Positions 1-64,000 of a DNA stretch of 64,000 nucleotides are shown piece after piece. A program made the position numbers and the translations under genes. Each line of letters begins with the position of its first letter. Positions within the stretch are counted from its first letter, which is position 1. The stretch covers positions 310,001 to 374,000 of the forward strand of contig NZ_JAUKPO010000002.1 in the NCBI RefSeq assembly GCF_030503435.1, read 5' to 3'. The notes below the pieces were generated by a model. That model saw only the letters and a list, made by a program, of their open reading frames with translations. It ran no database searches and had not been told where the DNA came from. This DNA is from Rhodocytophaga aerolata. GTDB lineage: Bacteria > Bacteroidota > Bacteroidia > Cytophagales > 172606-1.

Positions 1-1409
1 TTGTAATTGTCTGTAGAAATCTTGTGGTTATCAGGTGCGGCAGCTGTTAGGTTCTGCCCTTTAGGCAATACACTCAAAATCACGGCTTTTTTGCCTTTGA
101 GGTATTTGGTATACACCCGCATTACGTCTTCTTTGGTAATAGCCATGTGCCGCTTCATATCCTTCACCATATAATTAGGATCTCCGGTAAAGGTCTGATA
201 CTGGGCTAACTGCGAAACCTTGCCAGCTACTGCAGATAAAGAGTTTATGGTACCTGCTTCATAGCTTGCCTTAAAGCGGTTCAGGTCATCATCTGTTACC
301 CCACGTTTCTCAAATTCCAGTAAGGACTGGCGAATAATAGCTTCCATACTATCTAAGGTTTGGCCCGGATAAGGAAGTATAGTAAAAGTAAACTCACCGG
401 CTAGTTCAGATGCCGGATTAGAAGCATTTGCCTGAACAGCTTTCTGGGTAAGGGTTAAATTTTTATATAAAATAGAGTTTTTCCCCTGGCCTAAAATTTC
501 AGCTAACAAATCCAGAGGCGCTTCATCGGGGTGGTAATTGGGTACAGCCGGGTAAACCATCCTCAGCATAGGAAAACGGATATTGTCTTCGTAGGAAATA
601 TAGCGGTCTTGCGCCAGTACTGGTGCAGGAAGTCTGGTAGGTTTTACTTCCGGGCCTTTGGCAATAGGACCAAAATACTTCTCTACCAGTTTGATTACAT
701 CTTTAGTGTTTACATCGCCGCCTATGGTTAAAACAGCATTGTTAGGGCCATACCAGCGGAGAAAGAAATTCTTCAGATCATCTAAATTTGATCTGTCCAG
801 GTCTTCCAGGTAGCCAATGGTAAGCCAGGAATACGGATGGCCGTAAGGATACAAATGTTTAGACGTATATTCCGAAACCAATCCGTATGGACGGTTGTCG
901 TAATTCTGGCCACGTTCATTTTTTACGGTAGCCCGCTGAATCTCGAATTTTTTCTGTGTAACGGCATCCAGCAGAAATCCCATGCGGTCGGCTTCCAGCC
1001 ACAGAGCTGTTTCCAGCTGGTTGCTGGGAAGGGTTTCAAAATAATTTGTCCGGTCGCGGTTGGTTGTTCCATTCAAGGTACCACCAGCCTCACTTACAAT
1101 TTTAAAATGCTCTTCATCGGCCACATGGTCGGAGCCCTGAAACATCATGTGCTCAAAGAAATGAGCAAAGCCGGATTTGCCTACTTCTTCCCGGGCAGAG
1201 CCTACATGATAGGTTACATCTACATGTACCACCGGGTCGGAATGGTCTTCATGCACAATTACTGTCAATCCATTGGGCAGTACATATTTTTCGTAAGGTA
1301 TAAGGAGTTCATTTCCTTTACGGGTTACTTTTTCTACTAGCTTGGTCTGCGCCTGTGCCCAGGTAAATATACAGACACAAAGCCATACAGTAAGGTTTAG
1401 TTTTTTCAT
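1..1409 (-). CDS. M16 family zinc metalloprotease (insulinase-like), 3' end outside window
   Basis: Reading leftward from the ATG at 1409, the frame stays open to the window edge, giving 469 codons of an unfinished protein. Residues 1-20 form a signal peptide ending in AQA, so the enzyme is exported to the periplasm. The inverted zinc motif HxxEH is seen as HFFEH (H83, E86, H87), within the family's usual context of a conserved GFAHFFEHMMF block. M16 proteases cut short peptides inside a closed chamber made of an active and an inactive half; Bacteroidota often carry two such genes in tandem or one long double-domain gene. The missing 3' part would show which. The active half is certain from the motif, while the substrate is unknown. 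Confidence 0.93.
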   Translation of the reverse strand, partial: MKKLNLTVWLCVCIFTWAQAQTKLVEKVTRKGNELLIPYEKYVLPNGLTVIVHEDHSDPVVHVDVTYHVGSAREEVGKSGFAHFFEHMMFQGSDHVADEEHFKIVSEAGGTLNGTTNRDRTNYFETLPSNQLETALWLEADRMGFLLDAVTQKKFEIQRATVKNERGQNYDNRPYGLVSEYTSKHLYPYGHPYSWLTIGYLEDLDRSNLDDLKNFFLRWYGPNNAVLTIGGDVNTKDVIKLVEKYFGPIAKGPEVKPTRLPAPVLAQDRYISYEDNIRFPMLRMVYPAVPNYHPDEAPLDLLAEILGQGKNSILYKNLTLTQKAVQANASNPASELAGEFTFTILPYPGQTLDSMEAIIRQSLLEFEKRGVTDDDLNRFKASYEAGTINSLSAVAGKVSQLAQYQTFTGDPNYMVKDMKRHMAITKEDVMRVYTKYLKGKKAVILSVLPKGQNLTAAAPDNHKISTDNY

Positions 1410-1589
1410 TAGTATAGTTAAATAGTAAGTAGCATAAACTAGTAATGTTACTACAAAACAGCCATATTTTCAATACGTTTTGTACTATTTACTTTATTTT
1501 TTACACGAGCGGACTTTATACAGGGATGAGTGCCAGAGAAAGGTAGGGAAATGAAAAGAGATTAAATACGGAATAGAAAGACAAGCTTG

Positions 1590-4505
1590 TTAGCCAGCAT
1601 GGAAATAAACTTTAAACACGGTTCCTACACCATATTCACTTTCTACTTCTATACTTCCGCCATTGTTTTCGATAATCCGCTTAATAATATATAATCCTAT
1701 GCCGGTGCCTTCCACATGGGTATGAAACCGCTTGAACATGGAGAAAAGCTTTTCCTGCTGATTGGGTTTCAGACCAAGTCCATTGTCTTGTATACACAGT
1801 ACCACACGGCCATCTTCCATTCTGGTGCTAATTGTTATCTGGGGCATTCTATCCGGAGAACGGTATTTAATTGCATTAGAAAGCAAATTATATATAATAC
1901 TGCGGAGGTTTTTGCGGGCATAAACCAGTTCCTGCACTTGCAGATCCATAGTTATTCTTGCCTCGGCACTCTCTATCAGGTTCCGGATGTCTTCTGTTAC
2001 ATCGTGTAGCACATCTGCCAATAACAAGGGTTCGGTATGAATGTTTTTTTCCTTTTGAACCTTGGTAATTTCAGCCAGATCGCGTATGGTGCTTTGTAAT
2101 TTGTTAATCGATTGCTGCACCAGGGTAAGTAACTGATCTTCTACTGGTCCCAGCTGCTTTTGAAGTTTGCGCCGGAGCATGGTGCTGAGCCCTTCCAGGT
2201 TGGCGATAGGCGCTTTCAGGTCATGTGAGGCCGTGTAAACGAAGCTATCCAGGTCGTTATTAATCTGGGTGAGTTCCTGATTTTTGCGGCTCAGTTCCTG
2301 GTTGATGTACGATAGTTTCTGCCGGGCAGTAACCAGTTCGGTAACATCTACAGCGAAAAGCATAATGGCTTCTATCGCATCCATTTCATTCACCAAGGGT
2401 TGAAATACGATATTAAAATAATGCGTAACCAGGTTGCCATCCAGGTTCCGGTCTATGACCAGGGGCATTTCTTTGCTAGAAAAAGGTTTGCCTGTCCGCA
2501 GAACTTCCTCAGTTATGTCCATCAGAATTTTGCCTTGACGGCCTGGATGCGCCTCTTTCACCGTTTTACCCAGCAGGTCCCGGTTTTCATACATATCCTG
2601 TAAGATCGGGTTAACCAAGATATATTTCTTTTCGGATGCTTCTATCAGCCCTACAATGGCTGGTACTTGTTCAAATACTTTTTGAAGCAGCAAGGCATTC
2701 TTTTTTATCTTGTTTTCAGCCTCCTTAATTTCAGAAATATCAATTACAGACCCGATATAGCCAATGAACTCCTGATTGGTATGGAACCGCGGACTCCCAG
2801 TAGATACTACCCATTTGTACCCTTCTGTCATGTGTTTTAGCCTGTATTCGAGCCGGAAGGGAGCTTGCCGGCGATTGGCTTCCAGGTAGATTCTGGCTGA
2901 TTTTTCGCGGTCGTCGGGATGCATAGCTGCCTGCCATCCTCTGCCTAACCCCTGTTCCAGAGTTTGCCCTGTAAAAACCAGCCATTGTTTATTTAAATAG
3001 GTGCATTGGCGGTCTGCATCAATAATCCAGATCATTACCGGGGCACTTTCCGCCATACTCCGGAAGCGGGCTTCACTTTCCGACAGGGCAGCTCTGGCTC
3101 TTTTATCTTTGGTAATATCGCGTACTTCTATAACCGTGGCTACCGGAATACCGGCTTCAAAAATAGGGCGGGCAGCACAGGTTACGTTAAAAAATTCGCC
3201 TCCTTTTCGGATAAATACATCTTCGTGGGCCCGCATTGCATTATTAGTAGGCAAAGCTCTGTCTATGGGGCATTCCGACAAAGGATAAGGCGTACCATCG
3301 GGGTGTGTATGATGAATCATGTTATGCAAGGGCTGCTGACGGATTTCTTCAAAGGTATACCCCGTCATATGTTCGGCAGCCGGATTCATAAATGTGCAAT
3401 AGCCGTTAGCATCCATCATAAACAAAGCTGCCGTAGCATTATCAGTAATGGTTTGCTTCAGGTGGTTGGATTTTCTGACGTTCGCTTGCGAAATACCTAT
3501 AAACAGGACCAATATGGCCAGTAGAATCCCTCCCTGCAGAATAAATGCCGGTAGGTCGGTATGCGTAGCAGTTTCAAAAGCAGGCAGTGAAGTAAAATAC
3601 AACGTCCAGGTATTGCCGGCAATTTGGGAGGTAACGGTATTTTGATAGTAGCCTTGTTTTTTTTCCTGCAGATAATGGGCAATGGTATCTGTATCGAACA
3701 ACAAAGAAGCAATTGTAGGCTTGGTTCCGTCGTACACTTCAATATCAATATCTGTATACTCATTTCCTAGAATAGCTTTGAACAGATCCTGGGACCGGAA
3801 AGGGCAATAGACGAAGCCTTTTAGTAATCTGCGCCTGTCTGTGGTATTTTCCAGATGAACCTTTCCTTCATAAACCGGCAAATAAATTAAAAAACCGGGT
3901 TGTCTATCCTTTTCATTCTCTTGTATCAATTGTACTTTGCCAGATAATACCGGATCACCAGAGTCGCGGGCGCGTTCCATGGCTTCTCTCCGGCGAGGGT
4001 CGCTAAACATATCAAACCCAAATGCCCGTCGGTTGCGCCCGGTAAAAGGTTCAATAAACGAGATAGGTGTATATATTTCCCTTTTGCCTTCAGGAAATAT
4101 TATGTAATCAGGGGCCTCTTCTAGTTTTTCTGCCTCTACCTGCGCTATATGCTGGGGTAATTCATCAGACCTGAGATAGGGAGCAAACCCTATGCCTTGT
4201 ATACCTGGATAATTTTCTTCTATCTGCAGCCACTTTACATAGATTGCCCAGTCGCTTCTGGTTACTGATTCGGAGGCTTTATAAAGTGCTTTTCCGCCTT
4301 TCAGTATCTGAATATAATCCCGCATCCGGTTTTCAATATCTACCTGGACCTGCGAGATTTTGAGATTAAACAATTTTTCGTTCCGTTCCTGTACCCGTTG
4401 GTAGGTTTCCTGGTATACAAGCAGCGTGAGCAACAAGACTATTACGAAGGAAGCAATGGCGAGGTAATAATAATTAAAAAAATAGCGTATGCGGGTGAGT
4501 TTCAT
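1590..4505 (-). CDS. Membrane sensor histidine kinase: CHASE, three PAS domains, HisKA, HATPase
   Basis: The ATG at 4505 is chosen over an upstream TTG because it sits directly before the basic MKLTRIR leader and the first membrane helix (about residues 9-31), giving 971 aa. An extracytoplasmic CHASE-like domain follows (its GIQGIGFAPYL block is typical), then a second helix near residues 320-345, three PAS domains (about 350-470, 475-600 and 605-725), and the kinase core. The phospho-acceptor is H761 in the ASHDLKAP H-box. The ATP-binding lid shows the N-box, DNGLGL (907-912) and GTGIGL (933-938). No receiver domain or response regulator is present or adjacent, so it is an orphan kinase whose partner is elsewhere. 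CHASE domains bind small extracellular ligands; the ligand cannot be read from sequence. Confidence 0.92.
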   Translation of the reverse strand: MKLTRIRYFFNYYYLAIASFVIVLLLTLLVYQETYQRVQERNEKLFNLKISQVQVDIENRMRDYIQILKGGKALYKASESVTRSDWAIYVKWLQIEENYPGIQGIGFAPYLRSDELPQHIAQVEAEKLEEAPDYIIFPEGKREIYTPISFIEPFTGRNRRAFGFDMFSDPRRREAMERARDSGDPVLSGKVQLIQENEKDRQPGFLIYLPVYEGKVHLENTTDRRRLLKGFVYCPFRSQDLFKAILGNEYTDIDIEVYDGTKPTIASLLFDTDTIAHYLQEKKQGYYQNTVTSQIAGNTWTLYFTSLPAFETATHTDLPAFILQGGILLAILVLFIGISQANVRKSNHLKQTITDNATAALFMMDANGYCTFMNPAAEHMTGYTFEEIRQQPLHNMIHHTHPDGTPYPLSECPIDRALPTNNAMRAHEDVFIRKGGEFFNVTCAARPIFEAGIPVATVIEVRDITKDKRARAALSESEARFRSMAESAPVMIWIIDADRQCTYLNKQWLVFTGQTLEQGLGRGWQAAMHPDDREKSARIYLEANRRQAPFRLEYRLKHMTEGYKWVVSTGSPRFHTNQEFIGYIGSVIDISEIKEAENKIKKNALLLQKVFEQVPAIVGLIEASEKKYILVNPILQDMYENRDLLGKTVKEAHPGRQGKILMDITEEVLRTGKPFSSKEMPLVIDRNLDGNLVTHYFNIVFQPLVNEMDAIEAIMLFAVDVTELVTARQKLSYINQELSRKNQELTQINNDLDSFVYTASHDLKAPIANLEGLSTMLRRKLQKQLGPVEDQLLTLVQQSINKLQSTIRDLAEITKVQKEKNIHTEPLLLADVLHDVTEDIRNLIESAEARITMDLQVQELVYARKNLRSIIYNLLSNAIKYRSPDRMPQITISTRMEDGRVVLCIQDNGLGLKPNQQEKLFSMFKRFHTHVEGTGIGLYIIKRIIENNGGSIEVESEYGVGTVFKVYFHAG

Positions 4506-4601
4506 CTTATTCCTCTGCTCTGCCAAAAATCAGGTGGTCGTACTAATTGCTTGACGGTCTTGTGTGAAACAAACGTCAATTACCTATATAGTGTTTCTAT
4601 A

Positions 4602-4642
4602 AACCGGAAAAGCTGCTACAATCCGCAGCAGCTTTTCCGGTT
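4602..4642 (-). terminator. Hairpin terminator after the M42 peptidase gene
   Basis: A perfect 16-bp inverted repeat (4602-4617 with 4627-4642) has a 9-nt loop. It lies just past the stop of the leftward peptidase gene and before the next gene's start. The T tract on the minus strand is short (TTTATAG), so termination strength is inferred from stem stability. Confidence 0.75.
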
Positions 4643-4663
4643 GGGCAAATATACGCAAAAGTT

Positions 4664-5728
4664 CTAACTAAAATACCTGAAATCGTGGCCTCCCTTCAGC
4701 TGGACCAGGAACTCATACATGAGCCGGATCACGTTCTCTACATCTTCCTGATGCACCGTTTCCACGGTAGTATGCATATATTTAAGCGGCAAAGAAATAA
4801 GCGCTGAGGCCACCCCAATATTGGAATAGGCAAAGGCATCCGTATCGGTACCGGTAGCTCTGGAAGCAGAAGCCCGCTGAAACGGAATTTGCTTCTGTTC
4901 TGCTACATCTATAATCATATTGAGCAGATTATTTTGCACGGCCGGGCCATAGGTAAGCACCGGACCTTTGCCACATGCCTGATCGCCCTGTTCCATTTTT
5001 TTGTACATAGGCGAATGCGTATCGTGGCATACATCGGTAATAATGGCTACATCCGGCTGCAGGTGATGGGCAATCATTTCAGCGCCTCGAAGCCCAATTT
5101 CTTCCTGTACAGCATTTACAATGTATAACCCATAATCCAGTTTGTTGGCATTTTCATGGATCTGTCTGGCTACCTGAGCAATCATATAACCGCCTATTCG
5201 GTTGTCCAGGGCACGGCCTACATAGTATCGGTCGTTCATGGTCATAAAGCCTTCGGCAAAGGTAATAACAGAGCCTACGTGTATGCCCAGGTTATGTACT
5301 TCTTCTTTATTTTTACAGCCGCAATCAATAAAAATGTTTTTCAGGGTAGGTACTTCATCTTTATCTACATTGCGGGTATGAATAGCCGGCCATCCAAATA
5401 CACCTTTTACTATCCCTTTTTTGGTATGAATGTTTACCCGCATAGAAGGGGCAATCAGCGCATCTGATCCGCCATTGCGGCGTACATATATATAGCCTTC
5501 ATCTGTAATAAAATTAACAAACCAGGAAATTTCATCGGCGTGTGCTTCAATTACTACTTTATAACGGGCTTTTGGGTTAATAATGCCTACAACCGTGCCG
5601 TAGGTATCTACCATGTATTCATCAATATAGGGCTTTATGTATTCCAGCCATAGCTTTTGTCCGGATGCCTCAAATCCGGTAGGCGAAGCGTTATTGAGGT
5701 ATTTTTCTAAGAATTCTAATTTATCCAT
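4664..5728 (-). CDS. M42 family metallopeptidase (glutamyl aminopeptidase/deblocking aminopeptidase type)
   Basis: This is a 354-residue cytosolic enzyme with no signal peptide. M42 enzymes are two-metal aminopeptidases that form large tetrahedral particles and trim peptides released by proteasome-like machines. The metal ligands are visible in order: H63 and D65 in EAHADE, the bridging D175 in GRALDNRIGG, the catalytic pair E209-E210 in QEEIGLRG, D232 in ITDVCHD, and H319 in the C-terminal MHTTVE motif. Length is normal for the family. It is a single-gene unit bounded by a strong hairpin. Exact specificity (glutamyl, leucyl or deblocking) cannot be assigned from sequence. Confidence 0.93.
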   Translation of the reverse strand: MDKLEFLEKYLNNASPTGFEASGQKLWLEYIKPYIDEYMVDTYGTVVGIINPKARYKVVIEAHADEISWFVNFITDEGYIYVRRNGGSDALIAPSMRVNIHTKKGIVKGVFGWPAIHTRNVDKDEVPTLKNIFIDCGCKNKEEVHNLGIHVGSVITFAEGFMTMNDRYYVGRALDNRIGGYMIAQVARQIHENANKLDYGLYIVNAVQEEIGLRGAEMIAHHLQPDVAIITDVCHDTHSPMYKKMEQGDQACGKGPVLTYGPAVQNNLLNMIIDVAEQKQIPFQRASASRATGTDTDAFAYSNIGVASALISLPLKYMHTTVETVHQEDVENVIRLMYEFLVQLKGGHDFRYFS

Positions 5729-5998
5729 TAATCTGGCGTTGAGTTTAATTTATAACAGATGAGTAGGGTGCATAATTTTATTAAACTATCCGAAAGTAAA
5801 AGTAAACATTTACCGAAAATAATTTTACAAAATACCTCATTCATAATTATTTATTAGCCACTTACTCATTAGTGCCACAGCTAGTTACCTAATATAATAA
5901 GCAAAGAAGCAACTTTTACCTCAGCTGAATGGCTTACGTAAAACCAAGCTATGCGCTACATGCATCTCCTCCGGCAAATGTATCTGCCCCTACTCTAT

Positions 5999-7402
5999 TT
6001 ATTGACTCATCTCTGTATTCTTTTCATTCAGTGTATATTTGATCAAATGATCGGAAACATTGGCTTTTAAATACCCACAGATAATTTTCTGGATATCCCG
6101 GTTGTGTGCATACGGTTTTATATACCCTCTTATCTGTGCCAGGCTAGGCTGTTCATCCATTTCTTCGAAATAGCCAAAACCTTTGTATTTACCCCCTTCT
6201 ATACAAACCACTGACTTTTCGCCACGGCTTCTGCCTCTGCCCACAATAACAAAATTCTCTTTGCTAAAGCTAAAACTATTCACAGCTTCCTGTACCCGGG
6301 CATTATATTCCTCGGCTGATTCGTGTCCGATACAGGCTCCTTTGCAGCGGCGCAACTGAAAATCGAAGCAAGGACCTTTTATCTTATGCAGGTCACACAT
6401 TTTCAGGCAAAGATTAAACTTCTCTACCTGCCGGTATAAGAATCCCTGTGCCCGTTGGTAATTCTGCAAAACTACCAGTGGTTCGTCGCCCACGCGTATC
6501 CGGTCGAAATAAAGGTGGAGGTAGCCATTTTTATCTAATTCCTGGTAAATGCCATACAAGCCGCCGGTCCGTTTCTGAGCAGAGTTATATTTGGGTTTTA
6601 TCCGCTTTATTTCATCTGACTCCAGCAGCAAGGCTACCAGTTCGCTACCCGTCACTTCATAACTGATGTCGGTAATGCTGTTCTTAAACTCAATGGATTT
6701 ACGGCTCTTGTAATCCATAGCAAAGTGACTGACAATACGCTTTTTAATATTCTTGCTTTTGCCTACATAGATTACGTGGCCATGGGCATCATGAAAATAA
6801 TATACGCCTGTTTCTTCCGGAAGGGCCATTACCTGCTCAGCTCTAATTTGCGGAGGCAAGGTCTGTGCTTTTATTTCGTCATCGATGAGGTCAATCAGCT
6901 CGTGTGGTTTCTCTAACTTCAGTATTTTGTCGAATAATTTGCTGGTAGCTTCTGCATCGCCGTAGGCGCGGTGGCGGTTGGTTAATGGAATTTTTAAGCT
7001 GCTACAGAGTTTACCCAAACTATACGATGGAAAGCCAGGCAACAATTTCCGGCTTAGCCGCACAGTACATAAGGTTTTCCGCTGGTAGTTATACCCCAGG
7101 CTATGGAACTCTGATTTCAAAAATGAATAATCAAAGCGAACATTGTGGGCAACAAACACTTTTCCTTCCGTAAACTCTACAATGCGGCGGGCTACTTCAT
7201 GAAATCTGGGTGCTTCCCGTACCATTTCGTTGGTGATGCCGGTAAGCTGCGTAATTTCATAGGGAATAGACCGGCCAGGGTTTATCAGGGAAGTGAATGA
7301 ATCTACTACCTTCTGGCCATCGTGCAGGACTATAGCTATCTCGGTAATCTTATCTTCGGTTGGCCGGCTCCCGGTAGTTTCAATATCTACTATGGCGTAC
7401 AA
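5999..7402 (-). CDS. DnaQ-type 3'-5' exonuclease fused to a UvrC-like GIY-YIG nuclease domain
   Basis: This 467-residue protein joins two nucleases. Residues 1-165 are a DEDDh exonuclease: D6 and E8 in VDIETTG, D91 in HNVRFD, and H144 and D149 in HRAYGDAE. Residues about 193-280 are a GIY-YIG domain of the UvrC/Cho kind, with GVY (199-201), YVG (212-214), R222 and the metal-binding E261. The remaining 190 residues contain a cluster of cysteines (CLKMCDL, CFDFQLRRCKGAC) like the region after the UvrC catalytic domain. The start is TTG: no ATG or GTG lies between it and the upstream in-frame stop, and the catalytic block begins at residue 4. Such fusions are known in Bacteroidota and Actinobacteria and are thought to act in DNA repair. 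Neither UvrA/B-binding nor helix-hairpin-helix domains are obvious. Confidence 0.92.
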   Translation of the reverse strand: MYAIVDIETTGSRPTEDKITEIAIVLHDGQKVVDSFTSLINPGRSIPYEITQLTGITNEMVREAPRFHEVARRIVEFTEGKVFVAHNVRFDYSFLKSEFHSLGYNYQRKTLCTVRLSRKLLPGFPSYSLGKLCSSLKIPLTNRHRAYGDAEATSKLFDKILKLEKPHELIDLIDDEIKAQTLPPQIRAEQVMALPEETGVYYFHDAHGHVIYVGKSKNIKKRIVSHFAMDYKSRKSIEFKNSITDISYEVTGSELVALLLESDEIKRIKPKYNSAQKRTGGLYGIYQELDKNGYLHLYFDRIRVGDEPLVVLQNYQRAQGFLYRQVEKFNLCLKMCDLHKIKGPCFDFQLRRCKGACIGHESAEEYNARVQEAVNSFSFSKENFVIVGRGRSRGEKSVVCIEGGKYKGFGYFEEMDEQPSLAQIRGYIKPYAHNRDIQKIICGYLKANVSDHLIKYTLNEKNTEMSQ

Positions 7403-7772
7403 AACTGCTGATGTTAAAATGGACTGTTCTTATACTCTAAGTTACAATACTGCCTGTAAAGTTCAAAGCCTAAGCATAACAGCTACGCTACAAAACAGGG
7501 TCTGGAGCCGGCACATTGAGCAAAAGAATAATATACCTTAACGAGGCTGAAACCATCCGGACGCAAAAGACCTGTTATAAGGGCAATAGGTTATTTAGAT
7601 CTATATTGGTTTTCCACAGTATATAGATTCTCTCCAGAGAGTACTTTTCGACTTACTGCGGCTATGCCTTACATCAAATTTTAGTTTGAGCTACTCACTT
7701 GTTGCCGATTTATACTAATTTTAATCGTTATATTTATCCTACGAATTTTACCTGCACTATTACCCTGGCAAC
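7403..7772. other. Divergent intergenic region without a gene
   Basis: This is 370 bases between the leftward exonuclease fusion and the rightward nuclease gene. It must carry both promoters. No open frame of interest, RNA gene or strong hairpin was found. A TATATTTA sequence at 7729-7736 resembles the -7 element TAnnTTTG in seven of eight positions, but no well-spaced -33 TTG accompanies it, so I do not call a promoter. Confidence 0.5.
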
Positions 7773-8813
7773 ATGGCAAAGAAATCTGGCAACGTCCCAA
7801 GAAAAACCAAACGCAGTTCTAATGGAAATAAACGGTTACTTATCCTGTTAGTGCTGTTCATTGCTATATTTCTCATTTACAATAATGCTGATAAGTTGAA
7901 TTTGCCCTCGTTGAAGGAGGGCACTGTTGTACCGGCAGAGAAGAATGAAAGAAAAACGTCAGCCAGTAAAAAACCTTCTGCTGAAAAAAAACCTGATTCC
8001 CAGGCAGCTTCCCCTAACAAAAAAAGCACAGGTTCTACTAAATCTTCGTCTGGCAAAACGGCAACCAAAAATGCTTATGCACCAGATTATACGTTTGAAA
8101 ACAACAAAGACTTCTCTCTTCCTACATACACCAAAAAAGACCAAATTATCTGGCATGAAGGGTATACGCTGTGTTATGTAGAAGAGTATGAACAAGCTTC
8201 CTGGGTTTCGTACAGACTTACAGCTGCCCAGATAAAAGGTAAAAATGAACGGGAAAACGACTTCCGCCCCGATCCGGAAGTGAGCTCTGGCTCAGCTGTA
8301 CCCGACGACTACCGCGGCTCTGGCTACGACCGTGGGCACCTGGCCCCGGCAGCAGATTTTAAATCGTCCGCTGTTCTTATGTCGGAATCTTTTTTTATGA
8401 GCAATATGAGCCCGCAAGAGCCTGATTTCAACCGGGGTATCTGGGAAAAGCTGGAATCCAGGGTACGTACCTGGGTAAAGCGGGATGGCGCCTTATACAT
8501 TGTAACCGGCCCAGTATTAAAGGGAAAAATGGCCTATATCGGCAAAAAGAACAAGGTGGCCGTTCCAACTATGTATTACAAAGTGGTTCTGGATCTGAAA
8601 GAGCCGGAAGTTAAAGCCATCGGTTTCCTGATGAAAAATGAAGGTTCTAATAAATCGTTGCAATCATTTGCCGTAACCATAGATGAAATAGAAAAAGAAA
8701 CCGGCCTGGACTTCTTCCCGCAGTTGCCCGACGATATGGAAAAAACCCTGGAAGGCTCACTGGATGTAAAAATGTGGTTTAGCCGGGGTAACAAAGATGA
8801 GCTGGCAGAGTAA
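7773..8813 (+). CDS. Membrane-anchored DNA/RNA non-specific endonuclease
   Basis: This 346-residue protein has a basic N-terminus, one membrane helix (about 21-37), a low-complexity Lys/Ser/Pro linker (about 45-100) and a nuclease domain of the NucA/Serratia type. The catalytic motif DRGH is at 186-189 (H189 is the general base) and the magnesium-binding asparagine is N220 in FNRGIWEKLE. The helix with a basic cytoplasmic end and a long flexible linker suggests the nuclease is displayed on the outer face of the inner membrane, where it could digest incoming or released nucleic acid. That placement is inference. No immunity gene of the NuiA type is adjacent, which fits an exported enzyme. It converges with the next gene, six bases apart. 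Confidence 0.93.
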   Translation: MAKKSGNVPRKTKRSSNGNKRLLILLVLFIAIFLIYNNADKLNLPSLKEGTVVPAEKNERKTSASKKPSAEKKPDSQAASPNKKSTGSTKSSSGKTATKNAYAPDYTFENNKDFSLPTYTKKDQIIWHEGYTLCYVEEYEQASWVSYRLTAAQIKGKNERENDFRPDPEVSSGSAVPDDYRGSGYDRGHLAPAADFKSSAVLMSESFFMSNMSPQEPDFNRGIWEKLESRVRTWVKRDGALYIVTGPVLKGKMAYIGKKNKVAVPTMYYKVVLDLKEPEVKAIGFLMKNEGSNKSLQSFAVTIDEIEKETGLDFFPQLPDDMEKTLEGSLDVKMWFSRGNKDELAE

Positions 8814-8819
8814 GGGCAC

Positions 8820-9656
8820 TTATGCCATTACAGCTACCATGTTTATTATCGGCTCACCTAAGTAGATTGGGCCATTTATCACTATTTTTTCACGGGCCGC
8901 AGCCGGACTAATGGCTTTTGTAAATAGCTGCCAGGCAATCTCTCCTGGTATGATTACCTCAGCCAGTGGCTTTGCTACAGCCTCTTGTACTAATTGCCAT
9001 TTATTGTTCTGCATATATAAGAACCAGTTTCCGCCCGCTTCGCCAGTTACAGTACATTTTACGACAGCTCCTTCTTCTGCCTCTGTATGCCGGTATGTGT
9101 GAGGCAATGCCCGCATAAAAGTATCTAGCAGCGGATAATAAAAGTGCCTGTTCATGATTCCGGCCTTATGTACTGCCAATCGTATCTGCTGTTGATGATG
9201 CCACCGTTCGGTATATTCGCGGGCTATATCAAACCAGTTCCGGGATTCTGCTTCCCCTGCCCAGGCCACCGAAAATAAAGCTTTTGCATAAGGATCAAGT
9301 CCTTTAAACACCTCATATACTTCCTTTCCGGTGTGCTCCAGCAGTTCTATTAACAGTTGCGGACTTATCCGCTTGGTAGCCTTTACCCAGTCGGCATTCA
9401 ACCCATTCAGGAAATTTACCAGATCGGCATACGACTGAATATTCTCAGGTTTTTCTCCAAAGTAATTGTCTCTACCCATACTGATTCTGCGGATATTCCC
9501 ATCCAGCAGATGAGAGGCAATGTCTTTTACTGTCCATAATCTGGCTACGGTAGGTCTGTTCCAGTCATCGGGACTCAGGCTACGCAATAGTTGAATAAGT
9601 TCTCTGTCCAGTTCTGGAAAGAGGTCTATCAAGTGAATTGGTGGTAATGTTTGCAT
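8820..9656 (-). CDS. DinB-fold protein with maleylpyruvate isomerase N-terminal-like domain
   Basis: This is a 278-residue protein with a DinB/MDMPI four-helix N-terminal region. The opening LSPDDWNRPTV...WTVKDIASHL block and H49 are typical of the metal-binding helix bundle. The C-terminal part is consistent with the small domain that follows in MDMPI proteins. Characterised relatives use mycothiol, which Bacteroidota do not make, so the name should not be taken as the reaction; members in this phylum probably use another thiol or are uncharacterised transferases. It follows ispE by five bases and is almost surely co-transcribed with it, though no functional link to isoprenoid synthesis is evident. 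Confidence 0.8.
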   Translation of the reverse strand: MQTLPPIHLIDLFPELDRELIQLLRSLSPDDWNRPTVARLWTVKDIASHLLDGNIRRISMGRDNYFGEKPENIQSYADLVNFLNGLNADWVKATKRISPQLLIELLEHTGKEVYEVFKGLDPYAKALFSVAWAGEAESRNWFDIAREYTERWHHQQQIRLAVHKAGIMNRHFYYPLLDTFMRALPHTYRHTEAEEGAVVKCTVTGEAGGNWFLYMQNNKWQLVQEAVAKPLAEVIIPGEIAWQLFTKAISPAAAREKIVINGPIYLGEPIINMVAVMA

Positions 9657-9661
9657 ATGAC

Positions 9662-10471
9662 TTATAATTTTCCTTGCCAGAGCTGATAGTGCTCCGGAAA
9701 TAAGCTTTTTACATCCGTTTCTTTTTCAAAGATTCCATATACGGTAGAGCCAGATCCAGACATACTGGCATACACCGCTCCATGTGTGTACAAAGAGTCT
9801 TTAATTTGCCGTATTCCGGGATAGTTGGCAAAAATGTTTTTTTCAAAATCATTTATCAGGTATTCTTTCCAGCGTTCTATTGGAAGGGCAAGTATTTCCT
9901 CAATTTTACGTTCCGGCTCGGCAGGTGTAATCCCTGCATAGGCCTCGGCTGTTCCTATATGGATTTGTGGATTTACTAAAGCAATATAATACTTACTCAA
10001 GTCTACCTGAATATCTCTGAACTGATCACCTTTTCCGTAACAGAACACAGGGGTATTTTCGATAAAGAAGGCACAGTCACTTCCCAACCGCCTGGCATAT
10101 TCCTGCATCTGGGCCACCGTGAGGTTCAATGCAAATACCTGATTCAGCAATTTAATACAAAAAGCTCCATCAGCAGAACCGCCTCCCAGACCAGCACCTA
10201 TAGGAATAACTTTGTGTAGATGAATACTTACCGGGGGTAGCGAAAAATCTTTTTGCAGGAACTGGTAGGCTTTCACACACAAATTGCCAGCTGCATCGCC
10301 TGGAATAGGTATGCCAGTACTCGCAAAGGCAAAGGATTCGGCCGGAACCATTTCCAGAACATCCGTCCAGCCAACCGGATAGAAGCAGGATTCAATGTTA
10401 TGAAATCCATCGGGCCGTTTAGCAATAATATTCAGCCCTAAATTAATTTTGCAGGTAGGAAATACGACCAA
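9662..10471 (-). CDS. ispE: 4-diphosphocytidyl-2-C-methyl-D-erythritol kinase
   Basis: IspE phosphorylates the 2-hydroxyl of CDP-methylerythritol in the non-mevalonate pathway to isoprenoid precursors. The 269-residue protein is a GHMP kinase: catalytic K8 in TCKINLGLN, the glycine-rich ATP loop PIGAGLGGGSADGAF (about 90-104), catalytic D132 in GSDCAFF, and a C-terminal SGSGSTVYG motif. The start is TTG at 10471. An in-frame stop lies a few codons upstream, no ATG or GTG is available, and relatives begin with the same M-x-x-F-P-x-x-K-I-N pattern. It is first in a two-gene unit with the DinB-fold gene. Confidence 0.96.
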   Translation of the reverse strand: MVVFPTCKINLGLNIIAKRPDGFHNIESCFYPVGWTDVLEMVPAESFAFASTGIPIPGDAAGNLCVKAYQFLQKDFSLPPVSIHLHKVIPIGAGLGGGSADGAFCIKLLNQVFALNLTVAQMQEYARRLGSDCAFFIENTPVFCYGKGDQFRDIQVDLSKYYIALVNPQIHIGTAEAYAGITPAEPERKIEEILALPIERWKEYLINDFEKNIFANYPGIRQIKDSLYTHGAVYASMSGSGSTVYGIFEKETDVKSLFPEHYQLWQGKL

Positions 10472-10677
10472 GTTTTTCAGAAGTTAGTGACTAGTATTTT
10501 CGCTTTTCGGAGCAAGAGAACAATAATAACAGAATTTCTGCAAAATTTGCCCGCTTATCATAGGAAATACATAGCCGTACAATTTAGCACCTAAGCCTGG
10601 GCTAATCGTATAGCCTGTTGGCCTATCCTTTTGGGAATACCTGCCGATATTCGTAACTTGATGAGAGGAATGAGATC

Positions 10678-11727
10678 ATGTTTATGAAGAAATATTTACT
10701 TGGATTGGGCATACTTCTGTTGTTGCTGGCGATACTTTATTTAGCAGGCCCCAAACCGGCTTCTCCCAGTCTGGTAGCCGGTTATCCTACCTTACCGCAT
10801 AACCTGACCGAACTCGAAAAAGTAGTCCAGAATTCAGAAAAAGCCCTAAAAACAATAAAGCAAGATAACCAGGCCCGCATTATCTGGTTTGATAGCCTAC
10901 GGAAAGAAAAGACACCCTATAGTATTGTTTACCTGCACGGCTTTGGTGCCAGCCAGGCTGAAGGAGCACCAGTACATACCCAACTGGCTAAGCAATTTGG
11001 TTGCAATTTGTACCTTTCCCGCCTCCGGGACCATGGCGTGCAACAGGAGAATGTATTTGCAGATCTTACACCAGAAAACTTTTTAGAAACTGCTCAGCAA
11101 GCTATTGCTGTGGGCAAAGAATTGGGCGATAGTGTACTGGTAATTGGCACCTCTACCGGCGGTGCTTTTGCTTTATATGCAGCCTCCCATGATCCATCTA
11201 TTAAGGCTCTGGTACTGTACTCACCGTTGATAGACTTTTATTCCGGAGCTACTGCCCTCATAGACAAACCCTGGGGCCTTCAACTTATGCGGACTATTAT
11301 TGGTTCGGATTATATGGAATTTACCCGGAAAGACACACTAGAAGATCAGTACTGGCTGTCTAAATACCGTCTGGAAGGTCTGGTAGCCCTCAAATCTTTC
11401 GTTGCTGCGGCCATGACCGAAGAAACATTTAGCCAGGTGAAATGCCCCGTATTTCTGGGGTATTATTACAAAAATGAAGAAGCACAGGATAAGGTTGTCT
11501 CTGTTCCGGATATGCTGGAAATGTACGATCAACTGGCTACACCCATCCATCTGAAGCAGAAAAAAGCCTTCCCGGAGGCAGGACACCATGTAATAGCATC
11601 GTATATCCGCTCCAAAGACTATGAAGGTGTAAGAGATGAAACAGCCAGATTTTTTCAGGAAGTAGTACACCTAAAACCCGTATCGGCTGCGGAACCATCT
11701 TTATCAGAGATGGCGGCTTCCCAATAA
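10678..11727 (+). CDS. Membrane-anchored alpha/beta hydrolase
   Basis: This 349-residue protein begins with a hydrophobic segment (about residues 6-23) that acts as a signal anchor or signal peptide. The oxyanion-hole motif YLHGFGAS (85-92) and nucleophile elbow GTSTGG (S159) mark a serine alpha/beta hydrolase; the C-terminal EAGHHVI supplies the histidine (about 302). It may start at 10678 or at the next ATG, 10684. Substrates are probably esters or acylated compounds in the periplasm, but this is a guess from location. The gene stands alone between ispE (divergent) and the DUF3037 gene (convergent). Confidence 0.85.
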   Translation: MFMKKYLLGLGILLLLLAILYLAGPKPASPSLVAGYPTLPHNLTELEKVVQNSEKALKTIKQDNQARIIWFDSLRKEKTPYSIVYLHGFGASQAEGAPVHTQLAKQFGCNLYLSRLRDHGVQQENVFADLTPENFLETAQQAIAVGKELGDSVLVIGTSTGGAFALYAASHDPSIKALVLYSPLIDFYSGATALIDKPWGLQLMRTIIGSDYMEFTRKDTLEDQYWLSKYRLEGLVALKSFVAAAMTEETFSQVKCPVFLGYYYKNEEAQDKVVSVPDMLEMYDQLATPIHLKQKKAFPEAGHHVIASYIRSKDYEGVRDETARFFQEVVHLKPVSAAEPSLSEMAASQ

Positions 11728-11782
11728 TGATTAACTCCCTCTTTTCCTGCATCCGGCCTACGAACAGCCATGCTCTTTGCTT

Positions 11783-12166
11783 TTATCTCACTAGCTGATT
11801 ATATAAGTGTGTAAGCGTTTGCTGTGCATTGGAACACAAACCGGTATGAACCGGCGATGTTTGTACAATGGTGCTACGGGAAGCCGTTAGCCAGCGGAAA
11901 CGGGCAGCTATGGGCAGTTTTCCTATAATTCCTCCTTCTGCCCGGCCTGCGCATACCTTTTTAAAAGCCAGCAGCCGTTCCTCTAATTCTGGCATATCTA
12001 CTTCTATAGAAAAGATTTGCAGCCGTTGCCGGGGCAGTTCATACATTGTTTCTAGAAAACCCTGCGCAGAACAATACAAAATAACACCAGCATTGAGAAA
12101 TTCTTCACGTTCCACACGTGGGACAATGCGGATAACGGCATACTCAAATAAGTGCTTTTCTTGCAT
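11783..12166 (-). CDS. DUF3037 family protein, partner of the HipA-like gene
   Basis: The start is placed at the ATG at 12166 (127 aa). The longer frame would add twelve residues of poor quality and a deeper overlap with the upstream gene. The N-terminal block FEYAVIRIVPRVEREEFLNAG matches the DUF3037 family, whose function is unknown. Its first 23 bases overlap the end of the HipA-like gene, so the two are translationally coupled. My recollection is that DUF3037 and HipA-like genes are frequent neighbours in diverse bacteria. A role as regulator or partner of the kinase is inference. Confidence 0.8.
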   Translation of the reverse strand: MQEKHLFEYAVIRIVPRVEREEFLNAGVILYCSAQGFLETMYELPRQRLQIFSIEVDMPELEERLLAFKKVCAGRAEGGIIGKLPIAARFRWLTASRSTIVQTSPVHTGLCSNAQQTLTHLYNQLVR

Positions 12167-12941
12167 AATTAGCTTCGTTGACAAAAATTTCTGAAGAGGC
12201 AATCCTGGTGGTTAAAAATTGGCTATACATCTTCCGTGATTCCAGGGCGGATTCTGTTGGAAAAGCTTCTTCCAGCCACTCATCTGGTATAAGAGATACA
12301 ATGGATTGTATCCGCTGAGGGGTAAGTATCGTGCGGAAAATGGCATCTGCTTGCTCCAGTTCAGAAGCCTGTGGCAATAATACATGATCTTTTACTTGCG
12401 TGAATGGCCGCTGGCTCTGCTCCTGCCAGTTTTGTCCGGAATGATGAAAGTACAAGGATGCTCCATGATCTATCAGCCATAGTTCTTTGTGCCACATCAG
12501 CATATTCGTATTACGGGCTGTGCGGTCCACATTAGTTATCAGGCAATCCAGCCATACAATTTGGGAGGCAAGCGTAGCATCTATTGTATTGACCACAGCA
12601 TCAAACGTGATAGCCCCTGACAGATAATGTAACCCCAGATTTACTCCACCACTCGCTTTTAACAGATCCTGTATTTCTTCATCCGGCTCTGTCCGGGACA
12701 TTACCGGATCTAAAGTAGCAAATACAATTTCGGGTATCCGCAAACCTAACGTACGGGCTATTTCTCCGGCCAGTAACTCGGCAATCAGTACTTTTACGCC
12801 CTGCCCGGCACCACGGAACTTTAGTACATATAGAAATTCATCGTCTGCCTCTATAATAGCAGGCAGTGAACCACCTTCCCGCAATGGTGTAACATATCGG
12901 ACTACCTGGACAGCCCGTAATTGAGGTTGACTGCTGATCAC
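12144..12941 (-). CDS. HipA-like kinase family protein
   Basis: This 265-residue protein resembles the short HipA-like family rather than full-length HipA toxin. It has an N-terminal lobe with LYVLKFRGAGQGVKVLIAE (nucleotide-lobe lysine context), then the catalytic-loop-like NVDRTARNTNML and the DFG-like LIDHG, in the same order as in HipA kinases. The start is GTG at 12941: an in-frame TAA lies two codons before it and no ATG precedes the domain. HipA proteins phosphorylate translation factors such as glutamyl-tRNA synthetase. Whether this smaller kind does so is unknown. No HipB-type DNA-binding antitoxin is nearby; the overlapping DUF3037 gene takes the partner position. Confidence 0.82.
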   Translation of the reverse strand: MISSQPQLRAVQVVRYVTPLREGGSLPAIIEADDEFLYVLKFRGAGQGVKVLIAELLAGEIARTLGLRIPEIVFATLDPVMSRTEPDEEIQDLLKASGGVNLGLHYLSGAITFDAVVNTIDATLASQIVWLDCLITNVDRTARNTNMLMWHKELWLIDHGASLYFHHSGQNWQEQSQRPFTQVKDHVLLPQASELEQADAIFRTILTPQRIQSIVSLIPDEWLEEAFPTESALESRKMYSQFLTTRIASSEIFVNEANYARKALI

Positions 12942-13121
12942 GGCTATTTAGTTTATATAGTATCTTTGGTTAGTTGGATTCAAGTGTTTGGCAAACTCAA
13001 ATGTATTAAATAATATGCTGATCTACATGATTCATACATCATTCAACCAATTTTATAGAACACCAATCCCATACCTGAATTATCAGTTGTATACTTGATA
13101 AATACGTTATATATTTACCAT

Positions 13122-13484
13122 ATGGAAGAACTCACCAAAACGGAAGAGCGCATCATGCAAGCTCTCTGGAAATTAAAGAAAGCGTTTGTCAAAGATATTA
13201 TTGAGCATCTGCCGGATGATCCTAAACCTCCATATAATACTATTTCGTCTGTCGTACGTATCCTGGAGAAAAAAGGCTATGCAGGTTATACCGCTTATGG
13301 CAAAACGTATGAATACTTTCCGCTTATCAGTAAATCAGCCTATAAATCTTTTGCTGTAGAGAAATTGTTAGGCAACTATTTCGATAACTCAGCAGCCAGC
13401 CTTTTGTCGTTTATGATAAAGGAAGAAAAATTAAGTGCAGAAGAAATGAAAAAGCTAAAAAAAATCATTAACAAGAATCTGTAG
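13122..13484 (+). CDS. BlaI/MecI/CopY-family transcriptional repressor
   Basis: This is a 120-residue winged-helix repressor, started at the ATG of MEELTKTEERIMQALW rather than at an upstream TTG. The N-terminal half holds the DNA-binding helix (PPYNTISSVVRILEKKGY) and the C-terminal half the dimerising helices. In related operons the repressor is cleaved after a BlaR1/MecR1-type membrane protease senses its signal. No such M56-family sensor is present here, so it is either an orphan or controlled by a distant protein. A TTATCA-N10-TGATAA dyad lies at 13080-13101, 20 bases before the start, where an autoregulatory operator could be. Confidence 0.88.
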   Translation: MEELTKTEERIMQALWKLKKAFVKDIIEHLPDDPKPPYNTISSVVRILEKKGYAGYTAYGKTYEYFPLISKSAYKSFAVEKLLGNYFDNSAASLLSFMIKEEKLSAEEMKKLKKIINKNL

Positions 13485-13562
13485 GCAGCACGTATTGTAA
13501 GCAATAGGTATTGGCTGTCAGCCAAAAACAACGGGCAAAGGCGGCTGAAATAGAATGTATTG

Positions 13563-14927
13563 CTATAGCACCGGAAGCATAACTGTTACCGTTGTCCCTA
13601 CATTTAAGGCAGAATCTATAGCTAAGTATCCTTTGTGCAGTTTAATGATTTTATCCGTTAACGATAATCCTAAGCCATGTCCCTTAACTTGTAAGGCATG
13701 ATCGGCCCGGTAAAATGGCTCCCGGATATGTTGTAAATCGTCCCTGGAAATACCAACGCCTTTGTCTTCCACTTTAATTTTTAAAAAGCCCGGCTCTTCA
13801 CCTAAAGTAACAGTAGTAAGTTGTCCGTTGGAAAATTTACAGGCATTCTCCATAATATTTCCCATAGCCGATTTCAGCAAAGCTTCGCTGCCTACTATGG
13901 TTAGCTTTTCTTCATCATCAGTAGGTATGTTATATTCAAAAGCAATCCGGTAGCTATCTTTAGTTTCGGTTAATTCCTCAATGGTACTTAGCAGCAGTTC
14001 ATCTATGCGCAGGGGATTAATTACTATCTTTTTATTTTCAATATCCATCTGGGCCAGTTCCAGTAAGCCATTGTAGAGCTTACTTAAACTCTTTACGTCT
14101 TCTAATACGGACTGTAGTACTTTTTCATACTCTTCAACCCCTCTCTTTTTAAGTAAGGCTACTTCTATCTGGCTTGTTACAGATGTTAGCGGAGTACGTA
14201 ATTCGTGGGAAGCATTCGCTACAAAATTCTTTTGCATTGTAAAGGCTTCCTCCAGCCGCTCCAGCATTTTGTTAAAAGTTATAGAGAGATGGGCTATTTC
14301 ATCCTTTTGGTTTCCTTCATTTAAACGGGCATGCAGATTACTTGCTGAAATATTGTTTACATCCCGCACTACTTTTGCTATTGGCTCTAATGCCTGGTTA
14401 GCAAAAATCCATCCTGCCAGAATGGTGATTCCTATACTCAGCAAAAACACCAGGATTAGTACATACTGCAAGTTTCTTAACTTACTCAGCCCATAAATAT
14501 CTCTGGCCGAAGCAATCACTACATATCGTTTGTATTTTCCCGCATAGAGCATACCTACTACCTCTTTTGTTCCATCGGTGTAATATAACTCTGTCTCCAG
14601 CCTGATCTGGTTTAACAAGGCTACAGGTATGGAGTCGCCGGCTTCGTCCTTGCTGTTGTAAATTTCTTCGTTCAGGTAATTATAAATAATTACCTTTTCT
14701 TCTGGTAAGGCGGTGGTATTCTGATTAATAATTCTAAGCAATGTATTATCTATCTCGTCTACATCTACTAACAGTTTGGCTGAACTAATGGCTTTATCTT
14801 TTAGCCGCCTGTTAAATTCATTGCTCCGGTATTGGGCCGATGAGAAATACACCACCAGAGACGACATCAGCAGGATAGATGCCACGATAAGGGCAAACTT
14901 TATGGCTAGTTTTATCTTTATATTCAT
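13563..14927 (-). CDS. Two-component sensor histidine kinase (HAMP, HisKA, HATPase)
   Basis: This 454-residue inner-membrane kinase has a first helix at about 9-29, a periplasmic sensor domain at about 30-150, a second helix at about 154-176, HAMP at about 177-230, and phospho-acceptor H241 in ANASHELRTPLTS. The ATPase domain shows the N-box (NACKFSN), DKGVGI and GHGLGLSL. It starts two bases after the response regulator ends, so the pair form one operon with the regulator first. The architecture matches the OmpR-type systems that sense envelope conditions or metals. The sensor domain is not a family I recognise. Confidence 0.93.
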   Translation of the reverse strand: MNIKIKLAIKFALIVASILLMSSLVVYFSSAQYRSNEFNRRLKDKAISSAKLLVDVDEIDNTLLRIINQNTTALPEEKVIIYNYLNEEIYNSKDEAGDSIPVALLNQIRLETELYYTDGTKEVVGMLYAGKYKRYVVIASARDIYGLSKLRNLQYVLILVFLLSIGITILAGWIFANQALEPIAKVVRDVNNISASNLHARLNEGNQKDEIAHLSITFNKMLERLEEAFTMQKNFVANASHELRTPLTSVTSQIEVALLKKRGVEEYEKVLQSVLEDVKSLSKLYNGLLELAQMDIENKKIVINPLRIDELLLSTIEELTETKDSYRIAFEYNIPTDDEEKLTIVGSEALLKSAMGNIMENACKFSNGQLTTVTLGEEPGFLKIKVEDKGVGISRDDLQHIREPFYRADHALQVKGHGLGLSLTDKIIKLHKGYLAIDSALNVGTTVTVMLPVL

Positions 14928-14929
14928 AT

Positions 14930-15619
14930 CTATTCTCCTTCCTTCATAATGTAGCCCATACCTATATGAGTATGGATTAATTTGGGAGAATAGTTTTTAT
15001 CAATTTTCTTCCGGAGGAAGTTTACATATACTTCAATTACGTTGGTACCGGTATCGAATGTGTGGTTCCAGAGTTTTTCGGCCAGATCCACTTTTGAGAT
15101 AATTCTGCCTTTGTTCCGTAAAAAGTACTCTAACAACTGAAATTCTTTGGCAGTTAAATTGATTATTTCGCTGCCCCTGGTGACAATTTTTGTTTCTAGA
15201 TTTACTTCCAGATCTGCAATTTTTAATACACTTACGTCACCAGAAACAGGTTGGTTTGCTCTTTTTAATAAAGCCCGCAACCGTAGAAGGAGCTCTTTAA
15301 ACTCAAAGGGCTTCACCAGATAATCATCGGCTCCGGCATCAAAACCTGTTTCTTTATTTTGAAGAGAACCTAATGCCGTCAGCATAAGAATAGGCACTTT
15401 TGCATTAGTAGTCCGTATTGCTTTGCAAACGTCAAACCCATTCATTTTGGGCAGGTTTATATCTAAAATAATCGCATGATACTTATTAGAAAGAGCCATT
15501 GTTTTTCCTATAACCCCGTCGAAAGCCACTTCAGCCGTATAATAATTATCTTCCAAGCCTCTTTTAATAGATCCGGCTACTTTGGTTTCATCTTCTATAA
15601 TTAATATCGAGGAGTGCAT
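14930..15619 (-). CDS. OmpR/PhoB-family response regulator
   Basis: This 229-residue regulator has a receiver domain (1-115; acidic pair E9/D10, phospho-acceptor D53 in ILDINLP, K103 in VKPFEF) and a winged-helix DNA-binding domain (about 130-228) with the expected LTAKEFQLLEYF and GTNVIEVYVNFLRKKI blocks. It is the first gene of the unit with the kinase. Its upstream region is shared with the divergent coiled-coil gene and contains six 11-bp-spaced TTTTAAG-type repeats. OmpR-family proteins bind such direct repeats as head-to-tail dimers, so these are the likely binding sites; that link is inference. Confidence 0.95.
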   Translation of the reverse strand: MHSSILIIEDETKVAGSIKRGLEDNYYTAEVAFDGVIGKTMALSNKYHAIILDINLPKMNGFDVCKAIRTTNAKVPILMLTALGSLQNKETGFDAGADDYLVKPFEFKELLLRLRALLKRANQPVSGDVSVLKIADLEVNLETKIVTRGSEIINLTAKEFQLLEYFLRNKGRIISKVDLAEKLWNHTFDTGTNVIEVYVNFLRKKIDKNYSPKLIHTHIGMGYIMKEGE

Positions 15620-15712
15620 AACTGAGCTTTATGGTATATGCTCTAAATTACTCTTATCACCGATAACAGCAGATGCATTATCCTGCTAAATCTTACCTGC
15701 TCATTCAGTGGA

Positions 15713-15774
15713 TTTTAAGCTCATTTTAAGGTGCTTTTAAGGCATTTTTAACGTGAGTTTAAGTCCGTTTTAAG
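15713..15774 (+). promoter_or_regulatory. Six TTTTAAG-type heptamers at exact 11-bp spacing (probable response-regulator sites)
   Basis: Heptamers start at 15713, 15724, 15735, 15746, 15757 and 15768. Four are TTTTAAG; the fourth is TTTTAAC and the fifth GTTTAAG. The four-base spacers are unrelated to one another, so the pattern is a set of binding sites and not a duplicated sequence. An 11-bp period places every site on the same face of the helix. The half-site resembles the PmrA/BasR box (YTTAAK-N5-YTTAAK), an OmpR-family target. The last site ends 10 bp before a TAnnTTTG element. Confidence 0.8.
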
Positions 15775-15784
15775 GAGAGGTGTA

Positions 15785-15792
15785 TAGTTTTG
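15785..15792 (+). promoter_or_regulatory. Bacteroidota -7 promoter element for the coiled-coil gene
   Basis: TAGTTTTG matches the Bacteroidota primary sigma -7 consensus TAnnTTTG at all fixed positions, 34 bases before the ATG at 15827. The -33 region coincides with the last one or two regulator repeats, and no clear TTG stands at the ideal distance. This is the arrangement expected of a promoter that depends on an activator. Confidence 0.65.
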
Positions 15793-15826
15793 CTGTATCT
15801 AACATATAACCCCAGCGCATACAACT

Positions 15827-16714
15827 ATGAACGTATCCAACACAAACAAAGTAATTGCAAGTATTATTGCAGCCGTCATGCTTGCTCTGCTCATGACTAC
15901 TTTTATCACTGTGAATAAAAATTCACAGCTTAAAGAAAAGGCTAATCAGGAAAGAATACAGTCTGAAAAGCTTTTATCTGAAAAACTATTATTAACTAAA
16001 CAAATTGAAGATTTCCGGAAAGAAATTTCGTCGTTAAAAGGAATAAATAAAGAAACAGATTTGCTCCTGGAAAAAGCCAACAGAAACCTGAATGAAAAAG
16101 AAGCCACTATCAATAAATTGTCGAAAGACGCATCGGATGCTAAACAGGTAAAGGCTCAACTGGCAGATGTAAAAAAAATCCGGGAGAATTTATTAGCTGA
16201 ATTAAAAAAAATAAATACCGACAACACGGAGCTGAAAGCTTCTAATGCTGAGCTGCAGGGAAAAAATGATGAGCTAAAGAAAGCCTATGATAATTTGCTA
16301 GCAGAAAACAATACGTTAGCTCATCAGCTCAGAGAAAAATCATTTACCGGTACTAATTTCAAAATTGAAGTAATTAAAGGCAAAAAGGATAAACTCACTG
16401 TAAAAGCCAAAAAAACAGATAAAATCCGGATTGAATTTGAAGTAGCTGCCAACACCTATCCCATTGACCCTACCTTTATACATGTGGATTTGCTTTCTCC
16501 GGAAAAAACCATTTCTGCAGGCGAAACAGATGTTAAGGTAGAAAACCAGGCACCGCTTTCAGCTAGTTTAGATAAAAATGTATCTAACGAAACTCCACAA
16601 AAAATTATTATTGAATACACTCCCAAAGAGAAGATGAACCTGGGCAGTTATACGGCTATTGTGTTCCATAAAAATACCTTCTTAGGTAAAGCACAGTTCC
16701 GGTTAATGAAATAA
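15827..16714 (+). CDS. Membrane-anchored coiled-coil protein with C-terminal beta domain, likely two-component target
   Basis: I do not recognise a named family. The 295-residue protein has one membrane helix (about 9-28), a long charged coiled coil (about 32-170, rich in Lys, Glu, Asn and Leu), and a C-terminal beta-rich domain (about 175-295) ending in a strand-turn-strand pattern with KAQFRLMK. The layout suggests an inner-membrane anchor with a periplasmic rod carrying a small Ig-like domain, possibly spanning toward the cell wall or outer membrane. It is divergent from the response regulator and sits behind the regulator repeat array, so it is the best candidate for that system's main output. 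A rho-independent terminator follows. Confidence 0.8.
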   Translation: MNVSNTNKVIASIIAAVMLALLMTTFITVNKNSQLKEKANQERIQSEKLLSEKLLLTKQIEDFRKEISSLKGINKETDLLLEKANRNLNEKEATINKLSKDASDAKQVKAQLADVKKIRENLLAELKKINTDNTELKASNAELQGKNDELKKAYDNLLAENNTLAHQLREKSFTGTNFKIEVIKGKKDKLTVKAKKTDKIRIEFEVAANTYPIDPTFIHVDLLSPEKTISAGETDVKVENQAPLSASLDKNVSNETPQKIIIEYTPKEKMNLGSYTAIVFHKNTFLGKAQFRLMK

Positions 16715-16736
16715 CCTCTTTTAAATTTTAGCATAT

Positions 16737-16768
16737 GCATCCTTATATTAAAGTAAGGATGCTTTTTT
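16737..16768 (+). terminator. Rho-independent terminator after the coiled-coil gene
   Basis: A perfect 9-bp stem (16737-16745 with 16754-16762), an 8-base loop and a run of six T lie 22 bases after the stop codon. This makes the coiled-coil gene a single-gene unit. Confidence 0.88.
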
Positions 16769-16938
16769 ATTTTAGGCAATTGACAAACACAATCAGTTGC
16801 AGGCCAACCTAGGATTTTTTAGGTTTTTAACCCATTTTTATAGCTAGCAATCCAGTTGCCTGAAACCTACCTATTGAAAGGGAAGAACATTTTCTGGCGA
16901 TAGAGGTTTCTATAGAGAATTTACTACTCAGCACAAGT

Positions 16939-17616
16939 ATGGTCCATGTAAATAAATATATTGTTTTTATAGTTACCAGCATCTGGTACATAGCTGCCTG
17001 TGATGACACCAGCCAGCGGGGAATAGATAGCCAGGAAGTAAAACAGGAGATCAGAAACCGGGAAATTAAATACGTTACTCAGCCTCAGATTATCGATGCT
17101 GCTTTCAAAAGAGGGAGCCAGATTACAGATACTTTGCAGCAAGCCCTCACGCGGCAAATGCAAAAAGCCGTAGCGGAAAAAAGTCTGACAGAAGCGGCCG
17201 CTTATTGTAAGTTAGAGCAACTGGAAGCCTATAAGCAACTGCAGGAAAAACATACAGCGAGTATTAAAAGAGTACGGTTAAAAGCCCCAAAAGCCGATTT
17301 ACTGTTGAATGAAATGGAGAAACAATTACTGGACGCTTACCAGTATAATCAGGAGAACAAACTACCTTTAGAGAATAATGTACAGAAATCAGGAGCAGAA
17401 GAAATGCTTTTTACAGCACCCATTCTGGTCAGCAATACTGTATGTTTGAAATGCCATGGCAAAGTCGGAACAGACCTCAGTGGGGAAGAATATCAAACCT
17501 TACAAGCAACCTATCGCATGGATTCACTGGTCAATTACTCCCTTAATCAGCCAATAGCCATATGGAGTATCCTCTTCCCGAGGAAAGGACTTATCAAAAG
17601 TATACAGGCTGAGTAG
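16939..17616 (+). CDS. Tll0287-like c-type haem-binding lipoprotein
   Basis: This 225-residue protein has a lipoprotein signal (IAAC, C21 as lipidation site), a helical central region and one haem-binding motif CLKCH (C169, C172, H173) near the C-terminus. The order and the motif GxEExLF...CLxCHG fit the Tll0287-like domain (formerly DUF3365), a haem-binding PAS-like sensor fold usually found at the periplasmic end of signalling proteins. Here it stands alone as a lipoprotein without a kinase domain, so it may carry electrons or feed a haem-based redox or gas signal to a separate partner. The neighbouring two-component system is a tempting but unproven partner. Confidence 0.82.
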   Translation: MVHVNKYIVFIVTSIWYIAACDDTSQRGIDSQEVKQEIRNREIKYVTQPQIIDAAFKRGSQITDTLQQALTRQMQKAVAEKSLTEAAAYCKLEQLEAYKQLQEKHTASIKRVRLKAPKADLLLNEMEKQLLDAYQYNQENKLPLENNVQKSGAEEMLFTAPILVSNTVCLKCHGKVGTDLSGEEYQTLQATYRMDSLVNYSLNQPIAIWSILFPRKGLIKSIQAE

Positions 17617-17654
17617 CTACTAATGTTGTTCTAATTTTTACTGGCTATGTTGCT

Positions 17655-18302
17655 TTACTCCATAGATGACTTTTGCTGTTCTACAGGTACTGCTGCGTAC
17701 GAATAGGTTGGCTGCATAGAAAGAGTTTTTACCGGCTGCTTTGGCGGCACATTTAGCGTAGTTTTTAATTTCTGGTATGCCGAACGTATAATCCTTCCTC
17801 CCATAGCACTGAAAAATACCCCTAATAACAGATTGATAAACGCTGCAATAGCATAGGGATTATTCATCAGTATTATACCTAAGAGGACAGTGACAATTCC
17901 GCTGAAGATAAGAATCCCCTCTTTAACAGTATAGCTACGCAGGTCAAACGCCAGCGCAATTTGAACTAATCCCATACCGGCGCATATTCCTCCGAGCATA
18001 CCCATAAATACATTCATAGCCGCCGCAGGAAAAGTAAGTACCCATATACCCAACAGCAAACTAAGTAAGCCTTCGTAATGGAACAAGCCAAAATTTCTGA
18101 TCTCAGTTTTTGTATGAATAATCGATAATAATGTTAATAATCCGCTAATGGCTGTTGCGGTTCCAAATGTGTATGCTAGTATAGTAAAATTTTTATCTTC
18201 AAAGAATAAGGCGATTATACAGGCTAATCCAAAAACGGTACTCAATACACCTTTTACTGCCACCAGCTTTGTCTCCGATTGATTAAATACTGTTAGTGTC
18301 AT
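17655..18302 (-). CDS. HdeD/DUF308 family membrane protein
   Basis: This 215-residue protein has six predicted membrane helices in paired repeats (VLSTVFGLACIIALF, LLSLLLGIWVLTFP, GILIFSGIVTVLLGIIL and partners). The repeated LLxGIxxLxxP pattern is that of the HdeD/DUF308 family, named for E. coli HdeD, which aids acid tolerance at high cell density. The cytoplasmic tail (about 180-215) is polar and not conserved. No other acid-stress gene is nearby. The name reflects family only. Confidence 0.82.
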   Translation of the reverse strand: MTLTVFNQSETKLVAVKGVLSTVFGLACIIALFFEDKNFTILAYTFGTATAISGLLTLLSIIHTKTEIRNFGLFHYEGLLSLLLGIWVLTFPAAAMNVFMGMLGGICAGMGLVQIALAFDLRSYTVKEGILIFSGIVTVLLGIILMNNPYAIAAFINLLLGVFFSAMGGRIIRSAYQKLKTTLNVPPKQPVKTLSMQPTYSYAAVPVEQQKSSME

Positions 18303-18383
18303 AGATAATTTTAATTAATAGATATATTGTACTTTACGAATATAGGGGCAATAGTGTTTTCTCTTTTCAGTAAGTCTTAGAAT

Positions 18384-18417
18384 AAACATGCCTGCTCATT
18401 GATGAGCAGGCATGTTT
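18384..18417 (-). terminator. Strong hairpin between the Rieske oxidoreductase and HdeD-like genes
   Basis: A perfect 16-bp inverted repeat (18384-18399 with 18402-18417) has only two unpaired bases at its centre and T-rich flanks on both strands. It lies after the stop of the leftward FAD/Rieske gene and upstream of the HdeD-like gene, so it ends the former's transcript. Confidence 0.8.
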
Positions 18418-18461
18418 TTAGCTTTACCTGAACTATCAGTTATAAAAAAGTTTAGCAGGTA

Positions 18462-19991
18462 TTACACTTTCTTTGTTTCAGGGGAGATAGTTTCTTTAGT
18501 TAATGCCCGTACGGCCGGGCCATTGAGTACTTCTCCGGTACTGGCTTCAAACCTGGCTCCGTGGCAAGGACAATCCCAGCTTTTATCTGAATCGTTCCAT
18601 TGCACGATACAATGCATGTGCGTACAAACTGGCGAAAGGGCATGCACTACATCATTATCGTCCCGGTATACGGCTAGTTGCTTGCCTTCTACCCGTACAA
18701 TGCAGCCTTCGCCTCTGGGCACCTCTGCCGCTTCGCTGGCATCAGTAGTCAGGCGGTCTTTCACAAAATGATACATGGTAGTTAAGTTTTCCTCTACCCA
18801 GTCTTTGGCTGAGGCTACAATATTTGCCCGGTTAGGGGCATATACCTTAGCTAATGGATTGTCTTTCCCAGTAAGCAGGTCGGATAGCAGCAGGGCAGAA
18901 ACTACGCCAAAGGTAAGTCCATCGCCAGTGAAGCCGGTAGCAATGTATTTGTTTTTACCAAAAGGGCTTCTTCCAATGTAGGGTAATCCATCTGCGGCCT
19001 CAAAGTGTTGCGAAGACCAGCGGTGTGAGAATTCGGTAATACCGAACTTTGCTTTAGCATAAAACTCCAGTCGCCTGAACGATTCATTTTCATCATACCC
19101 ACTTTCACCTACTTTGTGGTCTTCACCCCCAATGATCAGGTAATTTTCTCCATTCATTTCATAGGTACGGATGTAGTGATAATGTTTCAGCACATCCCAA
19201 TATAACCCTTTGGCCACCTTATCTTTCTCTACTTTAGCAGCTACCACATACGAGCGGTAGGGAATCATTTCAGCCTGCGTAATATTGAACTGGATGGGTG
19301 TATGGGTTGCCAGCACTACGTGTTTAGCGGTAATTTTTTGTCCATTCTTGGTAGTTACTACGCAAGGTTCACTGTCGTCTACATCTGTTACATGTGTTTT
19401 TTCAAAAATCTGTCCACCATCCCGTACAATACATTGTGCCAGGCCATAGATATACTTTAATGCATTAAACTCTCCCTGATCTTTCAGTTCAAAAGCCCGC
19501 TTCACAGAAAAAGGCAGTGGAATGGTATTGGTAAAAAAAGCATTTAGCCCGGCTTCAATAGTAGCTTTTCCTCCGTCATTTACATCCTGCACCGAGCTTT
19601 CATCTTCTGTATATTGATAAGCAGATAAACGGACAAAATCACATGCTATGTTTTCGTCTTTACATACCTGCTCAATAAAATTGATGGCATTCTGCATAGA
19701 AAAAGCTACTTTTCTGGCTGTTTCTTTGTCAATGGCAGAAGAAACAAATGAGTAGTCTGCATCCAGAGAAGAAGTTAAGTGCCCGGTACTGAAAGCAGTA
19801 CAGCCCGAACCCAGTTTATCAGATTCCAGCACCACTACTTTTACGCCCTGCTTTGCCAGCAGATAAGCCGTAGTAATGCCTGTAATACCTGCCCCTACCA
19901 CTACCACATCTGTTTGTAAATCGGAAGTAAGGGAATGAAAGGAAGGAGCGGTAGAAGCATCCTGCCAGATAGATTTTAAGAAATTTTGCAT
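18462..19991 (-). CDS. FAD-dependent oxidoreductase with C-terminal Rieske [2Fe-2S] domain
   Basis: This 509-residue protein opens with a DAO-type FAD domain: the dinucleotide motif VVGAGITGITTAYLLA (about 31-46) and the GCTAFSTGHLTS segment. A second FAD contact, ATGFTGDGLTFG, lies near residue 345. Residues about 415-509 are a Rieske domain with cluster ligands C456 and H458 (CTH) and C474 and H477 (CPCH), 15 residues apart. This fusion is a recurrent family (Bacillus YhfW type) in which the flavin domain oxidises an amine or amino acid and the Rieske centre passes electrons on. The natural substrate is unknown. No signal peptide is visible, so it is probably cytosolic. Confidence 0.92.
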   Translation of the reverse strand: MQNFLKSIWQDASTAPSFHSLTSDLQTDVVVVGAGITGITTAYLLAKQGVKVVVLESDKLGSGCTAFSTGHLTSSLDADYSFVSSAIDKETARKVAFSMQNAINFIEQVCKDENIACDFVRLSAYQYTEDESSVQDVNDGGKATIEAGLNAFFTNTIPLPFSVKRAFELKDQGEFNALKYIYGLAQCIVRDGGQIFEKTHVTDVDDSEPCVVTTKNGQKITAKHVVLATHTPIQFNITQAEMIPYRSYVVAAKVEKDKVAKGLYWDVLKHYHYIRTYEMNGENYLIIGGEDHKVGESGYDENESFRRLEFYAKAKFGITEFSHRWSSQHFEAADGLPYIGRSPFGKNKYIATGFTGDGLTFGVVSALLLSDLLTGKDNPLAKVYAPNRANIVASAKDWVEENLTTMYHFVKDRLTTDASEAAEVPRGEGCIVRVEGKQLAVYRDDNDVVHALSPVCTHMHCIVQWNDSDKSWDCPCHGARFEASTGEVLNGPAVRALTKETISPETKKV

Positions 19992-20132
19992 AGTGGTTTG
20001 TTTTAATATATACTTTTTCTCTATTGTATAAATACTTTCACCTGATAGCCATTAGGCGTAAAATAGTATCAACCTCTGTTGAGGCTGTGTTGTTTAGCAT
20101 ACGGTGTTTATACTACAGAGTTGTAGGGAAAA

Positions 20133-21044
20133 TTAAAACAAGGTTCCTTGTACAGGTTGAGGTGTAATGCGGGGAGGCGTCAGAGAAAATTTGCCTTTTT
20201 CGTTCAGTTGTTGAATAAAATAAGCGACTAATTCGGGAGAAAATTTATTGTCTGGCTCGTGTACAAAAAAATACAACGTTTGTAACCCAGATTCTATCCA
20301 TTGTAGGCAGCGTTCTATCCAGTCACTTACCCGTGTATAATCCGTAGGATGCAAACCGTTGCCTACAAAACGGATCATGGCAATAGGTGTGGTTAAGCGT
20401 TGATGCAACACATCCCGCCGGCCGGCTACATCTGTAATAACGGTGCTAATGTTGTATTGTTCCAGCAGATCAAACGCTTTATCGGTAACAGGCGAAGACT
20501 TAAACCAGTCTTGGTGGCGGAACTCAATAGCTAGGGAAATATCTTTGGGGAAAAATTTTACATACTTCTCCAGCAGAGGAAAATACTTAGGCGAAAAATT
20601 AGGAGCTAGCTGCAGAAAGGAAGTTCCCAGATGTTCGCCTAATCCGCGGATGGCTTCACAAAACTCCAGGGTCAAGTCTTCTGCTTCATCGAGTTGCTTC
20701 TCATGGCTAATAATTTGCGGAAATTTCGGGCTGAAAGTAAATCCTGGTGCTGCGGCCGCTTTCCAGCGTTCAATGGTTTCAGGGTCTGGAATGCGGTAAT
20801 GAGTTGTATTTAGCTCAATGGTGTTAAACTGCCTGGAATAATGATATAGAAAATCTTTTTCTTTGGCATGTGAAGGATATACTTTGCCTACCCAGTCTTT
20901 ATTTGTCCATATCGGACAGCCTACATAGATGGCAGGTTTACTGGCTTTGTGGGCATTTTTCTGCAGAACCGTTTTTGTCTGAGACGCATCTGCAGGTAAA
21001 GTAAAGTCTACAGAAGTGATATCAGATAATTTGCCGAAATCCAT
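20133..21044 (-). CDS. DUF72 family protein (YecE-like TIM barrel)
   Basis: This 303-residue cytosolic protein has the DUF72 signature: an opening YVGCPIWTNKDWVGKVYP, the FNTIELNTTHYRIP strand, SPKFPQIISHEK, and the late VRFVGNGLHPTDY. DUF72 proteins adopt a TIM barrel. No activity has been firmly shown; the conserved acidic and aromatic residues at the barrel mouth suggest an enzyme. The gene is preceded by an AT-rich repeat also found elsewhere in the window. Confidence 0.87.
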   Translation of the reverse strand: MDFGKLSDITSVDFTLPADASQTKTVLQKNAHKASKPAIYVGCPIWTNKDWVGKVYPSHAKEKDFLYHYSRQFNTIELNTTHYRIPDPETIERWKAAAAPGFTFSPKFPQIISHEKQLDEAEDLTLEFCEAIRGLGEHLGTSFLQLAPNFSPKYFPLLEKYVKFFPKDISLAIEFRHQDWFKSSPVTDKAFDLLEQYNISTVITDVAGRRDVLHQRLTTPIAMIRFVGNGLHPTDYTRVSDWIERCLQWIESGLQTLYFFVHEPDNKFSPELVAYFIQQLNEKGKFSLTPPRITPQPVQGTLF

Positions 21045-21052
21045 GGAGAGAC

Positions 21053-21090
21053 AGTTTGAAGATTGGTAAATGTGGAAATTTGAAAATTAT
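21053..21090. repeat. Dispersed AT-rich intergenic repeat, copy 1
   Basis: Alternating TTTGAA and AATGTGGAAA units form a short low-complexity element. Similar sequence recurs at 25341, 62599 and (inverted) 62715, always between genes. This copy lies right upstream of the DUF72 start and may overlap its leader. Confidence 0.5.
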
Positions 21091-21157
21091 TTTTCTTTTA
21101 TCAAAGCAAAATTTTCAGTGTTATAGGGAAATAACCCTATTAACTACAGGTAACAAA

Positions 21158-21201
21158 AAAGGTTGAAATCTATAGATACTTTCGTATAGATTTCAACCTT
21201 T
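21158..21201 (-). terminator. Rho-independent terminator ending the mrp-nfu unit
   Basis: A perfect 17-bp inverted repeat (21158-21174 with 21185-21201) has a 10-base loop. Six A on the plus strand overlapping the left edge give a T run on the minus strand, so it ends leftward transcription just past the small acidic gene. Confidence 0.87.
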
Positions 21202-21224
21202 ATATAGTATAGGTAGATATGAGC

Positions 21225-21464
21225 TTATAACTCCTCGTCTTCCTGCACCCCATAAGGTCCTTCTTGCCTGGCCTGGTCTTCGGCACTGTTCCCTTCTTTG
21301 CGTTCGTCCTGCAAGTCGGTTATGGTTTTGGTGCTATCCTTTTCAGCGGATACCGTTCCTTTTTCGTCAGGGTTACTATCGGCCTTTTTTATAGCCTGAT
21401 AGCTACCTTCGGTAAACTGGTCTTCATTGTCGCCAATAGGCATATTTTCATTTTCCGGGTTCAT
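21225..21464 (-). CDS. Small acidic protein of unknown function
   Basis: Starting at the ATG at 21464 the product has 79 residues, very rich in Glu, Asp, Gln, Asn and Lys, with no hydrophobic core, membrane segment or cysteine. It is probably disordered. The alternative longer frame adds a poor-quality cysteine-containing extension. It is the last gene of the mrp-nfu unit and is followed by a strong terminator. Similar short charged proteins are common in Cytophagales and lack an assigned role. I do not recognise a family. Confidence 0.6.
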   Translation of the reverse strand: MNPENENMPIGDNEDQFTEGSYQAIKKADSNPDEKGTVSAEKDSTKTITDLQDERKEGNSAEDQARQEGPYGVQEDEEL

Positions 21465-21548
21465 ACGCGTAACGTTTAGTATTCTTCTGTATATACATAC
21501 GGATAGACAGAAGGCTTGTTGCTTATGAACCTGAAGCAAAAGCAACCC

Positions 21549-21812
21549 TTAGTTTAAAGGCGTAATATTAATCGCTTCCACTCCCCTGATCTCTGGCACA
21601 GCCTTGATAATAGCTTCTTCTACGCCAGCTTTCAGCGTCATGGTAGACATACGGCAAGAACCGCAGGCGCCTAATAATTCCAGCTTTACTACTTTTTCTT
21701 CCGTAATTTCCAGAATTTTTACATTACCTCCATCTGCTTCCAGATATGGGCGGATCGTATCTAAAGCCTTCTCTACTTTATCTGTTAAGTCAGTATTTAC
21801 AAGCGTATTCAT
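21549..21812 (-). CDS. NifU-like iron-sulfur scaffold/carrier protein (Nfu)
   Basis: This 87-residue protein, started at the ATG at 21812, is a stand-alone NifU C-terminal domain. It carries the family core RPYLEADGGNVKILEI and the cluster-binding CGSC (C50, C53). Nfu proteins hold a [4Fe-4S] cluster at a dimer interface and hand it to target enzymes. The position directly downstream of the Mrp ATPase gene supports a shared role in late Fe-S cluster delivery. Confidence 0.93.
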   Translation of the reverse strand: MNTLVNTDLTDKVEKALDTIRPYLEADGGNVKILEITEEKVVKLELLGACGSCRMSTMTLKAGVEEAIIKAVPEIRGVEAINITPLN

Positions 21813-21966
21813 AGGTATATATTTTAATATGTCTGAACCTGGATTTAAGTATTCGAAGATTAACAGGATTACTTTAAGGGAGAATATCACCTACTGATAC
21901 GGCTTTTTCTCCTGTGTTTTACATTCAGAAAAATCTTTCTCATCCAAGTAATCCGGCGAATCCTGG

Positions 21967-23064
21967 TTACACTTTTATTTCCACAGGTCTGGTTCTTTCC
22001 AGCGTTGCATTTCTGATAGACACTTCCTGGGCTAAAGCCTGGGCCACTTCTTTAAATGCAGCAGCGGTTACTTCATCAGTCATTACCGCAGGTTTTCCAA
22101 AGTCGCCGGCTTCCCGGATACTCTGCACCAAAGGGATCTGTCCCAGCAGCGGCACATTGTATTGAGTGGCCAGTTCTTTCCCCCCATCTTTGCCGAATAA
22201 GTAATACTTATTTTCCGGAAGTTCCTCAGGTGTAAAATACGCCATGTTTTCCACAACTCCCAGCACCGGCACATTAATTTGTGGCTGACGGAACATAGCC
22301 AATCCTTTGCGGGCATCGGCCAGGGCTACTTTCTGAGGGGTAGTCACAATAACAGCTCCGGTAACTGGCACAGTCTGCACTAGCGTCAGGTGAATATCAC
22401 TGGTACCTGGAGGCAGATCAATAAGCAAATAATCTAATTCACCCCAGTCGGCATCGGCTATAAACTGGCGCAGGGCAGAACTAGCCATTGGGCCACGCCA
22501 TACAACCGCACTTTCTGCCCGAGCCAGAAAGCCGATAGAAATCATTTTTATGCCATATTGCCGTACAGGAATAATATAGTTTTTGCCATCTTTCTGGGTA
22601 ACCAATGGTTGCAGATTCTCCGCATCAAACATGGTTGGAATAGAAGGCCCGGAAATATCGGCATCAATAATCCCTACTTTGGCCCCACTCCTATGCAAGG
22701 CCATTGCCAGGTTAGCCGTTACCGTAGATTTGCCTACGCCTCCTTTACCGGAAGCAATAGCAATAATATTTTTTACGCCGGGTAACACAGCCGTTTTGCC
22801 CACACGGGTAGAGGTAACATCCGCTGTCAGGTTCACCACTACATTCATCTGCTCGCCAATGTACTTATGTATAGCATCGATACAGGATTTTTTTATCAGT
22901 TCTTTCAGCGGACAGGCAGGGGTAGTTAGCACCACCGTAAAGCTTACCTGATTCACTCCAATCTCAATATCCTGGATCATGTTCAGCGTTACCAGATCTT
23001 TTTTCAGATCCGGTTCCTGTACTGTACTGAGTGCCTGTAGTATATGTTCTTTGTTAATAGTCAT
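21967..23064 (-). CDS. Mrp/ApbC-type Fe-S cluster carrier ATPase
   Basis: This 365-residue protein has an N-terminal MIP18-like (DUF59) domain (about 1-85) and a MinD/Mrp ATPase domain with the deviant Walker A GKGGVGKST (106-114), the switch DADISGPS and LIDLPPGTSD. Mrp proteins bind and transfer Fe-S clusters in an ATP-dependent way. The C-terminal CxxC that binds the shared cluster in ApbC is missing: the equivalent segment reads NMAYFTPEELPENKYY. I recall the same substitution in other Bacteroidota. First gene of the mrp-nfu-small acidic protein unit. Confidence 0.93.
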   Translation of the reverse strand: MTINKEHILQALSTVQEPDLKKDLVTLNMIQDIEIGVNQVSFTVVLTTPACPLKELIKKSCIDAIHKYIGEQMNVVVNLTADVTSTRVGKTAVLPGVKNIIAIASGKGGVGKSTVTANLAMALHRSGAKVGIIDADISGPSIPTMFDAENLQPLVTQKDGKNYIIPVRQYGIKMISIGFLARAESAVVWRGPMASSALRQFIADADWGELDYLLIDLPPGTSDIHLTLVQTVPVTGAVIVTTPQKVALADARKGLAMFRQPQINVPVLGVVENMAYFTPEELPENKYYLFGKDGGKELATQYNVPLLGQIPLVQSIREAGDFGKPAVMTDEVTAAAFKEVAQALAQEVSIRNATLERTRPVEIKV

Positions 23065-23350
23065 CCCCGTTTTTTAGATTGTTGTTGGGTAAATTTTCTT
23101 ATTTTTGAAATAGGCTTTTACCCTAAAAATGCATACCAGCCATATGTCTTTCCACTCCGGTACATCAAAAAAACTTGTTCAACCGGAGGAAAGCTTTTTA
23201 GGTAAACAAAATAAATGAACCTTTGGCTCAAATTTACCAAAAAAATTACTGTGCAACCAGCAGAAGTGCAGACTTACAGAAAATCAGCGGGTTTGGGCCT
23301 GTAACAAAGGTATAAAAAGTAGTTTCAACGTGAAATAAGTACGGCAAAGG

Positions 23351-25339
23351 ATGAGAATAAGCGACGATATTATAGCACAGATCCAGCAGACGGCCGACAT
23401 TGTAGAGGTAGTTGGCGATTTTGTTACCTTAAAAAAAAAGGGGCAGAATATGATGGCTTGCTGTCCTTTTCATAATGAAAAAACACCTTCTTTTTCTGTT
23501 TCTCCGGCAAAAGGCATCTACAAATGTTTTGGCTGCGGCAAGGCTGGCGATTCTATCCGCTTCATTATGGATATTGAAAGTCTGGGCTATGTGGAGGCAC
23601 TGCGGTATCTGGCAAAGAAGTACAACATAGATATTCCGGAACCAGAAGCCATTACCGATACACAGGTTCAGCAGCAACAGGAAAAAGAAAGCTTATATAT
23701 TGTACTGAACTATGCCAAAAATTATTACCAGAACCTGCTCTGGAACCAGGATGAAGGGCAGGCAGTTGGCTTAAGTTATTTTAAAGAACGCGGCTTTAAG
23801 GAAAATACCATCAAAGAATTTGAACTGGGCTATAGTCTGGATAACTGGGACCATTTCTCTAAAGAAGCCATTGCCAAAGGCTACAATCCGGATATTCTGG
23901 ATAAAGCCGGTTTACTTATCCGCAAAGAAGGCAAACAATTTGACCGCTTCCGGGGCCGGGTAGTTTTTCCGATTCATAATGTATCTGGTAAAGTAGTAGC
24001 TTTTGGGGCCCGTATTCTGAAGCCAGATAAGAACCAGCCAAAGTACCTCAACTCTCCGGAAACAGACGTTTACCACAAAAGCCATATTCTATACGGCTTA
24101 TTTCAGGCCAAAAATGCCATTCGCCAGGAAGATACGTGTTACCTGGTAGAAGGCTATACGGATGTTATTTCGCTGCACCAGGCAGGTGTAAACAACGTAG
24201 TAGCTTCCTCCGGTACTTCCCTTACCATTGAGCAAATCCGCCTGATTGGCCGTTACACGCAGAATATCACAGTTTTGTATGATGGGGATGCGGCCGGTAT
24301 TAAAGCCTCTTTGCGGGGCACCGACATGATTCTGGAAGAAGGCTTGAATGTGAAAGTAGCGGTATTTCCGGATAATGACGACCCCGATAGTTATGTGCGG
24401 AAAATTGGTGCCCAGGCTTTTAAAGATTTTATCAAGAAAAACAGCACCGACTTTATTACCTTCAAAACCAAGCTTTACCTGGATGAAGCGGCCAATGACC
24501 CCTTTAAGAAAGCAGGCATCATTAAAGAAGTAGTTGAAAGCATTACCAAAATTCCTGATCCAATTAAGCGGGCGGTATTCTTTAAGCAAACAGCCGGATT
24601 GCTGCAGATGGATGAAGGCACGTTGATTGTGGAAAGCAACCAGATTCTGAAAAAACAGGTTCTGGATAAAGAAAAAAAGCATCAGAAAGACCGGGAGCAC
24701 AAAAAGTCACCTGGCAGGGAAGTGTATCCGGATGCGGATGTTTTCTTTCCGGAAGGGGTACTGCCGCCTCCCGACTTTGATATGCCGGAGCCAGTAGAGG
24801 AAGTAGCTGCTGTTCCACAAAAAAATCCGATGGCTTACCGGGAAGAAGAAATTATCCGGATGCTGATCAGTTATGCAGATGCCCCGATAGATGAGCACAA
24901 TAAGCTTTGCGATTACATCCTTGCCGAAATTGACGGCATTGAATTTCAGACACCCATCTACAGCCGCATCCTGGAAACCATTAAAAATCAACTACGGATG
25001 GGCAATATTGTAGGAGCCGATTACTTTGTTCGTCACTGGGATGCGGCTATACAAGCAGAAGCCATTAACCTGCTGGCAAACAAATATGAGATCAGTGAAA
25101 ACTGGGAGAATAAGTACCAGATATTTATTCCTAAAGAGAAAGACATGCTTTCCCATGCGGCGTTTACGAATATTCTGCGGCTAAAGCAACGCATTGTACA
25201 GGATAAAATAACCGCCAACCTAAAAAGCTTTGCCTCAGCCCATACTGAGGCAGAGCAAGAAAGGGTTATGCGTATTCATATGCAACTCAAAGAAATAGAA
25301 AAACAAATAGCTGGCTATTTAGGAAATATTGTGAGGTAG
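23351..25339 (+). CDS. dnaG: DNA primase
   Basis: DnaG makes the RNA primers for chromosomal replication at the fork with DnaB helicase. The 662-residue protein has the N-terminal zinc-binding domain (C38, H41, C59, C62 in CPFH...CFGC), the RNA polymerase domain with its TOPRIM core (VEGYTDVISLHQAG and VLYDGDAAGIKAS), and a C-terminal region with a Lys-rich linker (about 435-460) before the helicase-interaction domain. The length is normal. It is not in the usual rpsU-dnaG-rpoD arrangement of proteobacteria, as is typical for this phylum. Confidence 0.97.
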   Translation: MRISDDIIAQIQQTADIVEVVGDFVTLKKKGQNMMACCPFHNEKTPSFSVSPAKGIYKCFGCGKAGDSIRFIMDIESLGYVEALRYLAKKYNIDIPEPEAITDTQVQQQQEKESLYIVLNYAKNYYQNLLWNQDEGQAVGLSYFKERGFKENTIKEFELGYSLDNWDHFSKEAIAKGYNPDILDKAGLLIRKEGKQFDRFRGRVVFPIHNVSGKVVAFGARILKPDKNQPKYLNSPETDVYHKSHILYGLFQAKNAIRQEDTCYLVEGYTDVISLHQAGVNNVVASSGTSLTIEQIRLIGRYTQNITVLYDGDAAGIKASLRGTDMILEEGLNVKVAVFPDNDDPDSYVRKIGAQAFKDFIKKNSTDFITFKTKLYLDEAANDPFKKAGIIKEVVESITKIPDPIKRAVFFKQTAGLLQMDEGTLIVESNQILKKQVLDKEKKHQKDREHKKSPGREVYPDADVFFPEGVLPPPDFDMPEPVEEVAAVPQKNPMAYREEEIIRMLISYADAPIDEHNKLCDYILAEIDGIEFQTPIYSRILETIKNQLRMGNIVGADYFVRHWDAAIQAEAINLLANKYEISENWENKYQIFIPKEKDMLSHAAFTNILRLKQRIVQDKITANLKSFASAHTEAEQERVMRIHMQLKEIEKQIAGYLGNIVR

Positions 25340-25340
25340 A

Positions 25341-25376
25341 ATTTTAAATTTGAAAATGTGAGGATGTGAAAATATA
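25341..25376. repeat. Dispersed AT-rich intergenic repeat, copy 2
   Basis: AAATTTGAAAATGTGAGGATGTGAAAAT-type sequence starts two bases after the dnaG stop. It resembles the elements at 21053, 62599 and 62715. It forms no strong hairpin on its own. Confidence 0.45.
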
Positions 25377-25406
25377 CTAAACAGAATAAATGCGCATCTA
25401 CTACTC

Positions 25407-26060
25407 TTAGACAATCTTCTCTGCAAGCTTTCTCTGGATTATCTCACTTATTTCATCTGCCCGGTTGTGAATCATAAAATGGCCTCCTTTAGGTATAGCA
25501 ATGGTATGGGGTGTGTTGCTGAAAGGAAACAGCTTATCGGCTGTTCCATGAATATGCACCAGGTTATCTACAGGCATTGCATTACGCCACAATAGTATTT
25601 GTTTGATTGCCCATTCTAAAAATATACTATTTGTATCGGCTACAATCTTCTTTAACAGCACATAGTCTTCATCCGAAATAGGGCTGAAGGCAAACCGGAG
25701 AAATGGATTGGGCTTCTTTAGTAGAGCATAGGGCAACCACTTGTATACATGCAGATAGTCTGCTAAGGAGAAAAGCCTAGGGATAGCCTGCCGATGCTGC
25801 ACACTGGAAATGAGAATTACCTGCTTTACCTGAAGTATTTTTGCCAGCTCTGTAGCCACCATTCCTCCAAACGATACACCCAGCAAAATCTGGTTGCTTT
25901 CTATAGCATTTGCTTCCATTAACCGCTTTGCATACTGTTGTAAACTTTCATCCGGAAGGGGAGTAAGCCAATCAATATACACTCGTTCGCCGGATAGAGT
26001 TAGCCGTTCAAAAACCCGCTTATCTGCCCCCAGGCCGGAGAATAAATATATTTTTTGCAT
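25407..26060 (-). CDS. Small alpha/beta hydrolase
   Basis: This 217-residue cytosolic protein opens directly with the first strand (MQKIYLFSGLGADKRVFERL). The nucleophile elbow is GVSFGG (S63), followed by the strand VKQVILISS. The C-terminal GGHFMIHNRADEI gives the catalytic histidine, and VHIHGTADKLFP the acid. It lacks an obvious cap domain. It converges on dnaG and is divergent from radA. Substrate unknown. Confidence 0.85.
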   Translation of the reverse strand: MQKIYLFSGLGADKRVFERLTLSGERVYIDWLTPLPDESLQQYAKRLMEANAIESNQILLGVSFGGMVATELAKILQVKQVILISSVQHRQAIPRLFSLADYLHVYKWLPYALLKKPNPFLRFAFSPISDEDYVLLKKIVADTNSIFLEWAIKQILLWRNAMPVDNLVHIHGTADKLFPFSNTPHTIAIPKGGHFMIHNRADEISEIIQRKLAEKIV

Positions 26061-26150
26061 GTTTCCCTTTACAGAACTATCTGTGTAAATTAAGCATTTT
26101 ATCTATAGAGATTTCTACTATTACAAGATTCTCCCATTACATACAACTAC

Positions 26151-27527
26151 ATGGCGAAAGTTAAAACAACGTATTTCTGTCAGAACTGTGGGCATCAGTC
26201 CCCTAAATGGCTGGGCCGCTGCCCTTCCTGCGGCGATTGGAATACCTTTGTAGAAGAGCTGATAGAAAAAGAAGATAAGAATGAAAAAGGATCGTGGCGG
26301 GTAAGTACTACACAAAAAGTACTGAACAAGCCAAAGGCCATTACTGAAATTACCTATAGCGAGCAGCCCCGCACCATTACCAAAGATAAAGAGCTCAACC
26401 GGGTGCTGGGCGGCGGTATTGTACCTGGCTCTATGGTATTAATTGGTGGTGAACCGGGCATTGGTAAATCTACCCTCATGCTGCAAATTGCCTTAAGTCT
26501 GCCTAGCCGGGTGCTGTATGTATCCGGGGAAGAAAGTGAGCAGCAGATTAAAATGCGGGCGGAACGGATGACTACCAAAGGCGACAATTGCTTCATTCTA
26601 TCCGAAACCTCAACGCATAACATTTTCAAGCAAATTGAGCAATTTGAGCCGGATATTTTGGTAATAGACTCCATTCAGACACTGCAATCTAACCTGATTG
26701 AATCGGCAGCAGGGAGTGTATCGCAGGTGCGGGAATGTACAGCAGAGCTGATGAAATATGCCAAAGAAAGTGGTACGCCTGTATTTATGATCGGCCATAT
26801 TACCAAAGAAGGAACCCTGGCTGGTCCCAAAGTACTGGAACACATGGTAGACACCGTATTGCAATTTGAAGGAGACCGCCACATGGCTTATCGGATTCTG
26901 CGTACCACCAAAAACCGCTTTGGTTCTACGTCTGAGCTAGGCATTTACGAAATGCAGGGTTCTGGTTTACGGGAGGTCAGCAACCCTTCTGAAATTCTGA
27001 TTTCGCAGCGGGAAGAAGAACTAAGTGGCTCTACCATTGGCGCCATGCTGGAAGGCAACCGGCCTCTATTAATAGAAATTCAATCGCTGGTAAGTCCGGC
27101 AACCTATGGAACTCCGCAGCGGAGCAGCACTGGCTTTGATGCCAAACGATTGAATATGCTACTGGCAGTACTGGAAAAACGCGGCGGTATCCGCTTAGGC
27201 GTGCAAGATGTGTTTCTGAACATAGCCGGTGGTCTGAAAGTAGAAGATCCGGCGATTGACCTGGCCGTTTGTGCATCCATTGTGTCTTCGTATGAGGATA
27301 TCAGTATTCCCCATACGACTTGTTTTGCCGCAGAAGTAGGCTTGGGAGGGGAAGTACGGGCCGTTAACCGGATAGAAAACCGCATATCGGAAGCGGAAAA
27401 ACTGGGCTTTAAGGAAATATATATTTCAAAATACAATACCAAAGGTCTGGATTTTAAACAGTTCAACATACGCGTGCATGCCGTAGCTAAACTGGAAGAG
27501 ATTTTTGCCCAGATTCTGAGTAGTTAA
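26151..27527 (+). CDS. radA: DNA repair protein RadA (Sms)
   Basis: RadA is a hexameric DnaB-like helicase that extends recombination intermediates with RecA. The 458-residue protein has the N-terminal zinc finger (C10, C13, C24, C27), a RecA-like ATPase core with Walker A GGEPGIGKST (99-108), Walker B ILVIDSIQT, the diagnostic KNRFGST motif, and the C-terminal Lon-like domain (about 280-458), which is structural and non-proteolytic. Length and order are standard. Confidence 0.97.
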   Translation: MAKVKTTYFCQNCGHQSPKWLGRCPSCGDWNTFVEELIEKEDKNEKGSWRVSTTQKVLNKPKAITEITYSEQPRTITKDKELNRVLGGGIVPGSMVLIGGEPGIGKSTLMLQIALSLPSRVLYVSGEESEQQIKMRAERMTTKGDNCFILSETSTHNIFKQIEQFEPDILVIDSIQTLQSNLIESAAGSVSQVRECTAELMKYAKESGTPVFMIGHITKEGTLAGPKVLEHMVDTVLQFEGDRHMAYRILRTTKNRFGSTSELGIYEMQGSGLREVSNPSEILISQREEELSGSTIGAMLEGNRPLLIEIQSLVSPATYGTPQRSSTGFDAKRLNMLLAVLEKRGGIRLGVQDVFLNIAGGLKVEDPAIDLAVCASIVSSYEDISIPHTTCFAAEVGLGGEVRAVNRIENRISEAEKLGFKEIYISKYNTKGLDFKQFNIRVHAVAKLEEIFAQILSS

Positions 27528-27634
27528 AGAAACAGCCAATGGGTTGATGTGCTGGTGGGCTATTTATTTAGTCTAATACATTTTTTGCCTACTAACTTTA
27601 TGTTTATTTTGCCAAACTCAGGTCATATTAATAC

Positions 27635-28864
27635 ATGAAACAGATACACGACAGGCGGGGATTTCTAAAAAAAAGTGCATTAGCCGCTTTAGCTGGTATA
27701 GCAGGCGTAGAAATTGTTTTTGCCGGAAATATGCCCCGCCATTATACACCCCTTTTGTTAGAAGATCCATTGGCCGGAAAAAGTCCGGAAATGATCATCT
27801 TAAGTGATAAACCCTGGAACGTAGAAACACCCCCTCATTTACTGGATGATGCCATTACGCCAGTAGAGAAAATGTTTATCCGCAACAACGGCTTAGCTCC
27901 TGAAGCATCTATTAACGCAGCTACCTGGACCTTAACAATTAATGGAGAGTCGGTAAATAAACCCAAAACCTATAAAATTACAGACCTGAAGAAACGGTTT
28001 AAGACCTATACTTACCAGCTGGTATTGGAATGTGGCGGCAATGGCCGGTCTGGTTTTCAGCCGCAAACTTCCGGTAATCAGTGGGACCAGGGAGCCATCA
28101 GTTGTGCCGAATGGACTGGGGTGCGGCTCAAAGATATTCTGGCGGATGTAGGGTTGAAAGACGATGCCGTGTACATTGGTTATTATGGCAAAGACAGCCA
28201 CTTGAGCCGCGATCCATCGAAAGTAGCTATATCCAGAGGAGTTCCTATTAAGAAAGCCTTAGAAGATGAAACCCTGGTGGCCTGGGCAGTAAACGGAAAA
28301 GATATTCCCTTGATTCATGGCTTTCCGTTGCGTTTAGTAATAGGTGGTTGGCCGGCTTCTGTTTCCGGAAAATGGCTGCATACCCTTGCTGTACGCAACA
28401 AAGAACATGACGGGGCCAAAATGGATGGCCATAGTTACCGGGTACCGGTTGTACATCTGGAGCCTGGTGAAAAACTAGCTGAAACGCCTGAAAATTTCCG
28501 CATCATTGAGTCTATGCCGGTACGCTCCTTAATTACTTATCCGAAAACAGGTGCTCTGCTGGACTCTGGAAAAAAACTTATCTTAAGGGGACATGCCTGG
28601 GCGGGCGATCTGGAGGTAAAAGAAATGCATACTTCTATTGACTTTGGAGCTACCTGGCAAGCCTGTAAACTGGAAGCACCCAAAAACCGCCTGGCCTGGC
28701 AACATTGGTCTGCAGAGGTGGAGTTCCCAACAAAGGGTTATTATGAAGTATGGGCAAAGGCTACTGACAGCAAAGGTATCATGCAGCCGATGCTGATTCC
28801 GAGCTGGAACCCCGGCGGGTATCTGAACAATGCCTGCCACCGCATAGCTGTAAAAGTAGTATAA
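27635..28864 (+). CDS. Periplasmic molybdopterin sulfite oxidase-like protein (SorA type)
   Basis: This 409-residue enzyme is exported folded, as shown by the Tat signal DRRGFLKK (R7, R8). It has the sulfite-oxidase Moco domain with the molybdenum-ligating C133 in LECGGNGRSGF, followed by the dimerisation domain (about 290-409) ending in WNPGGYLNNACHRI. SorA-type enzymes oxidise sulfite to sulfate in the periplasm and pass electrons to a c-type cytochrome. That partner is encoded 34 bases downstream. Some relatives act on other substrates, so sulfite is the likely but not proven one. Confidence 0.9.
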   Translation: MKQIHDRRGFLKKSALAALAGIAGVEIVFAGNMPRHYTPLLLEDPLAGKSPEMIILSDKPWNVETPPHLLDDAITPVEKMFIRNNGLAPEASINAATWTLTINGESVNKPKTYKITDLKKRFKTYTYQLVLECGGNGRSGFQPQTSGNQWDQGAISCAEWTGVRLKDILADVGLKDDAVYIGYYGKDSHLSRDPSKVAISRGVPIKKALEDETLVAWAVNGKDIPLIHGFPLRLVIGGWPASVSGKWLHTLAVRNKEHDGAKMDGHSYRVPVVHLEPGEKLAETPENFRIIESMPVRSLITYPKTGALLDSGKKLILRGHAWAGDLEVKEMHTSIDFGATWQACKLEAPKNRLAWQHWSAEVEFPTKGYYEVWAKATDSKGIMQPMLIPSWNPGGYLNNACHRIAVKVV

Positions 28865-28898
28865 TAGATTTCATCAGAACTTTTGTAGATTAAAAACC

Positions 28899-29312
28899 AT
28901 GTGGAAATTTGTTATTTTGTTGGCTATGCTTTTTACCGGACTGGCTAGTTTTAAAGATGCTTCCCAGGCAACTGAACTTAATCCGCGGACATCTGCTAGG
29001 TGGGTAACAGATACACTAAAAGTAGATGAAGCTACCGGGTTAATTATTGACGAGCACCTGCCATTGATAAGAGCCAATTGTACGGGCTGCCATTCTACCA
29101 AACTCATTGGGCAACACCGGTTTACCAGGGAGGGCTGGGTAGGAAAAATCCGCTGGATGCAGCAATACCATAACCTCTGGAACCTGGGCGAATCAGAAAA
29201 ATTGATATTAGATTACTTGGAAAAGCATTATTCTCCGGCTAGTGCCAGTAACAAGGTACCCGCCCGCAGAACTCCGCTTACCAATATTGAATGGTACAAG
29301 TTAGATGAGTAG
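28899..29312 (+). CDS. Periplasmic monohaem cytochrome c, electron acceptor for the SorA-like enzyme
   Basis: This 137-residue protein has a signal peptide (about 1-18) and a single haem-binding motif CTGCH (C61, C64, H65). The following GQHRFTREGWVGKIRWMQ stretch supplies a probable distal methionine. Close spacing (34 bases) after the molybdenum enzyme gene places both in one operon and matches the sorA-sorB arrangement, in which the cytochrome accepts electrons from sulfite oxidation and feeds a terminal oxidase. Confidence 0.87.
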   Translation: MWKFVILLAMLFTGLASFKDASQATELNPRTSARWVTDTLKVDEATGLIIDEHLPLIRANCTGCHSTKLIGQHRFTREGWVGKIRWMQQYHNLWNLGESEKLILDYLEKHYSPASASNKVPARRTPLTNIEWYKLDE

Positions 29313-29442
29313 TGACCATTAGACAAATACATCCTCATGTTAATTAAGCCTATGGTTTGTTCGTCTGTTTATTTGCAAGGTAAAGTGTAAACTTGTCAGC
29401 TATTTTTAGTTACTTGGACGCCGCAAACTCCTGTAGTAGTTC

Positions 29443-30051
29443 ATGGAAACTTTTTTTACCGAAACGCTGGGTATTAGTAAAGAAACATACCAACTAGTGT
29501 TTTTACCGCTTGTTATTTACTGCTCACGCATGTGCGATGTAAGCCTTTCTACGTTGAGGCAAATATTTGTGATGAGCGGAAGAAGAAATTTAGCTCCCGT
29601 GGTGGGCATTTTTGAATCGCTGATATGGCTGGTTGCCATTAGCACCATTATGCAGAATCTGACGAATGTCTATTGCTATATTGCGTATGCAGCTGGTTTT
29701 GCTTCCGGTATTTTCCTGGGGATGACCATAGAAGAAAAATTAGCTTTAGGCAAGGTAGTAGTGCAGGTAATTACCCGCCGGGAAGCCACCGACCTGATTG
29801 ATTATTTACGGTCTACCAAGTTTGGTTTTACCTATGTAGAAGGAGAAGGCAAACGTGAAAATGTAAAACTAATCTTCTCAGTTGTGCAACGCCAGGACCT
29901 GCCAGAACTGCTTAGCATTATTACAACCTTTAACCCGAATGCTTTTTACACGGTAGAATCTGTCCGCTATGCCAGTCAGCCGGCCAACTATGCCATGATC
30001 GGTGATAAAGGAGGATTATTCTCTTTCTTAACCAATTTAAAAAGAAGATAA
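29443..30051 (+). CDS. DUF2179/UPF0316 family membrane protein
   Basis: This 202-residue protein has about three N-terminal membrane helices (about 15-110; ...IYCSRMCDVSLSTLRQIF, ESLIWLVAIST, IAYAAGFASGIFLGM) and a cytoplasmic alpha/beta C-terminal domain (about 115-200) of the kind found in YitT- and YebE-type proteins. The conserved acidic DVSLSTLR inside the first helix region is typical of UPF0316. The function is unknown. The C-terminal domain resembles small-ligand-binding domains of transporters, which is only suggestive. Confidence 0.85.
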   Translation: METFFTETLGISKETYQLVFLPLVIYCSRMCDVSLSTLRQIFVMSGRRNLAPVVGIFESLIWLVAISTIMQNLTNVYCYIAYAAGFASGIFLGMTIEEKLALGKVVVQVITRREATDLIDYLRSTKFGFTYVEGEGKRENVKLIFSVVQRQDLPELLSIITTFNPNAFYTVESVRYASQPANYAMIGDKGGLFSFLTNLKRR

Positions 30052-30209
30052 ATTATATATTTATATAGCTCATTTCTAACAAGTTATTAGCTATCTCTCA
30101 AAAAACAGGAACCTTACCGGCAGATATTCGTTTTTCTTACAGTTGAACTTTATTGGTAGAATCTTAGCTCCTGCCGGAGCTTTACCTGCTTTACAAGTAT
30201 TCTTTATCT

Positions 30210-30911
30210 ATGTTTTTACAGATTTTACTGCACCTTGCTGAAGGAATTCCTGCAGACGGTGGACCTATTTATGCGGAAACAGATTTAACAAATTTAGTCG
30301 CAGAACCCTGGAATGCGTATTCTTCCCTTACCTTTCTATTGCCAGTTATTTATTGGTTTTTCAAGCTACGCAATCATTATAAAGACTATCCATTTCTGAT
30401 GGCCTGTATGCCATTGCTTACACTTGGGGGCATTGGCAGCACCATTTATCATGCGTTCCGTAACTCAGAATTCTTTTTGCTGATGGATGTGCTTCCTATT
30501 GCCCTGCTTACGTTTTCTGTCATTTTATATTTCTGGTGGAAGGTATTAGAGCAGTGGGTGTATGTGGCTCTGGTGGCTATTGCCTACATTACGTTACGCA
30601 TATTCATTTACCAGATAGCCTTTGGCCAGCAAACCATCCTGAATCTTTCGTATTTTGTTACTGGTGTGATGATGTTTGTACCGGCCTTCTTACTCTTGCT
30701 TAAAACTAATTACAAGGGTGTGCTGATTATTATTATAGCTTCCGCTTTTTTTATATTTTCCTTGATATTCAGGCAGATAGACACTCCTTTTGTATGGCTG
30801 CCCATGGGTACACACTGGCTATGGCATGTGAGTTGTGCCATTGGTGCCTTCTTCCTGGCGCAATACCTGTATATGGTTGCCCATGTGCAAAACCAGAAAG
30901 TAAATGCCTAA
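30210..30911 (+). CDS. Ceramidase-like (CREST superfamily) membrane hydrolase
   Basis: This 233-residue protein has about seven membrane helices. It keeps the metal-site pattern of alkaline ceramidases: AEPWNAYSSLTFL near the N-terminus, GSTIYHAF (S77, H81), LMDVLPI (D93), and two histidines in the last helices (THWLWH, H202 and H206). The CREST superfamily are zinc-dependent amide or ester hydrolases of the membrane. Many Bacteroidota make sphingolipids, so hydrolysis of a ceramide-like lipid is a reasonable hypothesis. It could equally be a receptor-like or other CREST hydrolase. Confidence 0.75.
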   Translation: MFLQILLHLAEGIPADGGPIYAETDLTNLVAEPWNAYSSLTFLLPVIYWFFKLRNHYKDYPFLMACMPLLTLGGIGSTIYHAFRNSEFFLLMDVLPIALLTFSVILYFWWKVLEQWVYVALVAIAYITLRIFIYQIAFGQQTILNLSYFVTGVMMFVPAFLLLLKTNYKGVLIIIIASAFFIFSLIFRQIDTPFVWLPMGTHWLWHVSCAIGAFFLAQYLYMVAHVQNQKVNA

Positions 30912-31052
30912 CATCCGATAGTATCCATCTTAGAAGGGCGGGGAAATTGTTTTCTCGCCTTTTATTTTATATACAGATTTTACCTAAACGTAAGTTGTTC
31001 CCTATTGACCCTTAGCCAGATAATTGCTTTATTGGACATAAACATCCAATAC

Positions 31053-31973
31053 ATGAAAAACCCTGCGTACACGACTAAATTTATATTGGCTATGCCTGTC
31101 ATTCTGTGGTTTTTGCTGGCAGGCACGGCATTCCTAACTTCCTCATTTCAACCTCCTGTAGCAGCCAACAAACCCAGACTGATTATCCGTTGCGACGATG
31201 TCGGGATGTGCCATGCAGTAAATATGGCAACTAAACAAATGATTGAAACAGGTATTCCCTTCTCTGCTTCCGTTATGTTTGCCTGCCCCTGGTACCAGGA
31301 GGCCGTAGAGATTTTAAAGAATAAACCCCATGTTTCTGTAGGTATACATCTCACGTTGGGCTCAGAATGGAAAAATTACCGCTGGGGCCCTATATCCGGC
31401 AAAACAGTGGTGCCCAGCCTGGTAGATAGCCTAGGCTATTTTTACCCCACGCCTGGCGACCTTATTCGCCGCAATCCGGAAATCGGGGAAATAGAAACCG
31501 AATTCCGGGCACAGATTGAACGGGCGTTAGCTTCCGGCCTGAAAATAGATTACCTGGATAACCACATGGGAGCCGGACTATACAGCCATGAGCAAAGAGA
31601 ATTGGTAGAAAAACTGGCGAAAGAATATAAACTAGGTATATCCCGTTATTTCGCTGAAGAAAACATGAAAGGCTTTTCGGCAATCCCATTTGAGCAGCAG
31701 CCAGACAGCCTGATTGCAGCCATCAATAAATTAGAATCCGGAAAAACATACCTGATGGTAATGCACCTGGGTTTGCAAAGTCCGGAAATGGACGCCCTGC
31801 ACGATGCTAATGCTGGGGGTGTAAAACAAATGAGCAAACAACGGGAAACAGAACTACGAATTCTGCGTTCGCCTCAATTCAAAAAAGTTATTACTGATAA
31901 AGTAACTGTTCTTACTTACAAAGACTTAATGGCTAATAACGGAATAAATCAAATGAAAAGACCAAGCAACTAG
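31053..31973 (+). CDS. Secreted ChbG/YdjC family carbohydrate deacetylase
   Basis: The ATG at 31053 is used because it precedes a proper signal sequence (basic start, hydrophobic stretch at about 10-30), giving 306 aa. An upstream TTG would bury it. The YdjC domain shows the metal-binding pair in IIRCDDVGMCHAVN, the histidine in VGIHLTLGSEW, and YLDNHMGAGLYSHE. ChbG removes an acetyl group from chitooligosaccharides. Extracytoplasmic Bacteroidota relatives commonly act on glycans or on unknown acetylated sugars. A strong terminator follows. Confidence 0.88.
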   Translation: MKNPAYTTKFILAMPVILWFLLAGTAFLTSSFQPPVAANKPRLIIRCDDVGMCHAVNMATKQMIETGIPFSASVMFACPWYQEAVEILKNKPHVSVGIHLTLGSEWKNYRWGPISGKTVVPSLVDSLGYFYPTPGDLIRRNPEIGEIETEFRAQIERALASGLKIDYLDNHMGAGLYSHEQRELVEKLAKEYKLGISRYFAEENMKGFSAIPFEQQPDSLIAAINKLESGKTYLMVMHLGLQSPEMDALHDANAGGVKQMSKQRETELRILRSPQFKKVITDKVTVLTYKDLMANNGINQMKRPSN

Positions 31974-31984
31974 TAAAAAATAAA

Positions 31985-32014
31985 AACCGCACAAATCATG
32001 TGATCTGTGCGGTT
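31985..32014 (+). terminator. Hairpin terminator after the YdjC-type gene
   Basis: A 9-bp perfect outer stem (31985-31993 with 32006-32014) is extended inside by a 4-bp ATCA/TGAT stem after one mismatch. It lies 11 bases past the stop. The downstream T content is modest. Confidence 0.75.
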
Positions 32015-32031
32015 CTGTTCTGCAAATGGAA

Positions 32032-32086
32032 AAAGCATTACAGAAATTTTCCAATACTTACTCCTTTCCAACTTCTGTAATGCTTT
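32032..32086. repeat. 14-bp inverted repeat with 27-base loop
   Basis: AAAGCATTACAGAA (32032-32045) pairs perfectly with 32073-32086. It follows the first terminator by 17 bases. It may be a second, backup terminator or an RNA structure in a processed 3' end. No coding potential is seen in the loop. Confidence 0.6.
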
Positions 32087-32424
32087 GTACGATAAATAAT
32101 CAAACTTGAGCTAATTATTTGCCGTAGTATGTTGAATTATACGGGTAGCTTTTCTGAAAGGTTATACTTTTTTGAATTTTCTTTTAAAAAGTTTCACACC
32201 AAATTTACACTTGTTTTCATTTTCTAGTATTACGTGTTTCTTATATTACGCTGGGCAAAAGAAAAAGGAACCAACGTTTCTGTGTATAGGAATTTAAAAA
32301 TCTGCTATTTTTCGTGGTGAATTTTGCAAAAAGCCTGGAGAAATCTAAACTTCACTTCCCAATCTCGTATACAGTCAGTAATTAAAATCTGTATGTTTGC
32401 TCATTCAATTAATTCGTATTGCTT

Positions 32425-33933
32425 ATGCTGAATAAAAGAGCTAGTGGCCTGTTGTTGCATATTACCTCCCTGCCTTCTGCCCATGGAATTGGCGATCTTG
32501 GCCCGGAAGCCTACCGTTTTGCAGACTTTCTGGCGGCGGCCAGGCAAACCTACTGGCAAATTTTGCCACTTACGCCTATTGAAGAAGGCTTAGGTAATTC
32601 GCCTTACAGCAGTGCTTCTGCCTTTGCTGGCAATACCCTGCTTATTAGCCTGGAGTTTCTGGTGCAGGAAGGTTTACTCTCGAGTAGCGACCTGACGGAG
32701 GTGCCCCGTTTTCCAAGCTCACAAGTAGATTTTACTGCCGTGCGCCAGTATAAAGAACCCTTGCTGCACAAAGCCTATGAACGGTTTTTTACGCATGCCT
32801 CGCATGTTGAGCTGCAAGCCTACGAATCTTTTTGTGCAGAAAACCAAAGCTGGCTGGACGACTTTGCTTTGTTTTACCCCCTTACGCTACATTTCAATTA
32901 CTTGCCGTGGCGGGAGTGGCCAGATTCGATTAAGAACCGCACACCTCAGGGTATAGCAGAATATGCACACCTGCTGGCAGACAAAATTCGCAAAGAGAAA
33001 TTTTTACAATACTTATTTGCCAGACAATGGTTTGCATTGAAAAAATATTGTAACGAACGGGGTATCCATTTTATAGGCGACCTTCCTATTTATGTACAAT
33101 ACCAGAGTTCAGATGTATGGGCAAACCCCAATATATTTAAACTTGACTTAGATAAAAAACCGTTTGCCGTAGCTGGCGTCCCACCCGATTATTTCAGCGA
33201 AACCGGGCAATTGTGGGGTAACCCAGTATATGATTGGGAAAAGCTACAACATACTCAGTATGATTGGTGGGTAAAACGGGTAGGCCATAACATCCGCCTG
33301 TTCGACATGGTGCGCCTGGATCATTTTCTGGGATTTGTGGCCTATTGGGAAGTGGATGCTGGTGAAAAAACAGCTATTAATGGTAGCTGGATTAAAGCCC
33401 CGGCTGACGATTTCTTCCAGACCTTATTTAAGCATTATCCTTATCTACCTATTATCGCTGAAGATTTAGGGATTGTTACAGCAGAAGTAAGCGGATTTAT
33501 GCAACGGAATAACTTTCCGGGAATGAAAGTATTATTATTTGCCTTTGGCGAAGGCATCAGCCATAATCCCTATGCGCCACATAACCATGTAGAGAACTGT
33601 CTGGTATATACTGGTACGCATGATAATGATACGGTACGGGGCTGGTTCAGTAAAGATGCCGATAAAGCTACCCGCCAGCGGCTTGAAGCCTACCTTGGTT
33701 GCGAAGTAACCGAACGGAATATTGCGAATCAATTTATCCGGCTGGCCATGATGTCGGTAGCAAAAACAGCTATTATGCCAGTGCAGGATATCTTAAACCT
33801 GGATAATACGGCTCGTATGAATACGCCTGGTACTGCCAGCAGCAACTGGGGATGGCGATTGGCTCCTGACCTGTTAGATCAAGGGATGGCTCATAATCTG
33901 GCATCCGTTACCGAACTATTTGGCAGGGCTTAA
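32425..33933 (+). CDS. malQ: 4-alpha-glucanotransferase (amylomaltase, GH77)
   Basis: MalQ transfers maltosyl and longer glucan units between alpha-1,4-glucans, in maltodextrin and glycogen metabolism. The ATG at 32425 begins MLNKRASGLLLHITSLPS, the usual GH77 opening, so an in-frame TTG upstream is rejected (502 aa). The catalytic residues are visible in order: the nucleophile Asp in VRLDHFLGF, the acid/base Glu in IIAEDLG, and the third carboxylate in TGTHDNDT. The length and single-domain form match the bacterial amylomaltase type without the N-terminal CBM20 domains seen in some Bacteroidota. Confidence 0.96.
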   Translation: MLNKRASGLLLHITSLPSAHGIGDLGPEAYRFADFLAAARQTYWQILPLTPIEEGLGNSPYSSASAFAGNTLLISLEFLVQEGLLSSSDLTEVPRFPSSQVDFTAVRQYKEPLLHKAYERFFTHASHVELQAYESFCAENQSWLDDFALFYPLTLHFNYLPWREWPDSIKNRTPQGIAEYAHLLADKIRKEKFLQYLFARQWFALKKYCNERGIHFIGDLPIYVQYQSSDVWANPNIFKLDLDKKPFAVAGVPPDYFSETGQLWGNPVYDWEKLQHTQYDWWVKRVGHNIRLFDMVRLDHFLGFVAYWEVDAGEKTAINGSWIKAPADDFFQTLFKHYPYLPIIAEDLGIVTAEVSGFMQRNNFPGMKVLLFAFGEGISHNPYAPHNHVENCLVYTGTHDNDTVRGWFSKDADKATRQRLEAYLGCEVTERNIANQFIRLAMMSVAKTAIMPVQDILNLDNTARMNTPGTASSNWGWRLAPDLLDQGMAHNLASVTELFGRA

Positions 33934-33970
33934 AAGATCATGTAAAATGATTTTATTGAAAAAACATTAA

Positions 33971-34006
33971 ACAAAAAATCCGCAGTTTGGGCTGCGGATT
34001 TTTTGT
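33971..34006. terminator. Bidirectional rho-independent terminator between convergent genes
   Basis: A perfect 15-bp stem (33971-33985 with 33992-34006) has a 6-base loop, with six A on the left edge and six T on the right. It therefore terminates both malQ and the leftward gene that ends at 34010. Confidence 0.92.
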
Positions 34007-34009
34007 TTA

Positions 34010-34816
34010 TTAAGCGGCTACATCGTCTATATCCTGGCTGCGGCGTTCGGCAATTACCCGCTTGAGTTTTGCAATGGCTTTTTCGGCCCTTTCAAAATCA
34101 AGTTTGTTAATGCTGCTCACCATCTTCTCTTTTTCTTCGGCAGTTACTACCTCATTATTGAGCAACAGCAGAATTTCAGCTTTCTGCTTGGTAGTAGCCG
34201 GCTTTTGGGTAGCATCGTCCTGAGCCACTACCTTGGGCTGTTGTACTTCAGCAGCTATAGGTTCTGCAGCTACCGGGGCAGCTTGCGAACGTTGCGTAGA
34301 AGCTTTAGATGCATCAGCAGGTGTAGACAAATAATCCATTTCTTCCGCAGGTGTTGGCTCATAACCGGCTGCACGGATTATCCAGGCAAGTATATTCCGG
34401 TAAGCTTTACCAATAGCCCTGGTTTGAGCCATAGAAGCAATGGCAAATTCCTGATAATATTTTTTACCTGACTCTTTATTGCTACAGATGGCAAAGCCTG
34501 AACCCACAATTTGTTCGGTACGCAGGTTCAGCAGTTTTACTTTGGCCTGGTACTTCATTTCATGCTCGTCGCTGATATTGGTGAGCTCTTCTACAATAGG
34601 CAGAATTCCCAGGCGGGAACCAGCATATTGCCAACCTTCCACATTTACAAACTCTTTTCCCTGGATGTTATGAAACAGTTTGTTCTCCTTAATGAATTTT
34701 GCCAGATCCACTGCCAGATTCATTGTCTCATCAGACTTAGAAATGTCGTAACTCTCGACCCTTTTCTTTACCATTTTCTGATTGTTTTCTGTATTCATCT
34801 CTACTTGTTTTTGCAT
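34010..34816 (-). CDS. Unrecognised protein with phage-recombination-like core
   Basis: This 268-residue soluble protein has no signal or membrane segment. Residues about 30-165 are a conserved-looking core with the blocks NVEGWQYAGSRLGILP, GSGFAICSNKE and MAQTRAIGKAYRNIL, followed by GYEPTPAEEMDY. The rest is a Gln/Ala/Pro/Thr-rich linker (about 170-205) and a C-terminal helical segment (about 206-268). The core order reminds me of uncharacterised proteins found in phages and actinobacteria beside single-strand annealing or recombination genes. I cannot confirm that without a search. No phage genes flank it. It is a single-gene unit with a shared terminator. Confidence 0.7.
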   Translation of the reverse strand: MQKQVEMNTENNQKMVKKRVESYDISKSDETMNLAVDLAKFIKENKLFHNIQGKEFVNVEGWQYAGSRLGILPIVEELTNISDEHEMKYQAKVKLLNLRTEQIVGSGFAICSNKESGKKYYQEFAIASMAQTRAIGKAYRNILAWIIRAAGYEPTPAEEMDYLSTPADASKASTQRSQAAPVAAEPIAAEVQQPKVVAQDDATQKPATTKQKAEILLLLNNEVVTAEEKEKMVSSINKLDFERAEKAIAKLKRVIAERRSQDIDDVAA

Positions 34817-35046
34817 ATAATATCAACAGAAAATGTTCAGCAAAAGTGCCAATTTTATAAAAATATTTTATATATAATTAACTGAAAATTAGATTTTTAT
34901 AGAGTTATTTTTCTGTTTTATACAGCTTGTATTTTTACACATCTGTATGGGAGCAGACCCTTGCTTTTTGACTAGTAAACGGTTGCCCCTTAAACGACAG
35001 GACATATCTGGTTTCTAGCATTTTTTGTAGTGGCCACTAGTGCTGA

Positions 35047-36309
35047 TCAGGTTTTTTGCTTCTTCTTTTTAGCGGCTGGAAACAGTATATTATTCAGAAT
35101 TAAGCGGTAGCCAGCCGAGTTGGGATGCAGGGATAAGTCTGTGGATTCTTCTTCCGGCATGTGCCAGTAATCTTCCGGATCGTGGCCGCCATAAAATGTC
35201 CAGGTACCTTTGCCTATTGTGCCATGGATATACCTGGCTTCATTCTCTACCTTCGTTTCTCCCATAATAACGGCCGATGCTTTAACATAAGCCTTTTTAA
35301 AAGCAGTGGTCTGTCCCATAAACCCTTTGATCATATGTTCGTGGTTCTGGGTAAGCATACTGGGAACGGGGTCCCATTTGGCAGAAAATGTAAAAAGCGA
35401 AAAAAAGTCGTTGCCTTCATAGAGGCTCCGCTCATGTCTTTTGTTATCTATATTGGAGAATCCACGGTTGTATGAACCTAGACTTAGGGTAAAATTTTCA
35501 AAAGCAAACGATTTAGTGAAATCAATTTTCTGCTGTGCCTGCGGCTCAATTCCATCGCCATCCCATGCCTCGTCCACAATATCTACCCCATCGGATGCCA
35601 GGGCCACGTCAAAGGTTTCCGTGGCAGAACACATGGCAAACATATAGCCTCCGCCCAATACAAACTCTTTGATTTTCCGGGCTACCTCAAGTTTCATGCG
35701 GGATACTTTGGTGAAGTTGTATTTAGCCGCCAGACTCTCCGACTCTTGTTGCTGCGCCTGGAACCATGCTTCGTGCCGGTGGCGGTATGATTTTCCGTAC
35801 TGCCCGGTAAAATCTTCGTGGTGCAGATGCAACCAGTCGTAGGTAGGTAATTTACCTTCCAGGATTTCCTGATCATACACGCGGTCGTAGGGAATTTCTG
35901 CATAGGTAAGCACTAAGGTAACGGCATCGTCCCAGGGCTGGTTAATTTTGGGTGAATACACTACAATTTTGGGTACCTTTTCCAGCTTCATTACATCCAT
36001 ATTTGCATCCGGGCTGGCAATTTCTGTGAGAATAGTGTTGTATTCTGCATCTGACAATACCTGGTAAGAGATGCCCCGCACCAATAGTTCTTTTTCCAGC
36101 GGCACAGAATGTTTAAAAGCAAAACTACCTCCCCGGTAATTCAGCAGCCAGTCTATTTCTACACTATTCTGTAAAATATAGTAAGCAGCCCCATACGATT
36201 TTAAGTGGTTTTTTTGTGTGTTATCCATCGGGATAAGAACCTGGGCAGCCTGAATTTTAGGTAGTTGTAAGCAAACTACCAGCAGGCTAAGAAGGAGGCA
36301 TCTGGTCAT
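35047..36309 (-). CDS. Secreted conserved Bacteroidota protein with glutamine-amidotransferase-like fold
   Basis: This is 420 residues from the ATG at 36309 (a TTG two codons upstream is rejected), with a signal peptide at about 1-22. I recall that relatives in this phylum are often labelled asparagine synthetase B, but I see neither the AsnB glutaminase N-terminus nor the PP-loop ATPase motif, so that name should not be used. The middle contains YDWLHLHHEDFTGQYG and GGYMFAMCSATETFD, resembling the strand-nucleophile turn of ThuA/class-I amidotransferase-like domains. A Lys-rich tail (KKKKQK) closes the protein. The function is unknown. Export suggests a periplasmic or envelope role. Confidence 0.75.
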   Translation of the reverse strand: MTRCLLLSLLVVCLQLPKIQAAQVLIPMDNTQKNHLKSYGAAYYILQNSVEIDWLLNYRGGSFAFKHSVPLEKELLVRGISYQVLSDAEYNTILTEIASPDANMDVMKLEKVPKIVVYSPKINQPWDDAVTLVLTYAEIPYDRVYDQEILEGKLPTYDWLHLHHEDFTGQYGKSYRHRHEAWFQAQQQESESLAAKYNFTKVSRMKLEVARKIKEFVLGGGYMFAMCSATETFDVALASDGVDIVDEAWDGDGIEPQAQQKIDFTKSFAFENFTLSLGSYNRGFSNIDNKRHERSLYEGNDFFSLFTFSAKWDPVPSMLTQNHEHMIKGFMGQTTAFKKAYVKASAVIMGETKVENEARYIHGTIGKGTWTFYGGHDPEDYWHMPEEESTDLSLHPNSAGYRLILNNILFPAAKKKKQKT

Positions 36310-36585
36310 ACGCAAAGACGTTTACTGATCGGAGAACATATGCTGGTAGCAAGAGCACGGTTTACTTTGTAATTGCCCTGGCTGAACCATTACAGGGTAT
36401 CTATTTTACGAATGGATTAGTTCAGCCATTGTATATATAGGCTCTTGAGACATTCAATCAATATACAAAATTTAATTTGTACATCAGCCGAATATGCTCT
36501 AAAAATGAATAACTGCCGGGAGTTTGTGTTAGCCCTGGGTTTTTACGCCTACCAGTTAAAGTTAAGTAGATGATTAGCTATTATT

Positions 36586-37329
36586 TCACTCAAGAAACGA
36601 GGTATATTTACGTAGAAGGGTTTGTAATTTTTGTTGAATGTTTTGCTCCACTATGCCCCCATGGTAGCAAATAAGTTTGCGGATAGCTACCTGCTGAAGT
36701 TTTTCAACAGACCTGACTGCTGCCGGCAGATCAAGCGTAAAGTGCGGATTGGCTATTTCCAGTTCATCATTTTCATATACTACTGCATCTGCGGTAATTA
36801 GTGTCTGGCTTTCTTCTAGGTAAAGAGAAATATGGCCAGGCATATGACCAGGTGTAGGAATAATCCTAACTTCTTCTAGAAACAGTTCGCTTGCGTTTTC
36901 CGGCAAGGTACGATCCACCGGTACGGTTTGCATCTTTCTAAGCATCTCCTGAAAATACTGTGCACCGGCTTTCTGGTCTTCCGGAAGGGTATGATACAGC
37001 TCTTCCGCCTGCTGTAAGCGCAAGGATTTTGCTTTTCCACTAATGTATTTCTGCTCTATTGCAGACGAGTAAATTACTGCCTGCGGGTATTTCTCTTTAA
37101 ACTCTGCTAATCCGCCCATATGGTCTATATCGTGATGGGTTATAAGTATACCTGTAAGGTGTTGCAATGATAAACCTTGCAAACTGGCAGCCTGCTCTAT
37201 CATAGGCATAAAGCCTGTGTAGCCACAGTCCACCAACATCATTTCTTTCTCTTTTCGTAAAACCACCGGATACAGAGTATCTTCTTTTCCATTAAAGCCA
37301 AATTTTACTTCCAGTACATGTACTTGCAT
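36586..37329 (-). CDS. Metallo-beta-lactamase-fold hydrolase
   Basis: This 247-residue cytosolic protein of the MBL superfamily has the metal motif ITHHDIDHMGG (64-73), later GHMPGHI and TADAVVYEN. In the usual HxHxDH pattern the second histidine is replaced by aspartate (H65, D67, D69, H70), a variant found in a subgroup that includes some lactonase-like and YflN-like proteins. The substrate cannot be given; lactones or thioesters are possible. It is a single gene. Confidence 0.87.
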   Translation of the reverse strand: MQVHVLEVKFGFNGKEDTLYPVVLRKEKEMMLVDCGYTGFMPMIEQAASLQGLSLQHLTGILITHHDIDHMGGLAEFKEKYPQAVIYSSAIEQKYISGKAKSLRLQQAEELYHTLPEDQKAGAQYFQEMLRKMQTVPVDRTLPENASELFLEEVRIIPTPGHMPGHISLYLEESQTLITADAVVYENDELEIANPHFTLDLPAAVRSVEKLQQVAIRKLICYHGGIVEQNIQQKLQTLLRKYTSFLE

Positions 37330-37428
37330 GGTTTCTTTAGATTATTTTCAGTAGTTGAATGTTGTTTTTTGTTTACTCAGTTGAATTACCGGTTAATTCG
37401 TATATCATCGTATACTCAGTATCCGGGC

Positions 37429-38304
37429 TTACTTCCTGGATAAATTCTCTTGCATAAATTGCCCGATGGCTTCTGCAACTTTTTGGGGCTGCTCTTCTTG
37501 TGGAAAGTGTCCGCTGGTTTCCAATTTTACCACCCTGGCCTGTGGAAAGCCAGCCACAAATTTATCCAGATTATGCGGTTTAATTACCGGATCTTTCATG
37601 CCCCATATCAACAGCGTTGGTTTGTTAGATAGAATATGCCTCTTATGCCAGAGTTCCTCAAACCAATGCTGATCATGTAGGAGAGATCTGGCAAATGCCA
37701 ATGCCCCATATCGTTGCGATTTAGCAGCAAAAGGTTTGGTAAACTGTTTTAGGGTTGCGTTGGCTAGTGTATGCTCACCAAAGGATTGAGGAAGAATAAA
37801 TCTGGGTGAAAAATTCAGATATAAGTACAAAAAAGGTAGCAAGGGACTTTTCAGAAACTTGCTCATCTTCTGGTAATCAGGATCTGCTTGACTGCTCCAC
37901 AGCCAGGAATTCAAGATTATCAGGTTAGCTATTTTTTCCGGATGATTCATGGCTGCATGCAAGCCAATAGGGCCGCCAAAATCATGCACGACAAGGGTGA
38001 TCCTATTTAATTGTTTTTCCTGGATAAATTTTTCCAGCGTCTGGCTGTGATTGAGCGTGGAGTAGTCGTAATGGGCGGGCTTATCCGACAGGCCGAAACC
38101 CAGGTGATCTATGGCGATGCAACGGTAGGTTGGCATTAGCGCCTTTATTACGTTGCGGAAATCGAAACTCCAGGAAGGTGTGCCATGAACAAACAACAAG
38201 CACTCACCCTGCCCTTCGTCTATGTAGTGCAACTTGTGTCCGTTTACAGAAAAATAGTGGGGCCGGAACGGATAGGCAGACGTGTCAAGCCATGGAGGAG
38301 CCAT
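37429..38304 (-). CDS. Haloalkane dehalogenase/epoxide hydrolase-like alpha/beta hydrolase
   Basis: In this 291-residue protein the nucleophile is aspartate (D108 in VVHDFGGPIG), not serine. Together with FVHGTPSWSFDFR (39-50) and ETSGHFPQEE, this places it with haloalkane dehalogenases and epoxide hydrolases, which attack carbon-halogen or epoxide bonds through an aspartyl ester. Many members have no known substrate. No signal peptide is visible. The TTG/GTG-free ATG at 38304 gives the standard N-terminus. Confidence 0.87.
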   Translation of the reverse strand: MAPPWLDTSAYPFRPHYFSVNGHKLHYIDEGQGECLLFVHGTPSWSFDFRNVIKALMPTYRCIAIDHLGFGLSDKPAHYDYSTLNHSQTLEKFIQEKQLNRITLVVHDFGGPIGLHAAMNHPEKIANLIILNSWLWSSQADPDYQKMSKFLKSPLLPFLYLYLNFSPRFILPQSFGEHTLANATLKQFTKPFAAKSQRYGALAFARSLLHDQHWFEELWHKRHILSNKPTLLIWGMKDPVIKPHNLDKFVAGFPQARVVKLETSGHFPQEEQPQKVAEAIGQFMQENLSRK

Positions 38305-38405
38305 ATATGTTTTTCTACAAATATCTGCTTTCTATGGCTTTAGCAAAATAATTCGCTACAAAATAACATCCTGGAGAAAACAAACAACCGTTTATAAAAG
38401 CAAAA

Positions 38406-38442
38406 ACTGTTGCAAAGAATATTTATGTTTCTCTGCAACAGT
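38406..38442 (-). terminator. Rho-independent terminator after the VOC gene
   Basis: A perfect 9-bp stem (38406-38414 with 38434-38442) extends past one mismatch. It is followed on the minus strand by five T. It lies 48 bases beyond the stop of the leftward VOC gene. Confidence 0.75.
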
Positions 38443-38490
38443 GCCATACAGCTGACTCTAATTCATTACAGGCTGTTCTGGGTGTGGCAT

Positions 38491-38979
38491 TCAATCGTAT
38501 GCGTGTTTGAGTGTGGCTATGTCAATTTTATCCATTTGCATCATGGCTTGCATTACCCGGCCTGCTTTAGCTGCATCTTTATCCTGCATAAGTTCGCTTA
38601 GTAAGGTGGGTATAATTTGCCAGGACAGGCCATATTTATCTTGTAGCCAGCCACACCGGTTAGTGGCTCCTCCTTCAGAAAGCTTGGTCCAAAGTTCATC
38701 CACTTCGGCCTGCGTTTCGCACTTGACAAAGAAGGAGATGGCTGGGGAAAAAGTAAATTGAGGGCCTCCATTCAACACCATAAACTCTTGCCCATGAAGC
38801 TGAAACGAAGCAGACATAAACCCTCCTTTTGGCCCAGGACCTGCATCGCCGTAGCGTAACACATTTTTTACTTTTGAATCTTTAAAAATGGACATATAAA
38901 AATTCATTGCTTCTTCCGCATTGTTGTTGAACCACAGAAAGGGTGTAATTTTTTGGGTGTGGCGTTGCTCGGTTTTCAT
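38491..38979 (-). CDS. VOC family protein, PhnB/DUF1338-unrelated 3-demethylubiquinone-methyltransferase-like type
   Basis: This 162-residue protein has the paired beta-alpha-beta-beta-beta modules of the vicinal oxygen chelate fold. The block TPFLWFNNNAEEAMNFYMSIF and the later GGATNRCGWLQDKYGLSWQIIP identify the PhnB-like subgroup, often misnamed 3-demethylubiquinone methyltransferase. These are small metal-binding proteins of mostly unknown role. It lies in a stretch of small stand-alone enzymes and ends at a terminator. Confidence 0.88.
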   Translation of the reverse strand: MKTEQRHTQKITPFLWFNNNAEEAMNFYMSIFKDSKVKNVLRYGDAGPGPKGGFMSASFQLHGQEFMVLNGGPQFTFSPAISFFVKCETQAEVDELWTKLSEGGATNRCGWLQDKYGLSWQIIPTLLSELMQDKDAAKAGRVMQAMMQMDKIDIATLKHAYD

Positions 38980-39135
38980 GATAAATAGGTGGTTGGTTTA
39001 TACAAAGGTACTTGTTATCAACCTTTCAGCCGATGTGCATTTCCGGCATTTTAGGGGGTGGTTTGCGGCAATAATCCTGTTAAAATTTATCACCGCTTTT
39101 ACCTATAAAATGTTGGTGTGTAACGGGATTTTCGA

Positions 39136-39969
39136 TTAAGAAACAGGCATAGTACTTTGCCCGATAAACTTCATCACCAGTTCATTAAATTCATCTGGTT
39201 TATCCATATTGGCACAGTGGCCGGCATCTTTCATCAGAAAGTAGCTACTTTGAGGTTCCGACTCATGCCAATTCCTGCTCATCCGCAAGGCTAAAGCAAG
39301 GTCTTTGTCTCCGCTAATAATCAGCACCGGATAGGTACGTTTTAGCTTAGCTCTTGGCTGAAGTACTTTACCCAAGCCTGCCATCACTGTAAATGATTTT
39401 CTGGTAAACCTGGTTGCCATCTCATAAAAACGGGCTTTGGATTCCGGCTTCAATACAGATACTTCTGCCACATACTTACGGAACGAAGTCATAGAAAACA
39501 GCGCTTTCAGTATCCATTTTATGTTTTCAAGCCGTTGTGCCCTGGCCAGTTCTTTGTTATCAGCATTTATATTGTAGCCACCCAGAATAGTTAAGGAGGC
39601 TAATTTGTCTGGAAAATGCAAGGCATAGTACTGAGCAATCAATGAACCCATAGAAACACTCACCAGGTGTACTTTGCTATATCCCTCCAACCCGAGAATG
39701 GCCTCTATATGGTAAATGGAATGATCTATTTTGTCTTTAGCTTTCTCTACGGACGATAAGCCATGGCCAAGCAAGTCTATCGTTACTACCCGGTAGGCAC
39801 GCGAAAAATAGGCAACCTGCTGATCGAAGCACCGGTGGTCGGCAAATGCCGGATGCAGAAATACAATCAATTCATGGGCAGGATTTCCACAAGTAAAATA
39901 ATGGATTGTGTAGCCATCTTGCTTCAGTTGTTTATGCTCAAGGGTTGACTCAGTAGTAAGTAAAGACAT
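39136..39969 (-). CDS. Alpha/beta hydrolase (serine nucleophile)
   Basis: This 277-residue cytosolic hydrolase has the oxyanion block VFLHPAFADH (36-45), the nucleophile elbow SVSMGS (S106) and the C-terminal DAGHCANMDKPDEF supplying histidine. The glycine usually found after the elbow serine pair is replaced by serine (SMGS), as in a minority of the family. The substrate is unknown. Confidence 0.85.
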   Translation of the reverse strand: MSLLTTESTLEHKQLKQDGYTIHYFTCGNPAHELIVFLHPAFADHRCFDQQVAYFSRAYRVVTIDLLGHGLSSVEKAKDKIDHSIYHIEAILGLEGYSKVHLVSVSMGSLIAQYYALHFPDKLASLTILGGYNINADNKELARAQRLENIKWILKALFSMTSFRKYVAEVSVLKPESKARFYEMATRFTRKSFTVMAGLGKVLQPRAKLKRTYPVLIISGDKDLALALRMSRNWHESEPQSSYFLMKDAGHCANMDKPDEFNELVMKFIGQSTMPVS

Positions 39970-40122
39970 AGCTGCGGTTTCTGTTAAAGGTACTCTTTGT
40001 GTGTAATACTGCGCTAAAACCTTTACACAAATGTTGCAAAATACCCTTTTTATTTATTCCTACCATGTCTGCATTAGCTTAGTGATGTTGTTTTATGCAT
40101 TAGAAAGTATATAATCATGTGT

Positions 40123-40581
40123 TTAGTCCAAAGAAATTGACTCCCTGTCACAATCCATACGGTAGAGGTCAAACCCGGTATCCCAATAATCTTTTACGAT
40201 TTCTCTAACTTGCAAGCCAAATTTCTCATAGAATGGGTGTACCAGCTGCAAGGTTCTGACAGAAAGTGTTTTTACTGAGCTGATTTCTTTTATCTGCCCG
40301 ATTCTATACCTGGTTAGCGCCGTACCCAGACCTTTTCCCTGGCTTTCCGGATGAATAATGTCCCAAGATATTTTAGCCGTTGCGCCATCTTCTGTTATGT
40401 TAAATCCGCCACAACCCATAATTATTGCATCTACTTCTACGACAAAGTAATTTGCTGCATGGTTGTCTAAATAATAGATCAGGTCTTTTTCTTCATTGGC
40501 AGAAAAATACGCTGGTGTGTTTAGCCTAAGCAACGTTAGGACACCCTCTTTATCGGCAGGCTGGTATTTTCTGATGATCAT
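40123..40581 (-). CDS. GNAT family N-acetyltransferase
   Basis: This 152-residue GNAT has the acetyl-CoA pyrophosphate loop QGKGLGTALTRYR (about 89-101) and the following beta-bulge strand. The N-terminal IIRKYQPADKEGVLTLL is the standard opening. GNATs acetylate amines on antibiotics, peptides or metabolites, and the substrate here is not apparent. Single gene. Confidence 0.87.
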   Translation of the reverse strand: MIIRKYQPADKEGVLTLLRLNTPAYFSANEEKDLIYYLDNHAANYFVVEVDAIIMGCGGFNITEDGATAKISWDIIHPESQGKGLGTALTRYRIGQIKEISSVKTLSVRTLQLVHPFYEKFGLQVREIVKDYWDTGFDLYRMDCDRESISLD

Positions 40582-40699
40582 TGTCAGTAGTATTTATCCG
40601 GTTTTCACCTTTTAAGGCTTTTCCCGGTTAGCTTCTTTGAGTTTCTAGATAAAATTACTACCGGGTGGTAAATAGTTCTCTTATGCTTGCAGCTGATGT

Positions 40700-41275
40700 T
40701 TAGCCATTACGTTTGGGCTCGTAATGAAGCACAACAATTCCACACTCGAAAGCGGTAGATTTTACCAGCGTGAGCTTTTGTTGACTTTCTACTTCTTTGA
40801 AAATGGCCATTCCCTTTCCAATAACTGTGGGATTTATAAACAGATGAAGTTCATCAATTAGCTGGTGTTTAATGAGAGCCGATACAAAGGTGGCACCGCC
40901 ATAGGCAATAATGTCGTTACCGGTTTGTTTTTTGAGGGTATTGATTTCCTGGGTAAGGTCGCCTTTGGCTAAAACGGTGTTATCCCATATTGATTTGTCC
41001 AGGGTTTTGGTAAACACTACTTTGGGTGTATCAGTAAATTTTTTGCCGGCTGCCACTTCAGGATTTTCCGGACTAGCGGCCACATTTGCCCAATAGGGAA
41101 TGAATCCTTCGGCAAGTTTCCGCCCCAGAATAATGCAATCTACGGGTTCTGTTAGCTCTTCCACGTAATTTTTAAGTTTAGTGTCCCAGTCGAAAACCAT
41201 AAAGTCCATTTCGCCATTTGGTCCGGCAATATATCCATCTACAGTCATTTGTACTTGAAGCTTTACTTTTCTCAT
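40700..41275 (-). CDS. Dihydrofolate reductase-fold protein (RibD C-terminal type), paralogue 1
   Basis: This 191-residue protein begins MRKVKLQVQMTVDGYIAGPNGEMDF, typical of the RibD_C/DHFR-like family that binds NADPH. The later GNDIIAYGGATFVSALIKHQLIDEL is the dinucleotide-binding turn. The family includes reductases of pteridine or riboflavin precursors and many proteins of unknown activity. A second, diverged copy lies at 43895-44416. Confidence 0.88.
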   Translation of the reverse strand: MRKVKLQVQMTVDGYIAGPNGEMDFMVFDWDTKLKNYVEELTEPVDCIILGRKLAEGFIPYWANVAASPENPEVAAGKKFTDTPKVVFTKTLDKSIWDNTVLAKGDLTQEINTLKKQTGNDIIAYGGATFVSALIKHQLIDELHLFINPTVIGKGMAIFKEVESQQKLTLVKSTAFECGIVVLHYEPKRNG

Positions 41276-41518
41276 GTTCGTTTAGTTTGTTTATAGAGCA
41301 AATTTCGCAGTAAATTTTAACTTTTACGGGGTGTAAAAACGGCATAGTAGCTGGCTTTCTGCGGCAAAATTCATATAAACTTGTGTAGTATCTACGCATC
41401 AACATTAGCCCGTTGGTACAAGGCTGTCTGTAGCTTGTAACCCCAATGGCAGCGCACAGCAGTTCCAGGAGAATATGCCTGTTGGTAGCATGCCCTGAAA
41501 GCAAGATGTTGGGGTAAG

Positions 41519-42598
41519 TTAAAAGCCAATTTTTTTTGAATCGGATGACTGCTCGAAACCCCGTTTGTCGAAATTGAAAATATCGGCAAGCGCCATTTCT
41601 TTGTCAACTGCACTATACCCCCATGATTTTAACAAGTTGTTTGTTTTTTCTTTGGATAGCGGTTTAAATTCATAATTGGCTATCATTCTACCTTTACGAA
41701 GAAGGGCTTTGTCTACCCGTTCTATATTCGTATTGAATGTACAAACAATCTTAATATTGAGATAATCGCTGAAAAGCCCATCGGTTAGCTGGAGAATTGT
41801 GGAAACCACAGAACTTTCGCTTTGGTACTCCCTGGTAGTAATCACTTTCTCTGCATCTTCAATAATCAGGATGCAACTTTTATTTTTCAACAAAAAGGAG
41901 ATAAACTCGGGATTAAGCAAATCCTTAATAAACTCATTCTGAATAAAAATAAATGCATGCTTCGGGTGCCCGGAAATGAGATGTTTAATATAGGATGTTT
42001 TGCCTGTGCCAGGTGCGCCATGCAGTAAAATTAATCCTGCCTTATCTTTAACCATTGCCTCCAGAATGAGGGAGTGTATTTCCTTAAAATCATCGTTATA
42101 CAGCTTTTCAATATTCAATTCCAGTTCATCTGTAGGAACGTCTTCCGTAAAAAATCCTCCTGTATTACGGGATAATACTTTAAAAACCGGCGATTTATTA
42201 GCCCCGAACCGGATACGAAGTTTACTGTTGGTGGAGATTACCCATTGTTCAAGGGCTACGTCTGAGACATCGTATTGAAAGTCTACCATTAATTCATTAC
42301 TCACTAACCGGATAAATAAGACAAGTTTTTTTGTCTCACTTCTCAGCAGATATTCGTATGGGTAATCATTAGAAGAATCAGCATTTTTTACATCTTCTGT
42401 AGACCAGTTTTTATAAACCTCTGTAATGGCTAACTCCGTAAAATCAATAGAAGCGATTACTGCTTCCATATTTTCCTTGCTTTCGTGGAGTGGCGTTTCA
42501 AATCTAAGATTGGAGGGAAGCACGTTGTAACAGACCGTATAATAAGCAGACCGGTCAAACTCCTTATAGGAATTGTAGGCATCAATGAGCTGGAGCAT
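41519..42598 (-). CDS. AAA+ ATPase with unrecognised N-terminal domain
   Basis: This is a 359-residue protein. The C-terminal half is an AAA+ module with Walker A GAPGTGKT (194-201), Walker B-like CILIIEDAE (242-250), sensor-1 region TFNTN (287-291), and a candidate arginine finger in LLRKGRM (299-305). The first 180 residues form a mixed alpha/beta domain I do not recognise; it may select substrates. The AAA part recalls BCS1-like or small stand-alone AAA ATPases that remodel proteins. No neighbour points to a client. Could belong to a defence system, but nothing nearby supports it. Confidence 0.82.
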   Translation of the reverse strand: MLQLIDAYNSYKEFDRSAYYTVCYNVLPSNLRFETPLHESKENMEAVIASIDFTELAITEVYKNWSTEDVKNADSSNDYPYEYLLRSETKKLVLFIRLVSNELMVDFQYDVSDVALEQWVISTNSKLRIRFGANKSPVFKVLSRNTGGFFTEDVPTDELELNIEKLYNDDFKEIHSLILEAMVKDKAGLILLHGAPGTGKTSYIKHLISGHPKHAFIFIQNEFIKDLLNPEFISFLLKNKSCILIIEDAEKVITTREYQSESSVVSTILQLTDGLFSDYLNIKIVCTFNTNIERVDKALLRKGRMIANYEFKPLSKEKTNNLLKSWGYSAVDKEMALADIFNFDKRGFEQSSDSKKIGF

Positions 42599-42818
42599 TT
42601 GTTAAATTTTATTTCAAGTATGAAGTTTTATAAGCAGGTATGGCTTGTACTGTAATTTCCTGTAATGCACCAGAAGAAGTGCCAATGCAAAATGTTGCTT
42701 ATTTCTGCAACGCTGTGCCTTGAAAAAACTCTCCTACCTGAATGGCAGCATTCTTCCTTGTTTGTTATACCAGCCAAAAGAAACAGATATAGAGCAGTAA
42801 GCTAAGCTGTATCACCAA

Positions 42819-43169
42819 TTAATGTATACGCTGACCGAAAGTAAGCAAATTATTATCCGGGTCGAGTACGGAAAATTCTCTTTGTTTCCAGGGTTTGTTG
42901 GCAAGTGCTGTACAATTGCTGTTTTTACTTTGAACGTATTGGTAGAATGCATCAATGTCATCTGTACGTATATATACCTGGCCATAATTTTCCTTTGGAT
43001 CAAGTTCTTTAAACTCAAAGAAATGAATCTGGATATTGTCTTTTTGAATCATCAGGTAACCCTCGTAATCCGCTTCACCAAATTCTTGAAAGCCTAACTT
43101 GTTTAGGTAAAAGTCCAGAGTGAGGGCTTTATTACGCATAGGCAATTTTGGGTGGATGTCTGTCAGCAT
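42819..43169 (-). CDS. VOC family protein, bleomycin-resistance-like
   Basis: This 116-residue protein has two VOC half-modules with LTLDFYLNKLGFQEFG and DIDAFYQYVQSKN, and ends REFSVLDPDNNLLTFGQRI. This small single-domain form resembles bleomycin-binding proteins such as BLMT and Ble, but also many uncharacterised dioxygenase-like proteins. Resistance is not implied. Single gene. Confidence 0.87.
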   Translation of the reverse strand: MLTDIHPKLPMRNKALTLDFYLNKLGFQEFGEADYEGYLMIQKDNIQIHFFEFKELDPKENYGQVYIRTDDIDAFYQYVQSKNSNCTALANKPWKQREFSVLDPDNNLLTFGQRIH

Positions 43170-43286
43170 AGGTTGTTGAATTAACGTGCCAAATTTTTAT
43201 TTCTCATTTTCTATTACAGCCGGAACAGTAGGTTTTCCGGAGAAGTATTCTCTATTTATTACTGTTATTCTTCCGGCATATCCTCT

Positions 43287-43484
43287 TTATTTTATGGCTA
43301 TCCATAGTATGCTTACCGGATCAAATTGGGTAATTGATTCCTCATAAGCAGTTCGGGTAGAATCTTTCCATTCCCGGATTTGCAGAAAGATTTGATCTTG
43401 CTCGAACAGATATGTGCACTTGAGTTTCATGAAAGGTTGCTTATCTGCTTGCTTAACCTGTAAACGGAACTGATTATGTTTTTT
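43287..43484 (-). other. In-frame A AAA AAC slippery heptamer and -1 frame extension
   Basis: The heptamer lies at 43484-43478 (reading leftward) and is in the zero frame as ACA-AAA-AAC of the lipoprotein gene. A -1 slip continues through 63 codons (starting HNQFRLQVKQ) and stops at 43287-43289. That sequence alternates like beta strands (MKLKCTYLF, QIFLQIREW). A GGAAAGG sequence sits 10 bases upstream of the heptamer, the place where a stimulatory Shine-Dalgarno acts in dnaX frameshifting. A single base loss in the A run would look the same. Confidence 0.55.
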
Positions 43485-43771
43485 GTTTTTACTACCTTTC
43501 CATTGTTTAGGGCTTCTGCTTTAATGTGATAGTGGTTAAACTTGCCCGCCTTTAATTCAATAATATACTCTTTTCCGTTCTCTACCTTATCAAGCTGTTG
43601 ACCTGTTTTACTATCATATACCAGGATTAAGGGGAAATTAGCTTGTGCATTATCAAGATAGTACTGCCCAAAACGGATAGTATCAGCTCTATTAACCCTT
43701 TGAGTAGCAGAATATTTTTGAAAACTACAGGACGTGATACCTATACACATCCATAAAAGATAATTCTTCAT
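43427..43771 (-). CDS. Small lipoprotein of unknown function, zero-frame product
   Basis: Starting at the ATG at 43771, the zero frame gives 114 residues with a lipoprotein signal (ITSC). I do not recognise a family. The mature part reads QLDKVENGKEYIIELKAGKFNHY and continues to the slippery A run; the last sixteen residues after it are unlike the rest. If the ribosome stays in frame this is the product. If it shifts to the -1 frame, a longer protein of about 160 residues results, which is the more natural-looking form. The gene may be frameshifted, and either form may be non-functional. Confidence 0.6.
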   Translation of the reverse strand: MKNYLLWMCIGITSCSFQKYSATQRVNRADTIRFGQYYLDNAQANFPLILVYDSKTGQQLDKVENGKEYIIELKAGKFNHYHIKAEALNNGKVVKTKNIISSVYRLSKQISNLS

Positions 43772-43894
43772 ATACAAAGCTTTCTGAACATGGGTTTATC
43801 TCTTTTTAAGTGCTAATTGCAAACGGTGAATCAAGAAATCACTTATACCGATGGTTTGGCCTTGCGGAGAGGAAGGACCTTCTAAAGCCGGGAG

Positions 43895-44416
43895 TTATCC
43901 ACGGTTTTTAATTACTTGATACGTTACCTGCAAGGTACCATTCGAGTACGTCTTACTATTTATCAAGGATAGCCACACCTTGTCTTTCAATAGGTCAACC
44001 ATCGGTTTACCCTTGCCCAGCAATACAGGGATAATGGCTACTGAAATTTCATCAACCAGCGCAAGATCCAACAAAGAAGCTAGCAAATTGGCGCCGCCAA
44101 ACACCGCAATGTCTTTTCCTTCCTGCTGCTTAATGGCTTCCACTTGTTCTTTGATCGGATCATTAATCAGCCTGTAGTTTTTATTAACAGTCTTCAAGGT
44201 GTGAGAGAACACATAATTGGTAATACCTGGTGTTGGCTTATTCGTCATTGTCCCTATCTTTTCATACGTAATGCGGCCAAAGAAATATGTATCAAACCGT
44301 TTCATATGCTCGGCAAAGTCTATTTCTTTATCGATCAGAATCCAATCATACGCTCCATTTGGACCCTCGATATAGCCATCCAGACTTGCTGCAAAGCCAG
44401 CGATGATTTTTCTCAT
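43895..44416 (-). CDS. Dihydrofolate reductase-fold protein (RibD C-terminal type), paralogue 2
   Basis: This 173-residue protein begins MRKIIAGFAASLDGYIEGPNGAYDW and has the NADPH-binding GKDIAVFGGANLLASLL. It is the same family as the gene at 40700-41275, with low identity outside the N-terminal and nucleotide-binding motifs, so the two probably diverged long ago or arrived separately. The function is unknown; possibly a reductase of a pterin-like substrate. Confidence 0.87.
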   Translation of the reverse strand: MRKIIAGFAASLDGYIEGPNGAYDWILIDKEIDFAEHMKRFDTYFFGRITYEKIGTMTNKPTPGITNYVFSHTLKTVNKNYRLINDPIKEQVEAIKQQEGKDIAVFGGANLLASLLDLALVDEISVAIIPVLLGKGKPMVDLLKDKVWLSLINSKTYSNGTLQVTYQVIKNRG

Positions 44417-44628
44417 ATCAGTGACATTATTCTGTTGAAATAGTAAAGTGGCTACAATTACAATAAATCCCCAATTCCTTATACTGTGCTATGTTAGCAC
44501 GCAGGTACGTGGCGCAGGCTTACTCATACCTGTTGTGTTTGGCGAATAATAGTATCTGCAAATCCTTTTGGCTGTAAGAGCTAACTTTTTATCCAATTGC
44601 ATAGTATAACCTAAGCAATGCTCACCCA

Positions 44629-45198
44629 TTATTGCTGAGAAGCAGGTAAGTAGATTTGCAGTCCAACATTCAAGACGACTCTACCTGTCCGGTTCTCAAC
44701 GCTGTACTTTGAAGAAGAGTAGGCGACTAATGCTTCTAGTCCTATCTGTTGTGTTATAAAATGTACTACTCCTACTCCCGCTCTGTATGTCGAAAAATTG
44801 TCAACATTTATCTGAGGTTCGCTTCCATTTATACGGGTATTCTGCCATAAACGCTGAAAAACAACAGCACCTTGCGTAAATAGACGGGTAGACGTTGCCT
44901 TTCCAAAATAATAGCGGATAAACGGAGAAAACCCAGCAACTGTCGTGTTTGACCGGTAGCTGTTCCCCACGGTATCGTCATTGTTGAATTTGGAGTAGCT
45001 TATGCTTACCCCTGTCCCCAGAGCAAAATTAGTAGTAATAAAATAGCCCATCTGCGGAGAGATTCCAAATGAGTAATTTTTCTCAAAATTAAAGTTAGCA
45101 CTTCCCCCAAGAAGTTTGGATCCTTTTTCAGTTTGTGCCCAGGTGGTAGAGGAGAAAACAAGTAAACAGAATAAAAATAGCAAAGTGGTCTTACGCAT
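44629..45198 (-). CDS. Outer-membrane beta-barrel (porin-like) protein
   Basis: This 189-residue protein has a signal peptide (about 1-21, ending TWA) and alternating hydrophobic strands throughout (GGSANFNFEKNYSFGISPQ, GFSPFIRYYFG, VVLNVGLQIYLPA). This matches the small outer-membrane barrel family (OMP_b-brl) common in Bacteroidota. It likely has eight strands. Function is unknown; such proteins serve as structural or binding barrels. Confidence 0.85.
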   Translation of the reverse strand: MRKTTLLFLFCLLVFSSTTWAQTEKGSKLLGGSANFNFEKNYSFGISPQMGYFITTNFALGTGVSISYSKFNNDDTVGNSYRSNTTVAGFSPFIRYYFGKATSTRLFTQGAVVFQRLWQNTRINGSEPQINVDNFSTYRAGVGVVHFITQQIGLEALVAYSSSKYSVENRTGRVVLNVGLQIYLPASQQ

Positions 45199-45433
45199 AG
45201 TAGTTATAGTTAAAAGTTGAAATTTATAAGGAAGCGGCCTTAGTCTAGATCTGTACTAACTCAAATTTTTTGACCTCGGCTCTTGTCTTTTTGCAACACA
45301 TTCCGCATCAAACCTACCTGCGCACAAAGGCGATTGCAGTGAGGCAATGTGCTTTGCTTTAGAAAGCCAGTTTGTCAAATATAAGTGTTTTGCCTATTGG
45401 CCTTGTTTAATTTTTGAGATCTTAGTAAGCTTT

Positions 45434-46803
45434 CTAATCCGTATACTTAGTTTTTACATCGCTTAGTATAGTATCTAACTGGCCGGCACTTAACCACTTT
45501 CCCTTAAGCATTACCCCACTTATTTTCCTTGTATTAGATATATTTTCGAGCGGATTTCCTTCAAGCAATACTAAGTCGGCAACTTTGCCAGCTTCTACGG
45601 TACCATTATCAGTATTTCTTTTCAGAAATTCCGCAGCATTAACCGTACTCGTTTTTAATGCTTCGAATTCGGAAAGTCCAATACTAACTAACTCTTCCAG
45701 TTCTTCATGAATACTGAATCCGGGTAATACATACGGATTCAGACAATCTGTTCCGGCCAGAAATCTTGCTCCGGTATCAAACATAATCTTGGCCAGCTTT
45801 TGTTGTAATGCGTATTCACTTGTTCCTTCCCGTAACCGCTGTTTCCAAAACTTTTTGGTAACCTTATCAACATATTGCTCATAGTGCTTTTGCTGGGCAA
45901 AATCGTCTGGACTTTTCTGAATATTTTTATGCACAAGCAAGGTTGGGCAAATCCACTTATAGGCTTTTCCAATCATAGCTGCTTTTGTATCTAAAGAGAT
46001 TGCCGGTGAAATCTTCCTCAATTGGCTAAGGTCGATATGCTCCATTGAATATTGACTTAAGGAAAGCGTTTTGCTTAAGTCTACTGCCAGCGGAATGTGG
46101 CCAACAACAGGAATATGGAGGGAATCACTACTTTCTAAAATTTGGCTATATAACTCTGGAGTTAACGTGTGGTAAATTTTAACAAAATCAAATCCTGCCT
46201 TCTTAAACCTGATTACGGCCTCTTTTGCTTCGGTTGCAGTTTTTAAGCTTACACTTTGCGGCCAACCTTATATACATCCAGTACCGGACTGGATGTATAT
46301 AAGGTTGGCCCCAGCAGTGCTCCCTTCTCAATCTGCTCTCTCCATTGCAAATGAAAAGAAAACCCAAACATATCCCGTACAGTTGTTACGCCATTGGCTA
46401 CTAATAAGAGTAAGTTATTATCATCATTCAAATGCACGTGCATATCTGCCAATCCCGGAATCAGGTATTTTCCAGTGCCCTCTATCAAAAAGGGTTCAGC
46501 CATAGTATGAATGCTAGCTAGAGAACTTTCAATCTGTTTAATCCTGCCATTTTCGATCAGTACGAACTGGTGCTCCAGAATTGTATCCAGAGTCATGGGT
46601 ATAAGGGATACATCCTTAAAAAGATACGTAGAAGGTTTGCCCAACATCACTTTTCCATATTTAGATGGTAATGGAGAGGTGAGATGTTCTGGAGGAAAAG
46701 TCATGAACATAGAAGGGTATAGCAAATAAGCATAGATACCGGCCACACTGATTACAGCCAGGCTAACCAGCCCTATGAGGGTACGTATGATTATTTTTTT
46801 CAT
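45434..46803 (-). pseudogene. Amidohydrolase gene broken by a frameshift at a 23-bp palindrome
   Basis: The N-terminal frame starts at 46803 (membrane helix, then the HxH metal motif in LADMHVHL), reads well through GPTLYTSSPVLD, then runs into a palindrome and stops at 46249. The C-terminal frame, shifted by -1, is open from 46267 and includes WPQSVSLKTATEAKEAV, VKIYHTLTPEL, VVGHIPL and MEHIDLSQL, then FLAGTDCLNPYVLPGF and the final metal-domain strands, stopping at 45434. Together they would be an ordinary membrane-anchored amidohydrolase (about 450 aa) of the imidazolonepropionase-like kind. The break coincides with an inverted repeat, so the cause is probably a template switch. An intact protein is not expected unless the assembly is wrong. 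Confidence 0.85.
46260..46310. repeat. Perfect 23-bp inverted repeat inside the amidohydrolase pseudogene
   Basis: 46260-46282 and 46288-46310 are exact reverse complements around a 5-base centre. Within the N-terminal frame the first arm encodes the conserved GPTLYTSS stretch; the second is its inverted copy and encodes unconserved residues. The natural family sequence that should follow is missing. This is the signature of a palindrome-templated (fold-back) replacement, or of a chimeric read at that point. Confidence 0.9.
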
Positions 46804-46970
46804 TAAATCGGTCTGCTATACTTTCCTTAGGTCGTTATTTTATAGCCGCTTGAGTTCACTTACAGGTAATGGAACAATCATCCTCGCAGTTCTTGGTTTC
46901 TGTGGTGAAATCTTGCGTTGGAGCAAGCCCAATTGCCGTAGGATGAGATGCATGTTATGTGCTTATAAGC

Positions 46971-47020
46971 TACTAAAAAGAAAACCATTCTCTTAGACAA
47001 AAATGGTTTTCTTTTTAGTA
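46971..47020. terminator. Strong bidirectional hairpin between the hexosaminidase and pseudogene
   Basis: A perfect 19-bp inverted repeat (46971-46989 with 47002-47020) has a 12-base loop and A/T runs within the stem. It lies 14 bases after the stop of the leftward GH20 gene and can end transcription on either strand. Confidence 0.85.
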
Positions 47021-47033
47021 ATGAAATTCTGAA

Positions 47034-48959
47034 TTAATGCGCTGCATTCTTCTGGTCTGCCCGCTTTTGTAGCTCTTCCACCGGTATAGACATCAGGCGG
47101 CCTTTGGGTTCATTGCCTTTGTAGGTGATCACCCGGAGCATAACTGCCTCTTTTGGAAAAATCAGTGGCTCTTTGTACTTGGGATAAAATCTGTCAGGGA
47201 ATGAGTTGTCAAAAGTGTAGTAAATATCCAATCCTTCTGCTTCGGTAGTTAGTTCTACCTTTAGTTGCTTGTCGGCTGTGCGGGTGGCTGTTATGATGGG
47301 CTCAAATACACTGGGGGCATACTTTACTTCGGCTACATCCATTCTGTCGAAATGCTGCTCTACCCGGTTTACAAACTGATTCCAGTTTTTCTTTTCCTTA
47401 GGAGACCATACCGATTCTGCGATAGCAAAGCCGCGGGGCCAGGTCATGTATTCTGCATGGCGCATGTTGTATACCTGCTCTGTCCATAAGTTGGCTTGTC
47501 CTCCTTTAATATACTTGGGATCTACCCCATTGGGTACTGGCTCAAACTGGTAGGCTTTGTTTAAACGCAGAGTAGCATATACTCTGGGTTCGATACTAGG
47601 GTCGCCCTGCATATAATCTATATAGGCAAAGGTAGTAGGGCTCATTACCACTTCGTGCTTTTGTTTAGCCGCTTCTATTCCCCCTTCTATGCCCTGCCAG
47701 CTCATTACAGCCGCATTCGGAGCCAGGCCGCCTTGCAAAATTTCATCCCATCCAATAAATTTTTTACCCTTTGCCATCACTATCTTTTCCAGCCGTTTGG
47801 TAAAATAGCTCTGTACTTCATTCATGTCTTTCAGCTTCTCTTTCTTCATCAGCGCTTTTACAGCATCGCTTTTCTCCCAGAAGTTTTTGGGGCATTCATC
47901 GCCACCCATGTGTATATATTCGAATGGAAACAACTGGGCTACTTCGGTTACTACCTTATTCAAAAATTCATATACTTTTTCGTTGGCCGGACAAAGGGTG
48001 TTATCTACCAGGGCTATTGGCGGATGTCCCTGCGACCAGTCCATAATTTCCTCTCCTGAACGCACCTGGTAGTTTTCCACGCCTGGTGTACAGGAAAGTT
48101 CCGGATACGAAACTACAGCCGCTAAACTGTGGCCGGGTACATCTATTTCAGGCAGAATATTTACAAACCGTTCTTTCGCATATTGCACCAGTTCTTTGAT
48201 GTCTTCCTGGGTATAAAAGCCGCCATACTCGCGTGGCTCGTCGGCAGCAGGTTTCTCAAATGTACCAAAGTAGCCTACTTTCTTTACGCTCCAGGCACCT
48301 ACTTTTGTTAAGTTCGGATAGCTCTTAATCTCAATACGCCAGCCTTCATCATCCGTTAAGTGTAAGTGCAGCAGGTTGTATTTGTAGCGCACCATGTTAT
48401 CAATATAAGATTTTACCTCATCTTTGGTAAAGAAGTGCCGCGATACATCAAACATCAGTCCCCGCCAGCCAAACCGGGGGTAATCGGTAATTTCTACACA
48501 AGGAGCCTCCCAGGTTACATTCTCTACCTTTGTCTTGCTTTCTATTGCTGCAGGAAACAGCTGTACCAGAGATTGTACTCCATAATACAAGCCTGCCGGT
48601 TGATTCGCTTTTATTTCAATGGCAGTAGGCTTCACCGATAACTGATACCCTTCCTTTCCAATTGTTGCATCGGCTTTTTGGTTCAGCAATAAGCGGATAG
48701 TAGCGGAAGGAGCCGTTGCATTCACAGTTACTTGCCTGCCGGTGGGTATGGATAGGCGGTCTTTCAGAAAAGCAATCACTTGTTTCATTTCCGGCTGCGA
48801 TCCGGCTTCTATTACCACGTTTTCAGGCAGGGTAAATTTGCCATTGGTCTGTGTTACAGATACCGGTTCAGGAATAATGGCAATACTTGTCTGGGTATTC
48901 TGGCCAAAGGATGCTACCGTTAGAAAACTGAGGCAGAGTGCAATTAAAATTTTTTTCAT
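47034..48959 (-). CDS. Beta-N-acetylhexosaminidase, GH20
   Basis: This 641-residue secreted enzyme (signal peptide about 1-19) has an N-terminal GH20b domain (about 25-155) and the GH20 catalytic barrel. The catalytic pair is D354-E355 in HMGGDECPKNFW; the aspartate orients the substrate acetamido group in substrate-assisted catalysis. A C-terminal FN3-like or chitobiase-C region (about 530-641) follows. It releases terminal GlcNAc or GalNAc from glycans such as chitin oligomers or peptidoglycan fragments. Single-gene unit with its own terminator; no chitin or glycan PUL genes flank it. Confidence 0.95.
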   Translation of the reverse strand: MKKILIALCLSFLTVASFGQNTQTSIAIIPEPVSVTQTNGKFTLPENVVIEAGSQPEMKQVIAFLKDRLSIPTGRQVTVNATAPSATIRLLLNQKADATIGKEGYQLSVKPTAIEIKANQPAGLYYGVQSLVQLFPAAIESKTKVENVTWEAPCVEITDYPRFGWRGLMFDVSRHFFTKDEVKSYIDNMVRYKYNLLHLHLTDDEGWRIEIKSYPNLTKVGAWSVKKVGYFGTFEKPAADEPREYGGFYTQEDIKELVQYAKERFVNILPEIDVPGHSLAAVVSYPELSCTPGVENYQVRSGEEIMDWSQGHPPIALVDNTLCPANEKVYEFLNKVVTEVAQLFPFEYIHMGGDECPKNFWEKSDAVKALMKKEKLKDMNEVQSYFTKRLEKIVMAKGKKFIGWDEILQGGLAPNAAVMSWQGIEGGIEAAKQKHEVVMSPTTFAYIDYMQGDPSIEPRVYATLRLNKAYQFEPVPNGVDPKYIKGGQANLWTEQVYNMRHAEYMTWPRGFAIAESVWSPKEKKNWNQFVNRVEQHFDRMDVAEVKYAPSVFEPIITATRTADKQLKVELTTEAEGLDIYYTFDNSFPDRFYPKYKEPLIFPKEAVMLRVITYKGNEPKGRLMSIPVEELQKRADQKNAAH

Positions 48960-49242
48960 AGAATGGTAAACACGACAGGTATGGAAAAAATAAAGAACGT
49001 ATAATTTGCTGTTGCGTGTAGGTACACGCGATAAGCTGGTAAATTACTTAGCTAACTTAACAATTCAAAGTTACTTCATTCTATCCATATATTATTCAAG
49101 TTATTCATTAAAAAGTATAATTTTCAAAATTATAGGATTCGCCAAAAGAGTATAGCTATGGAATACGTTCCCATTACCTGGGCTCCATAGAGTACTCTTT
49201 AATTCAGTATCCGTGCGCTTTGAGTATCTATACTACAATTTT

Positions 49243-51681
49243 CTACCTTCCTCCTTTATCATCATTGCTAATCTTCTTGCTCCGTTTACCTCCACCATTT
49301 GCTTCCATCTGCCCGAACCGCCACTCGAAAGTAAGCCGGATAGAGCGGGTTACATACAAAGATGTAAAGGTAGACTGGAATGTAGGCATGGCCTGGCGGC
49401 CTTCTTGCCATACACCTCTATTAAAGGGATTGTTGATGCCCAAAGTAAGACTAGCTTTTTTGCTCCAGAATTCACGCTTGGCCGAGATGCCATACCAATA
49501 AAAACCTGAATATTTTCCTTGCAAGTTAATCCAGCCAGAATTGAAGTTTCCATTTGCCTGTAGGGTGAAATCTTTAGGCAATTTATAAGTAGTGTTCAGG
49601 TTTACACTCCAGATAATACCACTGTTTTGTTGGTTAAGTCCCGGACTGTTAACATAAATATATTGCATATCAGCTCCGCCATTCATGTTCCAGTCTTTAT
49701 TTGGCTGCCCGGAAAGGTTCAGGTTCAATCCATAAGATTCCCGCTTGGCTATATTTTGTGGTTTGGTAAGAGATGAGCCTTCTTCGGTTACGGTAGATAT
49801 ATATTCTATGGCATTGTCTGTGAGCCGGTAGTATAAAGAACTATTAATGGACAATCCTTTTTTGGTGGTTGTGCTATACGAGATTTCCGGAGAATGATTT
49901 AGTTCAGGGTCCAGATAAGGATTGCCGGTAAATTTATTTAGGGTATCTGCTTCATTAATCCATGGATTTAAGTACCAGATCAGGGGCCGCTGAATACGCT
50001 GGGTATAGCTTATTTTAAATGTGTGAGTTTTAATGCCTTTAGATAAAGTAAAACTAGGAATCAGGTTAGTATAGTTGTTGGACAAAGTGGTCCGGGTGGT
50101 TACAAAGTCACCATCTATATCGGTATGCTCCAGCCTGGCTCCGATGCTTAAGCCCCACTTGCGTTTGGTATCTATCCGTAAAGAAGTATACCCAGAGTAT
50201 ACACGCTGTACATAATTAAAATCATTAGATTGTGCAGGTACAGGAACTAATGGCCCTACCCCATCGGCTGATTCTTCTACGCGGAACTCACTGCCGATAT
50301 CCCGCAGAATACTTTTTAGACCTACTTCAACCTTTATTTCGGTAGTATCTTTCCGGCCATTCCGTTTAAATGGATGCGTGTAATCTGTTTGCACGGTATA
50401 TTCTTTATTGCGGCTGTAATTGTTGCTACGCTGACGCGAAAGGATAGTCTCTCCAACGGAGAGCGCAAAGCGATCGGTATCGTAAAAATAATTATCTGGC
50501 ATACGGCTGTACTGGCCAAGCAGCGAGAATTCTTGTCCGGCTTTTTTGAATGTTTTGGTGTAGCCTACATCCATCTGCCCATTGCCATACGGATTATAGA
50601 AACTAATAGCATTGCCAAAGGATTGCAGTTCGGCTCCTGCCGGATCGGTCAGCCGATTGATTACCCGGCTATCGTTCGGAAAATTTCCACCCCATATATT
50701 GAGTGCCAAATTGAACCGGCTGGTAGAATCGGGGTCATAATCAAAACTCATTTCTCCATAGCCGCCCCGGCCGGTATTGTCCATAAAGTTGCTTTGTGTA
50801 AGTGTGTTTACTGGCTGTCCATTAAAAAGAGTTGTACGCACCGATTCTCCTTCCCGTATATTGCGGTACTGGTATCCATTGGCTGAAAGGGATAGCCCAA
50901 ATTTTCCTTTTTTTGCATTGAGGCTAGTGCCTATGCCCTGGTTGAAATTGCCTGCGGTGGCATTTACTGTTCCGCTAAAACCTTGCAAGGCTTTTTTAGT
51001 GATAATATTAATTACTCCAGCTGAACCTTCAGCATCGTATCTGGCACCAGGATTAGTAATTACCTCTACAGATTTAATGGTATTGGCAGGCATTTGACGC
51101 AATGCATCGGCCAGATTACGGGCCATCATGGCCGAAGGTTTTCCATTAATAAGCACTTTGATGTTACCATTACCCCGCATCTGCACATTACCATTTAAAT
51201 CCACAGAGAGCATAGGCACTTTGCGGAGCACATCGGCAGCCGTACCGCCAGCATTAGAAATATCTTTTTCAGCATTGTATACCAGCCGGTCGCCTTTATC
51301 TTCTACCAGATCTTTCTGCCCGCTTACGGTTACTTCTGCTAATGCCTTGCTTTCAGTCGCCATACGAATTGCGCCTAAGTCAAGAACAGGCCGCTGGTCA
51401 CTCAGGGTTACCGGAACTGTTTTACTGCGGTAGCCCACATAGGACAAAACTAGGGAGTAAGTACCTAATGGCAGATTCGCCAGCACAAACGTGCCATCGT
51501 CTTCAGAAGTGGTGCCGGTGAGTAATTTAGTACCCTCCATTAACGCTACAGTTACATAAGGAACTGGCTTAGCTGTGGTGGAGTCGGTAAGGGAGCCCGT
51601 CAGCTTCCCCGGATTGGATGTTTGGGCAAAGGCAATAGTTGCCCAGAAAGTAAACAGGAAAATGGCAAATAGCTTATTCAT
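49243..51681 (-). CDS. TonB-linked outer-membrane beta-barrel receptor with carboxypeptidase-regulatory domain
   Basis: This is an 812-residue outer-membrane protein: signal peptide (1-20), a CarboxypepD_reg-like Ig domain (about 24-110; SYVGYRSKTVPVTL), a plug domain (about 115-230, with GNIKVLINGKPSAM and ARYDAEGSAGVINIITKK), and a long beta-barrel rich in aromatic strands. This is the OMP_b-brl_3 type common in Bacteroidota, which is not paired with a SusD partner. No SusD-like gene is adjacent. It may import a siderophore, peptide or other ligand, or act in signalling. Confidence 0.92.
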   Translation of the reverse strand: MNKLFAIFLFTFWATIAFAQTSNPGKLTGSLTDSTTAKPVPYVTVALMEGTKLLTGTTSEDDGTFVLANLPLGTYSLVLSYVGYRSKTVPVTLSDQRPVLDLGAIRMATESKALAEVTVSGQKDLVEDKGDRLVYNAEKDISNAGGTAADVLRKVPMLSVDLNGNVQMRGNGNIKVLINGKPSAMMARNLADALRQMPANTIKSVEVITNPGARYDAEGSAGVINIITKKALQGFSGTVNATAGNFNQGIGTSLNAKKGKFGLSLSANGYQYRNIREGESVRTTLFNGQPVNTLTQSNFMDNTGRGGYGEMSFDYDPDSTSRFNLALNIWGGNFPNDSRVINRLTDPAGAELQSFGNAISFYNPYGNGQMDVGYTKTFKKAGQEFSLLGQYSRMPDNYFYDTDRFALSVGETILSRQRSNNYSRNKEYTVQTDYTHPFKRNGRKDTTEIKVEVGLKSILRDIGSEFRVEESADGVGPLVPVPAQSNDFNYVQRVYSGYTSLRIDTKRKWGLSIGARLEHTDIDGDFVTTRTTLSNNYTNLIPSFTLSKGIKTHTFKISYTQRIQRPLIWYLNPWINEADTLNKFTGNPYLDPELNHSPEISYSTTTKKGLSINSSLYYRLTDNAIEYISTVTEEGSSLTKPQNIAKRESYGLNLNLSGQPNKDWNMNGGADMQYIYVNSPGLNQQNSGIIWSVNLNTTYKLPKDFTLQANGNFNSGWINLQGKYSGFYWYGISAKREFWSKKASLTLGINNPFNRGVWQEGRQAMPTFQSTFTSLYVTRSIRLTFEWRFGQMEANGGGKRSKKISNDDKGGR

Positions 51682-52063
51682 TGAAGTGTTATGGGCTGCT
51701 AAGGTAAATTAGCACTGGTTAAAAGGTGAACTGTATTATAATGAGAGGACTATATTCCTTTACAATAGTAATAAAGTAATACTTTGTATAAGATACTTCA
51801 CAATAATATAATATGCATAGTTATTATGCGTCATGGTCATGAGTTTATGTAAAAAGGTTTTTTCTTACATATTCTTAGCTTTCTTGCGTTTGGGTTGAAC
51901 AAATAATTTGCCAGCCAAAAAAGAGGCTTTTATGGAGATTAAAAGCATTTTTTATGGAATAGAACTAAAAATAACTGTCCGTTTCCGGACAGTCATTGTA
52001 TCAAGTTGAACAGCAAAAATTAGTTTAATAGGATTTGTAAGCAAAGCTGCATATCAAACACAC
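51682..52063. other. Intergenic region between the receptor and pseudouridine synthase genes
   Basis: This is 382 bases without a supported gene. It contains the promoter side of the receptor gene and, at 51974-51993, an 8-bp hairpin followed on the minus strand by TTATTTTT, which fits a terminator for the pseudouridine synthase gene ending at 52064. The rest is AT-rich and I see nothing else in it. Confidence 0.5.
51974..51993 (-). terminator. Hairpin terminator after the pseudouridine synthase gene
   Basis: A perfect 8-bp stem ACTGTCCG (51974-51981 with 51986-51993) has a four-base loop and a T-rich run on the minus strand. It stands 70 bases past the leftward gene's stop. Confidence 0.65.
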
Positions 52064-52636
52064 CTAAAGTCTATTAAGCAAACCTTCCACTTTTAGTACT
52101 TCGCCTGGCAGTAGATTCATCAGATGGATATGGCCGATACGCATCCGGATGAGCCGTAAGGTAGGAAAGCCCAAAGCCGCCGTCATTTTGCGGATCTGCC
52201 GGAATTTGCCTTCCGTGAGTGTAATTGCCATCCAGCTGGTGGGGCCATGGCGGTCGTCGCGGATCTTTCTGCTGCGCAGTGGCAGTTCCGGAGCCGGTTC
52301 AAGCAAGCAGGCTTTACAAGGTTTGGTTTGGTACTTTATGCCTTCTAGCGTAATTTCTATGCCTTGCTCCAGCTGTTCCATTGCCTGCTGACTGATCAAT
52401 CCATCTACCTGCACGTAATATTCTTTTTCTATGCCGGCACTGGAAATATAGTTACTGAGCTTTCCATCGGTAGTTAATAGAAGCAAGCCTTCGCTTTTTT
52501 CGTCTAATCGGCCTATGCTCATGGTGCCAGGCGGAAAGGCATATAACTCACCCAGGCGTTTTTTCTTGTTGCCTTCCCCAATAAACTGGCTCAGGTAACC
52601 AAAAGGCTTATACATAATAAAATGGTGGTGCAGCAT
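52064..52636 (-). CDS. rRNA large-subunit pseudouridine synthase (RluE/RsuA family)
   Basis: The ATG at 52636 is chosen since MLHHHFIMYKPFGYLSQF is the usual opening; a longer frame adds an unconserved cysteine-containing piece (190 aa used). The RsuA-family catalytic aspartate is D45 in SIGRLDEKSEGLLLLT. There is no S4 domain, as in RluE, which modifies a uridine in the 23S rRNA. The exact target base is not predictable. It is a single gene between two hairpins. Confidence 0.93.
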   Translation of the reverse strand: MLHHHFIMYKPFGYLSQFIGEGNKKKRLGELYAFPPGTMSIGRLDEKSEGLLLLTTDGKLSNYISSAGIEKEYYVQVDGLISQQAMEQLEQGIEITLEGIKYQTKPCKACLLEPAPELPLRSRKIRDDRHGPTSWMAITLTEGKFRQIRKMTAALGFPTLRLIRMRIGHIHLMNLLPGEVLKVEGLLNRL

Positions 52637-52709
52637 AAAGCAATATATTTCCGGATGGTGATTTGCCCGACAGGTTTGCAAAGTAAGCTTACGAAAAATA
52701 CTATACAAA

Positions 52710-52748
52710 AGCCGCCACTGTCCTGGTTGATAACAGGCAGTGGCGGCT
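52710..52748 (-). terminator. Rho-independent terminator after the CHASE3/GAF gene
   Basis: A GC-rich 11-bp stem (52710-52720 with 52738-52748) is extended by four more pairs after a one-base bulge and followed on the minus strand by TTTTGT. It lies 40 bases past the stop of the leftward gene. Confidence 0.87.
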
Positions 52749-52788
52749 CGTATACGGTAAATCGTATGAACTATCCGATAATGAATTT

Positions 52789-54369
52789 CTATCGTTCTTC
52801 TGCTGCTTCACCTTTCAGAAGTGCCAGGTATTCTTTTTCTTTCCGCTGCATCTCTTCCTGGGTGGCAACCAGTTCTTCCATATTCTGGCGCATTTCTTCC
52901 TCTTGTGCCCGCATCTGCTCTGCCTGCTGCTGGAACTGGTTAAGCAAAGATTGAGTCATTTCGGTGCTTTGTGCAGCAGCAATGGCTGAAGCTACAAACT
53001 CTCCGGCTTTCTCTACGAAAGCAATCTCATGCGGCTCATATTTGTGGAATCCGGCAATTTCAATAATAGCCTGCACTTTGTCATTATACTTCATGGGCAC
53101 AATTAACAGGCAAGTGGGGGTTGCATCGCCCAATCCGGAGGTAATGGTTGTATACTGCTGAGGCAACTGGGTTAGTAGAACAGTTTCCGCTTCCAGGTAG
53201 GTTTGCCCTACTATTCCCTGCCCGATTTCAATACGTTTTTGTATGAATTTTTTCCTGTCAAAGGCATAGCAAGCGGCCAGTTCCAGATACGAATCATTCC
53301 CTTCTTCTCCCCGGTGAACAAACAAGCCACCCTGCTGAGCATGCAAGTATTTTAGTAAAAAAACCAGCGATTCATAACACAGCTCTTGCAGGGAATGTTG
53401 ATGTTTGCGGATATTTTCAGAAAACTGGTTAATGCCTTCGGTAGCCCACAAACGTTTTTCATCTTCCTGCTTTACTTTCTTCATCTGCTCCCGCATGCCA
53501 ATCAGCCTACCCACCAGGTTATCTTTGTTCAGTGACTGATTTTCGTCTGTAAGTTCCTGCCATTCTACCTGATAATTACCTTCCGAAATCTGGTTAATAA
53601 AGTCTGCTGCTTTTTTCAAATTCTCGATGGAATACTCCAGAATTTCTTTTTCTTGTTGCTTGGTAGCCTTTCCAGGATTAAATAGATATTTCTGATTGTT
53701 TTCTTTCAAATTAGCTAACAGCATTTTGCGGTTACTTTCTTCTCTGCGCAGCTTTCGCAAAACAAATAGCAAGGTTGGCAGGCCAATTAGCACCAATACA
53801 ATCTGGGTATATTTGCTCCGGTCCATAGCTGCGTCATAGTCTGCTTTGGATGCCTGATAGAGTTTATCTTCGTATGCATATAGCCTGGTTGTAAATTGTT
53901 CGTAATTTTTCCAGAACTGTTTTCCCCGGTCTTCGCTCAGCAACTGCCGGAAGTCAGCCATGCTATCCTGCCGGATAAGACCAATCATTTGTTCGTAGAG
54001 GTCGGTATATTCGTGTAATCCTTGTTTTACGGAGGCATACAGCTCCAGGTCGTCATAGCCTTGCAAGCGGAGCAAACTATCTACCGTAGCCAGGTTCCGC
54101 TGGTTGGTCTGGCGGGCTTCTTCTACAGATAGAAACAGAAAACGGTCTTCTTTCATTAGGGCGTAGCCCCGCAAGCTTACATCTATGCTGCGTGTGATCT
54201 GCGCCAGGTTCTGGGTTTGTTGCATTATAGATTCTGCTTGTTGTTTAACCTCCTCATTTCTGGCGATGATGTACTCATTGTAGTAAGAGAATACAGCACT
54301 TATAACAATTAAAAACAAGATGTAAGAAAGAGCAAAAGAGATATACTGTTTTTGAAAAAACTGCTTCAT
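52789..54369 (-). CDS. Membrane sensory protein: CHASE3-like domain, GAF, C-terminal coiled coil
   Basis: This is a 526-residue inner-membrane protein: first helix about 12-29, an all-helical periplasmic CHASE3-like sensor (about 32-185; SLRGYALMKEDRFL is the typical motif), second helix about 188-205, a HAMP-like helical segment, a GAF domain (about 310-465; IGQGIVGQTYLEAE), and a charged coiled coil (about 468-520; EEEMRQNMEELVATQEEM). There is no kinase, cyclase or methyl-accepting domain. It therefore probably acts through protein contacts, passing a signal to a separate partner. Cytophagales have many such proteins. Single-gene unit. Confidence 0.88.
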   Translation of the reverse strand: MKQFFQKQYISFALSYILFLIVISAVFSYYNEYIIARNEEVKQQAESIMQQTQNLAQITRSIDVSLRGYALMKEDRFLFLSVEEARQTNQRNLATVDSLLRLQGYDDLELYASVKQGLHEYTDLYEQMIGLIRQDSMADFRQLLSEDRGKQFWKNYEQFTTRLYAYEDKLYQASKADYDAAMDRSKYTQIVLVLIGLPTLLFVLRKLRREESNRKMLLANLKENNQKYLFNPGKATKQQEKEILEYSIENLKKAADFINQISEGNYQVEWQELTDENQSLNKDNLVGRLIGMREQMKKVKQEDEKRLWATEGINQFSENIRKHQHSLQELCYESLVFLLKYLHAQQGGLFVHRGEEGNDSYLELAACYAFDRKKFIQKRIEIGQGIVGQTYLEAETVLLTQLPQQYTTITSGLGDATPTCLLIVPMKYNDKVQAIIEIAGFHKYEPHEIAFVEKAGEFVASAIAAAQSTEMTQSLLNQFQQQAEQMRAQEEEMRQNMEELVATQEEMQRKEKEYLALLKGEAAEER

Positions 54370-55071
54370 AAATAATGAATGAAAACACGTAGAAAAAATG
54401 ATGGCCTGCTAAAAAATACAAAACAGGTACTTACAAAAAAATACAAGTCTGTTCAATCATTTTTACTGAATCTGCGGCAAAAACTACGGAAGTAGGAGAA
54501 TACTCAACTTTGTAAACAATAGCAAGATTACTAGTAACTTACCGGATGTAACCTATGAATTCTTTTGCTGTAAGGCTCATTGACGACACCGTGCATTTAC
54601 GAATTACCTAGGGAGAAGCAACCATGCACTAGCTTTAAAAGAGGTCAAGTGTTGGAAAAAAATTACTTACTTTGACTAGTCTAATCACGAGTGAATGCTT
54701 TTTCTACCAATTGTGCCATAAATCCATGTTAAACCTATCTGAGAATGTGTAGCCAAATTTATAAAATGCTTCTACCTTATCAGGTAACTACCCAGCATAA
54801 AGTGGATTGGTAAAAGGTAGAAGACAGATTTGGTGACTATCCAATTATGTTGATTCCTGATAGATTAATCGGATGGTGTGACCCGAAAAGAGCATTGCTT
54901 TTAGAAGAACCGATTGAGTAAAACATTAAGATAGAAAAACATCTGCCACCCATACTAGTCAAGCCGGCTACCGGGTTCACTAACCTGCAGCGCAGACCTG
55001 ATGCATAGACATATGGTGGCGATTGGCCATACTCCATTAGTAAACAAACAAAAATTTAGTAATTTACCTTT
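54370..55071. other. Longest gene-poor stretch, about 700 bases
   Basis: No complete gene, tRNA or strong hairpin was found. A rightward frame at about 54742-54929 reads RMCSQIYKMLLPYQ..., meets a TAA at about 54808, and continues in the same frame with EDRFGDYPIMLIPDRLIG to a stop near 54927. The continuation looks more protein-like than chance and could be a decayed gene end, but no family is recognised. The right end must hold the sulfatase promoter. Confidence 0.4.
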
Positions 55072-56637
55072 ATGAAAAACTATTTACTTCTGCTGTTCGG
55101 AATTCTTGGTAGTCTTGTATTTGCATGCAAAGAAGTACCTAGCAAGCAAGGAAATACACAAGAAAGGAGTGTATCGATTGAAACTGTTTCAAATACCAAA
55201 CCCAGAAATGTCATATTCATTCTGGCGGACGACCACCGCTTCGACTTTCTGGGATTTACCGGAAAAGTACCCTGGCTAAAAACGCCTCACTTCGACAGAA
55301 TGGCTAAAGAAGGAGCATATGGCGTAAATACCTTTGTTACCACGGCCTTATGTTCTCCCAGCCGGGCATCTATCCTCACGGGGCTTTACTCCCACACGCA
55401 TACGGTTGTAGATAACCAGGCACCTGTTCCGGAGAACCTGATATTTTTTCCGCAGTACCTGCAGAAAAGAGGCTATCAGACGGCTTTCCTGGGAAAATGG
55501 CATATGGGTGAAGAAAGCAACCAACCCCGCCCCGGTTTCGATCACTGGGAAAGTTTTAAAGGGCAAGGTGTCTATTATAATCCGGTATTGAATATCAATG
55601 GCAAAGAAGTAGCTTATACCGACAGCACTTACATTACTGACCTGCTTACTGAACATGCCGTAGACTGGCTAACTAAACGGGATAAGGATAAACCATTCTT
55701 CCTGTATTTGTCGCACAAAGCCGTGCATGCCGAGTTTCAGCCGGCCAAACGGCACCGGAATACCTATCAGCGGGAGAAAATTGCCTATCCGGAATCATTT
55801 AACACACCTTTGTATGGCATAGCTCAAAAACCCACGCAAACCAAAGAACGGCCGCCGCTAACACAGCAGGAGTATTATGGACAGAACCGGATGCCCGACT
55901 GGGTAAAATCGCAGCGGGAAAGCTGGCATGGTGTGGATTATATGTACCACGGGGCACTGGATTTTGAACAGTTCTACAAACAATATTGTGAAACCTTGCT
56001 GGGTGTAGATGAAAGTGTAGGAAAAGTGCTGCAATACCTGGATGAAAACAAGTTAGCGGAATCTACCCTGGTTATTTATATGGGAGATAATGGTTTTTCT
56101 TTTGGAGAACATGGGCTGATCGATAAAAGGCATTTTTACGAAGAGTCGGTGAAAGTGCCGCTGTTGGTAAGATGTCCGGAACTGGTGAAAGGTGGCCAGA
56201 CAATAACTCAGATGCTCCAGAACATTGATATTGCACCAACCATTCTGGATGTAGCAGGCATAAAAAAACCAGCCAATATGCCAGGGCAATCGTTTGTTCC
56301 TATACTCAAAGGCGAAAATATTTCCTGGCGCGACAAGATTTTTTATGAATACTACTGGGAGTTTGACTTCCCGCAAACGCCTACTATGCACGGCGTACGC
56401 ACGGACAGGTACAAATACATCCGGTACCATGGTGTGTGGGATACGAATGAGCTATATGATTTGCAGGAAGACCCGCATGAGATGCATAACCTGATTGCCA
56501 GTGAAGAACATCAGCCACTAATAAAGCAGCTAAACACCGAGATTTATGACTGGCTGGAGAAAACCAACGGGTTACAGATTCCGCTCAAACGCACAGAACA
56601 TCCCCACAACGATCACCGGAATAAAGACACGTATTGA
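55072..56637 (+). CDS. Secreted sulfatase lipoprotein (type I, formylglycine)
   Basis: This is a 521-residue lipoprotein (lipobox VFAC, C19). The formylglycine motif is CSPSR (C94-R98) in TALCSPSRASILTG, so it must be activated by a formylglycine-generating or anaerobic maturase encoded elsewhere. Metal-binding D53/D54 lie in ILADDHRFD and a late metal site in MGDNGFSFGEHGLID. It resembles enzymes that desulfate glycans such as fucoidan, carrageenan, heparin or mucin. The substrate cannot be assigned. No maturase or polysaccharide-utilisation genes flank it. Confidence 0.95.
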   Translation: MKNYLLLLFGILGSLVFACKEVPSKQGNTQERSVSIETVSNTKPRNVIFILADDHRFDFLGFTGKVPWLKTPHFDRMAKEGAYGVNTFVTTALCSPSRASILTGLYSHTHTVVDNQAPVPENLIFFPQYLQKRGYQTAFLGKWHMGEESNQPRPGFDHWESFKGQGVYYNPVLNINGKEVAYTDSTYITDLLTEHAVDWLTKRDKDKPFFLYLSHKAVHAEFQPAKRHRNTYQREKIAYPESFNTPLYGIAQKPTQTKERPPLTQQEYYGQNRMPDWVKSQRESWHGVDYMYHGALDFEQFYKQYCETLLGVDESVGKVLQYLDENKLAESTLVIYMGDNGFSFGEHGLIDKRHFYEESVKVPLLVRCPELVKGGQTITQMLQNIDIAPTILDVAGIKKPANMPGQSFVPILKGENISWRDKIFYEYYWEFDFPQTPTMHGVRTDRYKYIRYHGVWDTNELYDLQEDPHEMHNLIASEEHQPLIKQLNTEIYDWLEKTNGLQIPLKRTEHPHNDHRNKDTY

Positions 56638-56719
56638 TTACTGTCTGATGGAATATTGAGTACCAAACAAGGAATGAGGAATGATGTTTAATACCGATTA
56701 TTATTTTGTCTACATCTAA

Positions 56720-56782
56720 ACAGAAAACCTCTGCTAAAGCAGCAAGCCAATTAGGTTACTACTTTCGACAGAGGTTTTCTGT
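56720..56782. terminator. Hairpin between convergent sulfatase and DUF2911 genes
   Basis: A perfect 14-bp inverted repeat (ACAGAAAACCTCTG at 56720-56733 with 56769-56782) has a long 35-base loop. Situated between convergent stops, it can end transcription from both sides, though the long loop makes it less certain than the others. Confidence 0.6.
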
Positions 56783-56800
56783 ATGTGTAAATCTTAAAGC

Positions 56801-57652
56801 TTATTTTTTCAGTTCAGCCAGTAATTCTTCATTCAAGCGTACATAATCGTTGTTATTGGCTTTTTTCGCAAGTTCTATCGATTTGTTTGCTGATTCCATC
56901 GCTCCTTTTTTATCTTTAAGCATAGCCTGTAATTTGGCTTTCTGATGCATTTGCCAGAATTGAGGATCTTTGGCAGTGCCTTTATTCATCATCTCCAGGG
57001 CCTGCTTCAGGTCTTTGCCATTTTCCATATAATAAACAGCGGCCTGGTAGTTAGCCATGGCATCGTCGGGTTTAGCCGCCAGGGTTTCTTTAATTTGTGC
57101 CATTACTTTGCTGTCTACTTCTGCTTCTAGCTTCAACGCTATTTTGGTATTCTCCCATTTTATATTGATCATGGCTGTTTTGTTGGTCAGGTCAGACAGG
57201 TCAATGGTCATGGTTTCGTACGTAGAAGCTGTTTTCTGCGGTTTAACTGTAAAAGTAGCTACATCCTCTTCTTTCTTGTAATCATTGGTAGACGCTTTGG
57301 CATTTTTATTCAGCATCACTTTCCACTCCGTTTGCCCTGGAAGAGAGAAGACAGAATAAGTACCGGCAGGCACTTTTTTCCCTTCAATGGTTACTTCATC
57401 GCTGAATGTAAACGTAGTAGCTCCATTGGCACCAGTCCGCCATAATTCCCCATACGGACGTATGCCGCCAAATACTTTACGGCCGCGCATGCTGGGTCTG
57501 GAATACGAAATAGTTACATCGGTTAAGCCTACTTTTTGGGTAAGGGTAGCCGCCGGACTAGCCGCAGGCGTGGCTATCTGGGCATGGCTGGTAAGAGATA
57601 ATGCAATACAGCAGATCAGCGCAAAAAAGCTGTAGATTACTGATTTGTTCAT
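56801..57652 (-). CDS. Periplasmic DUF2911 protein with C-terminal TPR-like region
   Basis: This is a 283-residue secreted protein (signal about 1-24). Residues about 38-170 form the DUF2911 domain, recognised by TISYSRPSMRGRKVFGG and the following GELWRTGANGATTFTFS. The C-terminal third (about 180-283) is helical with repeated Ala/Lys helices (DDAMANYQAAVYYMENGK), a TPR-like arrangement common in this subgroup. The function is unknown; DUF2911 proteins are abundant and confined mainly to Bacteroidota. Confidence 0.9.
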   Translation of the reverse strand: MNKSVIYSFFALICCIALSLTSHAQIATPAASPAATLTQKVGLTDVTISYSRPSMRGRKVFGGIRPYGELWRTGANGATTFTFSDEVTIEGKKVPAGTYSVFSLPGQTEWKVMLNKNAKASTNDYKKEEDVATFTVKPQKTASTYETMTIDLSDLTNKTAMINIKWENTKIALKLEAEVDSKVMAQIKETLAAKPDDAMANYQAAVYYMENGKDLKQALEMMNKGTAKDPQFWQMHQKAKLQAMLKDKKGAMESANKSIELAKKANNNDYVRLNEELLAELKK

Positions 57653-57798
57653 AAAAAATTTGGAATGTGATTAGTGAAATTATTTTACAATATTATGCAA
57701 AATGTTTTAGTTTCCGGGATTATCTGCGTTTATATCTCTTTGGTAGCTATCTTCCAAAATACTCATCACCGGATACTGGCAGCCAAAGACCTTTTCGG

Positions 57799-57806
57799 TA
57801 TATTTG
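57799..57806 (+). promoter_or_regulatory. Bacteroidota -7 promoter element for the AraC-type regulator
   Basis: TATATTTG matches TAnnTTTG at every fixed position, 27 bases before the ATG at 57833. The expected -33 TTG is only approximate (CTGG near 57776-57779). Confidence 0.55.
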
Positions 57807-57832
57807 TATAGGAGCTTTATAAAAGTCTGCGT

Positions 57833-59035
57833 ATGCCAACTGTTACACCGTTTATTGATCTGCTTTCCCTGGGTAATTTGTTGGGTGCGGTGCAAGGTGT
57901 TTTTCTGGCAGCTATCTTTTTTGCAGCCCGTAAAAATAACCGCTACTCTAATTTTCTGCTGGCTTCTTTGTTGTTTTTTCTCTCCCTGGATATATTTGAA
58001 ATTTTTCTATGCTATACAAACTATATTTTTTATGTGCCCTGGATGGTAAATATAGCGGAGCCTTTCTCTTTTTTGTATGGCCCGTTTGCCTACTTTTACG
58101 CCAGGTCGCTAACCAGTCCCGAGTTTCGTTTTGAGCGAAAGCATATCCCTTACTTTGTTCCGGCTCTCCTTTACTTTATCTACCGGATTCCCTTCTATCT
58201 GCAAAGCAATGCTTTCAAACTGCACGATGTAATTCAATCCTACCAGAAGCCCTATTCTATTGATTACGAATTAAAGCCTATTGCCTGGTTTCCCGATGGA
58301 ATTAATATTTCCGGAGAGTGGTTCGACGTAGTTTTGTTTATATGGTCTCTTCCGTTTAACATGTATAGCATTTACCTGGCATATAGCTATGCCAGAAGCC
58401 ATCGAATCTCTTTACTTACTACCCAAAATACATCGCTGAAATGGCTCGTGCTGACTACCTGTTATTTAACACTTACGTTTATTGTATTCGGCCTTATATC
58501 CTTTACTGATACCAGAGACCTGGGAGATATATACATCGCTACGGCTATGTCGCTGGTATTGTATGGCATGAGTTTCTATGTAATTGTAAAATCGCAGGTG
58601 TTGGACCATAAGCAAGTACCAGTGCCTGCAGAAGTTCCTCAGCCGGAAGCCAAGCGGAAGTATGAAAAATCGGCTTTGCCTACAGAGCTAGCCGATGATA
58701 TGCTGCCCCGGCTTAAACAATATATGGAACAGCAAAAGCCTTTTCTAAACAGCGAACTGGGTTTACCAGAACTGGCGGCGGCTCTTTCCATCTCTACCCA
58801 TCATTTGTCTCAGCTGATTAACGAAGGACTTGGGCAAAATTTTTTTGATTTCATAAACAGCTACCGGATTGATGAAATAAAAAAGCAACTGCACGACCCG
58901 AAGTTGAGCCATATCAAGATAGAAGAAATTGCTTTTCAGAACGGATTTAATTCCAAATCAGCTTTTAATACGGCTTTTAAAAAATTTACCCAGACTACAC
59001 CTTCCCAATTCCGGAAAAGCATTAGTGTTTCATAA
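57833..59035 (+). CDS. Membrane-bound AraC-family transcriptional regulator
   Basis: This is a 400-residue protein with about seven N-terminal membrane helices (about 8-260) and a cytoplasmic AraC/XylS DNA-binding domain (about 300-400) carrying both helix-turn-helix motifs (AAALSISTHHLSQLINEGL and IAFQNGFNSKSAFNTAFKKFT). The membrane part resembles the sensory domain of Bacteroidota one-component regulators, linking a membrane signal straight to DNA binding. It is divergent from the DUF2911 gene and upstream of an acyltransferase, which may be a target. Confidence 0.9.
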   Translation: MPTVTPFIDLLSLGNLLGAVQGVFLAAIFFAARKNNRYSNFLLASLLFFLSLDIFEIFLCYTNYIFYVPWMVNIAEPFSFLYGPFAYFYARSLTSPEFRFERKHIPYFVPALLYFIYRIPFYLQSNAFKLHDVIQSYQKPYSIDYELKPIAWFPDGINISGEWFDVVLFIWSLPFNMYSIYLAYSYARSHRISLLTTQNTSLKWLVLTTCYLTLTFIVFGLISFTDTRDLGDIYIATAMSLVLYGMSFYVIVKSQVLDHKQVPVPAEVPQPEAKRKYEKSALPTELADDMLPRLKQYMEQQKPFLNSELGLPELAAALSISTHHLSQLINEGLGQNFFDFINSYRIDEIKKQLHDPKLSHIKIEEIAFQNGFNSKSAFNTAFKKFTQTTPSQFRKSISVS

Positions 59036-59158
59036 AACGCAGGTTTTGCCTTATTACGCGTTCGTTCCGGTAGGGTAGAACGTCTGATCGATCAGAAATG
59101 TCTTTATCAGGCATACTTACTCTTACTTTTGTTACCATACTCAAACAAAAATCGGCGT

Positions 59159-60352
59159 ATGTTACCTCTACAAAATCCTACAATGGCTCCCCGAAAATAC
59201 GACTTAGACTGGCTACGGGTCCTGGCTTTTACCCTGCTGATCTTTTATCATACCGGTATGTTTTTCGTCAGCTGGGGCTGGCACATTAAAAATAATGAGA
59301 TTAGCGAAGCCATGGAATGGCCCATGCGTTTCCTATCCCAGTGGCGGATGCCTTTGCTGTTTATGATTTCAGGTGCCGGGGTGTACTTTGCCTTGGGCAG
59401 GCGGCCTGGCGGCACTTTTCTGGCCGAGCGGACCAAACGTATTTTAGTGCCACTCATTTTTGGCATGTTTGTCGTTGTACCTCCCCAGATCTACTATGAA
59501 CGGCTAACTCAGGGAGCCACCTTTAGTTATCTGGAGTTCTACCCAAGTGTATTGGAATTCCAACCATATCCGGAAGGTAACTTCAGCTGGCACCACTTAT
59601 GGTATCTGGCGTATATTTTTACCTATTCTCTCCTTTGCCTTCCCCTGTTTTTGTATCTGAGAGGCGAAAAAGGAAAACAGCTACTGCACAACCTGAGTCA
59701 ATTTATTTCTACGAAAGCCGGCATTTATCTGCTGATGATTCCTCTTTTTATCAGCGAAGCTTCCCTTCGGCCCTACTGGCCCACCAACCAGAACCTGATT
59801 GCCGACTGGGCCAATTTTACACTGAGCTTACTTTTGTTCATTTATGGATTTATTATCTGTTCCCAGGAGAATATACGCCAGCGGATAGAAGATAACCGGT
59901 TTGTTTCGTTAAGTATAGCCCTGGTTACTGTAACTATTCTATATAGCTATTACTGGATTGACTGGCCAGATCCTTCTCCGGCAGGCATGCTTCTCTTCTG
60001 GGCGATAACAGTTACTAATGGCTGGTGCTGGCTGATGACCATATTCGGATTTGCCCGAAAGTACTTGAACTTCACCAATCCCTTTCTCAAGTATGCCAAT
60101 GAAGCGGTGTATCCTTTCTATATTCTACATCAGACCATTATCATCTGCATTGCCTATTATATGATAGACTGGCAATTAAGTATTGCTTTGAAATTCCTGA
60201 TCATCAGCACCGGCATGTTCCTGATCACCTGGTTTTTGTATGAAGGCATCATCCGGAGAATAAAGGTATTGCGGATTGTATTTGGATTGAAAGCCAACGC
60301 CACCAATAAACACATAACTGTTCCTGCTTCCGGAACCAGGCAGGTTGTGTAA
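59159..60352 (+). CDS. Acyltransferase 3 family membrane protein
   Basis: The ATG at 59159 is preferred to an upstream TTG; another ATG at 59183 is possible. The 397-residue product has about ten membrane helices and the acyltransferase-3 signature LDWLRVLAFTLLIFYHTGMFF (catalytic-region histidine) and WRMPLLFMISGAG. Such proteins move acetyl or other acyl groups onto envelope sugars or lipids. The gene follows the AraC-type regulator by 123 bases. The acceptor is unknown. Confidence 0.87.
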   Translation: MLPLQNPTMAPRKYDLDWLRVLAFTLLIFYHTGMFFVSWGWHIKNNEISEAMEWPMRFLSQWRMPLLFMISGAGVYFALGRRPGGTFLAERTKRILVPLIFGMFVVVPPQIYYERLTQGATFSYLEFYPSVLEFQPYPEGNFSWHHLWYLAYIFTYSLLCLPLFLYLRGEKGKQLLHNLSQFISTKAGIYLLMIPLFISEASLRPYWPTNQNLIADWANFTLSLLLFIYGFIICSQENIRQRIEDNRFVSLSIALVTVTILYSYYWIDWPDPSPAGMLLFWAITVTNGWCWLMTIFGFARKYLNFTNPFLKYANEAVYPFYILHQTIIICIAYYMIDWQLSIALKFLIISTGMFLITWFLYEGIIRRIKVLRIVFGLKANATNKHITVPASGTRQVV

Positions 60353-60399
60353 TTTATAGCAGCAAGCAGCCTTACACCTATACTTGGGCGGCTTTATTC

Positions 60400-60433
60400 C
60401 AAACCTGCCAGATTATAAAACCTGGCAGGTTTG
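60400..60433. repeat. Palindrome with AAACCTG...CAGGTTT ends, copy 1
   Basis: A perfect 12-bp stem (60400-60411 with 60422-60433) lies after the acyltransferase gene. Its outer bases AAACCTG/CAGGTTT recur in the palindrome at 61278-61310. It may work as a terminator, though no T run follows beyond TTT. Confidence 0.7.
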
Positions 60434-60502
60434 TGGTTATATAGGAAATTGCTTGTAGATGTGCCCATTGCCTTTTAATTTGCTGGCTTAATTATTCTAC
60501 GT

Positions 60503-61252
60503 ATGACAAAAGATATCACCATTGAAGTTTGTATAGATTCTGTACAATCTGCCATTGAAGCCCAGCAAGGTGGCGCCAACCGCGTTGAACTCTGCGATAA
60601 CCTCTTTGAAGGAGGTACTACACCCAGCGCCGGAGCCATCGCCATCGCCAGAAAAAACATTACAATCGGGCTGCATGTCATGATCCGTCCACGGGGTGGA
60701 GATTTCTATTACTCCGACATTGAGTTCGATTGCATGAAAAAAGACATACAAATAGCCAAAGAATTAGGGGCTGATGGAGTAGTTTTTGGTTTATTGACCA
60801 AGGATGGCCGCATAGATATAGCACGCAGCAAGGAACTGACAGAGCTGGCTTTACCGTTGCAAGTAACCTTCCACCGGGCTTTCGACATGACCATAGACCC
60901 TGTACAAGCCCTGGAAGATATTATTTCTATTAAAGGCATTACCCGCCTGCTTACCTCCGGACAAGAAAAATCGGCCCCTGAAGGTGCTGAACTGATTGCC
61001 GACCTGGTAAAGCAAGCCAATGGACGTATTAGTATTATGCCCGGAGCCGGTATTTATGAACGCAATATTGCAAAGATGAAGAAGATTACTGGAGCCAGCG
61101 AATTCCATGTTACCGGCTATAAAACCGTGCACAGCCAGATGGAATACCGCAATCCCACCATTTTTATGGGCGGTACCCTGAGTCTACCAGAATACGATAT
61201 GAATGTGGTAGATTCCAGCCGCATACAAGCCATGCGTTCAGCTGCTCAATAA
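60503..61252 (+). CDS. cutC: CutC family protein (copper homeostasis-related TIM barrel)
   Basis: This is a 249-residue cytosolic TIM-barrel protein with the CutC signature opening IEVCIDSVQSAIEAQQGGANRVELCDNL and FHRAFDMTIDP. CutC was linked to copper tolerance in E. coli, but the role of most homologues is unclear. Its length and motif order are standard. Flanked by two related palindromes. Confidence 0.93.
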   Translation: MTKDITIEVCIDSVQSAIEAQQGGANRVELCDNLFEGGTTPSAGAIAIARKNITIGLHVMIRPRGGDFYYSDIEFDCMKKDIQIAKELGADGVVFGLLTKDGRIDIARSKELTELALPLQVTFHRAFDMTIDPVQALEDIISIKGITRLLTSGQEKSAPEGAELIADLVKQANGRISIMPGAGIYERNIAKMKKITGASEFHVTGYKTVHSQMEYRNPTIFMGGTLSLPEYDMNVVDSSRIQAMRSAAQ

Positions 61253-61277
61253 ACAGTACCAATAAAAATACTATAGC

Positions 61278-61310
61278 AAACCTGTCGGGATGTAAAAACC
61301 CGACAGGTTT
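61278..61310 (+). terminator. Terminator-like palindrome with AAACCTG...CAGGTTT ends, copy 2
   Basis: A perfect 12-bp stem (61278-61289 with 61299-61310) has a 9-base loop and is followed by T. It lies 25 bases after the cutC stop and shares the outer seven bases of each arm with the palindrome at 60400-60433. Confidence 0.8.
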
Positions 61311-61324
61311 TAAGTTGTAAGCCG

Positions 61325-61915
61325 ATGAACAAAAAAGCCATTGATGTGGTGCTGCTACCTTCTGGAGAAATGATGGATAAAGCCATTGCCATCAACCAGG
61401 AGCTGCTGCAACGGGGCGAGCCAAAAAAAATGGTGTTGAACAAAACAGATTGCCTTCCGCATATTTCTCTTTTAATGGGTTGCGTAGCAGAAGATGACTT
61501 TGCTCAAGTAAGCCAGCTATTGAATGATATAGCTTCCAGATATACCGCATTTCATCTACAAATAGCTGAAGTAGCGCAGGAAGGCAGCAGCACTGTACTG
61601 AATGTGCAGAACCATTACTGTTTGCAGGAGTTGCATGAAACCATTGTGAGGGAACTTACTCCTTATCTCTCCTATGATGCTGTGGCAGAAATGCTGTACA
61701 ACCCACCGGAAGTAGGGCCTACATCGCTAGAATATATTAATCACTTTCGTAGCAAAGCAAGCCTTGAAAAATATTCTCCCCATATTACTGTGGGCAGTGG
61801 GCCATACCAGGTACATAATTTACCTATTTCTTTTACAGCTGCTACCTTAGCTATATGCCATCTGGGTAATTACTGTACGTGCCGGGAGATGCTGCATCAA
61901 GTGCAGTTAAAATAA
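61325..61915 (+). CDS. 2H phosphoesterase (2'-5' RNA ligase family)
   Basis: This 196-residue protein has both catalytic histidine motifs of the 2H superfamily: PHISLL (H46) and SPHITVG (near residue 155). The superfamily includes 2'-5' RNA ligases and cyclic phosphodiesterases such as ThpR. Which reaction this member carries out is unknown. It is rightward, 72 bases after cutC, with a terminator in between. Confidence 0.87.
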   Translation: MNKKAIDVVLLPSGEMMDKAIAINQELLQRGEPKKMVLNKTDCLPHISLLMGCVAEDDFAQVSQLLNDIASRYTAFHLQIAEVAQEGSSTVLNVQNHYCLQELHETIVRELTPYLSYDAVAEMLYNPPEVGPTSLEYINHFRSKASLEKYSPHITVGSGPYQVHNLPISFTAATLAICHLGNYCTCREMLHQVQLK

Positions 61916-61989
61916 GTTTCTGCCTAAAATAAAGATAGTAGGCTTACCTATTTTCAAGTTTATATACCTTCCAACTTCCCACTCACTGT

Positions 61990-62598
61990 ATGTTCGAACT
62001 GCTAATCCGTATTCTGTGTGATATACAACCCACGACCAGTACCAACGCTATTTTCCTCTTTGGCCAGACAGAAGATAATGACGTATCTGTACTGGCCAAA
62101 GCAAAACAAGTAGTGGAAGCAAAACAGACCGACCAGATCCTGTTTATGCATACACCTCCGACTAATGGCTACCCTGGGTATGAAGCATGGAAAAAGAAGT
62201 TGATAAAAGCCGGCGTAGCCGGACAACAAATTGCAGGAGTACCTATGTTACCAGCTCCCGTTTTACATACCTTAGTAGAAGCCGAATCGGTGATGACTTA
62301 TGCCAAGCAACACAACTTTCAGGCTATGTATGTAACGGCGGCTCCTTTTCATCAACCCCGTGCTTTTATGACCGCTGTAACGGCTGCCTTACGGATTTAC
62401 CCTGAACTTAAGATCTACAGCCAGACTGGTATTTCCCTTCCCTGGCTGGAAGAAGCCATCCATTCTCAGGGCAAAACCACCGGCACCCGAAATCAGCTGA
62501 TTGCCGGCGAAATGGAACGTATAGAAAAATACCAGAAGCAAGGAGACTTGGCTACTGTAGAACAGGTAGTAGACTATTTAAACAGGCGGGATAAGTAG
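61990..62598 (+). CDS. YdcF/SanA-like DUF218 protein
   Basis: This 202-residue protein has the DUF218 core NAIFLFGQTEDNDVSVLAKA, then VLHTLVEAESVMTYAKQ and VTAAPFHQPRAFMTAVTAA. DUF218 proteins, including SanA, ElyC and YdcF, are linked to envelope integrity and bind nucleotide-like or lipid-linked substrates. No membrane segment is present here, so a cytosolic relative is likely. Role unknown. Confidence 0.8.
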   Translation: MFELLIRILCDIQPTTSTNAIFLFGQTEDNDVSVLAKAKQVVEAKQTDQILFMHTPPTNGYPGYEAWKKKLIKAGVAGQQIAGVPMLPAPVLHTLVEAESVMTYAKQHNFQAMYVTAAPFHQPRAFMTAVTAALRIYPELKIYSQTGISLPWLEEAIHSQGKTTGTRNQLIAGEMERIEKYQKQGDLATVEQVVDYLNRRDK

Positions 62599-62634
62599 AA
62601 TTTGTGAATGTGGAAATTTGAAGATGAGGAAATG
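62599..62634. repeat. Dispersed AT-rich intergenic repeat, copy 3
   Basis: AATTTGTGAATGTGGAAATTTGAAGATGAGGAAA-type sequence directly follows the DUF218 stop. It resembles the repeat at 21053 and has an inverted partner at 62715. Confidence 0.5.
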
Positions 62635-62714
62635 GCTGTTATTCTATTCTCTGTAAAGACAATCTTTTATTTCTGTTAATCAACAGAGCAGAACTTAATG
62701 TGCGGTCTACACTA

Positions 62715-62755
62715 TTTCATTTCCAAATTACCGCATTCTCAAATTTTCAAATTAA
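62715..62755. repeat. Dispersed AT-rich intergenic repeat, copy 4 (inverted)
   Basis: On the minus strand it reads TTAATTTGAAAATTTGAGAATG and continues with similar units. With copy 3 it makes an imperfect inverted pair in the space between the convergent DUF218 and carbonic anhydrase genes, which might fold and stop transcription. Confidence 0.5.
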
Positions 62756-63268
62756 TCACTCTTTAAACCACTCCATATACTTAATATAGTTATTGGCGGT
62801 GCGGCTGATAAGGTCTATTTGTTCGGGACTTACTTTTTTAATGAATTTAGCCGGGTTTCCTGCATAAATACATCCGGGCTCGATTACTGTATTTTGCAGC
62901 ACAATAGCTCCGGCTGCTACAATAGAACCTGTTTTTACCACTGCATGATCCATTACAATGGCTCCCATACCAATCAGCACGCGGTCTTCGATGGTGCAGC
63001 CATGGACAATGGCATTATGCGCAATAGATACTTCATTCCCAATAAGCGTAGCGGCCCGTTGATACGTACAATGAATAATAGCTCCATCTTGTATATTGCA
63101 ATTATTGCCAATCGTAATAGAATGCACATCGCCCCGTACTACGGCATTAAACCACACACTGCAGTTATCTCCCATTTTTACCTCACCTACTACTGTTGCA
63201 TTATCTGCCAGAAAACAGTTAGTACCAAATTGGGGGTGGATGCCTCTTACCGGTTTTATTAAAGCCAT
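62756..63268 (-). CDS. Gamma-class carbonic anhydrase family protein
   Basis: This is a 170-residue left-handed beta-helix protein with the hexapeptide repeats and the three zinc-binding histidines of the gamma class (H66 in IHCTYQ, H84 and H89 in AHNAIVHG). R45/D47 and Q60 complete the usual active-site set. Many stand-alone homologues (YrdA, PaaY type) lack the acidic loop of Cam, and this one does too, so activity as a carbonic anhydrase is probable but not certain. Confidence 0.92.
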   Translation of the reverse strand: MALIKPVRGIHPQFGTNCFLADNATVVGEVKMGDNCSVWFNAVVRGDVHSITIGNNCNIQDGAIIHCTYQRAATLIGNEVSIAHNAIVHGCTIEDRVLIGMGAIVMDHAVVKTGSIVAAGAIVLQNTVIEPGCIYAGNPAKFIKKVSPEQIDLISRTANNYIKYMEWFKE

Positions 63269-63440
63269 AAATTAATGTATAATGATGATGTTGAACGAGT
63301 ACAGATTTTTACAAACAATTAAAGCTAGCCTTCCTTCTTTACCAATAAATATAGTTTAAAACTTAATGGGTAAAAAAGCTGTTGTGGAAATAATTACCTC
63401 TACTTTCTGTCTATCTTAGCTTATTGAAAGGACCCTTTAC

Positions 63441-63965
63441 ATGATTTTGATAATTTGCGGGACAAACCGGCCTAACTCCACTACCCGAAAAATTTGTACG
63501 ATTTACCAGGATTTACTAACCCAACATGGTGCAGAAAGCCGGATTCTGGATTTATATGATCTCCCTGCCGACTTTACTAAAACAGCTCTTTACCATAACT
63601 CCGGAAAGAATACGGCTTTCAATGAATTCCGCCAACTGGTGGAGAGCAGCCAGAAATTCGTGTTTGTGGTGCCGGAGTATAATTACTCTTTTCCTGGTGT
63701 ATTAAAAGCCTTTATTGATGGACTAAAATATCCTGATAGCTTAACGAACAAAAAAGCTGCCTTGGTAGGATTGTCATCCGGAATGCAGGGCGGTTCTGTA
63801 GCCTTAAGCCACCTGACCGATATCTTAATGTATATGGGAGTAAATTTAGTAGGCCTTCAGCTAAAGCTTTCCAGAATTGAAGCCAATATGGAGGGAAATA
63901 AAATAAGTAGTCCTATATACAACCAGCTTTTAACCACGCAAGTAGAAAGGTTGATTGCCTTTTAA
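63441..63965 (+). CDS. NADPH-dependent FMN reductase family protein
   Basis: This is a 174-residue flavodoxin-fold protein with the phosphate-binding loop GTNRPNSTTRK (8-18) and FMN contacts in VVPEYNYSFPGVLKAFID (about 77-94) and GLSSGMQGG. The family reduces quinones, azo compounds, chromate or FMN with NAD(P)H. Divergent from the carbonic anhydrase gene. A strong terminator follows directly. Confidence 0.9.
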   Translation: MILIICGTNRPNSTTRKICTIYQDLLTQHGAESRILDLYDLPADFTKTALYHNSGKNTAFNEFRQLVESSQKFVFVVPEYNYSFPGVLKAFIDGLKYPDSLTNKKAALVGLSSGMQGGSVALSHLTDILMYMGVNLVGLQLKLSRIEANMEGNKISSPIYNQLLTTQVERLIAF

Positions 63966-64000
63966 AAAAAGAGGCTGAATTGATCTTTCAGCCTCTTTTT
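63966..64000 (+). terminator. Rho-independent terminator after the FMN reductase gene (reaches window end)
   Basis: A perfect 14-bp stem (63966-63979 with 63987-64000) starts with the A run after the stop codon and ends in at least five T at the window edge. Further T may follow outside. Confidence 0.88.

Follow-up and report, generated by a model that had tools for sequence, protein, structure and literature searches.

To our knowledge, few response regulators of the Bacteroidota have a known operator. CiaR is an OmpR-type regulator. Compared by site alone, its site in streptococci, TTTAAG-N5-TTTAAG (PMC9603419), has the same hexamer and the same 11-bp head-to-tail spacing as the array described here, but it consists, as stated in that source, of two copies instead of six, and it belongs to a Gram-positive promoter and to other genes. 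In E. coli, 92 of 158 ArcA sites carry three to five direct repeats at 11 bp, ArcA directly represses 74 operons, its occupancy rises over a narrow range, and footprints suggest cooperative binding (PMC3798270). ArcA sites thus resemble our array in their direct repeats, 11-bp period, and multi-repeat layout, whereas their half-site is different and their architecture is variable, the sites considered here usually counting four to six units and keeping a constant distance to a -7 box. PmrA/BasR half-sites, which read CTTAAT, CCTAAG, or TTTAAG and also stand head to tail, come in pairs (PMC3973317), and the PHO box of PhoB is likewise built of 11-nt direct repeat units (PMC4415409), but with CTGTCAT repeats. 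Within the Bacteroidota, the PhoP motif of Riemerella, TTTAACA (PMC9603813), belongs to a two-component regulator and has a TTTAA core; this is a different regulator by name, however, and the accessible part of that account describes neither a fixed multi-unit array nor a -7 spacing. In the open-access literature, which leaves most subscription papers outside, we recognized no description in Bacteroidota of an array with such spacing or of the residue match reported below.

The window, which is the whole 64-kb stretch of DNA analyzed, contains the following features:

13563..14927, minus strand, sensor histidine kinase (HAMP, HisKA, and HATPase_c), predicted partner of the regulator, from Pfam and NCBIfam
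14930..15619, minus strand, OmpR/PhoB-type response regulator with F at residue 201, predicted binder, from Pfam domains, NCBIfam, and alignment
15713..15719, plus strand, half-site 1, TTTTAAG, read from the sequence and conserved in two relatives
15724..15730, plus strand, half-site 2, TTTTAAG, read from the sequence and conserved in two relatives
15735..15741, plus strand, half-site 3, TTTTAAG, read from the sequence and conserved in two relatives
15746..15752, plus strand, half-site 4, TTTTAAC, read from the sequence and conserved in two relatives
15757..15763, plus strand, half-site 5, GTTTAAG, read from the sequence and conserved in two relatives
15768..15774, plus strand, half-site 6, TTTTAAG, its TTTAA starting 20 bp ahead of TTTG
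15785..15792, plus strand, -7 box TAGTTTTG (= TAnnTTTG), read from the sequence
15827..16714, plus strand, coiled-coil protein of 295 aa, predicted target, from the ORF, domain search, alignment, and AlphaFold model

An earlier note on this DNA had claimed six TTTTAAG sites with an 11-bp period and differing spacers, followed by a 10-bp gap to a TAnnTTTG element and a 34-base leader. This description holds, with the caveat that the heptamer is exact in four of the six units, the other two differing by one base (one ends with C, one begins with G), and that the sequence common to all six is the TTTAA core, repeated in steps of exactly 11 bp. The spacers are, in order, CTCA, GTGC, GCAT, GTGA, and TCCG. 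From the end of the array at 15774, 10 bp lead to TAGTTTTG, and the coiled-coil gene lies 52 bp past the array, its ATG at 15827 being 34 bases past the -7 box. The locus shows both the head-to-tail half-sites about 11 bp apart that mark operators of OmpR/PhoB-type regulators (six units, exactly 11 bp) and, at 15785-15792, the TAnnTTTG -7 box that marks a Bacteroidota sigma-A promoter; the sequence of the coiled-coil promoter contains no TTG near the -33 position.

That the array is a chance AT-rich repeat or a slipped-strand tandem duplication without function is extremely improbable. Some 11-bp arrays are indeed plain tandem duplications, such as the tandem run of six perfect TTTAAGGGACA copies, with identical spacers, at the end of a contig (L150:7035-7100); the spacers of the window array, in contrast, vary within the array and mostly between species too, while the cores stay. 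Moreover, 100 dinucleotide shuffles of the 64-kb window fall far short of the array, both in the number of exact TTTAA cores in a row at period 11 (six in the window versus at most two) and in the best score for four units plus TTTG (40.4 versus 20.0). Three exact TTTTAAG at 11 bp occur in the 9.07-Mb genome at the window array only (control, 0), and the window holds no second array, the best score besides registers of the main array being below 12. An initial assumption that this locus alone has such an array was dropped, since the four-unit core pattern matches elsewhere in the same genome: with up to two mismatches, it gave 13 matches versus 1 for the reversed control, overlapping matches inside one array being scored separately.

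The coiled-coil protein is present in 8 of the 39 genomes searched, that of the window included. In a genome of the same genus (G001; 65% identity for the coiled-coil protein) and one of the same family (G006; 49% identity), the divergent layout of regulator-kinase pair and coiled-coil gene is kept together with a six-unit array, and an alignment of the three intergenic regions shows that the TTTAA cores of all six units are kept, with the spacers diverged at most positions. The locus of Runella aurantiaca (L196, identical in place to L064) has the three genes in tandem on one strand, in the order regulator, kinase, coiled-coil gene. Ahead of the coiled-coil gene is a degenerate four-unit array, CCTAAG, TCTAAT, GTTAAG, and CTTAAG in steps of 11 bp; TTTG begins 20 bp downstream of where the last unit starts, and the weighted-matrix score is 30.6. 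This array escaped the exact-core scans and was found by reading the sequence and by the weighted matrix. The check that the earlier note had named as able to refute its proposal, the absence of the array upstream of orthologous pairs, thus turned out in its favor in all three relatives. Around the distant coiled-coil homologs (L065-L070), a simple scan showed no arrays, and the frames listed there include no clade regulator (the clade is defined below); two of these loci, L066 and L068, have other two-component genes nearby. As a separate observation, six loci (L144, L145, L149, L191, L192, and L194) show a regulator-kinase pair, then an array, then a protein of 314-318 aa with a hydrophobic N-terminal segment and a long coiled coil; only the kinase of the pair was recognized in L149, and three of these proteins align with the coiled-coil protein of the window at 15-16%.

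The regulator, 229 aa long, combines a receiver with a winged-helix Trans_reg_C domain (Pfam, 88.9 and 81.7 bits, above the cut-offs), the combination that characterizes OmpR/PhoB-type response regulators. The best-scoring NCBIfam families of the regulator and the kinase are those of heavy-metal regulators and sensors, at scores under the curated cut-offs: 223.4 bits against 279.2 for the CzcR/SilR/CopR family (TIGR01387) and 217.2 bits against 292.55 for the kinase family (TIGR01386). The regulator also falls below the cut-offs of the NCBIfam PhoB families, and it reaches 147.8 bits against a cut-off of 330 for the PmrA/BasR family. The resemblance to the PmrA/BasR box that the earlier note had pointed out stands as far as the half-sites are alike, but it is a likeness of sites alone, to which the CiaR site comes closer. 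As for the predicted target, it has a hydrophobic N-terminal segment and matched no Pfam family at an E value of 0.001. Its AlphaFold model, of modest confidence (mean pLDDT, 63), consists of a long helix that ends near residue 171 and a C-terminal beta domain (176-293); we infer that the product is an inner-membrane-anchored envelope protein. The AlphaFold models were too weak to assign a firm fold to the coiled-coil protein or to the kinase (mean pLDDT, 63 and 54), and the PDB matches of the coiled-coil model, all with E values above 0.001 and many of them immunoglobulin-like domains, were set aside as a functional clue.

With loci picked by regulator similarity alone and a fixed matrix (four units plus TTTG; threshold, 20), sites scoring at least 20 were found in 26 of 53 loci of the regulator's clade, in 4 of 7 intermediate loci, and in none of 40 other OmpR-type loci (clade versus other loci, Fisher p 1e-8, relatedness ignored). 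The matrix had been set by hand after earlier arrays were seen, that of Runella among them, two stretches overlap with ones seen earlier (L234 with L064/L196, L247 with L091), and some of the 53 clade loci are near-copies of one another in sister species (L198/L199, L228/L229, and L232/L233). At the control periods of 9, 10, 12, and 13, no such site appeared in any of the 53 clade loci; among the control loci, period 10 gave 1 of 40. When the TTTG offset was moved to 19 or 21, 16 or 13 clade loci still scored at least 22, versus 23 at offset 20, a weak control because the repeats alone score high. The 20-bp spacing rests instead on 22 distinct perfect arrays of at least four units, from loci taken irrespective of TTTG. 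Counted from the first base of the final TTTAA, TTTG begins at exactly 20 bp in 15 of them and at 21 bp in 1, against a background of 0.7% per position; these arrays are not fully independent, several coming from one genus. A site scoring at least 20 is absent from the stretch taken at 27 of the 53 clade loci and at 28 of 40 class-level loci; some stretches stop at contig ends, and in G001 the stretch L197 narrowly misses the arrays.

The full motif, with up to one mismatch, occurs in 15 of the 395 genomes of a phylum sample, including that of the window (24 matches versus 1 for the control), and with up to two mismatches in all four family members tested (control, 0). An order-wide search with three mismatches (67 of 291 genomes) was noisy, the controls matching also, and was used for choosing loci, not for counting. 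By unit threshold, the 89 sites scoring at least 22 in the sampled loci comprise 65 with four units, 4 with five, 5 with six, and 15 with three or fewer, counts that are biased to four by the many loci found through four-unit patterns. The earlier note had called the array unusually long; six does exceed the commonest count, but ArcA sites reach five (PMC3798270), so the term is only partly warranted. The first genes past the arrays include those of outer-membrane efflux proteins and of sulfate-permease-family (SulP) and DabA transporters, and ACR_tran pumps and Usp proteins lie further along in some loci.

Residue 201 in the recognition helix of the regulator goes with base 2 of the half-site. 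Among 52 regulator-array pairs, the 26 loci with F201 have 1 C in 104 base-2 cells, and the 17 with Y201 have 44 C in 68; any C at base 2 is thus found in 1 of 26 F201 loci and in 17 of 17 Y201 loci. The remaining nine pairs carry H, L, I, G, or A at 201 and 6 C in 36 cells. The F/Y table omits L146, whose regulator is outside the clade, and regulators without 'LR' in the aligned helix, L147 among them. Column 201 comes first of 153 alignment columns for base 2, with an adjusted R2 of 0.83 versus 0.28 for the next column and a highest permutation maximum of 0.38. Many F201 loci were selected through a TTTAA pattern, a bias towards T; in the 27 loci picked by regulator or as own paralogs, the window included and the near-copies L199, L229, L233, and L252 removed, F201 has 0 C of 16 cells (4 loci) and Y201 has 40 C of 60 (15 loci). 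In this subset, column 201 leads for base 2 (0.72 versus a highest permutation maximum of 0.61) and for base 1 too (0.73 versus 0.68), so the link may not be confined to base 2. F/Y at 201 changes 8 times on the tree, and the strongly supported branches hold three contrasts; over 200 pairings, base 2 moved the same way in 2.8 contrasts on average and never the opposite way, three independent contrasts being too few for p<0.05.

A prediction fixed before 40 further loci were taken was correct in all 10 F/Y loci. Twelve of the 40 reached the threshold: seven with F201 and 0 C of 28 cells (three G or A), three with Y201, each with C, and two with L201, one of which has a single C. Period controls gave 1 of 40 at period 9 and 0 of 40 at periods 10, 12, and 13. 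The 40 were fetched from 58 regulator places, those left aside being four of the window's genome and four of G018 (both sampled before), four relatives of one genus (G714, G773, G718, and G777), and the end of the list (G776, G723, G770:C150, G302, G739, and G386). The 40 were meant to come from genomes new to the sampling; one of these genomes, G367, had been sampled earlier at another locus, and its new locus, L360, is uncounted, lying just under the threshold; L343, with no regulator frame recovered and a site shown as 20.0 yet under the threshold, was left out.

The counterpart of residue 201 in E. coli PhoB is, by alignment, Arg201, which contacts a guanine in the PhoB-DNA structure, and PmrA differs in having Asn196 at this position, with no contact in the model of that paper (PMC3973317). 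On our reading of CTGTCAT, the PhoB guanine would be base 2 of the TGTCA repeat in the present register. A second link, between residue 196 and base 6, is only suggestive: the adjusted R2 is 0.38 for G, under columns 17, 176, and 39 and a permutation maximum of 0.45, and 0.33 for T, versus a permutation maximum of 0.31, and in the new sample G fills 7 of 20 base-6 cells in E196 loci and 2 of 28 in D196 loci.

Taken at the sequence level, the co-occurrence of arrays with the clade, the fixed -7 spacing, and the link between residue 201 and base 2 all support the adjacent regulator as the predicted binder. It is very unlikely that a paralogous regulator of the same clade reads the array in its place. 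The window's genome does hold four further clade regulators, all close paralogs, and several arrays without a neighboring regulator; the four paralogs, however, have Y201, and C stands at base 2 of the best sites in their vicinity, whereas each of the six units of the window array has T there. Of the clade members found in this genome, the adjacent regulator alone has F201, and the pair keeps its place in relatives.

We therefore consider it highly likely that the array is the operator of the 14930-15619 regulator and that it drives the coiled-coil gene, the promoter being activated by the heavy-metal-like two-component system next to it. The kinase would phosphorylate the regulator upon an envelope signal, and each TTTAAG would then take up one regulator molecule in head-to-tail order, the six probably forming three dimers on one helix face; the dimer count and cooperative loading are modeled on ArcA. 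The TAnnTTTG box occupies -12 to -5 in Flavobacterium (PMC9723704), which would place the transcription start near 15797. Such a start would put the last TTTAAG at roughly -28 to -23 and the fifth unit at roughly -39 to -34, such that bound regulator would cover the place of the missing -33 element and recruit RNA polymerase to the TAnnTTTG box. An activator sitting over an upstream promoter element is the geometry known for PhoB. The regulator could instead bind the array yet repress the coiled-coil gene, or chiefly control its own operon, given that the array sits between divergent genes and that autoregulation is common among two-component systems. We judge this unlikely: in many loci, the units point to a same-strand TTTG at a fixed 20 bp, and the regulator/coiled-coil intergenic region contains no TAnnTTTG facing the regulator gene.

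The activated promoter that we favor is very probably one case of a control-site design that adjoins one group of Bacteroidota regulators and in which one residue of the regulator goes with one letter of the repeat. Elsewhere in the window's genome, on contig C136, two divergent four-unit TTTAAT arrays lie between a SulP-type gene and dabA (L055:7906-11975; G000 C136:57900-62000), with a third array near 7906-7939 of L055. Base 2 is T in each of the four units in the SulP/DabA arrays of C136 and in an array on C110, and we found no clade regulator near the C136 or C110 arrays of this genome; for the C136 locus, relatives do have one close by. G001 has its corresponding TTTAAT arrays (C1:5857728 and 5858040) between SulP and DabA genes, with an F201/D196 regulator some 6 kb away, and in each of G003 and G005 a SulP array adjoins such a regulator. 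Either the regulator of the window may have taken over the SulP/DabA targets, or a D196 regulator may be missing from the 202-contig assembly.

A wider proposal, which we offer tentatively and as slightly more doubtful than probable, is that an expanded Bacteroidota clade of heavy-metal-like regulators shares a single promoter design, in which an 11-bp-spaced series of four to six YTTAAK units ends 20 bp ahead of the -7 TTTG, that its paralogs are kept apart by F/Y201 reading T/C at base 2, perhaps with E/D196 favoring G/T at base 6, and that the sole F201 member found in the window's genome also runs the distant TTTAAT arrays at the SulP-type/DabA inorganic-carbon transporter genes. If true, the coiled-coil envelope protein would be tied to carbon uptake. 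A design recognizable by its repeat phase, fixed -7 distance, and one-residue/one-base match would make regulons readable from sequence in many genomes, would connect RND-type efflux, SulP/DabA transport, and coiled-coil envelope proteins with the clade, and would offer a natural series in which to test what keeps paralogous regulators from cross-talk.

Some further arrays and genes were noted in passing. In L183, L206, L212, and L220, arrays are followed by short proteins with a hydrophobic segment. Two near-identical TTTAAGTTTTT arrays (L146:6285 and 6916), with a TTTG offset of 32 instead of 20, stand beside a two-component pair outside the clade and probably belong to another system. In the window itself, a penicillinase-repressor gene of the BlaI/MecI type (13122-13484) adjoins the kinase gene and is convergent with it, and a Tll0287-like protein with a CxxCH heme-binding motif is encoded downstream of the coiled-coil gene (16939-17616).
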